64,000 nt of DNA, taken from contig CM040101.1 in assembly GCA_022496805.1 (NCBI GenBank), positions 1,304,501-1,368,500 on the forward strand, in the 5' to 3' direction. The translations under genes and the position numbers were made by a program. The number at the start of each line of letters is the position of its first letter. The stretch's first letter is position 1. This document shows positions 1-64,000 of this stretch, in pieces. This DNA comes from Pohlia nutans (lineage: Eukaryota; Streptophyta; Bryopsida; Bryales; Mniaceae). The notes beneath the pieces were generated by a model. The model was not told the DNA's origin, searched no databases, and saw only the letters and a program-made list of their open reading frames with translations.

Positions 1-423
1 ATTAATTTATTATATTTTTGTTTTTTGGCCCTCATAATTTCCAATTTTTTACGTATTTTATTTTTTGAATTTTTTTTGACGACCTAGCTATGGTACTACG
101 ACAAATTGTATGCCACTCACAGCCTTAGTTTTAATGAAATTTTGGGAAACGTAAATTGAGTGAGGTTCATTAATTAGCAAAAAACAGAGCATGCGCCGAA
201 TGAGCCGGTGGTGGAGATAGAAGCATTGATTTGGATTTGGCAGAAGCATAAAGCTAATTCGGGGACATCATGAGCGAAGTTAAAGCTTGGGGCTCCTTGA
301 AATAACTAAAATTGGTTGAATTATGAAAACTGAGGGTCTAAAGTTTTTGGGCGCCGTTTTTGGAGCCTTGAAACTTGACACCTCCAATTTTTTAAAAGAA
401 ATTAACATGTTTACTTTTATTGA
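1..423. other. Left-edge AT-rich sequence, no supported gene
   Basis: I see no convincing gene here. A short ATG-started reading frame at 271-306 is too small to judge. The stretch may be intron or upstream sequence of the possible exon that follows. Confidence 0.5.
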
Positions 424-654
424 GTTCTCAACCATAGTTTTCACAAACTTTGGTCTAGTCACCCCTCTGTCGCGGATAACTCTGATGAAAACCTAAATTA
501 TCGCCCAATAGAAGAAGAGAAGAAGAGCGCCGAAGCTCCTGCACAAAGCGACGAAGCTGCGACGAACGGAGCAGGGGAGCATGGTCTTCCGAAGCCTTCC
601 AAAGTGGGCCCTGATTACTGCAACGTCCCCCAAATAGTTCGTAGGGGGAAATAA
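424..654 (+). CDS. Possible 3'-terminal exon of an unidentified gene
   Basis: A frame is open from 424 to a TAA at 652-654. Its second half (about 499-651) is markedly richer in G+C than its surroundings and reads as a plausible hydrophilic protein tail: acidic/lysine-rich, then Ala-rich, then ending near PQIVRRGK. An acceptor-like AG at 457 or 508 would make it a last exon. I do not recognise the family and see no matching upstream exon, so it could also be a gene fragment. Confidence 0.3.
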   Translation, partial: VLNHSFHKLWSSHPSVADNSDENLNYRPIEEEKKSAEAPAQSDEAATNGAGEHGLPKPSKVGPDYCNVPQIVRRGK

Positions 655-1182
655 CGCGACCCGATGAAGATTGAGAAACGTTGAAAACAGTCCAAGAATC
701 ACGTGTTTTTTTGACAACCTTGAATGTCGCAAAATTGGCGTCAAAGCCCTAATCTCGAGTACTACCTTGTACCATAACTTACCGCTGCTTGTAGCTACAG
801 TGTAACTTATCAGCTGCGGTGAAAAGATTTGCGACGTTGCGAACCTTGCTGTAATGTGCAATTTTGGAAATTGACTCCCTCGATCTAGGACGAAGCGAGT
901 GAAAACGTGCTTGGACCTAAAGACTACGATTACTCAAGCTAATTTGGTTCTACTCGGCGTCGCTTCTCGATTATTACGGCCATTTGAAATCACTTGTCCG
1001 CAATGAAAGTATCTCCTCCACAGTTTTTCTGGCAAGCCTCACGGATGGCGCAAGTGACATTGCTGATTTGGCGATCGCATATCGCGGCCAGAAGATTAAG
1101 AAACGATAATAATTCCAGGACGCGTTCCATGTGATGACCCAGGAAAAGAACTAGATCGAGAATGTGGAAATGCGCCACAACA

Positions 1183-1188
1183 TATAAG
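1183..1188 (+). promoter_or_regulatory. TATA box of the secreted cysteine-rich protein gene
   Basis: TATAAG lies 69 nt before the ATG at 1257 in an otherwise TATA-poor context. The spacing suits a short leader beginning near 1210-1215. The start context is CACCATGG, close to the plant optimum. Confidence 0.6.
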
Positions 1189-1256
1189 CTCGATCTCTTC
1201 CCGTAACCAATTGAGTTTTCCACCTCCATCTCTAATCTTTTCAGTCTCTCTTCACC

Positions 1257-1745
1257 ATGGCCAAGCTTCTTATCATTGTGGCTTTGCTTCTGGTAGCCTT
1301 CGTGGCTGAAGCGCACACTCCACCGCCAGCAAGCGCTCCACCTCCAGTAAAAGCTCCACCACCACATCCTCTGAAGAAGATCGATTCATTCTCTCTCAAG
1401 TGCGTCATTCACAACATTGCCGATCGGTGCGTGACGTTTAGCTTGGAGGTCGCGGGGAAGGCGACGAAGAAGGTGGAGGCCGAGAGCGGATGCTGGACTG
1501 CCATCGAGCCTGTCAGCGTGACCTGCAAGACGCCCGTGGTCTACTTGTGCGCCACCGTGAAGACCGACAAAGGTGTGCTTGTCACGAAGTCGTTCCCGCT
1601 CAACTTGCTGGATCAGTTCAAGTTCATCGAACCGAACTGCCTTAAGGTCCTGCCTGTGCTTGCTTGTGAGACCATGAGCTTGCTCGGTAGCAAGTGCATT
1701 GAGATCAAGGTCTGGCACAAGACGATGGTCTCATTCACGCTCTAG
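1257..1745 (+). CDS. Small secreted 8-cysteine protein, unknown family
   Basis: The 162-residue frame starts in a strong context 69 nt after a TATA box. Residues 1-18 form a classical signal peptide (charged start, then Leu/Ile/Val core) with likely cleavage after AEA. A short Pro/Ala/Lys-rich linker (residues about 20-38) follows. The rest is a compact domain of about 120 residues with eight cysteines, consistent with four disulfides. The product is therefore probably apoplastic or cell-wall associated. The TAG stop is followed at once by GTAAGT, and a strong acceptor (poly-T then CTGTAG) lies at 2053. This implies a 308-nt 3'-UTR intron (1746-2053) starting exactly after the stop codon. I do not recognise the domain; structural wall protein, defence peptide and pollen/archegonial secreted proteins are all possible. 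Confidence 0.75.
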   Translation: MAKLLIIVALLLVAFVAEAHTPPPASAPPPVKAPPPHPLKKIDSFSLKCVIHNIADRCVTFSLEVAGKATKKVEAESGCWTAIEPVSVTCKTPVVYLCATVKTDKGVLVTKSFPLNLLDQFKFIEPNCLKVLPVLACETMSLLGSKCIEIKVWHKTMVSFTL

Positions 1746-2053
1746 GTAAGTTCCTGCTCTGCCATTCCCGTTGAATCGTTAGTGATCTTTGCAGTAGATT
1801 TTCATCTTTCCTATTCATGCTGATGATTGTAATCGTGTATTTACAATTATAATCTCTGTCATCCCTGTCGGAGGAGGTGATCTGTCTTGCCTTTTCGTTC
1901 ACAAGTGTAATCATATACGTATGTGAGACTTCTCAAAGTGAGATGTGTAGGTTTTGAGTGACGCTGTAAGTGTATGAAATCGTTTCAAACTTGTGATGGT
2001 GTACAGTTTTAGCGATCGAATGGCATGGTTTTTGACTTTTTTTCGATCTGTAG
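1746..2053 (+). other. Probable 3'-UTR intron of the cysteine-rich protein gene
   Basis: The donor TAG|GTAAGT overlaps the stop codon boundary and the acceptor CTGTAG|GAGG is preceded by a pyrimidine tract. The exon junction would sit at the stop codon itself, too close to trigger junction-dependent decay. Confidence 0.6.
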
Positions 2054-3316
2054 GAGGCGATGGAGACACTGATTCCGCGATGCGAATTAGCTTCAGCTCT
2101 GTGAAGCTGCGTCTGGAGGTTAGAATGACTCAATAATGTTTGACATTTCAAATTTAGATCAATTCATTCTCCACGATTATGAGTGGATGCTCTGACATTA
2201 TATTTCACAGAGACTACGTCACAATAGCTTTTGAATCTTCTGAACAATTTTTTTGAATAAAGGGTGCATGAATACCGGGACATCGAAATCTTCTTGTGGA
2301 GAAGAGTACCGAATTCCTTCCGTTTTTAGCCAGTGAGTTGCATCTGAATGTTTTGTTTTTGAACTGAATGAGCCAGAGGAGCTATTTTGCAGCCATTTAG
2401 AAATTAGAGAAATGTGATTGACGTGGCCTCCAGAGATGGAAGTTTATTTTTGAACTTGAATGTTGTACTGTACTCGGTAGGAGTGCCCACTGTTGAACCG
2501 TACTGAGAAGAATGCATGGTGAAACGTGCTTTATAGATTTTATTTATTTTTGTAGACAAGTATTGCATTTTGTACAATGTAAATTGTGAGTTTTTGATGT
2601 ATGGGAGTTCAATACATTGTATTATGGTCCCCAAAAAAGGTCCTCTATTAAGAAAATGGTGTTCAATAGTAGTACATAGTTTGCCGCTCATTATCTTCCC
2701 TGTTTGGAGTGGACAGTGCTCACATTTAGGACATGGGACAAAAACTAGGAATGAAACAATCCCAAAAAAAATGGACTCTTTCGTTCTAATGAAACGGAGG
2801 AAGTACATAAGAAGGTTGCACAATCATTCATTTTCCGGGGACTATTGCCCTGGATGGCTGTGATGTTTCTGTTCTCCCTAAGGATAATTAAAATGTCATG
2901 TTAATTCATTTTTTCAAATTTTTGATATATATCCAGTTTGCCCACATTCCTAATATAATACAAAATTGATGCAATAACGATCCATAGATTGTATTTGTAA
3001 GTCAATGAGATAATACCGTGAATTCCATTGAAATGCTATTCAAATAAACATTCCATTCTATTTATTTATCTTTGTACATACATGTTTTTATGACTGATGT
3101 GACTAGGCTAGAAATGGTGTATCAACATTGTTAATATGCCTGGAACATGAAAATCAATGCTGGGTACAATTTCTTTACAAAATGGCTAAGAAATTAAATT
3201 CTTTAGTGATAACTTTATATTGAACTATTTCAAACGATAATTGATTTCGAGTCAACTATTGAATTTTCTTTTACCATGTGATGTAATAGAGTTAAAGTGG
3301 AAACTCACCTCTAGAC

Positions 3317-3480
3317 TTGTTTTCAGATAAAAAGACGACAAAATTAGTCAATAGTGACTTGGAGAATAATCGAATGCAAGACCTTGCACCACTCGTGGGA
3401 GTGGAATTGGTGACCTCCCCAATGCTAGAGGAGAGTTCTCACAACTTCCTCCAATCCTACAGCTCTACTCATGAAGGGAC
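3317..3480 (-). repeat. SINE-like or degenerate dispersed repeat, copy 1
   Basis: The same block (GAATAAT, CTTG, GTGACCTCCC, AATGCTAGAGGAGA, then TTCC) recurs at 11860-12010. Read on the minus strand, the segment around GGTCACGAGTTC resembles a tRNA-type B box. A tRNA-derived SINE is possible but unproven. Confidence 0.35.
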
Positions 3481-3739
3481 AAAGGGACTTTTCATGTGTA
3501 AGTTGTGTTAGAAATTGGTAACATAAGATTGTTGATACCACATAGACACAATATATAGCACTCCTTGTTTGCGGTAAACTCATATAACTTTTATAATTTT
3601 TTGATTTTAGTCAAACATAAATGTGGTATGGCCCTCTAAATGAATATGGTCTTCATATACAATTTGTTTTAGTAGTTGCTATACAATTCAAAGAATATTA
3701 AAAATAGAACACTTATAGTTTAAAACCTCAAATAATTTA

Positions 3740-3960
3740 TTGATTTTAGAAATTTTTGGTGAATCACTACAACATGAAATGAGGCATACGAAATTCCCAA
3801 ATCATCCCCTTTTTAATTAGATTACACATGCATGAAGCTAACTTCATATAAAATCTACAATAAAAAATCCACAATGCAAAAAGTGCATAACAAATGATAA
3901 AAACAAAGTTTACTTCTGTACATCATGCAAAATATGCATGGTTGGGCATTTGTACATTAA
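3740..3960 (+). mobile_element. MITE-2 fragment (right half)
   Basis: It matches the right part of the complete MITE-2 at 60713-61288, including AAATTTTTGGTGAATCACTA, ATGCATGAAGCTAACTTC and AATATGCATGGTTGGGC. It ends at TTAA (3957-3960), but the terminal repeat is eroded and the left half is missing. Confidence 0.65.
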
Positions 3961-4889
3961 CCTCTAAATGACCATTTTTTGGTCGCAGCCCAAATAGAAG
4001 TGAGTGCCCATGGTCAGATAATCATGGGGTAGAGATCATGGTTTAGTGTTGTTTAATACATTTCATTTGTAATATTGAGGTTCACTAAGGAATTTTTCAA
4101 AGACAAAGACCTCAATATTGTCCTAGTATTATAAAACTTACTATTTCGGAAAAGTAATGATGTTCTCTCCTTTGAAAATTCTTCCATCGACCATTTTAGA
4201 ATAGAATTTCTAGTTTTAACCAATCATACCAAATTTCAAATTCTAAAAATAAAATTTGTAATTTTGGTGAATTTTAAATTGTAATGCTTCTAAATTCATT
4301 AAATGAGTATCTAATACTATGTTTGGAAGTTTGACCGTATGGATAATTACTAAACATTATGCTTCTCATTTTCTCTTTTGGACCAAAGTTCATCAAAGTT
4401 GCAGAAGTAACATTTTATAACACGTCTAGGTTTTGTTCCTATCCCTTTCGTCATTTGGGGGATAAGGAAGGTTGTTTGTTTGTCATGTGTAGATCTCCCG
4501 AACTGTGTGCCCTCCGACCCCGTTCTTGGTACTATTGGATAGCTCCTTGACGAGGAGGGGTGCACAGAGTTTGTTTTGTCGTGTTTGGACATATGGTGTG
4601 AAAGTTATGGATTTAAATCAAATTTTGTCACTATAAATTGAATTAAATTATCAAAATGGAATACAAGAGTTTTGATGACATTCTTGGCATCATTGAATAA
4701 CTCTCAATGAATAGGAGTCATTGAAGTTGTCTCGTGTCTTTCGGACTTACGGTGTAAAAGTTATGGATTTCAATCATATTTCATCAACATAAATTGAATT
4801 AAATTATGGATTAATTATTCTAAAACGTAGAATCAAAAGTATAGGGAACACATGAAGCATAGATAATACGAAGAACATAGAAGCAAGGA

Positions 4890-5115
4890 GATTATGGGGC
4901 ACGTGGAGAATGCACGGGTACATATGGAACGCACAGATATACGGCGAACGTACGGGAAACATGGATAACATAGAATACACGAGTATACGGTGAATGCACG
5001 GGTACACGAGGAACGTAAATGTACATGGAGAACGCATGGATAGACGAGGAACACACATGTACACGGAGAACGCACATATCCATGGGGAACACATATGTAT
5101 ATAGGGAAGACGGGG
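4890..5115 (+). repeat. Degenerate minisatellite, about 22-24 bp unit
   Basis: Imperfect units built on ACGCACGGGTACACGGNGAA recur about nine or ten times. All three minus-strand frames stay open and look like Cys/Pro/Tyr-rich proteins only because the unit lacks stops there. Confidence 0.75.
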
Positions 5116-5589
5116 TGCACATTCAAAGGATATGGAGAATAGGGGGATTATATGAACCAATGGTACAAGGCAACACTAGTTTAAGAATTAAAGGACATAC
5201 CAAACTCCTTGGGCTTAGTTTTCAAACTACTTTGTCCATGAATTGTTAACAGTAAAGAAACTTTATAAGATTTTTTTTGAGACATCATCCGTGACAAAGA
5301 ATAGTACTTTCCTACATGGTTAAAACTCAGAAATACCGTTCTCTAAATTACGAAATTTCCTTTTAAAAAATTGCAACAAAGAATTCAAAAAGAAAGAGAC
5401 AAAGAAGTTGGTATAAATTTAAGTTAGTGCAAATTCCTTGGCCAGCGAAGGAAGGACTGACCGAGGCCAGCCAATGAGCAGGCGCCCAGTCACAATGCCA
5501 GCCAGGATTCCAAACAAATTTATCCGGGCCACGCATTGGCGACAAGTGTCGCATGACAGGGCAGACAAAAGATTCCATTCATCCATCGC

Positions 5590-5726
5590 GCCGTTATTCA
5601 TCCGGAACTCTTGCATTGTGCGGCTGCTGTGGCTCCCTCACAAATACATGAAGAGCTCCCGTGGACCCTTGTTGCGGTGGCGGAGCTGGCTGGGAGAGTT
5701 TTCCGCGCAGATCTATGACCTGAGAG
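5590..5726 (+). other. SUT: Probable 5'-UTR exon of the sucrose transporter
   Basis: A GC-richer block ends in GAGAG|GTGAGC (5727). An acceptor TGTTCAG|GTCAATT (6703) lies 24 nt before the transporter ATG, giving a leader intron of about 0.98 kb. A CCAAT motif lies near 5470. The 5' end of this exon is not determined. The frame open across the exon (5438-5857) runs into the intron and is not taken as coding. Confidence 0.5.
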
Positions 5727-6727
5727 GTGAGCTTTTTCGCCCCTGCATGCTTGAATTCTGTGTAGGGATCTGTGCATTTTTCTGTTCATTTTTCTGTGCT
5801 TTGAGAAGGTGCTTTTCTAAGTCATGCAGCGTTTTTTTTCATGAGGAAAATGATTGAGTAGAGTATGAATGCTTTTGGTTTCTGCGAAAGAAAGCGGGGA
5901 TTGGAATATTTTGTGCTTACTTTTGCGCTATCGCTTCAGTTGACGATTTTAGTTTGAAACTGCTTGGATTCCTTACCATACTAACTCTGTGATTTGACGG
6001 ATTTTTTAACTTAATACGAATGACGCTAAACGAAGTGTTCTTGGCTTGAGAGCACTGCATTACATAATTTTTAAATTGTTTTTGCGGTGTTAAGAGGATG
6101 TCTCGTTTGGTGTGTATGAAAAATAAATTCTTAAGTGTTCAGGGATTGATGCTGGGAGCATGATGATTTGGTGGATGTATCAAAGAGAATGTGTTGAAGG
6201 AAGTAATAATTATTCTTTCTGTTTCTATCTTGCTGAAGGTTCGTAGATGAATGAGTCATTTCATGTCTTGTGTTTGGAGGAGTAGTCTTCACAGGATACA
6301 TGAATTTTTTAAATTTTGCGTCTTGAAATATTGGCTAAGTTCGGTTGCCTTGATGAATTCGTCGCTTTTTCGTTCACGAAGACACTATTCATCACTTGTA
6401 ATTAATGCGACTTATGTTGTTGTTGCTCTATTTTGCTAGCAGTGGTTCTTCTGAGTTTTGTGGATTTGAAGTGATGATGCTTAGATATGAATTACTATCT
6501 GCAAGCTACTTCGAACATCTCATCTTTAAGAAAATGTGATGGATAGTTAAGTCGAAGATTACTGAACGCATTAGGGTTTTGAAGGTCTTTGTGTTCTTGA
6601 AGAAGCTTGACGTGCTCTAATTTCTAGTTTCGAAAAAGTATTGTGATGCAATTGCTTTGTCTTTCATCTATTCAGTTAAAGAACTTACAGTTGTGCTGTT
6701 CAGGTCAATTTAATTAAGCGCGGAGAG

Positions 6728-8997
6728 ATGGAGTCTCAAAAGAGTTTAAAGAAGAAGATCCGGGTTCCCATTCGGGCGTTGATTCAGGTTGCGAGTGTGG
6801 CAGCGGGGGTCCAATTCGGCTGGGCATTGCAGCTTTCCCTTCTAACTCCATACGTGCAAGAGCTTGGAATCCCTCACGCATGGGCTAGTTTCATCTGGCT
6901 CTGCGGGCCCATTTCTGGCATGATCGTGCAACCGATCATCGGTCACTACAGTGATAATTGCACAAGCTCTTATGGTAGAAGAAGACCGTTCATCCTCGGA
7001 GGGGCAGCTCTCGTAATCCTCGCAGTGCTCATTATAGGTACGTCGAACTTTTTTTTCTGTGCATAAGTTGGGAAGGTTAAATTAAAATATTATAAAACCT
7101 AGAATAAAATATATTTGGAAAGTTATTTTATTTGATAACTTGGACAATTCATACAATTGAGGTGAGGTTTATTTCATTTTCTTTGGTACGTTGGCCAATT
7201 AATACAATTGAGGTGATTCTGCAATTACAGGGTATTCTGCCGATCTGGGATACCTACTTGGTGACTCCCTCGACTCGCGTCCTCGAGCGATCGTCATCTT
7301 TGTACTTGGATTCTGGGTGCTTGATTTGGCAAATAATACACTCCAGGGACCCTGCCGAGCGTTGCTGGCGGATTTTACAGGGAAAGATCAAACCAGGAAC
7401 CGAAAAGCAAATGCTTACTTTTCCTTGTTCATGGCTCTTGGAAATATCCTGGGATTTGCAACGGGAGCCTACGATGGATGGTACAAGATCTTTTCGTTCA
7501 CGTACACGAGAGGGTGTGATGTAGCGTGTGCTAACTTGAAGTCTGCTTTCCTTCTGGGCGTGCTCATGTTGCTGACCACTACGTTCTTGAGTGTAACGGC
7601 CGCTTCGGAAATCCCATATGACCCTATCAAGAAGAAGCACTCGGTAGTGAAGGCCGTGACTCCACTCTTGTCCAACGAAAGCTCCTCCAGTAGTCTCGTG
7701 CCAGGTAAAGAGTTAAAACCGAAATTGAGCCTCAAGGCCTTTTTAGCGGTTTTGAGTAGGTTTTCTTTTGTCCGATTCTCTTTGTTCTCTTACCCCATCT
7801 CATGCAATGTTACGGTATTATGATATGCAATATGATCAATTGAATACGTTATTTTAAAACCATGAATCCTTTAGGGGTCAACACTGAGACATACTGTTCA
7901 TATCGATTTGAAGCTACTCAGTGGTGTTTGATCTGCAACATATGCACTTTCTTGAGTGACTCTGGTTACATATTGGAATTGTGTGAATTTCACAATACGA
8001 TTGATTAAATTGGTCATCTTTGGTCTTTCAGGGGCTAAAGAAGAGGACGATGATGATGAGGATGATGAAGAAGGTGAAGAAGAGGCGCTCTTCACTGAGC
8101 TCTTGGGAGCGTTACGAGATCTGCCACGACCAATGTGGTATATCCTTCTCGTCACCGCGCTCACATGGATTGCCTGGTTTCCGTTCCTGCTGTTCGACAC
8201 GGACTGGATGGGTCGTGAAGTGTACGGTGGGGAGCCTGCCGACCCTACTCGGAGCGTGTGGTATTACAATGGTGTACACATGGGATCTCTGGGCCTCATG
8301 CTGAATTCAGTCGTTCTCGGTCTCTCCTCTCTCTGCATCGAGTTTGTGTGCAGGAAACTGGGGTCCAGCTACGTCTGGGGCATTGCCAATGTGATCATGG
8401 CGGTGTGCTTCGTGGGAACTGCTCTGGTGACTCGTGCAACTGCACACCTGACTGGAGAGCCACCAGCTTACATTATTTACTCCTGTCTTGCCATCTTCGC
8501 CATTCTGGGAGCACCACTTGCTGTCACATACTCTGTTCCGTATTCATTGACAGCAACGTACACAGAGAAAGTGGGCGGAGGTCAAGGCTTGTCTGTTGGT
8601 GTGTTGAATCTCGCCGTCGTCACACCCCAGGTCAGTGATGATATATTTTTTCAATCTGATTCTAGATTCTTCAATAATTTTGCAGACAAATACTATATGT
8701 GGTGCTTTTTGAAAGCAAATCCTAAACTTTTCGCTAATTGCTCATTTGAGAATTTTCTCTTCTGGCCATTTGGTTTACATTCGTGCAAATTGTTTTTTAC
8801 TGCCCCAGGTTCTTGTCTCGGTGGGGAGCGGACCTTGGGATGAGCTTTTTGGAGGTGGAAACATGCCAGCATTTCTTCTTGGTGCAGGAGCTGCTTTGCT
8901 TGGTGGGATTGCTGCAGTGCTGCTCCTGCCAAGGCCTCCACCTGATTTCAAGACACGGAACCGTCTCCGGCGCACCCACAGTTCCCCTATCCCTTAA
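6728..8997 (+). CDS. SUT: Sucrose/H+ symporter (SUT/SUC family, GPH-type MFS)
   Basis: Coding exons are 6728-7037, 7231-7704, 8032-8630 and 8809-8997. All have GT-AG borders and consistent phases, giving 523 residues, a normal SUT length. The protein moves sucrose with protons across the plasma or vacuolar membrane. Family hallmarks seen: [17 protein letters not shown] in the first membrane helix, the YGRRRPF motif between helices 2 and 3 (residues 82-88), [31 protein letters not shown], and after the central loop [18 protein letters not shown]. The central loop carries an almost purely acidic run (residues 265-279) at the start of coding exon 3. The C-terminus is short and basic. Intron 7705-8031 holds a MITE-1 copy that starts 8 nt after the splice donor. 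Assignment to the vacuolar (SUT4) or plasma-membrane clade cannot be made by eye. Confidence 0.93.
7713..7881 (-). mobile_element. MITE-1 (TTAA family) in SUT intron
   Basis: The element runs from TTAAAACC (7713) to CCTTTAGGGGTCAA (ending 7881). It has the usual internal blocks GGTTTTGAGTAGG, ATATGATCAATTGAAT and TTTTAAAACCATGAATCCTT. Its left end is 8 nt inside the intron. Both terminal TTAA sites have lost matches, so the copy is old. Confidence 0.7.
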
Positions 8998-10096
8998 ATT
9001 GTTGTAGTCAGGCATTCTCTTTTGGGCTAAATATGATCAGATGTCAACATTTTTTTGGTCTTGCTGCAAGCCTGTAGGAAACGTAAGGAGGACAATGTGA
9101 TCATTTAGCCAGATTTCAATGAAAATTTGTTGTAAATTGTCAAAAAATGTATTGTTGCCACCAAATTAACAAGAATATTATGCAGAATTTGATAGAACTT
9201 GTAGCCTCGACCAATTCCCTGGAGCCACCCCGGAAAAAACGAAAAATGAGACTGCTTTGAGGTCCACTCCCAAAATAGTGTTGATCTTAACGTTCTTGAA
9301 TATAGTACAATTTTTCTTGTAGAGGAATCTTTATTGCACATAATATTTAAAAATTCATCTCTAAAAATGTCTTTTCTTTCTTATAAGTTCTTTGTTCTCT
9401 CCTGGTCATTTGATTCTATCACTATTATTCTCTCCATCATTCTGATGGCTCTGATCAAAACTCCACCTGATCAAGGCTCCACATCGGGAAAATTTTCAAA
9501 GTGAAACACTTCAATGTTGAAAGGCAGCTTTAACATTTCAGGTAGGCTTGCCAAAAAATTTAAGCCAATGAGATTCGTTGGGCACCTCAAAGGAACTTTT
9601 TTCAGCTGACATAAGTTGCATGCCATGAGTTGTAGGCTCATCCAATTGTAGGAGAGTTGAAGGGATAATTTAACTTAGCCAAAATCTTTGACTTCCCTTC
9701 ATACCCCCATCCATTACAAGGTCTTTGAAAAGCAATTAACGAATTGAACATCTTGACTGTCAAATTGAATCATGTATCTTTTTAACTACCTCATTTTGAA
9801 GATGGTCAAAAATGGCACATCGTTTCAACTTCTTTTTGGGTTTCAGAGCCTATCAAAGCAAGGCTGCCCGAATTTTTAGGGCCTGCAATTTCAAAATCTC
9901 AACTTCATTTGATATAATCTTAACATTCGTAAGGTCAAATGTTTTGAAATATTGAGGGATGATTTATAAAGCTTAGGAGTACAAAATCCTACGGGTGGAA
10001 TATGAATTAATGTTTTGAAAAGCATTTGGAGATCATCAACGAAAATGTCCAAAATGAGGCAGTTTTGGGTGGGGGATCCCCTTGGCCGTTTAGGGG
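8998..10096. other. Downstream intergenic region, no gene seen
   Basis: This is 3' flank of the transporter followed by AT-rich sequence. An orphan TTAA-family end (GTTTAGGGGTTAA) closes at 10100, and I could not locate its left partner. Confidence 0.5.
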
Positions 10097-10212
10097 TTAA
10101 TAGAGTTGCATAAATTAATAAACAATTTGAATTAGTAAGTCTATCCAATTCTCGTCAACTCTGGAATCAATCTTTAAATAGTAGTTTTATGAACCTCCAT
10201 TTTTATTTTTGT

Positions 10213-10400
10213 TTAATCCCTAAAGGACTAAAAATTCATGGTTTCAAAACAACAAACTTAAGTCAATTGATCTTATCGTAAAGAATACAATCTACATGAG
10301 ACCAATTTTTATACCATCAAAATCAATGAAGAACAATGTGTGTTAGTAAAAACAAATATTTATTTAAAAAGAAGTCCACGTATGATCTAATCAAGTCCTA
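10213..10400 (+). mobile_element. MITE-1, right end lost
   Basis: It starts TTAATCCCTAAAGGACTA and continues with ATTCATGGTTTCAAAAC, TCAATTGATC and TCAATGAAGAACAATG, all diagnostic of MITE-1. It fades out near 10400. Confidence 0.7.
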
Positions 10401-10560
10401 TTTGATTAGTAGGTTGTTAAATTTGTAACCTACTACATATGGACATATATAAAGTCCATGTAGGTCGTAATCAAATATGCTTGAAGATTGATCTTGACAA
10501 CCTACTATAGTAGATGATTTAGAAAAAATTAGTTTCAATAAATAGCTATTGTATGTAGTA

Positions 10561-10776
10561 CATTACTTTTTGCTAATAGTGCCACCCACACTAACTATTT
10601 ACTTGGTGTTTATTTTTTACACAACATGAATATTTTTACCCAGAGAAAAAAAATTTGAAACTATAAATGAAGGTAGAACTTTGAAAACATAGTTGGTAAA
10701 CATATTCATGTTGCATAAACAGTTATAGCTTTTTTGAATCAATTAGTGTAGGTAGCACTATTAGCAAAAAGTAGTG
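10561..10776. mobile_element. Palindromic CACTA-like MITE
   Basis: The terminal inverted repeat of about 30 bp (CATTACTTTTTGCTAATAGT at left, its complement ending GCAAAAAGTAGTG at right) begins CAYTAC as in CACTA elements. No clear target duplication remains. Confidence 0.6.
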
Positions 10777-11330
10777 TAGTGTCCAACAATAAGTCTTGTA
10801 ACCCCCACTTGTATTTAGTACCACATAGTTGTGACCTTTTGGCTTCGTGTTTACAAATGGAAAGCAGAACAAGCACTACAAAGTCTAAACAATTTAACTT
10901 TTAAAGTCTTTCACTAAATAAATAAGTTTTTAGGGACTTCGGGGACCAAGTTCTACATTTCAAGTGCGCTTTTGAGTTAAAAGTGGAGGAGAAGTTGTCA
11001 TGAAGTATAGAGGGTTCTAAAACCTTCGACTTCATGGCAACTTCTCCCTAACCAATTAAATTTGTTCATGTTTCAACCAATCAAAACGTCACTTACGCAA
11101 GTCCATGGAAGTGTGCACAACATCAATGCCAACAGACCAAAATAATATGAGACAAATTGTAAAAAAATTCTCCTCCTCTTCCTACTTCTATAGGCAGCTT
11201 CTCTCATGCATGGAAATTGTACATTGTAGCCTTTTTTTTTATATAACCCACGGGTTGGATAAATTTTCAGATCTAAACCTAATCCTAATTTGGTCTTTTT
11301 GGTTCTTTAAATTGATCTTGACAACCTACT

Positions 11331-11627
11331 CATCACAAACTTAGGAAGTCATGTTTTTGCAATGTTTTACGTATGTTGTTGAGATGAACATGGGTGATTA
11401 CGTTTGACATACATTTTACGTATGATTATCGTAGAAAAAAACGTACGAAGGACATATTACAAACATCTAAATTTTATCATCATGTGTTTTTTCATGCTTG
11501 TAATATGTTGTTCGTATGTTTTTATACGATAAACATAAGTAAAACATATGTCGAACATAACCACCCTTATTCATCTCAACAACATATGTAAAACATTGCA
11601 AAAACATTACTCGCCAAGTTTGTGATG
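11331..11627. mobile_element. Long palindromic element (foldback-like MITE)
   Basis: Arms beginning CATCACAAACTT contain GTTTTTGCAATGTTTTACGT and its complement near 11585-11610, pairing over most of the 297 bp. The flanks (GATCTTGACAACCTACT and CTAGATGATTTAG) are contiguous, without the insert, in a related sequence at 10485-10520. This supports insertion, probably with a CTA duplication. Confidence 0.65.
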
Positions 11628-11859
11628 CTAGATGATTTAGGAAAACCTAGTTACAATGTATAGAGTGAGGTATTTTTGCGAGGGCTTCATGCCATGAGAG
11701 CAGGCAAGGTGCTTCCATCGCAGGAAGCCCGAAGAACAGTACCTCACATGAAGAAAATTCCCATCAGATGCCCTGTGAGAAGTGTTTATAGGGATCATCA
11801 AACTTATTCATTCCCTCACCAATTATACTTTGTGAACGTTCCAAAAAAGAACCTTAGAC

Positions 11860-12020
11860 TCGTTTTGAGTTCAAAAAGACTACGAAACTAATCTATGGTG
11901 AGTTGGAGAATAATCTATAACAAAGCCTTGTATTGCCATGGAGTGTAGAACTCGTGACCTCCCAAATGCTAGAGGAGAATTTCCACAAGTTTCCCTAAGC
12001 GAAGAGACCTAACGATGGAG
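11860..12020 (-). repeat. SINE-like or degenerate dispersed repeat, copy 2
   Basis: It is homologous to 3317-3480 over GAGTTGGAGAATAATC, AACTCGTGACCTCCCAAATG and CTAGAGGAGA. The function and boundaries are uncertain. Confidence 0.35.
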
Positions 12021-12208
12021 ATTATTCATAAATGATGCATGTCACAAATTCTAATTATAGGGAACAAACTTCATTTGAACTCCACTCATGCACCAGTTCT
12101 GTTTTCAGATTGGTAATTATACCTTAGAAGGATCAAAGCGTGCATATCTACTGTAGTGGGACATTACAGCCGAGAAATGTCACATTGCAGTAAATACGTA
12201 CGCTTTAT

Positions 12209-12348
12209 GGACCTCTTTACACTAGAGGCGAGAAGCTGTGAGTAAAAAAAATTCAGCCAATGAGAAAATTGGTCTTCTTGATTTCTAGGTCTCCCATTAG
12301 CTGAAAATTCTCTCCTCACAACTTCTCACCTCTAATATAAAGAGGCCC
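12209..12348. mobile_element. Short palindromic PIF/Harbinger-like MITE
   Basis: Ends GGACCTCTTTACACTAGAGG and GGGCCTCTTTATATTAGAGG (right end read inverted) pair for over 50 bp with few mismatches. Flanks TAT and TAA are compatible with a degraded 3-bp duplication. Confidence 0.6.
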
Positions 12349-12694
12349 TAAGGTAAATGCTCCCTTTAAAGTCTAGTTACCTTATTGAATGGAACCATTC
12401 CAGGCGGGAATTCATGAATAGCCATCGTGTATTGTACAGTACTACCTGGCATTCCAACACCCAATCCCATCCTCACACCCAAATCCGACCCCTAAAGTGA
12501 CTATAGAGCCTACCCTCGAAAGAGGGCATCAAGGGTAGCCCGCGTCCTCTTGGTACTAGTGATCACGTTGATAGCCCTACCCCCAACAGACTCTTCATTC
12601 GCGGTGGCCCTACGGGTTAGAGTTACTCTTCTTCTTCTTTACTACCTGGCAATAAAGTCTTGAAATGGCAAAAGTGTCTGTCGAATTCAGACCT

Positions 12695-12748
12695 AACCCT
12701 AACCCTAATCGGCCAGGCACGCGGCTCTTCCCACCTCCTCACTATATA
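12695..12748 (+). promoter_or_regulatory. Telobox plus TATA promoter of the snoRNA cluster
   Basis: AACCCTAACCCTAA (12695-12708) is a double telobox. TATATA lies at 12743-12748 and a GC-rich GGCCAGGCACGC block lies between them. Telobox plus TATA is typical of plant polycistronic snoRNA and ribosome-biogenesis promoters. Confidence 0.6.
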
Positions 12749-12892
12749 CTTCACCTCTGCTGCTCTTTACTGTCATTGCGTTTCTTATCCCGCCTTTCCC
12801 ATCTTTGTTGTCTTTGCTCGGGGATTTCCTAAGATATGTTCACACGTCTTCTTGTACTGCCGCTTGTGTTTTCAGTCGTAATCGTTGTTTCT

Positions 12893-12960
12893 TCACGGAA
12901 TCCCCTGCCAATTGCGGGATGAGGTAATTTCCTGTATCGGGTGCCCCTCTATCTATCGGT
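12893..12960 (+). ncRNA. Diverged snoRNA-like copy
   Basis: It shares GGAATCCCCTGCC, then GGGATGAGG and TATC, with the three better copies downstream. It lacks a recognisable C box and its D-box CTGA is replaced. Probably a decayed first member of the cluster. Confidence 0.35.
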
Positions 12961-12994
12961 GTGGTCTCTTGGTCTTTGGGTTCGTAACAGTCAT

Positions 12995-13073
12995 TCGCAA
13001 GTAGATGATGACAATATGTTGGATTCCCCTGCCGACTCTGGAATGAGGAAAGATCCACTATCTGATGCTTTGT
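12995..13073 (+). ncRNA. C/D box snoRNA, copy 1
   Basis: C box ATGATGA is at 13005-13011 and D box CTGA at 13062-13065. An internal TCTGG/ATGAGGA pair resembles D'/C' boxes. Flanking GCAAGTA and TGCTTTGT can form the short terminal stem. Two conserved potential guides precede D' (GGATTCCCCTGCCGAC) and D (GAAAGATCCACTAT). I cannot assign the rRNA target without a search. Confidence 0.65.
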
Positions 13074-13195
13074 AACTCTGATGTTCCTTTACTTATATGA
13101 CTGTTCTGCACCGCTCATACAATAGCTTTTCGGCTTTCACGATAAGCTGTGTTTGTGGTTGCTTTCTTGAGGTTAGCCCTTTGGTGGACTTTGAG

Positions 13196-13274
13196 TGCAA
13201 GCAGACGATGATTATATGTTGGATTCCCCTGCCGACTCTGGAATGAGGAAAGATCCACTATCTGATGCTTTGCA
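13196..13274 (+). ncRNA. C/D box snoRNA, copy 2
   Basis: The sequence between the boxes is nearly identical to copy 1. The C box is ACGATGA, the D box CTGA at 13262-13265. The terminal stem GCAAGCA with TGCTTTGC is the best formed of the three. The repeat period from copy 1 is about 199 bp, and the spacer is itself repeated. Confidence 0.65.
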
Positions 13275-13398
13275 GCTTTGCTGTCTCTTTACGTATGTGG
13301 CTATTGCAGTCTTTCTGTACCGCTCATATAATATTCTTGCTACGGTTGCCTGCGCTGTGGTTTCCTTCTCGAGGTTAAGTCTCTTGTTGGACTTTGAG

Positions 13399-13474
13399 TG
13401 CAAGTAGATGATTAGAATTTGTTGGATTCCCCTGCCGACTCCGGAATGAGGAAAGATCCACTTTCTGATGCTAT
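13399..13474 (+). ncRNA. C/D box snoRNA, copy 3
   Basis: The same guide blocks are present with two substitutions. The C box is ATGATTA (one mismatch) and the D box CTGA is at 13465-13468. The period from copy 2 is about 202 bp. Downstream the repeat decays; an inverted repeat CACTTCACTCACT ... AGTGAGTGAAGTG follows at 13546-13629. Confidence 0.6.
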
Positions 13475-13699
13475 GTCACTAATGTCTTTATGTATGAGCC
13501 TTGTTGCAGCTTTTCTGTAACGTTTCATGCAATCTCTTTATAATTCACTTCACTCACTTTAATTCTACGGTACAGACTGTGGCTACCTGTGCCTGTGGTT
13601 GCCTTACATAAACAGTGAGTGAAGTGGCATTAACCTCTGCAACGGAAAAAGACTATGTCAGAAACCCTATTTTGTCAAGCCATACCGACTGAAGAGGTC

Positions 13700-14060
13700 T
13701 ACGATGCTTAATATCTCACCCCTTTTTAATCCTCATCACGAACTTGCGCCGCTAATGCCTTGCGTAGAACCTGCAGGATGAACTACGATTTCCAAAATGT
13801 GAATGATCTCAGCATCCGAATACAGTCCATACTCTGCAGCGGAAAATCCAGTACAAAAGCACAATGTGGAAGCCCTACATTGGAATGCAGACATTCGTCG
13901 TAGGAATCTGGAAATCCGATTTTCTGAGAAGCACTTTCTTTCCTGTGAATTTACCTTGGCTCTGATCCCACGTGTAATGTACCTCAAGGAACGTCACAAA
14001 TGTCTTCTCAGAGCCCATGGGAGTTTTCTCTTTGCCGATATCGATATAAACGGATAATGC
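13700..14060. other. GC-richer segment, possible gene remnant
   Basis: The base composition rises and both strands keep frames of about 84 residues open (13803-14057 forward, 13736-13987 reverse). Neither product is recognised and no splice-consistent neighbours were found. It may be the end of the snoRNA transcript or a decayed exon. Confidence 0.25.
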
Positions 14061-14472
14061 CAGAGATGTGGATCCTCAAACCCGAATGAAGACTGTTTAG
14101 GGTCAGGGTTAAACCCTGGTCAACCTCGGAAACAACTGTAAGGTAAGAGCGTGGCCACCCATGCTCTCCTAGAGTCTCTCTCCCAGAGTTTCTCACACTC
14201 AAGAAGTAGATGAAAAGTGCCAAGGGCCCTTCAAAAGGACCTCTTGACTCTCAATCCTAGTGTGTTAGAAAATGGGCTTTCAAATCACTATTTAGTTGAC
14301 TATATCCTCACATTCTACTTGTGATTGGTCCATTGAGTATTTGATGTGCACTTTTGATATGTGAGGGGCGTGTATGGGTGGGGCGTGTATGAGTGTAGGT
14401 GCAAGGGCTCTTCAAATGTAAATGAATAATTTCAACGAGTTAGTCCTAGCGTGCATGGGTGGGAATGCTCTA

Positions 14473-14692
14473 AGGTAGGCGTACCTTAAACCACCACAAC
14501 ACCTAAAACCACCAACTTCTACACCTTTTCTTCATTTTAGGGAGGAAATGTAAGTTGTCGGGACACGACTTAACTTTTGAACAATTGATGCATAAGTCAT
14601 GTAATGAAAGCCTACATTTCCTTCCTAAAATGAAAGAGGGGTGTAGAAGTTGGTGGTTTTAGGAGTCATGGTGGTTTAAGGTACGTCTACGT
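14473..14692. mobile_element. TA-flanked MITE with AGGTAG ends, copy 1
   Basis: The left end AGGTAGGCGTACCTTAAACC is mirrored at the right by GGTTTAAGGTACGTCTACGT. TA lies directly outside both ends (14471-14472, 14693-14694). The 220-bp element is palindromic over most of its length. Confidence 0.75.
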
Positions 14693-16840
14693 TAATATAT
14701 TTTCTGTGCAATCAAACGATGAAAATGAATTAAAAAAAAATCTCCTTAAATAAACTTTCTAGTAATACGAAATGAAATGGAGCATGAATTGTTGACATTA
14801 CATAAGAATGCAATGGTCATTGTGCAACACAAATGATCATTGTTGTGAAGAAAGAAGATGGCATAGTTCAACTTTCATCGGTGAAGTTTCTCACTGATGC
14901 AAGTTTATGGACGTGTGTACCACTTCATGGTCGGGTGTGCTACAAAATGTAATACCATTTTTTTCTCCTTGCTTACTTTCATGGACTCCTTCTCAAATCC
15001 ATGGAAGTTGTTTCTAATCTAAACTGAACATTCGAGCATTTTTTCTTGGCATGAAAATGTGTGAAGAAAATGTCAAGGGTTACAAGACTTATTGTATTCA
15101 CCATAATTCACTGTAATTAAGCAAATATGGTTATAGTAGTAATGTATGTATAAGGTAGAAGCATCATAACTTGTTAGGGACCAATTCCAATCACCTATGA
15201 GTTCCCAATCAAATTATCACAACCATTAGTTGTAGCAATTTGGTGATCAATTATAAATGCCAAGTTAGCAAATTCATTGGACTAGAAATGAAAGACAATT
15301 ATTGGTTCCCTTACTAACATCAATAGTGGTCTATGCAGATTAAGAATAGTGGTCTATCATAATCATACATTGTGACAATTAATTAAAAATTGGGTTTGGT
15401 TATTAAACCCAAAGTTTTATATGCCGCAATTTTTTATCATTGGAAACCATCGCTCTAAATAGGTCGAAATCCTTAAACTGATAGGTATTGGTGCCTCCAC
15501 CTTAGTACATCCAAATGAAACATCTTTGTTTTCCCAACAATTAAAAAATGCTCTTGAATAATCACTAAATTAACCCAAAAGTGCTACAATTTTTCAAAAG
15601 CAACCAATAAAAGTTGAGTTCTCGAGTAACAAATGCAAGGTAAAGTGATTCATGTTTCAAGAATATATATTTAGAGGGATTTTAGTGTCATATAAGGTAT
15701 ACCAACCTATTGCCACTATGTTTCCAATACCATCATCACATATTGATGGTATACATTTCTAATTTTGATTGTACACCAAAACATGGGGGCAGAATTGAAA
15801 ACATGGTAGTGATAGGTTGTTGTACCTTACACACATCCTATAATTTCAACTTAGAGAACTTGTAAAATATTATGTAAATGTCAAAAATTTACAAAACAAC
15901 TTGGGATGAGATTATCTTGAGCTGTCTTATAAATTCATTAATCTTCTTCTTCTTTATTATCATTTGGCCATTGATGTAATTGAATTAGAAAAATGTTGTT
16001 TTTGGATGTACATACCTTATGGGTCTAGAATGTGGTAAATTTGATAATTCACTCTTTGTAGAAGCCATAACTTTTTGCAACAAGTACCAATCTTTAAAAT
16101 TATATTGTTAAAAATATTATATATACTCCTAAAAGTTTGTTTAAAACATAACAATATAAACTTATAGAACTAAAGTGTCTTTGTTCAATAGTGTAGTTGA
16201 GCCATGTATAACTTGAATAGCTTAAAACTAAGACTTTGACAAAAATCAAATCTCATACCTCCAACCATTTATTGCGAGGGAAGCTTTCGACTTTCTTTAC
16301 CCTTAAAGGACAAAACCTACAACCATCTAGTCAAAATCAATATCCTTTGCTCCATATGCTCTATTTCAAATTTGAAACAATTAAAGAGCTTCTATGATGT
16401 AATTCATGACTTTTGTGTTAGAAAAAACAATACCTACATGTCACAAGTGGGGTATGACTATCTTTTTACTTTCATAATTCATATAAATTACGTTTTATTA
16501 GAAACAATTCATTTTCTTTATCAATTTTATCTCTCCATAGTCCCAATTTGATTTTCAAATTTTTCCAAGCACAATAGCTTATATGGACGGTTTAACCCTT
16601 AAATGATAGAGGGGGGTAAGGGCAAAACCTAGATGTGTTAAAAAATGTTACTTTTGCAACTTTGATGAGGTTTGGTCCAAATGAGAAAATGAGAAGCATG
16701 ATGTTTAGTAATTATTTGTACAATCAAACTTTCAAAAAAAAGAAACTAGATACTCATTTAATGAATTTAGAAGCATTTATTGTTGAATATTCACCAAAAT
16801 TACAAATTTTATTATAAGAATTTGAAATTTGGTATAATTG
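14693..16840. other. Repeat-derived AT-rich desert
   Basis: No gene is supported. Orphan TTAA-type ends occur near 16300 and 16590 (TTTAACCCTTAAATG). The segment around 16650-16760 is the inverse of 4340-4420. Confidence 0.5.
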
Positions 16841-17515
16841 GATAACCTCTAAACGTCTTCACCCCTCTCCAAACTAGGTAGTTTTGCAAAGATGCATCAT
16901 AAAACGCAACCAAGAGGGATATTTTGAACTTGATGTATGAATAAAAGTTGTATATTATAGATTTTAGATTCTACCCATACGGATAGATTTGCGATTTCTA
17001 TCACCAATATTTTTGTATAATTTTTGAAACTTGAAATCCAAAAATATTTTGTAATTCAATTACAAATAAGATATTGAGGAAAAATAGATAGATAGAAACT
17101 CCGGTGTGAACAAAGTGTTTGTTCGTAATGTCAAAGACCCGGTGTCCACCAGACTGAGGGCCATTGGAAGATATTGACAATTTGTAGATGAAATTTATTT
17201 TGATGGATTGAAATGTTATACTTTGATTGTAGTGATTTTTGGAGATTTTTTGGTTGCTTAAATTTATGAGTTAATTTTTTCAAAATCACATTTAGACTAA
17301 AGTCTTTGAAATTTTTGGTGAATCGCTCCAACATGAAAAGAGGCATAAAATTTCCCAAATCATCCCCTTTCTAATCGGATCATGCATGCATGAAGCCATC
17401 TTGCCATAAAATTTTGTAGAATTTTTTTCCTTGCAAAAAGTGCATGACAAATGAGAAAATGTAGATGAAATTTGTACATTTGTCCAAAAAAAAGACGGTT
17501 GATCCTTTAGGGGTC
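16841..17515 (+). mobile_element. MITE-2 carrying a nested 90-bp insertion
   Basis: The left end ATAACCTCTAAACGTC and the right end GATCCTTTAGGGGTCAA bracket the MITE-2 body (GATGCATCATAAAACGCAAC, GGTTGCTTAAATTTATGAG, CATGCATGAAGCC). It is interrupted at 17078-17167 by a foreign block between two copies of AAGATATTGA. Confidence 0.7.
17078..17167 (+). mobile_element. Small dispersed element with 10-bp target duplication
   Basis: This 90-bp insert lies between AAGATATTGA (17068-17077) and AAGATATTGA (17168-17177). It contains ATAGATAGATAGAAACT, TTCGTAATGTCAAAGACC and GAGGGCCATTGG, which recur in the same order on the opposite strand at 21560-21655. It has no obvious inverted ends. Confidence 0.6.
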
Positions 17516-19080
17516 AAAACTAGACATTCTATTTTAAAATTTCAAGAGGAATTTTTTTTAAAGGAGAGAACATCACTTTCCCAAAATAGTAAGTTTTATA
17601 ACACTAGGACAATGTTGAGGTGTTTGCTTTTGAAAAATTCTCCTCGGTAAAGTTTAACTCAAATTGACGTGATTCAAATTAGGTTGGAAAGTAGATTTGA
17701 TTTCCTATTTTTATTTTTATTTTTATTTTTTTATAAAAATAAAATTTTCATCCTAAGTAGCCCGTAAGGAAAGGGCTACAACCATAAAATGGTCGTTCGG
17801 TCACTTAGGAGTTAAGCGCATTCTTCCTTAACCCCACTAAATGCCTACAAATTTTGGGAAATACCTAAATGTACTATAAAATGAGGTTTCTTTAACTTTT
17901 TTGATCTTAAACTCTAAAAAGTTTATTTAAGACATTTGTATGGTTGAATTTGAAATAAATTGCCTAAATATTTTTCAAATGAATTTACAAGAAAAAACTT
18001 TGAAATTTCACTTAAATTACAATTTTAATACTCTCATCTCATAATTCATTGTGATTGGGCGAAATCATTATGCTTCAATAGTGGTCAAGTTCATTTCAAA
18101 TTTATTATGGTTCAATAGAAATGTCTTGAGATCCCTTTGTAAACAGTCAAGGAATCAATGTTGTACGTTATGCACTTTTGGCCAATCATTCAAAATTCAC
18201 AAGATAATGAATATTTTTGTATTTTTCATATAATTAAAGCAACAATCTCTTTTAGAATCGAATTTAAACATTTTTGACACTATTACTTAATTCAACCGTA
18301 TGGATGTCACGGAAAAGTCATCATCTACATCTTTTAATTTTATGTGAGCATCAAAGAATGAATTTAGTGCGCATTTTATAACTCAAAACTTCAAATTTTT
18401 TTGTCAAAATGGAAGCTCACAAAGAATGGAAAGACCTGGTAAATTCAATTTTAATAATTTTCCTAATCTAATCTCACATATGTAAAAATAACCACAACGC
18501 AAAAACTTTCATTATGGATGAAAGTAGTGACGATTTCGTTCATCATGCAGAATTTGCATGGTTAGGCAGTTAAGGGTTAAACAAAATAAAGAGTAGTTGG
18601 AAAACAAGATTACCGTCCTCCCTAACTAGGGTAGATATGCTAATCACCGTCCAGTTTTGAGTTTGTCTCATGATTCCAGTGGACGGTCCAATGTTTGAAA
18701 CAATTGAATAGAAACATACGGTCTAGTGGAAGATAATTAGGGTATGGACGGTGATCAACATATGTACTATGCTGCCCTAAATCCCTACATATAATCTTCT
18801 AAATCGAACAGTGAGCAAGACTACCTTCTCCAGATCAACAATACTTTAGATTTCAAGAGCCATTATAGTTGTCCCACACTATTATGACATGTTTGGGAAG
18901 CCCTAACTTCAAGGTGGCAACTGTGGATTAGTCACAGAAATGACTTGTCACATGTGTATTGTTGGAAACAATAATATCATCATATTATGGAGGGTAGACT
19001 GTATCTTCCAATTTTCAAAGACCATGCTAACATTGCAATCCTTCAAACTGAATTAACATGCATCTGTGATAGCATTGATT
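17516..19080. other. AT-rich intergenic sequence with TE fragments
   Basis: TTAA-type ends occur at 17812-17815 and 18577-18580 (TTAAGGGTTAA, after GAATTTGCATGGTTAGGCAG as in MITE-2). A pogo-like end occurs at 18870-19001. No gene is supported. Confidence 0.5.
18870..19001. mobile_element. Pogo/Tigger-like fragment
   Basis: The block GTTTGGGAAGCCCTAACTTC ... AATGACTTGTCACATG ... CATATTATGGAGGGTAGACTG followed by TA recurs at 50220-50351 and inverted at 51440-51580. The end CAGTCTACCCTCC(A) next to TA resembles pogo-superfamily termini. Confidence 0.45.
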
Positions 19081-19084
19081 ACTG

Positions 19085-20130
19085 AAGACAGTAATTCCTC
19101 AAGCGCCTGAGTACTACTATTCTAGCTGATAATGAAGAGAGCTCATACGAAAAAATATAATAATTCTAGGAAGCTATTTGTATTCAATCCAACTCCTCCT
19201 TCTTTCAAACCCTAAAATTCTACGAACCCCTCTGCGTCACTCTTGCTCAACAGTGACAAAGAGCCCTTTAATTCATTGTCTCATTCAAGAACTAACCTTA
19301 AATGGAAAAGGTAATGGGCTGAGGACTGCCATGTTTATGCTCTGTATAGTGAATGTAAGACTTAAAGCATTTCCATTCTACCGGTTGTCATCTAGAAGGA
19401 GGAGCTCTTCTAACTGCTATAGAATGTTCTGGACAATCACTGATCTGTTGGCTTGTGCAAAAAAAATAAGCATAAAGGTCTGTATGTTTCACAGAATTGC
19501 AATTCTATAACTGAAAGAGCATGCATCTGCATCGATTTCTTAAGACAGTATTTCCTCAAACGCCGGAGTACTACTATTCTAGCTGGTAATGAAGAACGCT
19601 CGTTTCAAAATATATCATAAATCTACAAAGCCATTTGCATTAGTATTAACTCCTGGTACTTCTTTCAAACCCCGACATATTCTATAGCCTGATAGCCTGT
19701 TTTGTACAGGGATTAGGGTTTAGGGTTTCTGCTCTGTAGAGAATTGGGAGCTCTTACAACTGCTATAGACAATCGCCGATCTCTTGGCTTGTGCAAAAAA
19801 ATAAGAATTAAGGTCCGCATGTTTTCACAGAATTGCAATTCTTATAACTGAGAGAGCATGCATCTGCATTGCAATGATTTATTAAGGCAAAAATTTCTCA
19901 AACGCCTGAGTACTACTATTCTAGCTGGTAATGAAGAACGCTGGTTTCAAAATATATCATAAGCATTAGAGTCAACTCCCGGCACTTCTTTCAAACCCTA
20001 ACATTCTATAACCTGATAGCCTGTTTTGTACAGGGATTAGGGAGTAGGGTTTAGGCTCTCTATAGTGATGCAGAGAACTGGAAGCTCTTACAACAACTGT
20101 AGAATGTTATGAACAATCGCCGATCTCGAA
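19085..20130. repeat. Three tandem copies of a 250-440 bp unit
   Basis: Each unit carries CGCCTGAGTACTACTATTCT, AGCTGGTAATGAAGAACGCT, TTCTTTCAAACCC and GAGCTCTTACAAC, starting near 19085, 19540 and 19890. The array abuts the 3' end of the RAD52-like gene on the opposite strand, so the unit may derive from that gene's 3' flank. Confidence 0.7.
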
Positions 20131-20174
20131 GCGTTTATACAAAAACAAGTGCCATAAGAGTTGAAGACTTTAAA

Positions 20175-20997
20175 TCAAAGAACCTCATCTTCGTGGTAGA
20201 GATAGAGTCCCAAGCCGAAGCGAGCGCAAGCGCGGCGAAACGCCATACCCTCGGCTATCTGCACGGGGTCACCATACGAATCCTCGACGATCATGGCAGC
20301 CGTGCCGGAGGATTCACGCCAGCACTCTCCATCGGAGCCGCGGATGGTCACACGGTACACCACAGACACCGATGCTTCGGAGAACACGATGCTGCGGACC
20401 TCGCCGCTCCAGCCCGGCGCGTAGAAGCTGAGCATCCGGTTGGCGTGGTACCACGGAATGTACTTCAGCAACACCCCGTTATTCTCGTCCTTGCGCGTCT
20501 TCAAGACCTGGACATCAGAGACTTTTCTGTGATTTTCTTCTTGAAGCCTAACTACCAACATAAAAAAAATTGAGAAAGAATATCTGGCGAAAGTTTTAGC
20601 TTATGATCATATTTTGATAGAATTTCTTCTTATCTTGGTAGTTTTCTTCACAAAATCTGTAGAGTGGCAAAAAATCTAAAAAATTCTCATTTTTTTCCTT
20701 AACAAAAGAGAAATACCACATTTTGTAGAGAAATCTGGCCAGAAGAGAAAAACCGCTGGAACTCACCTGGTCTGGCACCCGCTTGTTCATGTCGCGAAGA
20801 ATCTCCGCCAGCGGCCTCGTAATAAGCGACGGCTCCTCAGGCTGCGCCACTGTCGCTGCCATTCTTGCCCCATAGCCATGGGCTCGGATGGTGTTCATTT
20901 TCGCCCAGGCTGCTGTTGTTGTCGTGGTGATGCTTGTTAAGGATGGCAAGGACGAAGCGCGGAACGACAACCTTGACGTTGTGATCGCCATAGCCAT
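20175..20997 (-). CDS. RAD52: RAD52/ODB-type DNA-binding protein, organelle-targeted
   Basis: Exon 1 is 20997-20767 (77 codons, phase 0) and exon 2 is 20507-20175, with GT-AG borders, giving 187 residues. The first 55 or so residues are Ser/Thr/Ala/Arg-rich with few acidic residues, as in a mitochondrial or plastid transit peptide. The mature part starts at TRPLAEILRDMNKRVPDQ and contains RMLSFYAPGWSGEVRSIVFS, YRVTIRGSDGE, ESSGTA, DPVQIAEGMAFRRACARFG and the end LGLYLYHEDE. These are features of plant RAD52-1/2 (ODB1/2) proteins, which anneal single-stranded DNA in organelle recombination and repair. Length and exon layout fit the plant family. Assignment to the mitochondrial or chloroplast paralogue is not possible here. 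Confidence 0.9.
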
Positions 20998-21090
20998 CGT
21001 TTTGTATGGAATAGAATAACGATGGCGGTCTTGACGGGCTTGTAGACCGTAGTTGTCAAGGCCAAACGCTCATGTGCACTGCCAGGCTTA

Positions 21091-21446
21091 AGGTAGGGAC
21101 ACCCATTCCCGTTACTGCACCTGTTCCCGTCTACATACAGGACACCTGAATCCGAGTGTTTCTGATCATGGGTGGTTGTGGCTTGAGAACATATTTAGGG
21201 TGTTTCTCCAAGTCACAAGCGTTTCTTCAAGTCACGGAATCAGGGCCATTTAGACACAGTCAAATGTGCAAATCAATTTTTGGCTTTGATTATCGAGAAC
21301 GTATACAAATTTTAGAATAACATGACTTCATCGATACATTCTACATTAATATCTAATTGCCTTTCCCCTGGTATAATCGCTTTTCATACTGCTCATTTAG
21401 AAGTATGACAATCAACTTAAAGTCACGGGAATGGGTGTCCCTACCT
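21091..21446. mobile_element. TA-flanked MITE with AGGTAG ends, copy 2
   Basis: AGGTAGGGACACCCATTCCC at the left pairs with GGGAATGGGTGTCCCTACCT at the right, with TA outside both (21089-21090, 21447-21448). The 356-bp element sits in the promoter-proximal region of the RAD52-like gene. Confidence 0.8.
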
Positions 21447-21559
21447 TATGGGGACAGCCATAGGGGCCGCGGACTTGGGTAAACGGCCACGGCGACCATG
21501 GGTAAAATGAGGGTTCGATTGTTCCACATGATATTACAATGGTGAAGAAAGTGTTTTGT

Positions 21560-21660
21560 CCCAATGGCCCTCTGTCCGGTGGGCACTAGGTCATTGACAT
21601 TACGAACGGACACTTTATTAACGTCGGCCTCGAAAGAGGACTGTAGTTTCTATCTATCTG
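21560..21660 (-). mobile_element. Second copy of the small ATAGATAGATAGAAACT element
   Basis: Read on the minus strand it gives AGATAGATAGAAACT, a 27-bp block absent from the other copy, then TTCGTAATGTCAATGACC and GAGGGCCATTGGG, matching the insert at 17078-17167. Its own borders are unclear. Confidence 0.5.
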
Positions 21661-21768
21661 GTGAAAAAAGCCACCCCTTGGCGTCAAAATCCTCCGCATG
21701 TGATTCCAACTGGAGACAAATGGGTTGCCCGGTGCTCAAAAAAATTCCAAACTTGTAAGTTTGGAAAA

Positions 21769-21918
21769 CCACGGTCGATTGGCCTTAAGCACCATGGTCA
21801 TTTGGCCTTAAGCACCATGGTCGTTTGACCTTCAGCACCATGGTCATTTGGCCTAGAGCGTCATGGTCATTTGGCCTCGAGCGCCATGGTTATTCAGCCT
21901 TGAGCGACATGGTCATTT
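21769..21918 (+). repeat. Minisatellite, 23-bp unit, about 6.5 copies
   Basis: Units such as CACCATGGTCATTTGGCCT plus TAAG follow each other without spacers, becoming more divergent to the right. Confidence 0.85.
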
Positions 21919-21928
21919 AAGGTGATAA

Positions 21929-22013
21929 ATTGATTGTGAACTTTGTGTCCATCTGATTGTGGATTTTTTGTTCGCTTGATTGTGAATTTTGTGTCCACCT
22001 AATTGTGAATTCT
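21929..22013 (+). repeat. Minisatellite, 24-25 bp unit, about 3.5 copies
   Basis: TGATTGTGAATTTTGTGTCC and variants are repeated head to tail directly after the 23-bp array. Confidence 0.75.
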
Positions 22014-24020
22014 CAACCATTTGTAAGGTTGTATAGTCAAATGCAGTTTTAATATTCTTAGTCTACTATTTTTAGAGGTCGATTCTGATAAACATATATT
22101 GGCTCCTAAATGAAGCCGTTATTAATAATTTGGGTATAATTTTTTATATCAATTAGTTTTGGCAAGCTTTTTAGGGTTCATGTTTTTCCTTCTATAATTA
22201 GTTCAACCAAATGTCGAAGTATTGACTTGAAGAGTTCTAGTGTTGTTCTTAAAATAGTACTTTGTATGATGTTTGGGTTAATTTAGAGGAATCTTTTTGT
22301 AATATAATGTCATGTATCTTGTCATTTGACTAGTAGACCTTTCAGCCATTAGGATCATGATGTTCTTCAAACATTAAAAACAAAATATCTATTATGTATT
22401 TTATGAAGTTTAGCTTGCAGGGAAGTATACATCATTGGATGAGACTGATGACATTGTTTTCTAAAGGTTGGTGGCTTTAGGAGATGTGTTGATTTATTTA
22501 AATCCATCCTTACAAAGAAAGGGGCATCTTGTGGAAGCTATTCTTCGGAAATATGATTGCGTGGATTACTCCTGCATAACCAATTTCAAAGTTTGTTGCT
22601 TAATCCTTGATCACATAGATTTTTCAATAGGAGAAAATGAGGCTATAGGTTGCATAGCATTCTTGAGCTGCTTTGACTTTGCCTTTTTCTGCAATGCTCT
22701 TGTAGATTGTAGAGGCACCATTCCTCAATAGTGAAGAATGATGACTCTTTAGGGGCACATAACACCTTCAATTCAAAAAAGGCCAAGGTAGATCAAGTGT
22801 GTTATGTGATTCGCTATATTGGATAATGTTGTGGTCATTTCTCCCCTCATGATAATTGTGATCACGTTTTTTTAGTAGATTTGTATACATCCTTTACTTT
22901 TAAACAAATTCAACTTAATTTTTAAATGAGTTTAGATATCATAGGTTTATTCTGTCATGGGTTATGCTTTGGTTCTATGTGCAAGAGTTGGAATTGGAGC
23001 TCCATTTGTCTTCTCATGGTCACATACATAAGACCAAGGTGTGGTCAGACATCATCGAAATTTAACGGTTATGTTTACTTATCACTATTTTCCCACAAAG
23101 TGTATTTGTGGCTATTTTTCACATGTAGGTTTATATCCATGACTACTAAATCTTTAGAGGGTCCTTTCAAGATCTTTGTGGTCTTCGAAGATCAATTTTC
23201 ATGTACTTTTCATGTGTGTACCCAAGTTTTATCAATCTATAGAGAAACTCTAATTACGGTTGAGAGTTTTATCTTGGTTCCACGAGCTTACAGTAGGGTG
23301 CGGCGAAGGTATTGCGGCGAAAGTTTCCTACGTATTCAAAATTTTCAAATTTTCGTACGTATTTGTTCATTGCAAAAGAATATTTCAAATAAAAAATGAC
23401 TAAAACAACAAGTAAACCATACCCCTTCGATGCTTACGTGCTACTCACATTGCAATCCCCTTCTCAAAAAAATATTTGAGGTTATGATCTTATAGTGTAA
23501 TGTACCCAAAAACCCTAATTTATCACACAATCTCACCGGGTGGTTTGCAAATCCACTTGCAATTTAATAAAAAATCCTTGAATTTTGATTATTTTAGGAA
23601 GTTGAGAAGGAAATGGTTTTTTCATTTTGAATTGGAATTATCTCCATCATTCATTTGAAATAGAGAAATTGTCTTCTAAAATGTAGAAATGATGGTTGCC
23701 AAAATAATGTCACATGGCATAATATGAAGCCTCATTTTAAATATAGATGACATCATGGGAAGTGAATTCAAGAGGTGACGCCTCTTAATTCCTCTTCCAC
23801 AAAAGACAAGCACATACATTCTCCACCACCTCCCTACTACAAAACAAATGTAACTTTGGTACAAAAAAAATGTAACCTTGGGTTTAAACCCCCTTAAGTC
23901 AAGGAAGAGATGATAAATGAACACCATCATCACCTACTTGCATCCATAAGAGGATGAGTGAGGGGGTCATTCTACCCCCGGCCATACAACTAGGAGTTTG
24001 TTGCCAACTCACTTTAACTC
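22014..24020. other. Intergenic, no supported gene
   Basis: Frames of 87 and 157 residues (22468-22731, 22926-23399) have AT-driven composition and no recognisable motif. I treat them as chance or TE-derived. Confidence 0.5.
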
Positions 24021-24023
24021 TTA

Positions 24024-24386
24024 GGGCCGCTTCATACTATGGCCGAAGGTTAAGAGGCCGTCGATTTCCACCAATCAAATTGCAAGAAACTTTGGATTCG
24101 GCCTCTCGACCCTTCACACTGAAGGCCAAAGTCCAATGGCCGTCGCTCTCCAAAATGCCTACGTGGCAGTACTTTTTGACCAAGGCGACGGCCTCTCGAA
24201 AGGAAGTTTGGGTCGGACGGGAATGGAAACCCAAACTATGGTCGAGAGGCCGTCGATTTCTTTTCATAAAAAATGAAAACTATATTTTATTGCCTATTTT
24301 CAGTAGATTTCTTTGGACTCTCAACAAAGTTTGGACTCTCAATTCCACGGCCTCTTGACTTGGATGACCATAGTGTGAAGCGGCCC
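24024..24386. mobile_element. PIF/Harbinger-type MITE, copy 1
   Basis: GGGCCGCTTCATACTATGGCC at the left mirrors GGCCATAGTGTGAAGCGGCCC-type sequence at the right. A perfect 3-bp duplication TTA lies outside (24021-24023, 24387-24389). Internal GAGGCCGTCGATTTC is itself repeated in both orientations. A second copy lies at 52891-53265. Confidence 0.85.
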
Positions 24387-24542
24387 TTAGTTGTTATCCA
24401 AACCCTAGGTAATTAGGCTATAAATATTTTAATTGAAGATGAATGAAAAATGTTTTATTCGAAGATGAAAGAATGAACCGCTCATCTACGAATTTCATCC
24501 AAACAATCAACTAATGATGGAGTCATCCACCTCCAGGTCCTT

Positions 24543-24551
24543 AAACCCTAA
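24543..24551 (+). promoter_or_regulatory. Telobox upstream of CTU2
   Basis: AAACCCTAA lies 137 nt before the chosen ATG. Teloboxes are common in plant promoters of translation-related genes, which suits a tRNA-modification enzyme. Confidence 0.45.
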
Positions 24552-24687
24552 TTCTTCCCCTCGATTCCCCTATTGCAAGTCCGGTTGATTCTTCACACAA
24601 AATCCTTTGTGTAGCTTTTGTTTCACGGAATCGAGCAATACTTTTCCAGTGTTCCGAGAGCGTGGTGATGTTTTAGGGTTTGCAGCG

Positions 24688-27600
24688 ATGTCGTCGTGCG
24701 GGTCAGGGCACGGAGGCTGTGGCTCAGGCCAAGGTTGTGGAACAGACTCGAATTCATGCAGCTCAGAGAATTCCTGCAGCAAAAAGGATGAGAAGCAACT
24801 CCTGCTCTCAAATGGGAGCCCTGGAGTGTGCGTGAAATGCAAAGAGGAGCCGACCTCTGATTTTGAGCTCTGTCGCACTTGCCTGCACACCAATCTCGTG
24901 TCCAAATTCAAGACCGCCGTGAACAAAAACTCGCTTGTCACTCCAGTAGATCACGTTCTCGTTGCTCTCTCTGGCGGGCCAGCTTCTAGGTTGGATCCTA
25001 CCTTTACTATAAATGATCTGATTATTAACCTCTAAGCGTCCACTGTGTATTTTCATTAGTGTAGGAAAATTGGACCCCCTGCTGCAAATAATCTGTTTGT
25101 CTGAAAATGACTTCAGTTTGACACGATCGACACTGTTGATCTTGTAGCATAGATCAAGAGCTTTAAAATGATGTATTGCAATCAGAAAACCGAGGTAAAA
25201 TGAGAAAATGTCACGGTGTGATGCAGATGGCCATATTGGGCGTTATAGACGCTTAGGGGTTAATGAATAGATTGATGCTCCCTTGTTCTGTGTGCTTGGA
25301 GTAAGATCTATACTTGTATGAGCTTGATTAGGCTGTAAACTCGATGTATTTAGTGCTTTTGTTTTGTTTTGTTTGATTGCAAGTCTTGGAACTGCAGATG
25401 TATGATTTTTAGATAGAGTTGCCTTCGAGTTTGAGTCCACCTTTATTATTGCAAATTTTCTGATTATTGATCCCACGTGTGAATTTTCATTGTACAAATT
25501 TATGCTCCCCTGTTCTGTGTGTTTGGAGTAGGGTATATGAGCTTGATTAGGGGTGTAAACTGGATGGATTTTGTGCTTTTTAAAGTTTGATTGTAAATCT
25601 TGGAAATGGTGACGTATGCTTTCTGAGGTTTGATGTGTATGTGCAGAGTTGCCCTCGAGTTCTTACGCGAAATTAGGTTAAAAGCGCAGACCGACGTGGA
25701 TGCTTCCAGAGACCAAGGGGGGCGTGTGTTCGGGCTCGGTGTAGTATTTGTGGACGAGGCAGTGGCTTTGTCTGCCAATCCTGCATATAACATTGAAGAA
25801 ATCAGCTCAATTGTTTTGTCTGAGAGTGAGAGGCGGCTTCCCCTTCATATCGCAAAGCTTCAAGACCTGTTTGTGGAGAAGGATTCTCTTTCTTCCCCAG
25901 GTGAGCCAGCGAAATGAAATCTTAACTTATTTAATTTTAAACCCTAAAGGACCAAGGATCCATGGTTTTAAAATGACCAATTTGGTTGAAAATTATAATT
26001 CAGACGGGGTCAAATTTTATTTCATCAGAATCAGTGAAGAACATTGCATGTGTAGTCAAAAAATAGAATTGGACTTAAGAGAGTTTCCATATGACCTACC
26101 CAAAACTGCTAGAATAACAGAAGGCCTCTTTGTTCTTTAGGGATTAAGGATACTTGGCCTTAAACTGCTATACTTGCCCTTGTAAGTGTAACCTGAAAAG
26201 ACTGTTGTAGCAGCTGCGGTTTAGATTTTGAATTGTGAGCTGACGTGGCACGTGAGGAAACGCAGAGACCGCTTTTACCAATATAACTTGTTTAGAAATC
26301 GCCTTGAATTGGTAACAATTTCTTATGTCTGTTTGGGCATGATTATCTGTTGGATCAACAAACGAGGAGATGGGTGATAGTGGCATGCAAGGGTGCTTGG
26401 CAGGCTCGGAGGAGACTAGAAGTCCAGAGGAAAGGCTTCAGGAATTGCTTGGGAATGTGAAGGACGTAACTGGGAAGGAGGATCTTGTCACCTACTTACG
26501 AATGCAAGTTTTACAAAAGGTGCTCAGAACTCACCTGCACAGATAGTTTCGTATATTTTTGAAGGTAGCGTGGAGTTTGTTTGAGTTGGGTGCAACCTGC
26601 AATTTGTATAGGGCTTTCCTTAAGCAGTGCATTAATGTTTAATGGATTTGAAATTTTCTGATGCAGGTGGCCAAAGAACTTGGTTATACAAAACTTGTAC
26701 TAGGTGTCTGTTCGTCACGTATTGCTGCTTGTGCCATAGCTGCTACTGCTAAGGTGAGCATCTAGCCTTTTATGACTAGCATCAGGTTCTTGTTTAGGAA
26801 GGCGAAACCTGTTTCCTTTTCAACTTTTAAATAACAAGTGACTGGGCCTAATACAGGGGCAAGGATACTCTTTCCCAGCGGACATACAGTATGTGGACTC
26901 AAGGTGGCCAGTTACAGTGGTTCTTCCGCTCCGTGATTGTCTTGCTCGAGAGCTGGATGTTTATTGTCGACTAGCCAAGTAAGTCCAGTCCCTTATGAAT
27001 GCTGCATCTAGTTGGGGATTGCTGCAATATGTTTTGGAGGGCACTGAAGTTATAGCGCTATCACCGTCCCGTAAGGCTGAACCTTGAGTGTTCTTCAAAT
27101 TTCTGAAGAGTTGGGAGAACTTATTTGCGCTGACTGAATGAAGTGTGATTTTTTGTCACTAAACTTCATGCATTGACCTTATTTTTGCAGCCTTAAAACG
27201 GTTTCCATCAAGAACACATCATATGCTACTGACAAATTAAAGAGCATCAACGAATTATCTCAAGTATTTGTTTCCTTGCTACAGGTAATGTTCTTTCTCA
27301 TCTACCTGAACTTTGACTGAAAACTCTGATTTATCGCATTTTACTGTTTATGCATTTCGTATCCTGGATGTCTTGTTTGGAGCTCATTTGAATTGTTAAT
27401 TGGCCGTGTTTTGTGAACCTAGTACTACCCAATATGTACTCTTGAAGTACATATTGGAGGCGTTATTCACTGCCATCAAAGGCATATCTTATTTCAGAAT
27501 ATGTTCGTGATATCACCTTAGATGCTTAACTCTAAAGGACCAATATAACATTCTATAGCAGTTCTAGGACTTCACTCTTTGCTCTTGTGATGAGGAAACC

Positions 27601-28843
27601 TCCTATCACCCATGACCCCATGCATGGAAATTGTCTATGAACCTTTCAAACTATAGATTTCGACTGTTTTTTGATGGACAGAAGAAAGGATAAAAGGGCT
27701 GTTCTAGGAATAAAAGTGCTCGTCACTGTAGAGATTGGGTGGTGTAGAAGGCTCTGAAGGATTCATGGTTTGAAATCGACCAATTTGATCGATTATATTA
27801 TGAAAAATACAATCCAGATGGGGCCAAATCTTATATCACCAGAATCAGTGAAGCACATAGCATGTGTTGGTCCAAAAAAGTAAAACGTGTTGTCAACGTC
27901 ATGTTTTACTGATTTTCCCAGTAGTGGTCTGTCAGGAGTTGAGATTTTAACTTCACTTGCTGATAATCCTTGTGTCAGGAGCAAAACTTCTCACGAGAAT
28001 ACACGATTACCCGGACAATGGGAAAGCTAAAGCCATTTGAGTTCAATGCACCACCAGTCGGTCCCATGGACGTAGCACTCCGTAGGCGCAGAGGGATTGA
28101 GACCCCTACCATGGTAGCAAAGAATACAGTTCCTGATCTCTTTTGCCCAGTCTGCAGCGCACCATTGGATGCGCGAGATTTCTCAAATGGTAGCGGAGAG
28201 TCCACAGATAAAGAAGTGCATATTGGAAACGACAGAGATGATTCCTTTGCATCTTCTATGTCCCCAGACGCATTCAAAAGTACGTGTTGTCCTGGTTGTA
28301 GTTTTCAGATTATCCCAAAGGAGCCAAACGCGGAGGCATTCTACAACATCCTACCGGAAGCCATGAGGGAGCGTGCTGTTACTAACGTTAGAGACAAACA
28401 GATCTGGATGAGGTATTTCTAAATCTCTATGCCCAAGAATCGTCGGTTTTTCAAATTTCAGATGATTCAAGTCTCGTCTCTTTGGAGTTACCTCAACCTG
28501 TAAATTCCCAAATGGCCAAAAGTGGCCGCTTTAATACCTACATAAATCGTTCTGGAAGCTCCAAAGAACGTAACAGAATGTACCGTTAGAAAGAGGAAAT
28601 CATATCCTACATTTTTTAATGATAGAAATCAATGTTTTGAAAGTTACTATAATTGACTATTAGCTTTCAAAGTGAAATCCTATTATTAACTTGGGTTAAA
28701 TGCAGGGTTATCAGGGTTTCTGTTATTTACTTTCCCTGGTGGTCTATAGTTCGAACTTATTTTAGGTTCCATCTTATTTGGTGTGGCGCTATTGACGCAG
28801 GTCTAGAATACAAGAATATTTAATTGCGGATGATCAAGATTAA
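24688..28843 (+). CDS. CTU2: Cytoplasmic tRNA 2-thiolation protein 2 (CTU2/NCS2)
   Basis: Eight exons give about 483 residues: 24688-24989, 25647-25900, about 26404-26519, 26667-26753, 26857-26978, 27191-27284, 27979-28412 and 28801-28843. CTU2 pairs with CTU1 to thiolate wobble U34 of tRNAs Lys, Glu and Gln. Seen: a Gly/Ser/Cys-rich start, a CxxC...CxxC pair (C48, C51, C62, C65), the PP-loop motif ALSGGPAS (residues 93-100), FLREIRLKAQTDVDASRD, HIAKLQDLF, and C-terminal CPVC and CCPGC knuckles. The ATG is the first in frame before the Cys-rich start; an upstream in-frame ATG at 24607 is less likely. Exon 3's acceptor could be 13 nt earlier at 26391. Reading through the exon 7 donor would end the protein early at 28422, but the exon 8 tail (SRIQEYLIADDQD) fits the family better. 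Confidence 0.9.
25070..25646 (+). repeat. Tandem duplication inside CTU2 intron 1
   Basis: Two copies (about 25268-25500 and 25501-25665) share ATGCTCCC(C/T)TGTTCTGTGTG, TGAGCTTGATTAGG and GATTGTAA/CAAGTCTTGG. Copy 1 includes a decayed version of the exon 2 start (GAGTTGCCTTCGAGTTT at 25417). A MITE-2 end (GACGCTTAGGGGTTAA) closes at 25263. Confidence 0.65.
25937..26147 (+). mobile_element. MITE-1 in CTU2 intron 2
   Basis: TTAAACCCTAAAGGACCAAGG at the left and TTCTTTAGGGATTAA at the right enclose the family body (CATGGTTTTAAAATGACCAA, CAGAATCAGTGAAGAACATT). The element starts 36 nt after the donor. Confidence 0.8.
27536..27890 (+). mobile_element. Broken MITE-1 in CTU2 intron 6
   Basis: The left end TTAACTCTAAAGGACCAA is separated by about 215 bp of other sequence from the family body (GATTCATGGTTTGAAATCGA ... 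AGAATCAGTGAAGCACAT ... GTGTTGGTCC). The right terminus is missing. Confidence 0.6.
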
Positions 28844-29609
28844 GGATGGCGAAGGAACTCTTCATACAAACCTGTACATTAGTTTCTCTTTTACTAATTA
28901 GGTGCCTTTCTTGTGAATCTGCCCAGGGATTGGGTTGATCTGTATTGACCACTTGATCAAAAGAAATGATCTTGATTCTTTGCGACTTCATGAGAGATCT
29001 GTTCCTGATGTGCATGATGTGCATGATACTAACCATCGCTGGTTATTGGCTGTTTGTACAATTTTTTCTCTCTATGGTTAGGTGTTAATTCTTTGCAGTT
29101 TCGGTTCCTTTCGCTAATAATCTACCAACATTGGTATGCCTTCTGAGAGTCCGATCTTTTGACCTCGTAGTATGATCTAATGAAAATCGGGTCATTGACA
29201 GGAAACCAACGATAGCCTTTTTTTTCTTTTTGTGAGATGTTCCTGATTTTATTTCTGCTTTATGCAAAAGTTAATGCATTGATAGGTAATTTTTAGGTTT
29301 TCTTCCTAATTCTAACTACTATTATATTCTACTTTTGGTTTTGGAATTAAACTTCCTTCATATTTTTTCCTTCACCATGTCTTAACCCTTAAAGGACATG
29401 CTTTCCCGATTCCACACCCAAAATCACTTTTAAACTCCATTTTAAGCATGATTCTCTTTCTAATTTACTTTGGTTCTATTCTAAAGAAATATAGATCCTT
29501 CAAAGGTGTTGGATTTGACATTTAAGAAACCCCATTTGATGCAACAAAGTAGAAGTTAGAGCAAGATTCTCCCAAAATACTATCAAGCCTGAGGGGCTTG
29601 GAAAGTTGT
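28844..29609. other. CTU2 downstream flank, no gene
   Basis: A truncated TTAA-family element begins TTAACCCTTAAAGGACATG at 29382. Nothing else is supported. Confidence 0.5.
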
Positions 29610-30087
29610 TTAACCCTTAAACGTCCTTACCTTCTCCACATTTAGTAGTTTACCAAAGATGCATTATAAAATGCAACTAAGAGGGATATTTTGAACTTGA
29701 TGTATGAATAAAAGTTATACATTATGAATTTCTGATTTTATCTATATGGTTAGATCTGCGATTGCTGTCACCAATATTTTTCTATAAAATTTGTAATTCT
29801 TTTGTAATTTCATCGAGAAAGTTTTTTCATTTGAGTAATTTTGAAAACGAATTTCACTTTACATGTGTTGCTAGGAAAATTTCAGCATCCTTTTTTTACA
29901 CTAAAACACTATGATCTTGCAATCTATATGACCAAATGACTCCAAATTTGATCCACATGATCCACAACATGTATATAACAAGATTGTACAGTTGAGATTC
30001 CTATACCTCACCTACATTTAGATCTATAACACATAAAAAGCAATGATTATTTTAAGCCCAAAAAAGCTAGGGACGCTTAGGAGTTAA
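29610..30087 (+). mobile_element. MITE-2, complete
   Basis: TTAACCCTTAAACGTCC at the left mirrors GGGACGCTTAGGAGTTAA at the right. The body has AAAGATGCATTATAAAATGC and GATGTATGAATAAAAGTTAT as in the other copies. It lies only 170 bp from the left end of the large piggyBac element. Confidence 0.8.
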
Positions 30088-30257
30088 TCAACGATTAGTA
30101 TTCTTGGTTGCTTAGAATTTATGAGCTTCATTGGGGCCGTTTTGTGAACAATGGTAATATCGTATGAAGGTTGGAAGACACACAACAACAAGTTCATTGA
30201 GGAAGGACTCTTAAACGTATTTTGCTTCTATGGTATCTAGTACTCTACTCTTTGAGG

Positions 30258-31857
30258 TTAACCCCTAAAGGACTGTAAGACCCCCAGGGGGCTTCTGTAA
30301 CTAGAAATCGACGATTTTCGACTTGTGGGGCTCTGAGAGGCGGCTTCAACGGCAAAGTGACCCTGGTTGATTTTTTGCACTAGTTCTGTCGGTCGTTTGC
30401 GATTTGAAATTGGTGGAGTGTGCAATTTTCTGTGAATTTTTGGAGCTGCCGAAGAGTTGTCGAGGGCGGAGACGGGCTGGCGGGGCAGCAGCGCTAGGAA
30501 GGCCAGGAGCAATCACGCAGTAACCAAGCGTGCGCAGGAGAAACCAAGCGAGTGAGAGCAGTGTCAGAGGCTCTGAATTCAGCCAAAATTCTGGCATTGC
30601 TCTGAGTCCGACGACCTGCAGGCAGCGATTTCGAGGTCGAGCGCTGCAGATTGGCAGGGCGACACAAAGTAACGGAAAAATTGGCATGTCGCATTCAGTC
30701 TGCAGGGCGACGTTAAATGTTGCTTGAATAACCCAAAATTTAGTGAACCCATAATCTACAAAAGAACCCACAAAATCGACAGAATCTACGAAACCCAAAA
30801 TCGCCGTTCCCTGTCAACGGCAGGAGCCTGCATGAGATTGACTACGGCCATATATTGGATTGCTAGGCGAATTTGTTGAAATTCGGAATTTGCAGTGAGA
30901 ACCGGTTGGACTTTCGGCCTGGAGCGTGCAGAAATTGGAATTGAAATTGATTTGCAACAGTAACGTTGGGAGTGAATTTGATTTGCGACAATACAAATTT
31001 GTTGAAATTTTGAGCTTTGTGACTTACAGAACGGTGACTTGCAGAACAATAACGTTGGGAATTGAAGAACGGTGAATTGGGAATTGCGGAACTGTGAAAT
31101 AGAATTGCAGAACGGCGACTTGCAGAACGGTGAACTGGGAATTGGACTGTTGAATGCCATTTCTGGCTGTTAGAATTCATGACCGTTGAGCGAGGGAGAA
31201 AATTCCGAGCATTCAAGGCGAACGTTGGTCTTGAGATTTCGACGCTGCAGAGTGGTGGGCTGGCCAACGACTGACAATCCAATTCTAATTGCAGAAGTAG
31301 GTGATCAAGAGAGTGGAAATCCTAGAACGCTGATAGGATTGCGACCCTCGATCATCTGCTTGGAGCGCTGAAAATTCTGAAGCAACAGAAATTTTTGCAG
31401 TCGGAGATGTTGGCTGTACACAGCGACCATAGTGCGACAGAGCGAGCCTTTGGGGGCAACGACAGGGTGAGCAAGCGAGAGAACCAATAGGCGCTGTTAG
31501 TGGCCACCAAGATTTTGTAGTTGAGCAACGTGAAGGCCATAAAAGATGGCCATTGTCCCTGGAGAAGCTCACACTGTGCTATCTGAAGCTAGAGTTGCAG
31601 TGGCTGTTTGGGTGAAAGAAGAGTTGCAGAAAACAGAGGATGTTGTAGCAGACCTTGTTTCCCTGTTGGATGAGGATGCTTTGCTCACAGCTCCGCGACC
31701 AACGGGTGTGAGATTGCCAAAAAAGCCGGTGGCACGGAACCTGCGATACTTGTGGAGACGTATGGTGGCGCATCGGTTGGGGTGGCGCCAACGACGGAGC
31801 GAGGGAGAAGTGGGATCCTTTCCAGCGAGTGTCAATTCTTCAGTGAGGCGCTTGTGG
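30258..31857 (+). repeat. Left inverted arm of the piggyBac element
   Basis: After the terminal CCCCTAAAGGAC come small palindromes (CCCCCAGGGGG, then AAATCGACGATTTTCGA). Further in, at 31020-31150, short direct repeats on the theme TTGCAGAACGGTGA appear about six times and could be transposase-binding sites (inference). A 96-residue frame starting at 31546 is open in this arm and in the right arm. Confidence 0.85.
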
Positions 31858-31882
31858 CCTGACCGAGCAAGCGAGGAGATGA

Positions 31883-34187
31883 ATGATGGGCCGAGCTCGC
31901 AAGCGGTGTAAGACCACCCCTCCTCCTGTTATTATTAACATTTCTGGCACCGGGAGCCCTACTGTGAATGTGGGTTGTGATCATGTTGGAGTTTGTAGCG
32001 AGGCTGGAACGTCCTCTAAAGCGGTAGAGCCGGGGTCCACGAGCCCAAAATCCTTATCCACTTCTGATAATGAAAGTGAGCCGTTGGGTTCTAATTCACG
32101 TTTGCATGGAGTAGATTCCTCTAATTTATCGCAAGAGTCTCCTCATTTGAAATCGGGTTTGAGATCCAATTCTAAGAGGCTGCTTATTCCATCGTTGTAT
32201 GCACTTGGGCATTGTGGTCAAGTTGTGAGGGTCCCGTGTATTGAACTCCCCGATGTCATGTGGTCGGATGCCAATTTTTCAAAGTCTGACTACCTCTGGA
32301 GAACTATCATGAACGAGTATTACGAACCGGCCCATGGCATGACATTTTTGAGCGTACAATTGTATGGTGTTTTTGGATTGTATGATGTTCATGATGTCGT
32401 GGTAGAATGGGTGGATGAAAATGATGATGTCCAGACAGTGCCCACGCAACAAATGTGGGCTCTTTCTGGGGAATACCGCAGTGACGATGATAGTGACTAC
32501 TACCCGAGTGACCAAAGAGAGGAGGACCCTTCGGAAACTATGAATAGATTGACTCCAAAAACTAGAACTTGGTTTATGGAGTCTTATAGGGCGGATCACG
32601 AACTTGGCATAGGGTATGGGGATTTTGACTATTTTGATGGGTTATCTGAAAAAGAAAGGTTTGCGGAGCACATGTGGAATTCGCCGGTATCGTTCATTCC
32701 ACATGTTGAGTGGCGAGGTGGGTCCAAAGGTTTCAAGGACGGATTGGGCGAGTTTGAGAGTTTAGAGGAGTATTTGATGTTGTTTTGGCCGCTAGCCATG
32801 ATGCGCAAAATTGTACGCATGACGAATTTGTATGCCGGTCGATCTAACGGGAAAAATGGCACATTAGGTGGGGCAAAGTGGGTGTATTTGACCGTGTCCG
32901 AATTGAAATCTTGGTTTGGAATTGTAATTTTGATGGGCCTAAAAAAAATTCCAAACCAAAGGTTGCATTGGTCCTCTATTGATATGTTTTATTTGCGAGA
33001 AATTAGCTCTATAATGTGTAGAAGATTTGAGGACATATTGAGATGTATACATCTTGTTGATAACGACCACATAACTACAAATAAAGATGAACCAAGTTAT
33101 AGCAAAATTGCAAAGTGTGAGTGGTTAGTGCGCAAGCATAATGCGTTGTATTCTCAATATTGGCAACCCGAGCAAAACCTTACCATTGATGAGATGATGG
33201 TAAAGTATTGCGGAAAATATTCACCATTAGACAATATATGAAGCAAAGCCCACACAATATGGCATAAAAATTTGGTGTTTAGCAAATAGTGTCTCAAAGT
33301 ATGTTCAAAAAATGGAAATTTATTGTGGTAAAAGTGAAGAATGTGAGGGTGAAGATCAAAATGCCGGTTACAAAGTGGTGACTAGTTTAGTGAGCGGGTT
33401 GGAGCACATGGGACATGTGATCACTTGCGATAATTGGTTTACAAGTCCAATTTTATTTTGGGATCTTTTGAAGCTCGGTTTCAGAGCTACTGGGACTTGT
33501 AGAACCAATAGGCGAGGTTGGCCAAGTGCATTGACGATTGACAAGGGTAAAGCCCTTAGAGCAGTTCCTTGTGGTACAATGTGGTGGCGAATGCACGCAT
33601 CACATCAATTGGCCGCTGTCACTTGGCTTGATAACAAGCCGGTGACAATTTTGACTACGGCCGTGTCCCCCATAGATGCAACAAATGAGTTGTTTGTGGG
33701 CAGATGGCATAAAAATGCCGTAAAAGACATCCCGTGCTCGTCCGCATTGGTACATTACCAATACCACATGCGGGGAGTAGATGTGCAAGATCAATTGCGA
33801 GGCAATTATTCTGTACAAACACGGGATCACAAATGGTGGCATAGGATTTTGTTACATTTACTAGATACATCTCTTGTCAATGCATATATTTTGTACCACG
33901 CTCGTATGCAAAGGATGGGTGAAAGTGTGATTAGCAGACTAAAATTCCACTATGAAGTGGCCACCAAGATGTGTACTTCCAGTGTGCAGCGCAAGCGTGT
34001 CATTCCTCTCCGAGCCGGCATTCCCAACCCAGATGCATTGCATTATACCTTGTTTTGGACGCGCATCAAGGGAAAAATAACGCGGAAAAAGTGTGTTATA
34101 TGCGAGAAGCGGCAACAGTTCTATTGCCCCACATGTGGAGACATTCCGGTTTGCATGGGCGATTGCTTTGTGGCACGCCATAGTTGA
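31883..34187 (+). pseudogene. PiggyBac transposase, frameshifted
   Basis: Two frames, 31883-33241 (452 aa) and 33312-34187 (291 aa), together cover a full-length piggyBac transposase. The first starts Arg/Lys-rich, is Ser/acidic through residue 200, then holds the DDE_Tnp_1_7 start (YWQPEQNLTIDEMMVKYCGK; catalytic Asp at 33188-33190). The second holds ITCDNWFTS (Asp at 33429) and MRGVDVQDQLRGNYS (Asp at 33780 and 33789). It ends in a Cys-rich finger CxxC-x7-CxxC-x5-CxxxC-x4-H, as in other piggyBac proteins. The join (33225-33311) still encodes conserved residues in shifted frames, so small indels rather than an intron explain the break. The product would be inactive unless the shift is a sequencing error. 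Confidence 0.9.
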
Positions 34188-34351
34188 TGACAATGTATGA
34201 TTTGAATGTAATAGCCATTTTTATGCATACTTGAATTATTATGTATTCACTTCCGGAGCTCAATTTTTGTGTTATGTCATTCTATGTTCTTTGATTTATG
34301 TGTCGTGGGTTATATGTTATAGCTATGTGATATAACTTTATCCTATATTTG

Positions 34352-34524
34352 GAAGGTTGGGACCGTTGTGAGAGCAGTAAAAGGTTGGGACCCTTGTGAG
34401 AGCAGTAAAAGGTTGGGACCCTTGTGAGAACAATGAGAATAGTGAGAGACTTGGGCTTGTGAGAACAATGAAAGGTCTGTGGCTTGTGAGAACAGTGAGA
34501 GGCTGGGGCTTGTGAAAATTGTGG
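34352..34524 (+). repeat. Minisatellite inside the piggyBac element, 28-bp unit
   Basis: AAGGTTGGGACCCTTGTGAG and its remainder AGCAGTAA repeat two to three times almost exactly, then decay into GGCTTGTGAGAACA-type units. A second duplication of about 110 bp (TGGGCCTTCAACCCCATGGCC) follows at 34625-34760. Confidence 0.75.
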
Positions 34525-35303
34525 GAAGTTTAATTTTTTTTGCAGCAAAGGACAATTTTTCCAATATACAGCAAGTGCCTGGTCCATGCAATTTTTTTGG
34601 GGGGAATGTAAAATTAGAAAGTGACCATGGGCCTTCAACCCCATGGCCCATGAAGGATTCAGTTTGGGCTCACCTGGCTCTCCATGCATTTTTTATTTAT
34701 TTGGGAATTGCAAATCAGAAAGTGACATGGGCCTTCAACCCCATGGCCTTCAACCCTATGGCATGAGTGATTCAGTTTGGGCCGACTGGCTCAATGCCTG
34801 GTGCCCTAGTCCATTGAATTTTTATTTTTTTGGAAAGGCTCTAGGCATTCAAGGCCCCTGACAAGCACATCCATTGACCTTGGTCATGTGGCCCCACTGC
34901 CATGTCTGGCCCTCTCCTCATAAATGAGCCCACTGCCATTTCATGACCGCACTGCCATTTCCTGCTTTTGGCCGGAATTCTTTTTTTTTGAAAAATACTT
35001 TGGCATTCATGAGATTGCTTGGGGGAAGGATTTGAGGGTAGAGCACAACTAAGGTATGGATCATGCAGGAGACCGAGCAGCACTAAGGGGCAGTACATTT
35101 TTTTTGGCAGCCCTTCGACCACTCTCATATGTTGCTCACTTCAAACCTCCATATTTTCTAATCTAAACCTCGGAATTACTTAAAAAAAATTCCACATGAG
35201 GGTCATGATGTTCTTTACATGTGGTAAAAATTTAAGATGTTTTGGAGCACTTCTAAGCAAGCCGATTTCAACATAAGTAAAAAGTACCCCCTGCCCAAAG
35301 TAC

Positions 35304-36903
35304 CCACAAGCGCCTCACTGAAGAATTGACACTCGCTGGAAAGGATCCCACTTCTCCCTCGCTCCGTCGTTGGCGCCACCCCAACCGATGCGCCACCATA
35401 CGTCTCCACAAGTATCGCAGGTTCCGTGCCACCGGCTTTTTTGGCAATCTCACACCCGTTGGTCGCGGAGCTGTGAGCAAAGCATCCTCATCCAACAGGG
35501 AAACAAGGTCTGCTACAACATCCTCTGTTTTCTGCAACTCTTCTTTCACCCAAACAGCCACTGCAACTCTAGCTTCAGATAGCACAGTGTGAGCTTCTCC
35601 AGGGACAATGGCCATCTTTTATGGCCTTCACGTTGCTCAACTACAAAATCTTGGTGGCCACTAACAGCGCCTATTGGTTCTCTCGCTTGTTCACCCTGTC
35701 GTTGCCCCCAAAGGCTCGCTCTGTCGCACTATGGTCGCTGTGTACAGCCAACATCTCCGACTGCAAAAATTTCTGTTGCTTCAGAATTTTCAGCGCTCCA
35801 AGCAGATGATCGAGGGTCGCAATCCTATCAGCGTTCTAGGATTTCCACTCTCTTGATCACCTACTTCTGCAATTAGAATTGGATTGTCAGTCGTTGGCCA
35901 GCCCACCACTCTGCAGCGTCGAAATCTCAAGACCAACGTTCGCCTTGAATGCTCGGAATTTTCTCCCTCGCTCAACGGTCATGAATTCTAACAGCCAGAA
36001 ATGGCATTCAACAGTCCAATTCCCAGTTCACCGTTCTGCAAGTCGCCGTTCTGCAATTCTATTTCACAGTTCCGCAATTCCCAATTCACCGTTCTTCAAT
36101 TCCCAACGTTATTGTTCTGCAAGTCACCGTTCTGTAAGTCACAAAGCTCAAAATTTCAACAAATTTGTATTGTCGCAAATCAAATTCACTCCCAACGTTA
36201 CTGTTGCAAATCAATTTCAATTCCAATTTCTGCACGCTCCAGGCCGAAAGTCCAACCGGTTCTCACTGCAAATTCCGAATTTCAACAAATTCGCCTAGCA
36301 ATCCAATATATGGCCGTAGTCAATCTCATGCAGGCTCTTGCCGTTGACAGGGAACGGCGATTTTGGGTTTCGTAGATTCTGTCGATTTTGTGGGTTCTTT
36401 TGTAGATTATGGGTTCACTAAATTTTGGGTTATTCAAGCAACATTTAACGTCGCCCTGCAAACTGAATGCGACATGCCAATTTTTCCGTTACTTTGTGTC
36501 GCCCTGCCAATCTGCAGCGCTCGACCTCGAAATCGCTGCCTGCAGGTCGTCGGACTCAGAGCAATGCCAGAATTTTGGCTGAATTCAGAGCCTCTGACAC
36601 TGCTCTCACTCGCTTGGTTTCTCCTGCGCACACTTGGTTACTGCGTGATTGCTCCTGGCCTTCCTAGCGCTGCTGCCCCGCCAGCCCGTCTCCGCCCTCG
36701 ACAACTCTTCGGCAGCTCCAAAAATTCACAGAAAATTGCACACTCCACCAATTTCAAATCGCAAACGACCGACAGAACTAGTGCAAAAAATCAACCAGGG
36801 TCACTTTGCCGTTGAAGCCGCCTCTCAGAGCCCCACAAGTCGAAAATCGTCGATTTCTAGTTACAGAAGCCCCCTGGGGGCCTTACAGTCCTTTAGGGGT
36901 TAA
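35304..36903 (-). repeat. Right inverted arm of the piggyBac element
   Basis: This is the reverse complement of 30258-31857 with the same length. Differences I could see are single substitutions that change one residue each in frames common to both arms. The mirrored TTGCAGAACGGTGA-type repeats lie at 36010-36140. Confidence 0.85.
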
Positions 36904-38270
36904 GCGTCTACACTACATTTATCTGGTCAAACCTCATGAATTTGTCACATTTTAAAATGTATTATACTTTTTTGGTATTTTTCCTATACAATATATCTTT
37001 AAATCGATTTCAACTAATTTTTTCATAATTATATAAATGAAAATGAATTTTATAAGATTTTTCAAAGTTTTTCTCTTGTGACTGCAATAGTCATTACAAA
37101 ATGCCTAAAATAGTATGGTTTTTTAAGGCAAAATGTAAATAATAGTGATGAACAACAACTTGAAGGCCTCATGCTTCTCGAACTTACATAAAAAGAAATT
37201 CGATTGAATTTTTTTTCTGCGGTGTATATTGGAATTTTAGGGCTGTGAGCTTTGAAGTGCTATAAAAAACGCAATTTAACAAATTTGAAGAACCATAAAT
37301 TGGACTAAAAAGCAAAAGACAAGTCCCACACATTCCTAGTTGGGACCAATATCATTTGAAATTATGAACTAGGCGAAAATTAGCGTTTGACTGGAAAACG
37401 ATTAAACATGGCCCCACAAGGCTCCTTGCGTGCTTAAGGGTGAATTTAATTTTTTTTACTTATGTGATTTATATGCTACAGTGTAGATTATAGAAGTACG
37501 TGAATATGTTTTTTGCTATGGTGATTATAAGGTAGAGGGCTCTAAACCCGCCACAGTTCTAAACCCGCACTCTACCAAGGACGATCATTTTGAAATTTTG
37601 GATGTACCCATGGTGAAGAGCACCATTTTGGAACCCATGTCATTTCAACTTCAGAAATTCATAACTAATTTTAGGAACATCCAATTTTTTTGATTCAAAG
37701 TATGTTGGTCTTTGCTTGGATTTGTCTTCCAGTGAACAATCATGCTCAGTTCTCCTTGTGTCCTCATAAATTCACAACCCTTAAAGTGGCGGATTTAGAG
37801 CCTCCTACCTTAGTCTTTGTGGATTGAAGTTGGGTCCTCTCAAGTATCTTTTGAGCTATGTAATAAAATACACTCATTCCATATCGAAGCTTAAGATTTT
37901 CACTATTCTTGAACTATAGTTTAAAAAAATACACATCACAAACAAACAACAAATTATAATGAGTAATAGTTACTCCCACTTATTGACAGGGAGTGGCTCC
38001 TCGACCTGTTACTCTTAGCCACGGATTCGAGCTCAAGCTAAACAATGTGTTGCAAAAAATCAAAAATGACAAATACCCGTACCTGATTAGAAACCAAAAA
38101 TTGGATGGCAGCAAGATGCAAATGTCAAGTGCATGAGACTATTACTACATTCATTTCTTTTTACAAACATCTGACCACATCCATAAAGTAAGGATGGCTT
38201 TCCATGTAGAGCCTGAACCAACAAGCTGATGTCATGCAAAGCATGTTTGTCCAGAATTCAAGGTCCTTCA
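36904..38270. other. Intergenic, repeat-derived
   Basis: No gene is supported. It contains the TA-flanked element at 37530-37810 and a TTAA-like end near 37434. Confidence 0.5.
37530..37810. mobile_element. TA-flanked MITE with AGGTAG ends, copy 3
   Basis: AGGTAGAGGGCTCTAAACCC at the left mirrors GGATTTAGAGCCTCCTACCT at the right. TA lies outside both ends (37528-37529, 37811-37812). Total 281 bp. Confidence 0.8.
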
Positions 38271-38784
38271 TTAGCCCTTAAAGGACCACAACTGTGTTTC
38301 TCTCCAAACACTCCAAAGTTACCTAAAAGTACCCCTTCTCATAGAAAGGCAAATAGTTTTTAATCTAATTTGTTTTGACCGATCCAACTGTAGGATATTT
38401 CAACCAACTTGAATTTAGTAGCACCTACAAATTTTCAACCGTTCAGGGTTCCCCAATAGTAAGATTATAGCTATAATGTTAGTTGGACTTTTTTTTTTGG
38501 GTCCGTTGCCTGGGTTTGAAACTTTATGAAAATGCCCAAAATGCAAATTTTAGTCTCAAATTTGGTAAAATGAATTTGGCAATTGTGTATATGGACGTGT
38601 TAGCTCATTGTGTACAAAAAATCAAATGCATAGCTCATTGTATGAAAATTTTCAGTTGCTGCCCGCAATTAGGTTTTTCACCTTTGCATGATTCTATCTT
38701 ATGATCTATACATCACCTCCGTACAGTGATCAAGTACACTGTTCAACCTTGTACTCTGTTCAACCTTGGTCCTTTAGGGGTTAA
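38271..38784. mobile_element. TTAA-family element, 514 bp
   Basis: TTAGCCCTTAAAGGACCA at the left and TGGTCCTTTAGGGGTTAA at the right form the terminal repeat. The interior differs from MITE-1 and MITE-2, so this may be a third non-autonomous family. Confidence 0.7.
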
Positions 38785-39833
38785 TACTTCTACCATGTGG
38801 CATTACATATTTGATGTAGCAGGCCCTTTTGAATAGAGTTTCAACTATTACCAGTCTTGTAAACCACAAATGCAAGACCAGAGCACCTGTATGTCAACCT
38901 GAATGACTATTAATGTATCAACCTTCCTTTTGATATGGACGTCACACATGCAAAACCGTCCTAAGGCAACCACTCAGTGCAATACAGTCCATTAATTAAA
39001 ATCCAAACTTGGCTCAAGAAGCACTTGTATTTCAATCCACCATTGAACACCTTGCCTCAATCTTGTTGCAAAACATTGCCAGATTCAAACACTCTTCTCA
39101 AAAAGAGAATGACATAGTTGGTATCAAGTGCAACTACACTAATAAACATCACTACTAATGCATGGTCCAAAACAAGTCTATACGCCTGTGAAGGCTTTAA
39201 AATATGAATAGCTTCTCTGATTTTCAAAATGAAAAGGTTTAACCTCATGAACTTCGTTTTCAGAACACGAACTAGTAATGCTGGTTTTCAGTGCACAGAA
39301 AGCCAAATCAAGAAGAAACAGAACAGGTACCTCCAAATAAGACCTTCAGTCTTGTGAAAATGGACATTAATCCCACATGGAAGAGATAGTACCATCTCCG
39401 CCTTCAACATACAAGCTGATTTGAATCCAGTCTGCAAAACCTGACTTCTTTGTAGAGTCTACTAGAACTTTGGTTTTTGAACCAACGTGAATGAAGAGTC
39501 TGTTTGGAGGGTAGTTCTACTAACTATGCCCCATGGACACAAACATCGAGTGTGCTACACAGGGTTGACTTACTCAACCACAGGGTTGACAAAGTGTTGA
39601 ACACGACGTCAAATAGACCTCCATGTTTGTCAGACATGCATATTCTTAGAAATACTTGGAATATTTTTGAGTATTCTAGAATATTCTTGGAAATGTTTCA
39701 TCCAAGTTGTTTAACATATTTGACACTCGTCTAATTAGACAGTCGACGTCTGACAACTAATACGATGTGAAGTTGGAAAACAGTGTCAGACATGACAACC
39801 ATGGTACTGCTACATCAGGAATGGCGAGTGTCG
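38785..39833. other. Intergenic, no gene seen
   Basis: The block 39560-39760 (TTACTCAACCAC, GTGTTGAACACGACGTCAAAT, GACCTCCATG, GTCAGACA) recurs inverted at 56530-56680, so it belongs to a dispersed repeat. Nothing coding is supported. Confidence 0.5.
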
Positions 39834-42711
39834 TCACCGTCTTGTCTTTTTCTTCTTGGAGTGCTTTTCAGAGTCCTTGGACTTTCGCTTCTCTTTCTTT
39901 CGTTTCCGTTCTTTCGACTCGTGCCGTCGTTTCCTCTCCTTCACCTCCCCAACGTTGTTGTCACTATCAGAGCCATCAACCTGAATGGATTTCTCCTTCT
40001 TGCGCTTCTTGCTCTCTCGTCCACCAAGCTCAGGGGGTAAAGAAGGACCTGCAACAGGACGTGCTGCTATTCGTGCTTCCCAATCCTCCTTCAGGCGAAC
40101 ATCGGTGTCAGGGCCTTCAAGACGAGCCCGGTACGGCCCCGACTCGTCCATCCGTGAGCCCACAGCTCCACGGCCCCTTTTCACTCTGTCAGCAACATTG
40201 CACCATCACACAGCTCAGCAAAATCCATCGCGGTTGTGTTTGGGGATCCCAGCCTCCTTGTAATGTTAGTACTTTCATTGAAACCCGATTCGTTGAGCTT
40301 TGGAGCTGAAGAATAGGATAAGTCACAGTTATGTGCTCCCTCCTCCTTTTCCCATTCCCAACCTCAATGAATGGAGGATGCGGCATCCTCTAGTTAGAAC
40401 TTAGCTGAAACTTAATTCGTCCAGCATTGGAGACAAAGAATGGGAGACAAAGATAGCGACAACTACACTAAAATTTTGATTTAGTGTCCAACGAGAATTG
40501 ATGTCTTTCACCACAGTTTGTTCAAAGATGAGGAGAAATAGTGTCCCTACAATACATAGGAGTTTGCCACTTGTCATTCCCACTTCCACTGAGAGTGCCA
40601 TGTTCCTTCCAGGACATGAGCTGACATGCCATAAAATTGCCATTTGTCATTGGAACACTACATCCAGAAGGTTTACTTCAAGTTTTTATCATTTTAAATT
40701 TCACAGTAAAAAGTGTTTTTTTTACAGAGGCACTATATCTCCAAAAAATCAAATAGTGTCCATGTTGAAAAAGTGTCCCAAACACTAAATCACAATTTTA
40801 GAGTATTGCTCAGGTGAAAACACCACTAAAATGTACACCTCCAGTACATTCTCTCCATAAAACATACACTAGGTGTCTCCTGAGCAACACTCCACCCCAC
40901 AGAAGTTGTATTGAGAGCTTGACACCTAACCCTCCGGTTTTTGTGCCAAGAGAATAGAGATGAATTTTAGAATTTCACAAGTTCCCCCTATTAAGAAGAA
41001 CTTTGCAGATTCGGTCCTGAGGTTCCATTCAAGAACACTCAATTTTAACTATCTCTGTGTTAAAAAAAGTCATACAGTGATCAAGGTGCAGAGTGTAAGC
41101 CAGCAAGGTATTTTTTGTCACTCAAAACCAAAATCCTCCCACGAGCGAGTAATTAATCACAAAAAAGAATCAAAATTTCTCAACTGACCTGAGGTATGAT
41201 CTAAAAGGAAAGGAAAGAAAGACGTACTTTGAATGCAAGAACTTCTCAATATCCTCATCCTTCAAGCCATCGTCGTCGTCGTCCTGATCTGAGGAAGAGC
41301 TGATCTGGGCTTCCCCGTTTGAATGTCTCCGTTCCGCGTACTCATCTCTCTCTGCTTTGGCAGCACTACTCTCCTCGTGATGATGCCGACTTCGCTTGTC
41401 TCTGGAGACCTTGTTCTCGAGCTCTCGCTGCCGCCACATCTCCTCCATGTCCACCACGCGATTGGCTGCAACCCCACAAATAGGTCAGAAATCACCACAG
41501 CCCACACTTAGGTTACCAAAAAAGACTCTGCAATTCACCATTCATGGTCATAAGATTACATTGATCATCAGAACATAGCACGTGTGGTCCAAAAACAAAG
41601 AAAAAAAAACGTCTCCATATGACCTACTCAAATGAGTGCTAGAAAAGACATAAGAGCCTCTCTTGGACTCTGCAATTAAACCCTAAAGGACCAAGGATTC
41701 ATGGTCATATTGTGAAGACAAACAGGGCCAACATTTCATCGATCGCCCGAATCAGTGAAGAGCATTGCATGTGTTGGTCCAAAAGCAAAGGAAAAAAATG
41801 AACAAAAGAACGTCTCCACATGACCTACTCAAATGAGTGCTAGAAAAAACACGAGAGCCTCTGTTGGACTCTGCAATTAAACCCTAAAGGACCAAGGATT
41901 CATGGTCTTATTGTAAAGACAAATGAGGGAAACATTTCACTGATCGCCAGAATCAGTGAAGAACATTGCACGTGTTGGTCCAAAAACAAAGAAAAAATTG
42001 CAAAAAACGAACGATTCCGCATGACCTACTCAAATGAGTGCTAGAGAAAACACGAGAGCCTCAGTTGGACTCTGCAATTAAACCCTAAAGGACCAAGGAT
42101 TCATATAATCATATAGTGAAGACAAATTTTCATTGATCGACAGAATCAGTGAAGACCATTGCACGTATTAATCCAAAAACAAAGAAAAAAATTTACCAAA
42201 AGAAAGTCTCCGTAAGAGCCTCTGTTAATTAAACCCCAGAGATCAAGGTTTGAAAATGACTGATCATAGAACAATAGAATTCAGACGGGCCAAATTTTAT
42301 TGATCACCAGAATCAGCGAAGACAACGTTCCATGTGCAGGTTCCCAAAAAACAAAAAACCAGGCCTACTCAAAAACATCCGGTAGACTCTGCAATCAAAC
42401 CCGAGGATTCAATGACTGATCATAAAACATTGCATGTAAAAAAAACCGAACAAAAGAAAGGCGACGTTAGATGAGCGCCAGAAAAAACAAGAGACCCGAT
42501 TCAATGCTTGAAACGGTGGTTGATTTCATTACAGAAACAGACCGTGCAAGACGCCGCGGACCATGCCCGTGAGGAACTGCCGGTTAGGGCGCGCCTTGAC
42601 GACAGGCTTGGCGAGGTACGCGCCCACACCGTCTCTCTCAGCTCGCTGCCGCATCATGTTGGCTTCCTCCATGATCATGGCCGCCAACCTCCGCTCCGTC
42701 TCCGGATTCAT
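39834..42711 (-). CDS. Nuclear Lys/Arg/Ser-rich protein, conserved plant family of unknown role
   Basis: Exons (minus strand) are 42711-42543, 41465-41228 and 40185-39834, phases 1 and 2, giving 252 residues. The N-terminus MNPETERRLAAMIMEEANMM, then FLTGMVRGVLHANRVVDMEE and MWRQRELE, looks like a conserved domain. An acidic/Ser stretch (DQDDDDDGLKDEDIEKFL) follows. The C-terminal third is Lys/Arg-rich with repeated KRKK/SKDSEK runs, typical of nuclear-speckle or splicing-associated proteins. A role in RNA processing is inferred only from composition. Intron 1 (41466-42542) is made largely of a tandem MITE-1 array. The gene is divergent from the MFP1-like gene, with 654 bp between the two ATGs. 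Confidence 0.8.
41515..42480 (+). mobile_element. Tandem array of about six MITE-1 units in an intron
   Basis: Units start at TTAAACCCTAAAGGACCAAG at 41676, 41877 and 42078, and at TTAAACCCCAGAGATCAAGG at 42229. A partial unit precedes them (from about 41515) and a decayed one follows (about 42395-42480). Full units are 205 bp, and each ends GACTCTGCAATTAA, sharing one TTAA with the next. All lie in the same orientation. They contain CAGAATCAGTGAAGA and CATTGCACGTGTTGGTCC as in other MITE-1 copies. Confidence 0.85.
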
Positions 42712-43365
42712 GTCAAAACCCTCAAAGGAAAAGAAAAAAAAAAAAAAAAAAACAAACACAAACACAAACCCAACCAAACCACGTCAATCAATCATGTTCT
42801 CCTCACCAACACCAAGGAAACCCTAACTCCTTGTGTCAAAACCCCGAGAAAACAAAACCAAAAAAAAAAAAACGAACTCTCTCCACGGAAACCAATCAAT
42901 TATGTTCTCCTCGAAACCCTAACTTCAAAACCACGGCAATGAATCAATCATCCTCGGTTTGATTGCCATGGTAGTTGTAACCCTACATTAAAGAAAATGG
43001 AAAAGTGGGGGACACGTGGACGAGTGAGGTGTCCAACTAGGACGCTTTTGAAATGGCGCTGGCTTCCACCCTCGCAGGAAGGAATCTCTCTGTCGTCAGG
43101 ACCGACTTGGCCGTTTATTGCTGAAATCCTCACCACAAAAAAATATTTCAGGATAGGTGAGTGAGAGCGAGCGGAGTTCGTAGTTTTTTTCTGGGGTTTT
43201 AGAGGTCATTAGAGAGGATATACTTCCTTGTCGCTTTAAGGTTGAAAAAGCGTTGCGGATTCTTTGATAGGATTTCGCTTCCTGATTCTTTTTTTTTTTT
43301 TGAGTGAGCGGTTTTGAGGGCTCATGACTTAGAAAGGTCGAGCGAGAGAAAGAGAATTTGTAAGC
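42712..43365. promoter_or_regulatory. Divergent promoter region
   Basis: 654 bp separate the two start codons. The segment has a poly-A/poly-T tract at 42733-42752, a telobox-like AAACCCTAA twice (near 42818 and 42913), a CACGTG core in GACACGTGGACG (43012), and a GC-richer block at 43040-43130. Sharing of regulation is inferred from the distance only. Confidence 0.5.
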
Positions 43366-46300
43366 ATGACTGTGGCGGTTTCGTCGGCGAGTCCATTGCA
43401 ATGGAGTCTGTGCAGGAAGGCTCCATTGAGGACGAGGAGGAGGGTCAGTGTGTGTCCTCCTGTTTGTGCTTTGAAAAATCTTCCCGAGGATGGCAGAAGC
43501 TCCACGGACCTCTCTCGCCGCGCTTTAATTACCTTGATTGCCCTGTCCACTACCACTCAGATTGCTGGCGTCGCGTCGGCCCGTAACACCAGCGGTGCGA
43601 ATTCCTTCTCTCATTCTTTAAATTTCGTTGCCATTTTTATACTGTAGTTGTAGCTAATTCAGTTACTGGTCTTGTAATTGTATAGAGTGAGGTTATCTCA
43701 AATCAGTGCCAGTGAGTTGAAAATTTGTGAATCCCTGGTTTTACACAATTTCAACTGTCAGAAGTTGCAGGGTTCGTAGATTGAAAAAGAACGTACCAGC
43801 ATAGGGTGACGTTATATCATGAGTTCTCGTTCCGTTCCAAATCAGTGCCAGCGAGTTGAAAAATTGTGAATCCCTGGTTGTACACAATTTCAAATGACAG
43901 TTAGTAACTTCAGAAGTTGCAGAGTTCGTAGATTGAAAAAGAACGTACCAGCATAGAATTGGAATGATCGGAAAGGAACGGAGTGTTTTTCTTGTGATCA
44001 TAGCGAAACACAATGAGGGTAGATTACAAAGGCGAAGGCTCTCTTTCTCATTTGCTTAAATTTGAATTTACAGAAGCTACAGAAACCTATCCGCAAGATT
44101 GTTGAAGCTATCACTCTCATTTGCTTGGATTTGAATTTATAGAAGCTACAAAAACCTATCCTCGAGATTGTTGAAGCTGTCACTCTCATTTGCTTGGTTT
44201 TGAATTTATAGAACCTACGAAAACCTATTCTCAAGATTGTTGAAGCTATCACTCTCATTTGTGAAGGTGAGAGAACGATGTTTGATCAGAGATTTGTGAT
44301 GTGTTGGATTTGTCACTTGCGAGCTGGTTTTCGAAGATTTTATAATTTGCTTGAGTTGTTGTTGCCACTTTCTTACAGTGGCTGAGAAGAAATGGTTTGA
44401 CTCATTGCGGCAGCGAAAGAATGAAGGTCCGGAAGTAGCACCCTCGCCAGCCACCCCTGCACTGGACGCTCCAAGTGCTGTAGAAAGTTCGAATGTGCCT
44501 GCTGCTGAGCCACTCGCCCCTTCTCCAGTGAAGGAAGCACCAAAAGAAAGCGACAAAACTGGTGTGACCGAGGTTATTAGTTTGCCTCAGGAAGTTGCAA
44601 GTGAGGCTCAGAAGGTAAGATGAATGCTTTCCTTTTTTCACATATCATCTGCTTTCCAGGAGGATACTACTTTTAGAGACCAGAAATTAGAGCCTCTCAT
44701 AGACCATGAATTCCACTCCTTCAAAAAGAAAACCTCATAGAGTAACAAAACTCACGAAAAGAACTTCATTACAGTTTTAGCCATATTTTAAACAAATTGG
44801 GCTACATATTTTTTTTAACAGTTTTGAGTAGGTCCTATTTGGTGTTCAAATTTATTTGTTTATTTTCCAACACATGCAATGATCTTCACTGGTTCTGGTG
44901 ATATAAAATTTAGTCCCATCTGAATTATTATCCACAATATGATCAATTGAATTTATCAATTTTAAAACTGTGAGTCCTTGGTCCTTAGGGGTTAAGTCTT
45001 TGTAGTGAGAGCCATTTTTGAAATTGATGGTGTAGCTTGTGTAGTGGGATGGTCAGAAAAGCTAAACTTTATTTGAAAATGGTCTTTGCGCAGGTTTCTT
45101 CAGGCGCGAATAATGGATTTGGACTTTTGAGCCTGGCGGGTGTTGTAGGAACTGGAGCGGCTGGCGCTCTCTATTACCTTGAGCGACAGTCCAAAAATCA
45201 GACTGCAGCCGCCTTAGAAGCTGTAAGTTACAAATTTGTTAATGGGTAATCATGTAAGGAGGGTGTTTAGAGTTGATATGTGCTTGAAATAACAAATAGG
45301 CAATTCATTAATTCTTTAATGCGCCTATGTCCATATAATGGACGATGAACAGATTGCAACCTTTCTCAACCTACGTCCTGTACATTTTTTCATCCATCCA
45401 AATTTCTCTTGGTTCTTATGCTAGTTGACTACCTTTGTACGGTATGGATCTTCAAAGTAAGATATTGTGATTTTTGGAAAAACAACACAATTGGTTTATG
45501 TCAAGTTTCATTCTTAGTTCAAAAAGTGAGACCTTAAACATGATTTTCCAAAATTAGTAGCATCAAATAATGGAAACCATACCATCTTGTAGTTTATGTT
45601 ATTCCAATTTCATTACAATATTTTTTAATTTTTTTGTGTTAATTTTGGATTTTTGGTTGAATTTCAAGAGAAAACCTTGCAAAATTCATTAAAAAAATAT
45701 TAAAAGAAAATATGATGAATCCAACCGTACAGATGTGATCTTCACATTGACATTTACAACTTTGCTTTGTACATCAACTCCATTTTTTTTTTTCATCAAA
45801 ACATTTTATAACGAATCTTTGAAAACAGTGTTGAATCGGGAAGTTAAAGGGTTAATATTATTGTGTGATTTTGGAGGCATTCTTCTACAGTAATCCAAGA
45901 TTGTGATGGTAATTCTCATGAAGGTTTTGATTTTCTTGTGCAGGCGAATAAGAAGCTGGAGGAGGCAGAAGTCTCCATGGCGGCACTTCGAAAAACCTCC
46001 GAAGGGCAATTACTTGCAGGTGTGCAATTGATCCCATTATATTTATCACAATATGATCAATTGAATTTGTCATTTCAAAACTATGAATCGTTCATCCTCT
46101 AGGGGCTAGAAAACCTAGCTGTGTTTCTAACGTAAACCCTGCCAATTGTAATGTGGCTAGGTTTTCTAGAATACCTCTCAGGGTTAGATTTTCTACTAGT
46201 GCCTGTTTCAACCAAGATGAGCCTCATATTTCTTTAGCAGTTTTGAGTAGATCCTATGTGGACTACCTTTTGTTCAAATTTCTTTGGACATATGCAATGT

Positions 46301-49300
46301 TCTTCGCCGATTTGAATGAAATAAAATATGGTCTCATCTGAATTATGTTTTTCATAATATGATCAATTGAATCTGTCATAAGAATATTCGCCCAATAATA
46401 ATTCAATGGTCACATAGAGTATAACACTGTAACATGAGTTGGTGATGGCTTATAGAAAAGGAGCAAGCGCAGAAGGCAGCGACCATAGCTCAAGAGCAAC
46501 GCACAACACTGGCCAGTGAGCTCATGGCGTCAAGAAACTCAGTTACAGAGCTGGAAGACAAACTTAAAACGGAGAAATCCTCAGTGGCCGAGCTTCAAAG
46601 GAAGATATCAAGGCTACAGGCGACTCTGGCGGACCAAGAGAAAAGCTCGAATTCACTCAACGAGAGCCTTGTAGGGGAGAAATCAACAGGTGAACAGCTG
46701 AGGGCGGAGATTGCAAGGCTGCAGTCCCATCTCGCAGAGCAAAAAAAGAGTTACCATTCTCTCAATGAGAGGCTTGTAGAGGAAACAGCGTCTGGTGAGC
46801 AGCTGCAGGAGGACATTCGGGCATTGAAGTTTACTATTGAGGCAAAAGAAAAGGAGATTGTTGTTCAAAATGGAAGGATTCAAGAAGAACAAGACCGTAT
46901 TGCGAAGTTGCAAGCTCAGCTTAAAAACACTGAAACACAACTTGCAGGTGAAAAGGACACTGTTGCGACATTGCAACACCAGCTTCAAAATACAGAAGCA
47001 CAACTTGCAGGTGAAAAGGACACTGTTGTGACTTTGCGACACCAGCTTCAAAGTTCGGAGACTCAACTTGCAGACGAACGGAGTAAGCTTAGAAATGTAG
47101 AGAGTAACTACTCGTCTTCGCAGGATAGAAATCAACAGTTGGAGATCTCAATCAGTGATTTGAAGGAGAGCCTTGAGTCTACAATCAGAGCAAAGGAAAA
47201 CGAGGTTGGAAGATTGAAGGAAGTGATAAGCTCAGTGGAGAAAACTCTGGCAGAAGAGCTAGAGAAGAAGAGGACCCTCATAAGTCAGCTCAGGGACACT
47301 ACTGGGGCTCTGGAGAAGGCCACAGCGGAGGTGCAGTCATTGGAGCAACGGTAAGTAAAGGTGGTCTTGAGCACTGAATAGGTTTAATAGTGGTTTGAAT
47401 TCGGAGTAATCCTTCATGTTGAATGATTGTCTTGAACTGTTCATTTGCACTGAAGAATATTCTTTCATGCATTTCGGTTGAAACCCCATTGCTTGTAGGG
47501 TCTCTGAGATGTCAGCAGCGAAGAAAGCATTTGAGAAAGAGAAGAGAGATGAGATCAATCATCTAACTCGGGAGCTTCAAGAGAAACGCAAGGCGCTTGA
47601 TGGTGTAGTGGAAAGGAACCAGGCATTGGCTGATGAAATTGTTGCACTCAGGAGTCGACAGGCCGACCTCAATCAGGTTTAAAACCTCTCAAGTCAACTT
47701 GAACTCCTAAGTGCTAAAGCTTAAAATAGGAAGTCTATTTTGGAAAATTTCATAACATATTTCTATTGTTTGAAACGTGGGTTATGATTTCTTCTTTCTA
47801 TTTGTACATTTTGTCTTTCTCAATAGACTACCCAATGATTTATACTCATTGGGAGTCCACTTCTTATTGAACACCCTTTTCACACTACCCATTTTAGGAA
47901 GGTTCAAAACACACCTTTTTTCACACAACACTAAGTTAAGAAATTTTAATTTTGTAAGCAATGTACTATCCTAATACAACATATAGTATACATAATCTTC
48001 ACATTTATTTTGCTTCAGTAATAATGATCTAATTTTTAAACCTGTCCAACATATATAAAGAAGATTGGGATACAGCTTCCTTGTTTCGACTCCTACAGAG
48101 ATGGAAGCTGCCACTTTTGACCACTGGTGAACAATATTTTGGCAGTTGAATTTTTTCTTAGGGATTCATCATCTTTCATTTCTGTCTATCTGATGCTTAA
48201 GTATTCATAAATGCAGGAGCTAGAGCATACGCACCAGGATTTGGAAGCATCAACGAATGAGATCAGGACGATAAGTGAGCAGCTGACAGTTGCTGTGAAC
48301 TTGAGTCTGAAGCTGGAAACGCAGCTAAACGAGACGAGATCAGCGTACCAAACCACCAATGCTGCACTTGTGGAGGAGCGAAAAGTGACGGCGGCAGCGA
48401 AGAATCAGTTGGCAATGTCACAAAGGTCTCTGGTAGCGGAGAAGAATAGTGTGAAAGCTCTGCGAGGGAGTGTGGACCAAGCCCTGCAGGCACTCCAGGA
48501 GCTCAATCAAGACTCAGTGGCCTTGGCTGATGAACTGGACAAAGCTAAGAAACACATCAAAACAGTGGAGTCAGAATCTGCGTCCGTGCGTCAAAAGCTT
48601 GTCAAGGAAAAAGAACTGTCCTCTCATTTGAGAACAGGTAATGCTCAAGCTGAGAGCAACATCGCTAAACTTGTCAAGGAGAATGAGGCTGCTAATAAAA
48701 AGGTGAAGCAATTGGAAGGAGAGCTTTTGAAGGGCAAGGGAGAGATCGCCCGGCAGAAGGGGAAGCTCTTGGAACAAAAGCGCGCATTGCAACAAGCTGA
48801 GACTCGTCTGAAAATGATCCCTCAGGTGTGTGAAACAACCGGACCAAGGATTCATAGTTTTAAAATGACAAATTCAATCGATCGTATTGTGAAAAATCAA
48901 TAATTCAAATGGGACCAGATTTTATATCACTGGAATTAGTGAACAACATTTCAAAAAGGAAAGAAATTTAAAGAAAAGGAAGTCCACATAGGACCTACTT
49001 AAAACTGCTTAAAAAAGCATGAGGCCCGATTTGGGCTTCTTGGTCCTTTAGGGGTTAATTATTTCATTGCGTTTTTATCTCCTGTTTACCCAAATCAGTA
49101 CAAACCGAAAGGTTGTGTCAGCTTAAATGGGAGTCTTCATGCTATCCAGGTTCGAGCAGAGGCTGCCTTGTTGGTTGAGAAGTATGAAGATCTAGCTTTC
49201 CAAGAAAAAGAGCAGAAGGAAGCTCTATTCCGTCAGGTCTGTTTTGTCACCAGAATTTCTGATGACAAACGTTAGTTTTTAATCTCTCTGAACTCAATGA

Positions 49301-50473
49301 CAGCGACGGTCTCTGAGCTTTTGCACGTCTCTTGTCGTTTAGTGTTTTCGTTTCACAATTTGGGCTGTTTTTTTTTTTGTGTGTGAAAACAGAATGAGAA
49401 TCTTCGCAAGAATGGCAAAAACATCGGTGCGGACCTCACGGATGTAAAACAGGTAAATTTCTCTTAACTCCTTCGTTGTGATGGTATTAAGGTTTGTCTG
49501 GAGGTCATTCCTCTCTTCAGAAAGTTTCCCTTGTACCTAGGGTAGGGCAGTATTTGTAGGTCTTGTTTCCATTTTCGAGAGCACTAAACTATGTATTATT
49601 TGGATAGCGTATGAATTAGTCATAAAAGATTGGAGTTTGAAGTCCCAACCACGAGCCTAGATTATCCTTGAACCACGAGTAGTGCATCTACATTGTATCT
49701 CATCAAAGCATCTTTGAATGTGATTGAACCTAGAAGTATCTCATAGAAGCCTAGATTACCCTTGAACCACGAGTACTGCCTCTACATTCCATCTCATGAA
49801 TGTGATAGAACCTAGAAGTATCTCATGGAAGCATCGATAGAACCCAGAAGTATCTCACATTTTACAAGTCACATGTTTGGATGACACTTGCATTATAAAT
49901 AGGTGACTTTTCTCATCTTTGACTGTGATAGAAATCAGAAGTATCTCATAGAAGCCTAGATTATCCTTGAACCACGAGTATCGCCTCTACATTGTATCTC
50001 ATGAATGTGATAGAACCCAGAAGCATCTTTGACTGTGATAGAACCCAGAAGCATCTCACATTTTACAAGTCACATGTTTGGATAACACTTACATTATAAA
50101 ATGGTGACTTTTCAACAGGATCCCACGCAAATGGGTTCCTACCTTGACAAAGCAACACTAAAGAGCAGGCACGGGCATGGGTGCATATTTTTTGTTATGT
50201 ACAATTGTCCCTCTGTATTATGGCATGTTTGGGAAGCCCTAACTTCAAGGTGGCAGGCATGGATTAGTCACAGAAATGACTTGTCACGTGTATTTCTTGA
50301 AACAATAAATGTCGTCATATTATGAAGTGTCATATTATGGAGAGTAGACTGTATTATAACTCTGTTGCTGGCAATTGGTATTGCAGAGCCTGGAAGATGG
50401 CAAGGCAGCACGATCAGAAATGGAAGCTGCTCTAGGATCACTTCAGGAAGCAGTTGCAGATAATTCCAGCTAG
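43366..50473 (+). CDS. MFP1: MFP1-like thylakoid coiled-coil protein
   Basis: Ten exons with consistent phases give 861 residues: 43366-43594, 44379-44614, 45094-45222, 45944-46019, 46456-47350, 47499-47676, 48217-48825, 49150-49236, 49393-49452 and 50387-50473. The start is Ser/Arg-rich like a plastid transit peptide. RRALITLIALST...AGVASA (residues 51-72) resembles a twin-Arg thylakoid signal. A second hydrophobic segment (about 164-184, GFGLLSLAGVVGTGAAGALY) is followed by an almost unbroken coiled coil to the end. This layout matches MAR-binding filament-like protein 1, a thylakoid-bound DNA-binding protein also needed for starch granule initiation in Arabidopsis (725-residue class). Exon 5 shows internal duplications of 35 residues (about 275-344) and 21 residues (about 379-441), multiples of the heptad. 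Introns 2, 4 and 7 carry MITE-1 copies. Confidence 0.85.
43700..43957 (+). repeat. Tandem duplication in MFP1-like intron 1
   Basis: Two copies share AATCAGTGCCAG, GAATCCCTGGTT, ACACAATTTCAA, GTTGCAG and GTTCGTAGATTGAAAAAGAA, spaced by about 140 bp. Confidence 0.75.
44035..44268 (+). repeat. Tandem repeat, about 75-bp unit, three copies, MFP1-like intron 1
   Basis: TCTCATTTGCTTGGATTTGA, ATTTATAGAAGCTAC and GAGATTGTTGAAGCTATCAC recur three times. A minus-strand frame stays open through the array and encodes a repetitive product I do not regard as real. Confidence 0.8.
44788..44995 (-). mobile_element. MITE-1 in MFP1-like intron 2
   Basis: The right end CTTGGTCCTTAGGGGTTAA is well kept. The left end TTAAACAAATTGGGCT is eroded. 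The body has AGTTTTGAGTAGGTCCTAT and TATGATCAATTGAATTTATC. The element ends 98 nt before the acceptor. Confidence 0.7.
46025..46390 (-). mobile_element. Two MITE-1 fragments in MFP1-like intron 4
   Basis: The first (to about 46108) has AATATGATCAATTGAATTTG, then CATCCTCTAGGGGCTAG. The second (46200-46385) has the left body GCAGTTTTGAGTAGATCCTA to ATATGATCAATTGAATCTG but no terminus. They may be one element split or two truncated copies. Confidence 0.6.
48834..49058 (+). mobile_element. MITE-1 in MFP1-like intron 7
   Basis: The body starts GGACCAAGGATTCATAG and ends GGCTTCTTGGTCCTTTAGGGGTTAA-type sequence. The left TTAA is degraded to ACAA. The element begins about 8 nt after the splice donor at 48826. 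Confidence 0.75.
49620..50100 (+). repeat. Irregular internal repeats in MFP1-like intron 9
   Basis: CCTAGATTA(T/C)CCTTGAACCACGAG, TCTACATTGTATCTCAT, GTGATAGAACC(C/T)AGAAG and ATTTTACAAGTCACATGTTT recur two to four times in mixed spacing. Confidence 0.7.
50220..50351. mobile_element. Pogo/Tigger-like fragment in MFP1-like intron 9
   Basis: It matches 18870-19001 and ends TATGGAGAGTAGACTG followed by TA, 35 nt before the last exon. Confidence 0.45.
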
Positions 50474-51439
50474 ATTTGGTAAACGCCTTAGTTGTATAAA
50501 ACCCATCAATTGCTTCTTGTTATTATTATTATTGTTGTGGCAGGTCAGAGGTATTTTTATGTGAAACGTATGATAATAGTTGCTTTGAGGATTAGTGTAG
50601 ATTATGACAAGGTACTCTTAATCAGGCATGAATCTAGACTAGAACGTAACTGATTCTTCATACGAAGGTTTGCATTGACACGTAGAGGCCAACCCCAGTC
50701 TCTAGTATTGTTTTGTTGTGGGATTATTTGCATTATTTAATAGAGGTACGTTCACTTCGACCACCAATCTACATGTTCATGTCGTATTATGTCCATATAT
50801 ATATAATTAGGTTTCAACCCCATGCTGAATGACAGGGATTGTATTCTTGAATTTATGATGCATTGTATAACCTCGTATGAGAAATTGCATGCCTGACATG
50901 ACATAGCCTCAATGGTTGGATTTTAATCAATAGTTTTGAAAGGATACCATAATGTCAAAGGACAAGGTTATGAGATATAACTATGCTCCCGTTATCCAAT
51001 GCATTGTTGCCACCTCTACTGAAATGGGTTTCATAGAGGTTATGTGTTTACCTATGGACATGTGTGTCAGCCACCAACAGACCTAATTCATAACATTGTT
51101 GAACTGCCATGACTTAGTCACTTAGAGTGCTACTGTATAGGCATTGTTTCTTAATAGTGACAAATGATGCCTCTATAGTAGCACTCAACAGTTTCAATTC
51201 AAGATTTTTTCTGTAGAGAAGGAAGCTTTAGAATGTTATGTAAAAGTGGACAAAATCTCGTACTGTACTACTGTAGATGATTTGAGCCCTTTGAGTCCTT
51301 TTCACTTGATCGTGCAATCAGCGCTGTAAGGTGTCATGCTACTTGCTTTGTTGTAGCTTTTGCAGAGCAATAGCTTCTCTATGAGTCATGTAGAAAAGCT
51401 TCCCAGTCAAAATCACCAAAGTGGGTGCTTCTAAGCTTA
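50474..51439. other. 3' flank of the MFP1-like gene, no gene
   Basis: AT-rich sequence without supported coding capacity. Confidence 0.5.
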
Positions 51440-51580
51440 CAGTCTACCCTCCATACAATGACACTCCATAATATGACGATATTATTGTTTCACATGCGAC
51501 AAGTCATTTCTGCAACTAAGATCTGTCTGCCACCTTGAAGTTAGTGCTTCCCAAACATGTCATAATACAGAGGAACAATT
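51440..51580. mobile_element. Pogo/Tigger-like fragment, inverted copy
   Basis: It starts CAGTCTACCCTCCATACAAT directly after TA and continues with the complement of the 18870 and 50220 copies (AAGTCATTTCTG, CCACCTTGAAGTTAG, CTTCCCAAACATG). Confidence 0.5.
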
Positions 51581-51655
51581 GAGTGTATGATATTGAAAGA
51601 AAGGCACGTTCAAAATATACCCACTCAAACTTTTTTAATATCATCTTGTCTAACA

Positions 51656-52007
51656 TTCTCTCCGTCCCACAAAAAGACTATGATAGACTTAAATTTTGTC
51701 TCAAAATAAAACCATGATTTCCAATTGTACTCATTCGCTGTCGGCAATTAAGCTTCTCACGCGCTTGACAAGTGTTTTAGGGCATTGCAAACAATGTTGT
51801 CAGCTTAATTCATGAATTTTGATCATATGATAATGGATTATTGTCATGGATTTTGATCATTATAATGCTTTTTGGCAATCAAAATACTCCCTCTATACTC
51901 AATCCATGGATTTGCATCTCAGTCAATATACTCTCTCCGTAATCACGGGATTAAGTTTAATTCATGGATTTCAACAAAAACAAGGTCTTTTTGTGGGATG
52001 GAGGGAG
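51656..52007. mobile_element. Stowaway-type MITE
   Basis: TCTCCGTCCCACAAAAAGAC at the left mirrors GTCTTTTTGTGGGATGGAGG at the right, ending GGGAG followed by TA. This is the classic plant Stowaway terminus CTCCCTCCGTCCCA. The left TA is mutated to CA. Confidence 0.8.
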
Positions 52008-52890
52008 TATCACATTTCCCATTCTTCCATCACCAACACTAGCTAGGAATGTAGTTGTTTCTAGTTCAAAATTTACTTTGTACTCTAATTATCATTTTTT
52101 GGGTTATGTTATGATAAGTAATTTTGTACCTAGTTTAAAACTCACTTTGTACTCTGCTTGTCAAATTTTTGGTTATGCGCAATTACAATAGGCCTCACTA
52201 AAATTTACATCAAGTTTTACATCTTGGTGTAACTTTATACTTGTAACAAATCTTCAATGCATCAAGGACTAAATCATGTGTCATGACTTTATATTAATCT
52301 ATTTTTTTGAAAGAAGTTAATAATTCCACTTTTGACTCTCAAACTTATAACAAAGTGTTAAAAACCTTGGCTAATAGTAATTGAACAAAAAAATGTTATA
52401 TTGAATTATCATAAAAAGGGGTTTGACGAGTTACAATTATTACATATTTGGTTATATCACAAGAAGCAATTATATAGTATTTAGTGTTAAGCCTAAAGCA
52501 AGTTACTTTAAGCAATATCTTTTTAAGAGAGATGTAATTAAGTTTCTGAAAGTGCTACAACTTACATAAGAAGTATTTAGTCCTATATTGTTCACAGGTA
52601 AAATAAATACATTTTTAGTTAAAATTTGTAGCCTAAAGTAAACTGTTTCAAGCTCTGTAACACTAAAGCTTTGGGCTTTAGTCACATAGGCCATATCTAT
52701 GAATTTAGCAACAAAGACACTAAAACCACGAGGCTCTATTCCAATTGTTTTACTACATGAACAACTTCTCTAACCCATGGAAGTTGGCTCTTAGTGGGAA
52801 AGTACATCAAGTTGTAATTTTTTAATAACCTTCAAAGTGCAATTCAGAGTGCAATTCCGAGTGCAATGCAAAGTTGCTGATGGAGATTCA
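52008..52890. other. Intergenic, no gene seen
   Basis: AT-rich sequence with no supported gene, RNA or complete element. Confidence 0.5.
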
Positions 52891-53265
52891 GGGCCGCTTC
52901 ACACTATGGCCAAAGGTCGAGAGGCCGTCGGTTTCCACCAATCAAATTGCAAGAAACCATGGTTTCGGCCTCTCGACCCTTCACACTAGAGGCCAAAGTC
53001 CAAAGGCCGTGGACCTTCAAAATGCTTACATGGCAACACTTTTTGACCAAGGTGACGGCCTCTCGAGAGGAAGTTTGGGTCCTACATTTTGCAAGACCCG
53101 TCACTATGGTCGAGAGGCCGTCGATTTCTTTTCATAAAAAATGAAACTATATTTTATTGACTATTTTCAGTAGATTTCTTTGGACTCTCAACAAAGTTTG
53201 GACTCTTGTGATATAACCAAATCCCACGACCTCTCGACTTGGACGGCCATAGTGTGAAGCGGCCC
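52891..53265. mobile_element. PIF/Harbinger-type MITE, copy 2
   Basis: GGGCCGCTTCACACTATGGCC at the left pairs with GGCCATAGTGTGAAGCGGCCC at the right. A perfect TCA duplication lies outside (52888-52890, 53266-53268). It is highly similar to 24024-24386. Confidence 0.88.
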
Positions 53266-53654
53266 TCAGAATGAAACAGTGTACTCAACTACTAAAAAAG
53301 CATTACTGGAGATAGAATTTCCAACTGATCGTATTGCGTGAACCGTCTCCCATGCAGAAGCCACGCCATGTGTACCTCCCCACGCACACTCACAGACGCA
53401 AATCAAGCCCCAGATCATCACCATCATCTTCATCGCCATGGCCGGTCCCTTCCCATTTTCATCTCTCTTGTCAACTTCATCATTTCCTCACAATCCTGCT
53501 CCAATTCGCCGTGACGCCTAGTGCCCCCAATTCTCTTTTTCTAACCTGGGCCCTCTCTCTTTCCCATTCCTTCATCATCATTTTCCCAGAATTTGCCAAT
53601 CGTCACCAATTGTCGCTGAATCTCAAGCTTTGAAACTCCATTTCTCGTGCCGCA

Positions 53655-55683
53655 ATGAGTGAGAACGGGGTAGAGTTTGATCCGCTGGGGGCGCGGCTAT
53701 CGGAGTGCCGGCCGTTCTTACGGGAGGATTACCAAACGATCGACGCGCGGCTCCCCGAACTCCTGAAGATTCTCCACTCGCGAGGCGCAGGCGAGTGCTG
53801 GCACAAGCACGGGACGTTCTACGAGCACCTGCTGCACACGTACCGCATCCTCAAGCTCTGGGGCTGCAGCGACACCATCTCCCTCGTGGCGCTCTGCCAC
53901 TCCTCCTACTCCAACTCCTACGTCAACCTCGCCATCTTCGCCCCGGATGTCGACCGCAGCGTGCTGCGCGCCCTCATCGGGGAGGACGCCGAGGATCTCG
54001 TGCACCTCTTCTGCGTCGTGCCCCGTCAGGAGCTCGTCTTCGACCGCTTCTTGCATCGCCTCACGGATCCGGAGCTGCTCGAGCGCCTGCATGGGAACAA
54101 GGAGAAGAAGAAGCTGCCATTGCTTGTTCCTAATGAAGGTCTTGTGTTGAAGCACATTCGTACTGGTGAAGATGTCGTGCTCCCTCGCCGTATCGTTGCA
54201 CTCTTCGTGCTTCTCACCATGGCCGACTTCGCTGACCAATTCTACGGCTGGCAGGTATATTGAAGTCTGTTACAATTGCTTGTTTGTTTTTCTTTGTATC
54301 TTTGAGTACAAGTCTCTTTTGCTCGTTTTTCTTTACCTGCACATGCAACGTTCTTTGTTGATTCTAGTGATTAATCGAATTGGGAAATTTCAAACCCTGA
54401 AAACGACGAACTCATATTGCCAAATTCTATTGATCACCAGAACCAATGAAGAGCATTGCATGTGTTGACCAATTCTACGGCTGGCTGGTCTAATAAATTC
54501 TGTTGCGCCTCTTTCGCAATTGAATTTCATGTTTGTATTCTTTGCATCTTTGAGCACGTCATATGAGAACTCTCTTTTCTTCATTTCTCTTTACCTACAC
54601 ATGCAACGCTCTTTCTTGATTCTGGTGATCAATCGCCTTGGTCATTTTCAAATCCTGGAAACGACGAACTCATATTGATCACCAGAATCATTGCATGTGT
54701 TGGTTAAAAAAAAACACAAGGAACTCCTCATACGACGTACTCAAAAAAACAGGCGATGCAATTTAGGGCTCCAATGAATTGTTGAGTGCAGAAATCACTC
54801 ACTCACACATTGCTAGCATTAACCCCCTAAAGAATCAAGAAGCCCAAATTAGGCCTTATGTTTCTTTTCGCAATTTTGAGTAGGTTCTATGTGTACTTCC
54901 TTTTGTTCAAGTTCATTTGTTTTTTTATCAACACATGTAATGTTCTTCAACGATTCCGGTGATATAAAATATGGTCCCATCTGAATTATAATTTTCGATA
55001 TATGATCAATTGAATTTGTAATTTTAAAAACCGTGAATCATTGGTCCTCTCCGGGTTAACTGCAGGACTTGTTGTTTGGAAACGAGGATGGAGAGTTTCG
55101 GTACGCGGGCAATGGATGGCACGCGCTCTGGCCAGGGAGCTGCAAGCCAGGGCTATGGCTGTCCGTGGTGTCGCGGATGGGCATGCTACTCAACATCCTT
55201 CTCCACGAGGACGCGGCGGAACAAAAAATCCATGGGGACTTCAACCACGGCTCGGCATTGAACAAGTTTGCAGCTCTGGAGGTTCCAGTGCCACAGATCT
55301 TCAACAAGTGCACAGAGATTCTGTCGCCCGTGAACCAGAACCGGTCGCGTGATCAGTACTGGGAAGCCATACACATCGAGGAGCGAGACCGGCTGGTGAA
55401 CACCGCCATGCCGTTGCTGCAGAGCGCGTGCAAGCTGAACCCGTACGTCGCGGAGCCTCGTTTTCTGATGGCCCAGATCTACCTCCAGCAAGGCGAGTAC
55501 GAGCTCGCGGAGACGGAGGCCACGGAGGGGCTGCGTCTCTTGTTGAACTGGGTCACGCCGTGGGACAAGCGCATGACGTGGGAAGGCTGGCTGTCGTTCG
55601 GGCGCGTCATGCGCGACAACGCGCACCAGAAAACGTGGCCTCGCACCGCCTTCGGCATCATCAACCTTGGCCTCGTGAAATGA
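53655..55683 (+). CDS. DUF6817-like protein with C-terminal TPR-like region
   Basis: Two exons, 53655-54254 (200 codons) and 55066-55683 (205 codons plus stop), give 405 residues. The N-terminal half resembles DUF6817: CWHKHGTFYEHLLHTYRILK, WGCSDTISLVALCHSSYS, then a segment with HLFCVVPRQELVFDRFL and IVALFVLLTMADFADQFYGW. The spaced histidines (H52, H58, H61, H82) and helical pattern recall HD-type domains, but the HD doublet is HS here, so catalysis is uncertain. The C-terminal part (TAMPLLQSACKLNPYVAEPR, QIYLQQGEYELAETEATEGL) looks like TPR helices. Codons are strongly GC-ending, unlike the rest of the window. The single intron carries a duplication of the exon 1 border and a MITE-1 that ends 6 nt before the acceptor. 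Confidence 0.8.
54233..54710 (+). repeat. Tandem duplication across an exon-intron border
   Basis: The last 18 nt of exon 1 (ACCAATTCTACGGCTGGC) and about 210 nt of intron are repeated from about 54470. In the copy the donor GCAG|GTATAT has become GCTG|GTCTAA. Shared downstream blocks are ACATGCAACG(T/C)TCTTT, AACGACGAACTCATATTG and ATTGCATGTGTTG, the last also found in MITE-1. Confidence 0.75.
54819..55059 (-). mobile_element. MITE-1 abutting a splice acceptor
   Basis: TTAACCCCCTAAAGAATCAAG at the left, CATTGGTCCTCTCCGGGTTAA at the right. The body is complete (GCAATTTTGAGTAGGTTC, CGATTCCGGTGATATAAAAT, ATATGATCAATTGAATTTG). The right TTAA (55056-55059) is followed by only CTGCAG before exon 2 begins at 55066. 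Confidence 0.8.
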
Positions 55684-55715
55684 ATCCCTTCTCACTTCCT
55701 TTCCTTGTTCATTGA

Positions 55716-56530
55716 TCAAGTAAGTGTTTTTCTACCTCTTGTATTTGGCAGGGGTAGCAGAATCTATAACCAAATACTTGATCAAGTGAGACTAGTGAAA
55801 TCACAAAATATATGGAGCGGCATTAGAAACCTTGCAACAATACTCCCACAGTCAACATGTTTAGGTGTTTGATTAACTAGTGAAATTACAAACTAAATGG
55901 AGTGGCATTAGAAACCTACTCCCACAATCAACATGTATATGGGTTGAGGTGTTTGATCAAGTAAGTTTTTCTACCTCTTGTCTATGGGTAGAAGTAGGGT
56001 AGCAAGATGACCAAATACCGTACTTAATACCGTACTTAATCATTCAAGTGAGACTACTGAAATTACAAACTAAGTGACATTAGAAACCATGCAATAATAC
56101 TCCCACAATCAACATGTATATGGGTTGAGGTGTTATCAACTAGTGAAATTACAAACTAAATGGAGTGGCATTAGAAACCATGCAACAATACTCCCACAGT
56201 CAATATGTATATGGGTTGAGGTGTTTGATCAAGTAAGTTTTTCTACCTCTTGTCTATGGGTAGGGGTAGGGTAGCAAGATGACCAAATACGTGATCAAGA
56301 GAGACCAGTGAAATTATAAACTAAATGGAGTGGCATTAGAAACCATGCAACTTCTTATGTTGTAGCCATTATGTGAATAGGTTGAGGTGTTGGATATAGT
56401 ACGTTTTCTACCTCTTGTTTGTAGCAGGATGACCAAATACTTGATCAAGTGAGACTAGTGAAATTACGAACTAAATGGAGTGGCATTAGAAACCAGGCAA
56501 CCATACTCCCACAGTCGACGTGTATATGGG
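55716..56530 (+). repeat. Tandem repeat, about 170-bp unit, four to five copies
   Basis: It begins 33 nt after the stop codon of the DUF6817-like gene. Units contain TGATCAAGTAAG, TTTTTCTACCTCTTGT, AAATACTTGATCAAGTGAGA, TGGAGTGGCATTAGAAACC, ACTCCCACAGTCAACATGTA and GGGTTGAGGTGTT, with internal deletions. Confidence 0.8.
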
Positions 56531-56877
56531 TTTAGGGTTTGACACTCTTCTAGAATATTCCATGTATAATCTAAGAATATGCTTGCCTGACAGACAGGGA
56601 GGTCTTCAAAATGTCTTCAAGTTGTGTTTAAGTCGTGTTTAACACTTTATCTAGTGGTTGAGTAAGACAAGTTACAAAGCAAATGGAGCGCCATTGGAAA
56701 ACATGCAACGATAATGCAATTTTCTATTTGATTGTGTTACTGGATGCCAATCGCAGCGCTTATTTCTGCTTGGTTATTTCATATGCATTGATTTTGCAGC
56801 TGCTTGAGACAAACAATCTGTAGGTGAGAATGTTGTCTAACTGGGCTGGAGTTTCTAAAATATCACGAACATGAATA

Positions 56878-57050
56878 CACTACAAGGAGAAAGGCGTCAC
56901 TTTTCACTAGGTAGGTGAGTCAAACGGCACGACTTTGCACTCACTGCCCAAGTGTGCGATTCGTCACGTAGTACAAGTGTGTACAGTGTACAAGTGTAGC
57001 ACAAGTGTGTACATTGTTCTGAGTGAGAAGCGACGCCTTTGCTAGTAGTG
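56878..57050. mobile_element. CACTA-type MITE
   Basis: CACTACAAGGAGAAAGGCGTC at the left mirrors GACGCCTTTGCTAGTAGTG at the right. A perfect 3-bp duplication ATA is present (56875-56877, 57051-57053). The 173-bp length excludes coding capacity. Confidence 0.88.
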
Positions 57051-57118
57051 ATATTTGGGTACCGGTGTGCATGCTGAGAGATTAGCTTAGCAAGGTTCTA
57101 AATTAAGGTAGTTGGTCA

Positions 57119-57353
57119 TTAACCCATGAAGGACCAAGGATTCATGGTTTTATAATGACAAATTCAATTGATCATATTGTAAAAATATAATTTAGATGGG
57201 ACCAAGTTTTATATCACAAAAATTGGTGAAGAACATTGCATGTGTTGGTAATAAACAAATAAATTTGAACAGAAGGAAGTCCGTATAGGACCCACTCAAA
57301 ATGGCTAAAGAAAAAACATGAAGCCTTCTTGGATCTTCCTGGTTTAGGGTCAA
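57119..57353 (+). mobile_element. MITE-1
   Basis: TTAACCCATGAAGGACCAAGG at the left, TGGTTTAGGGTCAA at the right, family body between (ATTCATGGTTTTATAATGAC, GGTGAAGAACATTGCATGTG). Confidence 0.75.
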
Positions 57354-57500
57354 CCCCTACAAGGACCACAAATTCATCATTTTAAAATGATGAATACAAT
57401 GGATCACAATGTAAAATACATTAATCACATGGAACCAAATCTACTATCACTAGAATTAGTGAAGAACATTGCATGCGTTGGTGAAAAAGTAGATAAATCT
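57350..57500 (+). mobile_element. MITE-1, truncated, joined to the previous copy
   Basis: It starts TCAACCCCTACAAGGACCAC at the terminal site of the preceding element, in the same orientation, and keeps TTTTAAAATGATGAATACAA and GTGAAGAACATTGCATGCG before fading. Confidence 0.65.
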
Positions 57501-58078
57501 GAACGAACGGGACTACAAGGCATGTAGAGTTGCACGTCATATATGATCATTTTGTAGTGTTAGAAAATACAAATTTACTATTGTTTGTGTAATCATCAGT
57601 AATGGGCTTGGTAACATGAAACGAGAGCCTTGTTATGAGAAATAACATGTTGAGGTAGTGAGGGATGTTATTTTCCTAATGAGCATGTACCTTTATGGTA
57701 TTGAACCTCAATAGTTAGATCTTGTTCATTTATGCTCAATCAAAGGTCTCAAATAAAGTAGACTATAACATGAAAGGACAAGATTATGAAATATATTAAC
57801 CATGCTCAAAAAATACTGTTATAGTCCTTTGTAGTTATTTCAAACTCCATTAATCCTTAAACATCTCACAAGTCTACTTGGGACGCATCAATTTTTGCAT
57901 ACAAGCATGTGATAATTGTTGCATTTCATTGTATCAACGTACTTAAGAGCATCTCTAGATAGCTCTTTAGCTCTATAAAAATGGATGTGCATGGGTTGGT
58001 CAACAATTTACTTGGAGGGAGAAATTGAATACAACAACCTAATTCAAGAACCCTCAAAACAACTCAATACTTCTCTTC
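57501..58078. other. Intergenic, no gene seen
   Basis: AT-rich sequence between TTAA-family elements with nothing supported. Confidence 0.4.
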
Positions 58079-58640
58079 TTAACCCTAACTGCCCAACCGT
58101 CCATTTTTGGGATGATGTACAAATTTCATCCATGTTTTCTCATTTGTCATGCACATTTGCAGGGAAAAAAAATACTACAAAATTCTATAGCAAGATAGCT
58201 TCACGCATCTGTGATCCAAATAGAAATGGGATGATTAGTGAAATTTTTATGCCTCAATTCATGTTGCGGTGATTCATCAAAAAAATTGAAGATTTTAGTC
58301 TAAATGTGCTCTTGAAAAAAGAAACTCATAAAAGTAAGCAACCAAAAAAACTCCAAAAATCACTACACTTAGAGTATTACATTTCAACCTATCACAAAAA
58401 AAAAATCAATATCTTATTTGTAATTGAATAACAAAATATTTTTGAATTTCAAGTTTCAAATTTTATACAAAAATATTGGAGATAGCAATCGCAATCTAAC
58501 TATATGAATAGAATCTAAAATCTATAATGTACAACTTTCATTCATACATCAAGCTCAGAATATCATTCTTAGTTGCATTTTACACTGCATTTTTGCAAAA
58601 CTGCCGAATTCGAAGAGGGGTGAGGACGCTTAGGGATTAA
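58079..58640 (-). mobile_element. MITE-2, complete
   Basis: TTAACCCTAACTGCCCAACCG at the left, GAGGACGCTTAGGGATTAA at the right. The body is the inverse of the copy at 60713-61288 (TTGCGGTGATTCATCAAAAA, AAGCAACCAAAAAAACTCC, TCATACATCAAGCTCAGAAT). Confidence 0.8.
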
Positions 58641-60129
58641 TTGCACATTATGATTGCACAATCCATGTGTAGTGACTTGTGAGTGGCTTCCTTACTATTT
58701 TCACAACTTGATTGAGCGATGTTAGTGGGGAACTACATGGTGACAGAGGTCTCAATTTGTGGATGACCTTTAGATTGCAATTCAAAGTCATTGGTGGAGA
58801 TGCTCAAAGTACATCACTATAAAACGTACTTGAATCGGGACTTGAATACATCAACGTATTTCAATTACATATGAGACGGATTATATGTGCAAATATGCGG
58901 TGATATGCATATGGAGCCCAAGGGACATTTATGAGTTAATCCTCACACATGGTTGAGCAGTGGAGCCTTAAATTCAGTGTGTGCCTGGCCATGAACTTGT
59001 TGGGTGGCAACTGTACTCCACTATTGCTGATCAGGTTACAGGTGTACTCCTCAAACATTAACCGCTAATGCATGCAACAACCTCAATGTGCTTTACTGTT
59101 TCTCACGACCACATTTGTACAAGAAATTCTTTCACGATCTTCCGCACAAGGAAATTTTTTGAAAATTTTGCAGCAATAAGTAGTTCTTACAAGGCTGACA
59201 AATTTTTTGGCCCCATAGGACATGTTATGCTACAATAAACGCCATATGTATGTGAATGCTCTTCCCTGTATGTGCACCATATGAACACGGGCAACCTCCT
59301 TTAGGGGTATCAGACTACGAGCTTGTGAGACTATGGGACGTAGTTCGTCCACACTCACAATTATGAGACTCTCACCAAAATAGTCGTCTTCTAACCTGCG
59401 TAAAGGTCGGGTCCATGGCTTTTTTTTCTGGCTTCTTAGAGCCAGACTCCGATGTCGTGGCACAGTCACAGTGGTCTAAATCTAGAGGGACCATCTTCCA
59501 TTGCATGCATGGAGCACTGCTACAGTGCAAAAAAAAGAGCCTTGGTCGGATCATATACTCGCACATTGTCACCCCCTATTGTTGTCTAGCTCAAGCTCTA
59601 GAAACATTTGCAAAAATTATGAACGAGGAGAACAAGCCTCTAGTTAAAGATTGACTAATCAAAATTGACACATGACCACTTGAATTTCAATACCTCTGGA
59701 AATTATTATTTTTTGACAAATTATGATGAAAAGTAACACGTGTCATGTCTTGATTGATTGGAACCCCTAGAAACTGACGCATCTAGAGCCTATCATCAAA
59801 TAATTTCAAAATAGAGGTGATTATTGTTGGTTCTTCCCAAATCTTCCCTCAACCCTGGACATAAATGAAACAATTAGGAGCTAATCTATTCAAACCAGGG
59901 TTTCTTTTTTGGACAATACAACCAACATTATAACCACTTTGTGGCACTCCCTCCAACATATTAGAATATGAATGTTCATCCCGTAGGTTGTATCGCCCAA
60001 AAAAAAGCCTCAAACATCCATAATGACATCATTGATGAGATTATCTTTCCGGCACGAGTACTTTTTTGTGCAAGTGCTTGTAAATGGCTTTACCATTGAG
60101 AGTATGGGGGACAAAATTGGGGGACAAAT
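58641..60129. other. Intergenic, no supported gene
   Basis: A segment at 59230-59655 is somewhat GC-richer and open for about 79 residues on both strands (59415-59654 forward, 59230-59469 reverse). I recognise neither product and find no splice partners. Confidence 0.45.
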
Positions 60130-60716
60130 TTAACCCCTAAATGTCCAACCATTTATTTTTTGGATGATAAACAGAAGCAACCTTCATTTTCTCATCCGTC
60201 ATGCACTTTTATGCACTGTGAAATTTTTACTACAGATTTTATGGGAAGTTATCTCCATGCATGTGTGAACCAATTAGAAAGGAGATGATTTGTGAAATAT
60301 TTATGCCTCATTTCATGTTGCAGTGATTCACCAAAAATTTCTAAAATCGTACTTCAAAAGTATTTGAAAGTGCTCTTGAAAAAGTCAACTCATAAATATA
60401 AGCAACCAAAAAATCTCCAAAAATCACTACACTTAGAGTATTACATTCCAACCAATCACAAAAGAATCATCCACAGATTGTCGATATCTTATTTGTAATA
60501 GAACTACAAAAGAATTTCAAATTTTGAGTTTCAAATTTTATACAAAATATTGGTGACAGCAATTGCAGATCTAACCACGTAGATAGAATCTAAAATTGAT
60601 AATGTGCAACTTTTGTTCATACATCAAATTCAAAATATCCCTCTTAGTTACATTTTATAATGCATCTTATGCAAAACTACCCAATTTGGAGAGGGTTGTA
60701 GGCATTTAGGGGTTAA
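60130..60716 (-). mobile_element. MITE-2, complete, first of a joined trio
   Basis: TTAACCCCTAAATGTCCAACC at the left and GTAGGCATTTAGGGGTTAA at the right. 587 bp including both TTAA. Orientation is inverse to the next element. Confidence 0.85.
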
Positions 60717-61288
60717 CCCCTAAACGTTCTCACCTTTTTCAGATTTGGCAGTTTTTCAAAGATGCATTCTAAAATGCAACTAAGAGGGATATTTTCAAGT
60801 TGATGAATGAATAAAAGTTGTACCATATGAATTTTAGATTCTATCCATACGGTTAGATTTGTGATTGCTATCACCAATATTTGTGTATAAATTTTCAAAC
60901 TTAAAATTTAGAGCTCTTTTGTAATATGATTACGAATAAGATATTGACAATCTAATAATGAAATTTTTTGGGATGAGTTGAAATGTAATACTCTAAGTGT
61001 AGTGTTTTTTGGAGATTTTTTGGTTGCTTAATTTTAGTAGTTGACTTTTTCAAGAGCACTTTTAGACTAAAATCTTCGATATTTTGGGTGGAACACTACA
61101 ACATGAAACGAGGCATAATAATTTCACAAATCATCCCCTTTCTAATCGGATCACACATGCATGAAGCTAACTTCCCATAAAAGTTTCAGTAAAAAATCCA
61201 CACTGCAAAAAGTGCATGATGGATGAGAAATCGGAGTTCAAATCCGTACATCATGCAAAATATGCATGGTTGGGCGGTTAGGGGTTAA
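60713..61288 (+). mobile_element. MITE-2, complete, second of a joined trio
   Basis: TTAACCCCTAAACGTTCTCAC at the left (sharing TTAA 60713-60716 with the previous copy) and TTGGGCGGTTAGGGGTTAA at the right. It is the best-preserved copy and a useful family reference. Confidence 0.88.
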
Positions 61289-61452
61289 CCCCTAAAGGAC
61301 CAAGAAGCCCAATTTGGGTTTTTATAGCAATTTTTAATAGGTCCTATATACACTACTTTCTATTCAAATTTATTTGTATCTTAGTTGCATTTTATAAAAC
61401 ATCTTTGAAATTCTCCAGATCTGAAAAGGGGTGAGGACCATTTAGGGTTTAA
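61285..61452 (+). mobile_element. Chimeric TTAA element (MITE-1 left, MITE-2 right)
   Basis: It starts TTAACCCCTAAAGGACCAAG and AAGCCCAATTTGGG as MITE-1 (up to about 61378), then switches to TTAGTTGCATTTTATAAAAC ... GGGGTGAGGACCATTTAGGG and TTTAA as MITE-2. It shares TTAA 61285-61288 with the previous copy. Confidence 0.75.
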
Positions 61453-61751
61453 GGTAGAGGGCTCATAAACCGATCAAATTTTAGGTTGAACAAGTTCCTT
61501 ATGGAGTGTTCAAAAGAATTTTTTTGGGAGAATGTGCAAACTTTGTTGGAGAGCATTGATGATGGAATCAAAATTTTCCAATTTTTCTTTATTTAGTTAT
61601 GAATTTTGGAAGGTGATGTCATAGGTGTTCCTTAAACCGATCAAGTTGTGGTGTACATTTGAGGGTGGGCTTGAAGGCTAGAATCTTCTTTCTGAGAAGA
61701 TTGGCCTAGTGCACGGTTTCTGGTCCTGCACGGATTATGAGCCCTCTACCT
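61452..61751. mobile_element. TA-flanked MITE with AGGTAG ends, copy 4
   Basis: AGGTAGAGGGCTCATAAACCG at the left mirrors CGGATTATGAGCCCTCTACCT at the right. TA flanks are 61450-61451 and 61752-61753. The left flank is the terminal TTTAA of the chimeric element, so this insertion came later. Confidence 0.85.
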
Positions 61752-61753
61752 TA

Positions 61754-64000
61754 GACTGTGAAACCTATGCTTGCAAAAAAGCAGTCATACAGTACTGCAA
61801 GCCAGTTCCGCAGTCAAAGACAAGGTCAGCTTGTTCCAGCAATCATTCACGCTCTTCAATCCAGTGGAGTACCATTTGAATCATGATGCAAACCTACTTG
61901 TCATTATATTGCGCAATTACTAGCATCCTGCAATTCCCATCAACTACACTACGGCAGTGGAGGTGGCAGACAAGTATCATGTATGTATGTATCTACAGTA
62001 TAGTACAAGTGTACAACAGTATAAAGATCATCCATGAATGTCTGTGACTAAAATTACATGGCAAAATGAAGATATGAGACCAGACTTTATTTTTTTGAGT
62101 CAATACTTTTACATACCGTAGTCCATCAGGATAGGCAAAAATAATAATTATCAGAAGCGAAGCCTAAATCTTTAGGAAATTCTTTTTCAAAAAAATCTAT
62201 GTTGTATGGTGATAAAGGGAATCTTGACGAATATTCATATAATTTGACAACTGCTGAAAAGGATTTTCCAAATAAATTTATTATTATTAAGCATGAGATG
62301 TTGACCCTGACGATCAGGTATGGTAATACAAGTTGTGATGTTGAGTGAAATGATGAAACTTCTTACATTCATAATTTGGATGAAATTTGGATGAAATGTG
62401 ATTTGTTCATGTAGAAAACATGTACATTCATTCAAAATGTAGCTATATTACCCTTACATCACACTCGTTTCCAAAATTTTGGCATTCTTTTCTTATTACA
62501 TTTCAACAGTTCATTTTTGAACAATATGTTTTGTGTACCAATTTAGCAATAATGAATAGTCCAAATAAATCATTCTATAAGAGTAGTGTAGATTGTGGAT
62601 AAAAATAGACTATGGGACAAGGGTCTCATTTTATAGCCTAGACTGGTGGATTAGTTTGGTTTTGGATGTCTTGTGTCTATCTATGTTTTTATTTATTTCA
62701 ATATGTGGTCTCCATACTAAGGAGTTATACCGATTTCTCTTTAACATTGGACTTGTCTCTCTTGTTTCAAATAAATAAATAAATAAAATGAAGTGAGATA
62801 AGTTTTATACCAATGAAATGAGATAAGTTTTAAACCAATGATGACCACTATATATTTTTAGAATGTGGGTTAATATTGGATTTTAGATTCTACCTTTATC
62901 CAACCATTACATGTATGTATCTCAAATACATTTAGCTTTTAGATGCTTAAGCATCTATGATGTAGAAGATGAATGTTTTGAAATTTCCATTTCATTCAGT
63001 CGATCTTCAATAATTAAGAAGATTGTGTAATTAATAGATGGAAAATGAAAGACTGTTCTAAAGGCATAAATATTTTGAAGGAGTTTCTATTGTTCATTAC
63101 AGTTTTTTTAAAGTTGATCTTACTATTATTTGTTTGAGCACTTAGGAATTAAGAATACCATGACCAATACCTATAGATCATTGGTTTCCATCTATGTTTT
63201 TGTTTTGCCATCAATTACCTCATCGTTTTTTGTCATTGAAAGCATGTGTCAAATTAACACTTAAACATCCCATAGGCTCCATATATTGTCACCATATATT
63301 TGTTTGTGAATAGCCTGACCAACAGTTTGCAATTGCCATGTGGATAGGCTTGCCCCCTGGCCCTGTTGATAAGCTCGGAGCCCTATGGTCTATGGTAACG
63401 TCATACGATGAGGCTCCATTACTTCGTCTAATTGCGGCCACGATAGAAGCTTCTCCACGATTTGTCTCTCTCCAACAACATCAAACAAAACCAAACGTGG
63501 CAGTTTTGTGTTAAAAAAAAGGACGACAAAATGAGGATGCATTCCCCGATGAAACCCAGTGCCAATTGGAGTTGTGATGGGACGAAGTTTTCTATGCAAA
63601 GAACACGCAAATGGCAAAATACCATGTCGTGCCCATCTTGCAAGTATGTTGGAATTGCTTTATATGCATTCTCAGTGGAGTCATGCAAACCATTTGTCAC
63701 CCAATAACATAGATGAAAAACTTCCTAAAATAGCGTGGAGAGCAAGTAAACACTTCAAATTTGGAGAGTATGCGGAGCCCTCCAAACCACCCCTCTAAGA
63801 CTAGATTTAGGTAGATTCTTGTACTTTATTGCACGTGTAATGGAACCTAATCCTATGAGTGCAATTAGTGAATGGAACCTAATTTGAAATAACGTGTGAT
63901 GGAAAACTAATTCTAAGTAAGCGATGGTTGTGACAAATTCGTTCATTAACTACATATTGTGCACAAAAATATTGTGTGGTTGGGTTAGTTGAAATTAAAA
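61754..64000. other. Right-edge intergenic sequence, no supported gene
   Basis: AT-rich with short chance frames. A GC-richer stretch at 63330-63800 keeps frames of about 80 residues open on both strands, but no family is recognised and no complete transposon end is visible. Confidence 0.45.

Follow-up and report, generated by a model that had tools for sequence, protein, structure and literature searches.

The window, by which we mean the whole 64,000-nucleotide stretch of Pohlia nutans DNA analyzed here, carries an element in which a piggyBac transposase lies between two long inverted arms, with TTAA at both outer edges (Table 1). An earlier note on this stretch had described exact TTAA on both sides, identical termini, inverted arms of about 1600 bp that are equal in length, and a piggyBac transposase between them, and each of these features is borne out by the results below. 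The first 22 nucleotides (TTAA followed by CCCCTAAAGGACTGTAAG) are the same at both ends of the element. When aligned base by base, the two arms, each 1600 nt with TTAA and 1596 bp without it, match without gaps and differ at five positions, all of which are transitions, giving a pairwise identity of 99.69% and a divergence of 0.31%. The terminal 22-mer occurs twice in the 64-kb window when up to three mismatches are allowed, and in none of 100 shuffled controls. Beyond the TTAA the left and right flanks are unrelated to each other, and the G+C content of the element (0.42 to 0.50, depending on the part) is higher than that of the flanks (0.39).

Table 1. Positions of the features of the element within the window.
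Feature	Position	Strand	Remarks
TTAA, left target-site copy	30258..30261	.	outer edge of the left arm
Left arm, the original left end	30258..31857	+	TTAA, terminal repeat CCCCTAAAGGAC..., non-coding left region, ORF1 codons 1-104
ORF1, 121 aa, the family's conserved second ORF	31546..31911	+	29-nt overlap with the transposase start, in another frame
ORF2 transposase, N-terminal and first catalytic part	31883..33241	+	PF13843, E 6.8e-24; PDB piggyBac/piggyBat
ORF2 transposase, remaining catalytic part and cysteine-rich C-terminus	33231..34187	+	other frame; PF13843, E 9.5e-35; PDB
Internal 3′ non-coding stretch, common to siblings	34188..35299	+	92% with L016
4-nt filler GTAC at the rearrangement junction	35300..35303	.	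makes the repeated 9-mer AAAGTACCC
Right arm, inverted duplicate of the left end, replacing the natural ~215-bp right end	35304..36903	-	ORF1 truncated after codon 104
TTAA, right target-site copy	36900..36903	.	outer edge of the right arm

The transposase is encoded by two overlapping open frames, both of which match PF13843 well above the cut-off and both of which match solved piggyBac and piggyBat chains in the PDB. The aspartates of LTIDE, TCDN (TCDNWFTS here) and GVDxxDQ (GVDVQDQ here), which we take to be the catalytic residues, align with the 6x67 chain. The C-terminal part has a cysteine pattern that is partly conserved in relatives, with a PDB alignment below significance. In the window copy the reading frame is broken near 33225-33250, a position that the relatives P0002 and P0004 read through. 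Since ORF2 is split over two frames, the window copy encodes no unbroken transposase; relatives without stops within the transposase match exist in the Pohlia genome. No relatives of the protein or of the terminal 22-mer were found in the viral contigs or genome contigs searched. In a tree of 50 transposase rows, in which 16 of the 47 inner branches are open and the only named rows are two animal rows, the window copy sits among ordinary Pohlia copies. As judged from this position, the window copy is a member of the piggyBac superfamily, and a rearranged one by descent.

The C-terminal piece of the transposase has at least 126 matches in the P. nutans assembly (697,796,988 bp in 332 contigs), with identities from 96% down to ~37%; this count includes the window's own copy, takes a few copies as two pieces, and comes from 125 scored candidates out of 1240. 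By sequence, piggyBac is both abundant and diverse in P. nutans. Among the matches listed, identities to the window fall into bands of ~82-96%, ~48-61% and ~37-43%, with some copies in between. Some of these matches lie in long open frames, and the longest without a stop in the match has 1139 codons among those listed.

Long copies of the family are ~5 kb in length and consist of a 13-14 bp terminal repeat, TTAA, the small ORF1, and the transposase ORF2. We fetched 20 sibling loci, picked from the 49 arm matches listed (40 of 653 candidates scored). Both ends were recognized in 13 of these, and all 13 have TTAA plus an inverted repeat of 13-14 bp, CCCCTAAAGGACC[G], with one mismatch inside the repeat of L022. 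Six of the two-ended siblings measure 4.9-5.3 kb and seven 0.8-1.7 kb; in the other seven loci (L011-L014, L016, L021 and L025) one or both ends went unrecognized. The left-type end of the family is TTAACCCCTAAAGGACYGTAAG. A short terminal repeat (~13-19 bp, starting with CCC, at unequal ends), as is typical of the piggyBac superfamily, is absent in the window copy and present, at 13-14 bp, in the siblings.

Where they match, the best siblings are 92-95% identical to the window over parts of the arm, ORF2 and the 3′ stretch, falling to 76% over part of the left arm. Parts of the left arm are common to siblings in one orientation. In L018, L019, L020, L023 and L024, the non-coding left region has no match to window positions 30308-31510 beyond its first 46-50 bp, and the ORF1 stretch and ORF2 of these loci are still 83-95% like the window; the left ends of the family look modular. 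At about position 471 of L011, on the reverse strand, the left end of the C13 relative abuts the right end of another piggyBac copy in tandem, with a shared TTAA. Two left-type ends in L013 were considered as a facing pair, a reading that we rejected, as they face outward and belong to two elements.

The right side of the element is where the window parts from its family. The last part of the internal 3′ stretch matches 16 loci at 83-94%, and an extra 70% match in L011 is part of a neighboring copy. All 15 siblings with a recognized right end of their own continue past the equivalent of 35299 into the same ~215-bp end, a count that excludes the right-type ends in L011 and L013, which are those of neighboring copies. 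The window does not, and after 35299 it has the 4-nt filler, followed by its own left 1600 bp in inverted orientation. We also compared 29 loci centered on the transposase, several of which are the same elements as among the 20 fetched. The natural right end is kept in 24 of them and an inverted left arm was found in none (0/29); the same test detects the arm in L031, which is the window's own locus. The full natural right end is absent from L038, L055, L056, L060 and L059, the last of which has a 52-bp piece. L038, one of the closest to the window by transposase, has no recognizable 3′ part, while L059 and L060 are more distant, such that an inverted arm there might be too diverged to see. 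The C13 element, among the nearest in the left arm (93-94% over roughly the first 425 bp, 76% over 504-1221), has a natural right end (L058).

These comparisons bear directly on the proposal of the earlier note that the element stands for a distinct long-arm subgroup of piggyBac in land plants, with the 1.6-kb inverted repeats as its working ends. The arms are almost identical and are bounded exactly by TTAA, as such a subgroup would have them, and long repeats have a parallel in some bees, for which the available part of PMC10140906 gives piggyBac repeat lengths of 200, 201 and 489-493 bp. Against the proposal, the ends are short in 13/13 two-ended siblings, inverted arms are absent from all 29 transposase loci, the inner boundary of the arm falls within ORF1, after codon 104, and the tree places the window transposase inside the ordinary family. 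We consider a subgroup of this kind highly improbable. What stands of the earlier interpretation is a piggyBac element inserted at TTAA in a land plant, a moss; the long-arm lineage and the distinct subgroup do not. Arms common to several copies were not found among the matches listed, the 20 fetched loci or the 29 transposase loci, and the long arms look like a one-off accident as opposed to a family trait.

We are instead highly confident that the window element is a left-end/left-end (foldback-like) derivative of an ordinary multi-copy piggyBac family, in which the natural right end has been replaced by the element's own inverted left 1600 bp. The direction of the change can be read from ORF1. 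Seven metagenome proteins are related to it (68-79% identity), six of which end like the left copy and none like the right-arm copy, with the seventh stopping earlier. The left end is thus the ancestral one, from which the right arm was derived. At the junction, the filler and its neighbors form the 9-mer AAAGTACCC at 35281-35289 and again at 35297-35305, 16 nt apart, and of the 256 possible 4-nt sequences at this place only 2 would create a 9-nt repeat with the preceding 30 nt. We infer that the filler is the type of scar left by template-switching repair.

The most likely cause of the arm would be break repair with microhomology template switching. We hypothesize that a break occurred inside or at the element's right end, that the left end of this element, on the sister chromatid, served as the repair template through microhomology-mediated template switching, and that the product was then rejoined at TTAA. 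With the arms 0.31% apart and the nearest siblings 92-95% identical over matching parts, the right arm was evidently copied from the same element, in a recent event. The rearrangement is therefore probably recent, with the qualification that any gene conversion between the arms could have lowered their apparent age. Some results sit less easily with this explanation. A mobile long-arm element would likewise be flanked by TTAA and symmetric within, and 5 of the 29 transposase loci are without the full natural right end.

Near-perfect inverted duplications are also a known type of assembly or library artefact. The duplication could be a palindromic read, or a collapsed or duplicated contig end, the latter named in the earlier note as one finding that would undo its own reading. 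The five transitions argue against this, as derived states occur in both arms when the siblings are used for comparison. At arm position 22 the left arm carries the derived base, since 19 of 21 sibling entries have that of the right arm; at position 271 the right arm carries it, since 9/9 sibling entries have that of the left; and at position 565 it is again in the right arm, as judged by one sibling only; at positions 442 and 1213 the siblings are few or split on the older base. In addition, the arm ends at TTAA and not in the flank, the two flanks differ, and the published assembly was made from PacBio HiFi reads of this Antarctic moss with hifiasm, according to the available part of PMC9247546. 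We regard an artefact as the least credible of the explanations weighed here.

A different history is that the rearrangement took place at another locus and the left-end/left-end element then jumped here whole, with paired left ends being mobile in this family. The intact TTAA on each side and the unrelated flanks are what such a jump would leave, and paired 35-bp left ends can still be mobilized, though less efficiently, by a hyperactive form of the insect piggyBac transposase (PMC7351741, available part). However, the same part of that source reports that insect piggyBac with shortened ends requires an end of each type, left and right, for its activity in cells, and that with the native transposase paired 35-bp left ends are inactive. 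Among the 49 arm matches listed, the window is the sole place where two oppositely oriented matches lie within 10 kb of each other, and no second copy with facing arms was seen there. Furthermore, TTAA on both sides is no proof that the element moved once rearranged, since the copying that duplicated the left end may have included its TTAA. We think a jump as a unit unlikely. An empty site was sought through the repeat family at 29610-29799 in the window, the copies of which end ~460 bp before the insertion.

If the moss enzyme resembles the insect one, the end-replaced window copy has probably lost its mobility, as its paired left ends should hinder movement and so should its broken transposase frame. 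Such immobility agrees with the broken frame and with its being the sole copy with facing arms among the matches listed.

ORF1 is full-length in 11 sibling loci, of which two have internal stops and one lacks an ATG, and it is partial in 21 further transposase loci, where the limits of the fetched sequence truncate it; some of these loci represent the same elements as the sibling loci. Across 12 copies ORF1 has no indel and a mean identity of 87%, whereas the 363 nt upstream are 51% identical with gaps in all 12, a low value that arises partly because the left regions come in unrelated versions. For codons 1-112 in these 12 copies, pN/pS is 0.346 in the frame of ORF1 and 0.59-1.29 in the five other frames. 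In pairwise comparison with the window, the three pairs of highest pS give a pN/pS of 0.24-0.27, and the remaining eight give 0.41-0.86. ORF1 thus shows signs of purifying selection across the 12 genomic copies. A Pfam search gave only a chance-level match, in one of eight members, and a PDB search gave nothing credible, with matches at E 0.41-0.99 only. The AlphaFold model is unreliable (mean pLDDT 49.8). The protein has a basic, arginine-rich stretch, and ORF1 may either encode a protein of its own or be one exon of the transposase.

We tentatively speculate that this moss piggyBac lineage is a two-protein transposon, with ORF1 as a dedicated partner in DNA binding or regulation, and that copies with a rebuilt right end, in which the left-end region has become an inverted repeat, could be a source of small RNAs that silence the family. 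On this point the long inverted repeat of the window, if transcribed, might silence the family through small RNA. We see the conserved ORF1, with no recognized family in Pfam or the PDB, as the part of most open interest.

Other features were seen in the window outside the element. Twenty-one sites, including both arm ends, lie within two mismatches of TTAACCCCTAAAGGAC (examples are at 10213, 25937, 29382, 38784, 41676, 41877, 42078, 49058 and 61285), and none were found in each of 20 first-order Markov controls; these sites are probably ends of other TTAA elements or of their short derivatives. At 41591-42193 there are three tandem 201-nt units, the second and third 88% and 60% identical to the first, each with a TTAAACCCTAAAGGACC terminus, an arrangement that resembles the tandem amplification of a short TTAA element. 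A neighboring DUF6817 gene occupies 53655-55683 in two exons, and among named sequences it is nearest to the moss Ceratodon purpureus (69%), followed by Sphagnum (53%), Riccia (52%) and Marchantia (51%). A sigma-70 promoter scan was set aside as irrelevant to a plant.

Within the literature, plants are occasional hosts of piggyBac, with red algae as the example, in the part of PMC12732532 available to us, where the longest repeat of beetle piggyBac is 46 bp among the table rows seen. A fern genome table lists 1230 piggyBac pieces (PMC6890710, available part), and a piggyBac-like element from Tuber is described, in the accessible portion of its report, with 52-bp repeats and TA instead of TTAA. 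The main text of the Pohlia nutans genome paper (PMC9247546) has no mention of piggyBac, and no description of native moss piggyBac elements was found among the open-licence papers listed, as judged by titles and the starts of abstracts. A Niphotrichum report was considered as a moss record and rejected, since both of its "piggybac" matches are the word piggybacking. The present work documents a diverse piggyBac population in a moss.

The closest comparison is with the Trichoplusia ni piggyBac (PDB 6x67) and piggyBat (PDB 9c0f), which share the transposase family, the aligned aspartates (6x67) and the TTAA target with the moss element, and which the ordinary moss siblings also resemble in short terminal repeats that begin CCC. 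Unlike either, the window copy has left-type sequence at both ends and an interrupted reading frame, and the moss family has a conserved ORF1 ahead of the transposase. Long copies of the moss family are also larger, at ~5 kb, than T. ni piggyBac, for which 2472 bp is given in the accessible text. The bee piggyBac repeats resemble the window arms in being far longer than 14 bp, but they span 200-493 bp (PMC10140906, available part), whereas the window arms measure 1596 bp, have been seen in a single copy and arose by replacement of a right end.

In P. nutans, parent and derivative in one genome show how a transposon whose short ends differ can acquire very long arms that match, apparently through one repair event. 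As such end conversion is possible, long inverted arms alone should not define a subgroup. MuDR and Harbinger are two-gene transposons with a second conserved ORF beside the transposase, and the moss family is like them in this respect, its own ORF1 being without a credible Pfam or PDB match. In foldback-type derivatives of cut-and-paste transposons, one end is replaced by an inverted copy of the other, which results in long inverted arms. The window element has undergone the same end replacement, and in Pohlia both the parent form and the exact junction are readable in the same genome.
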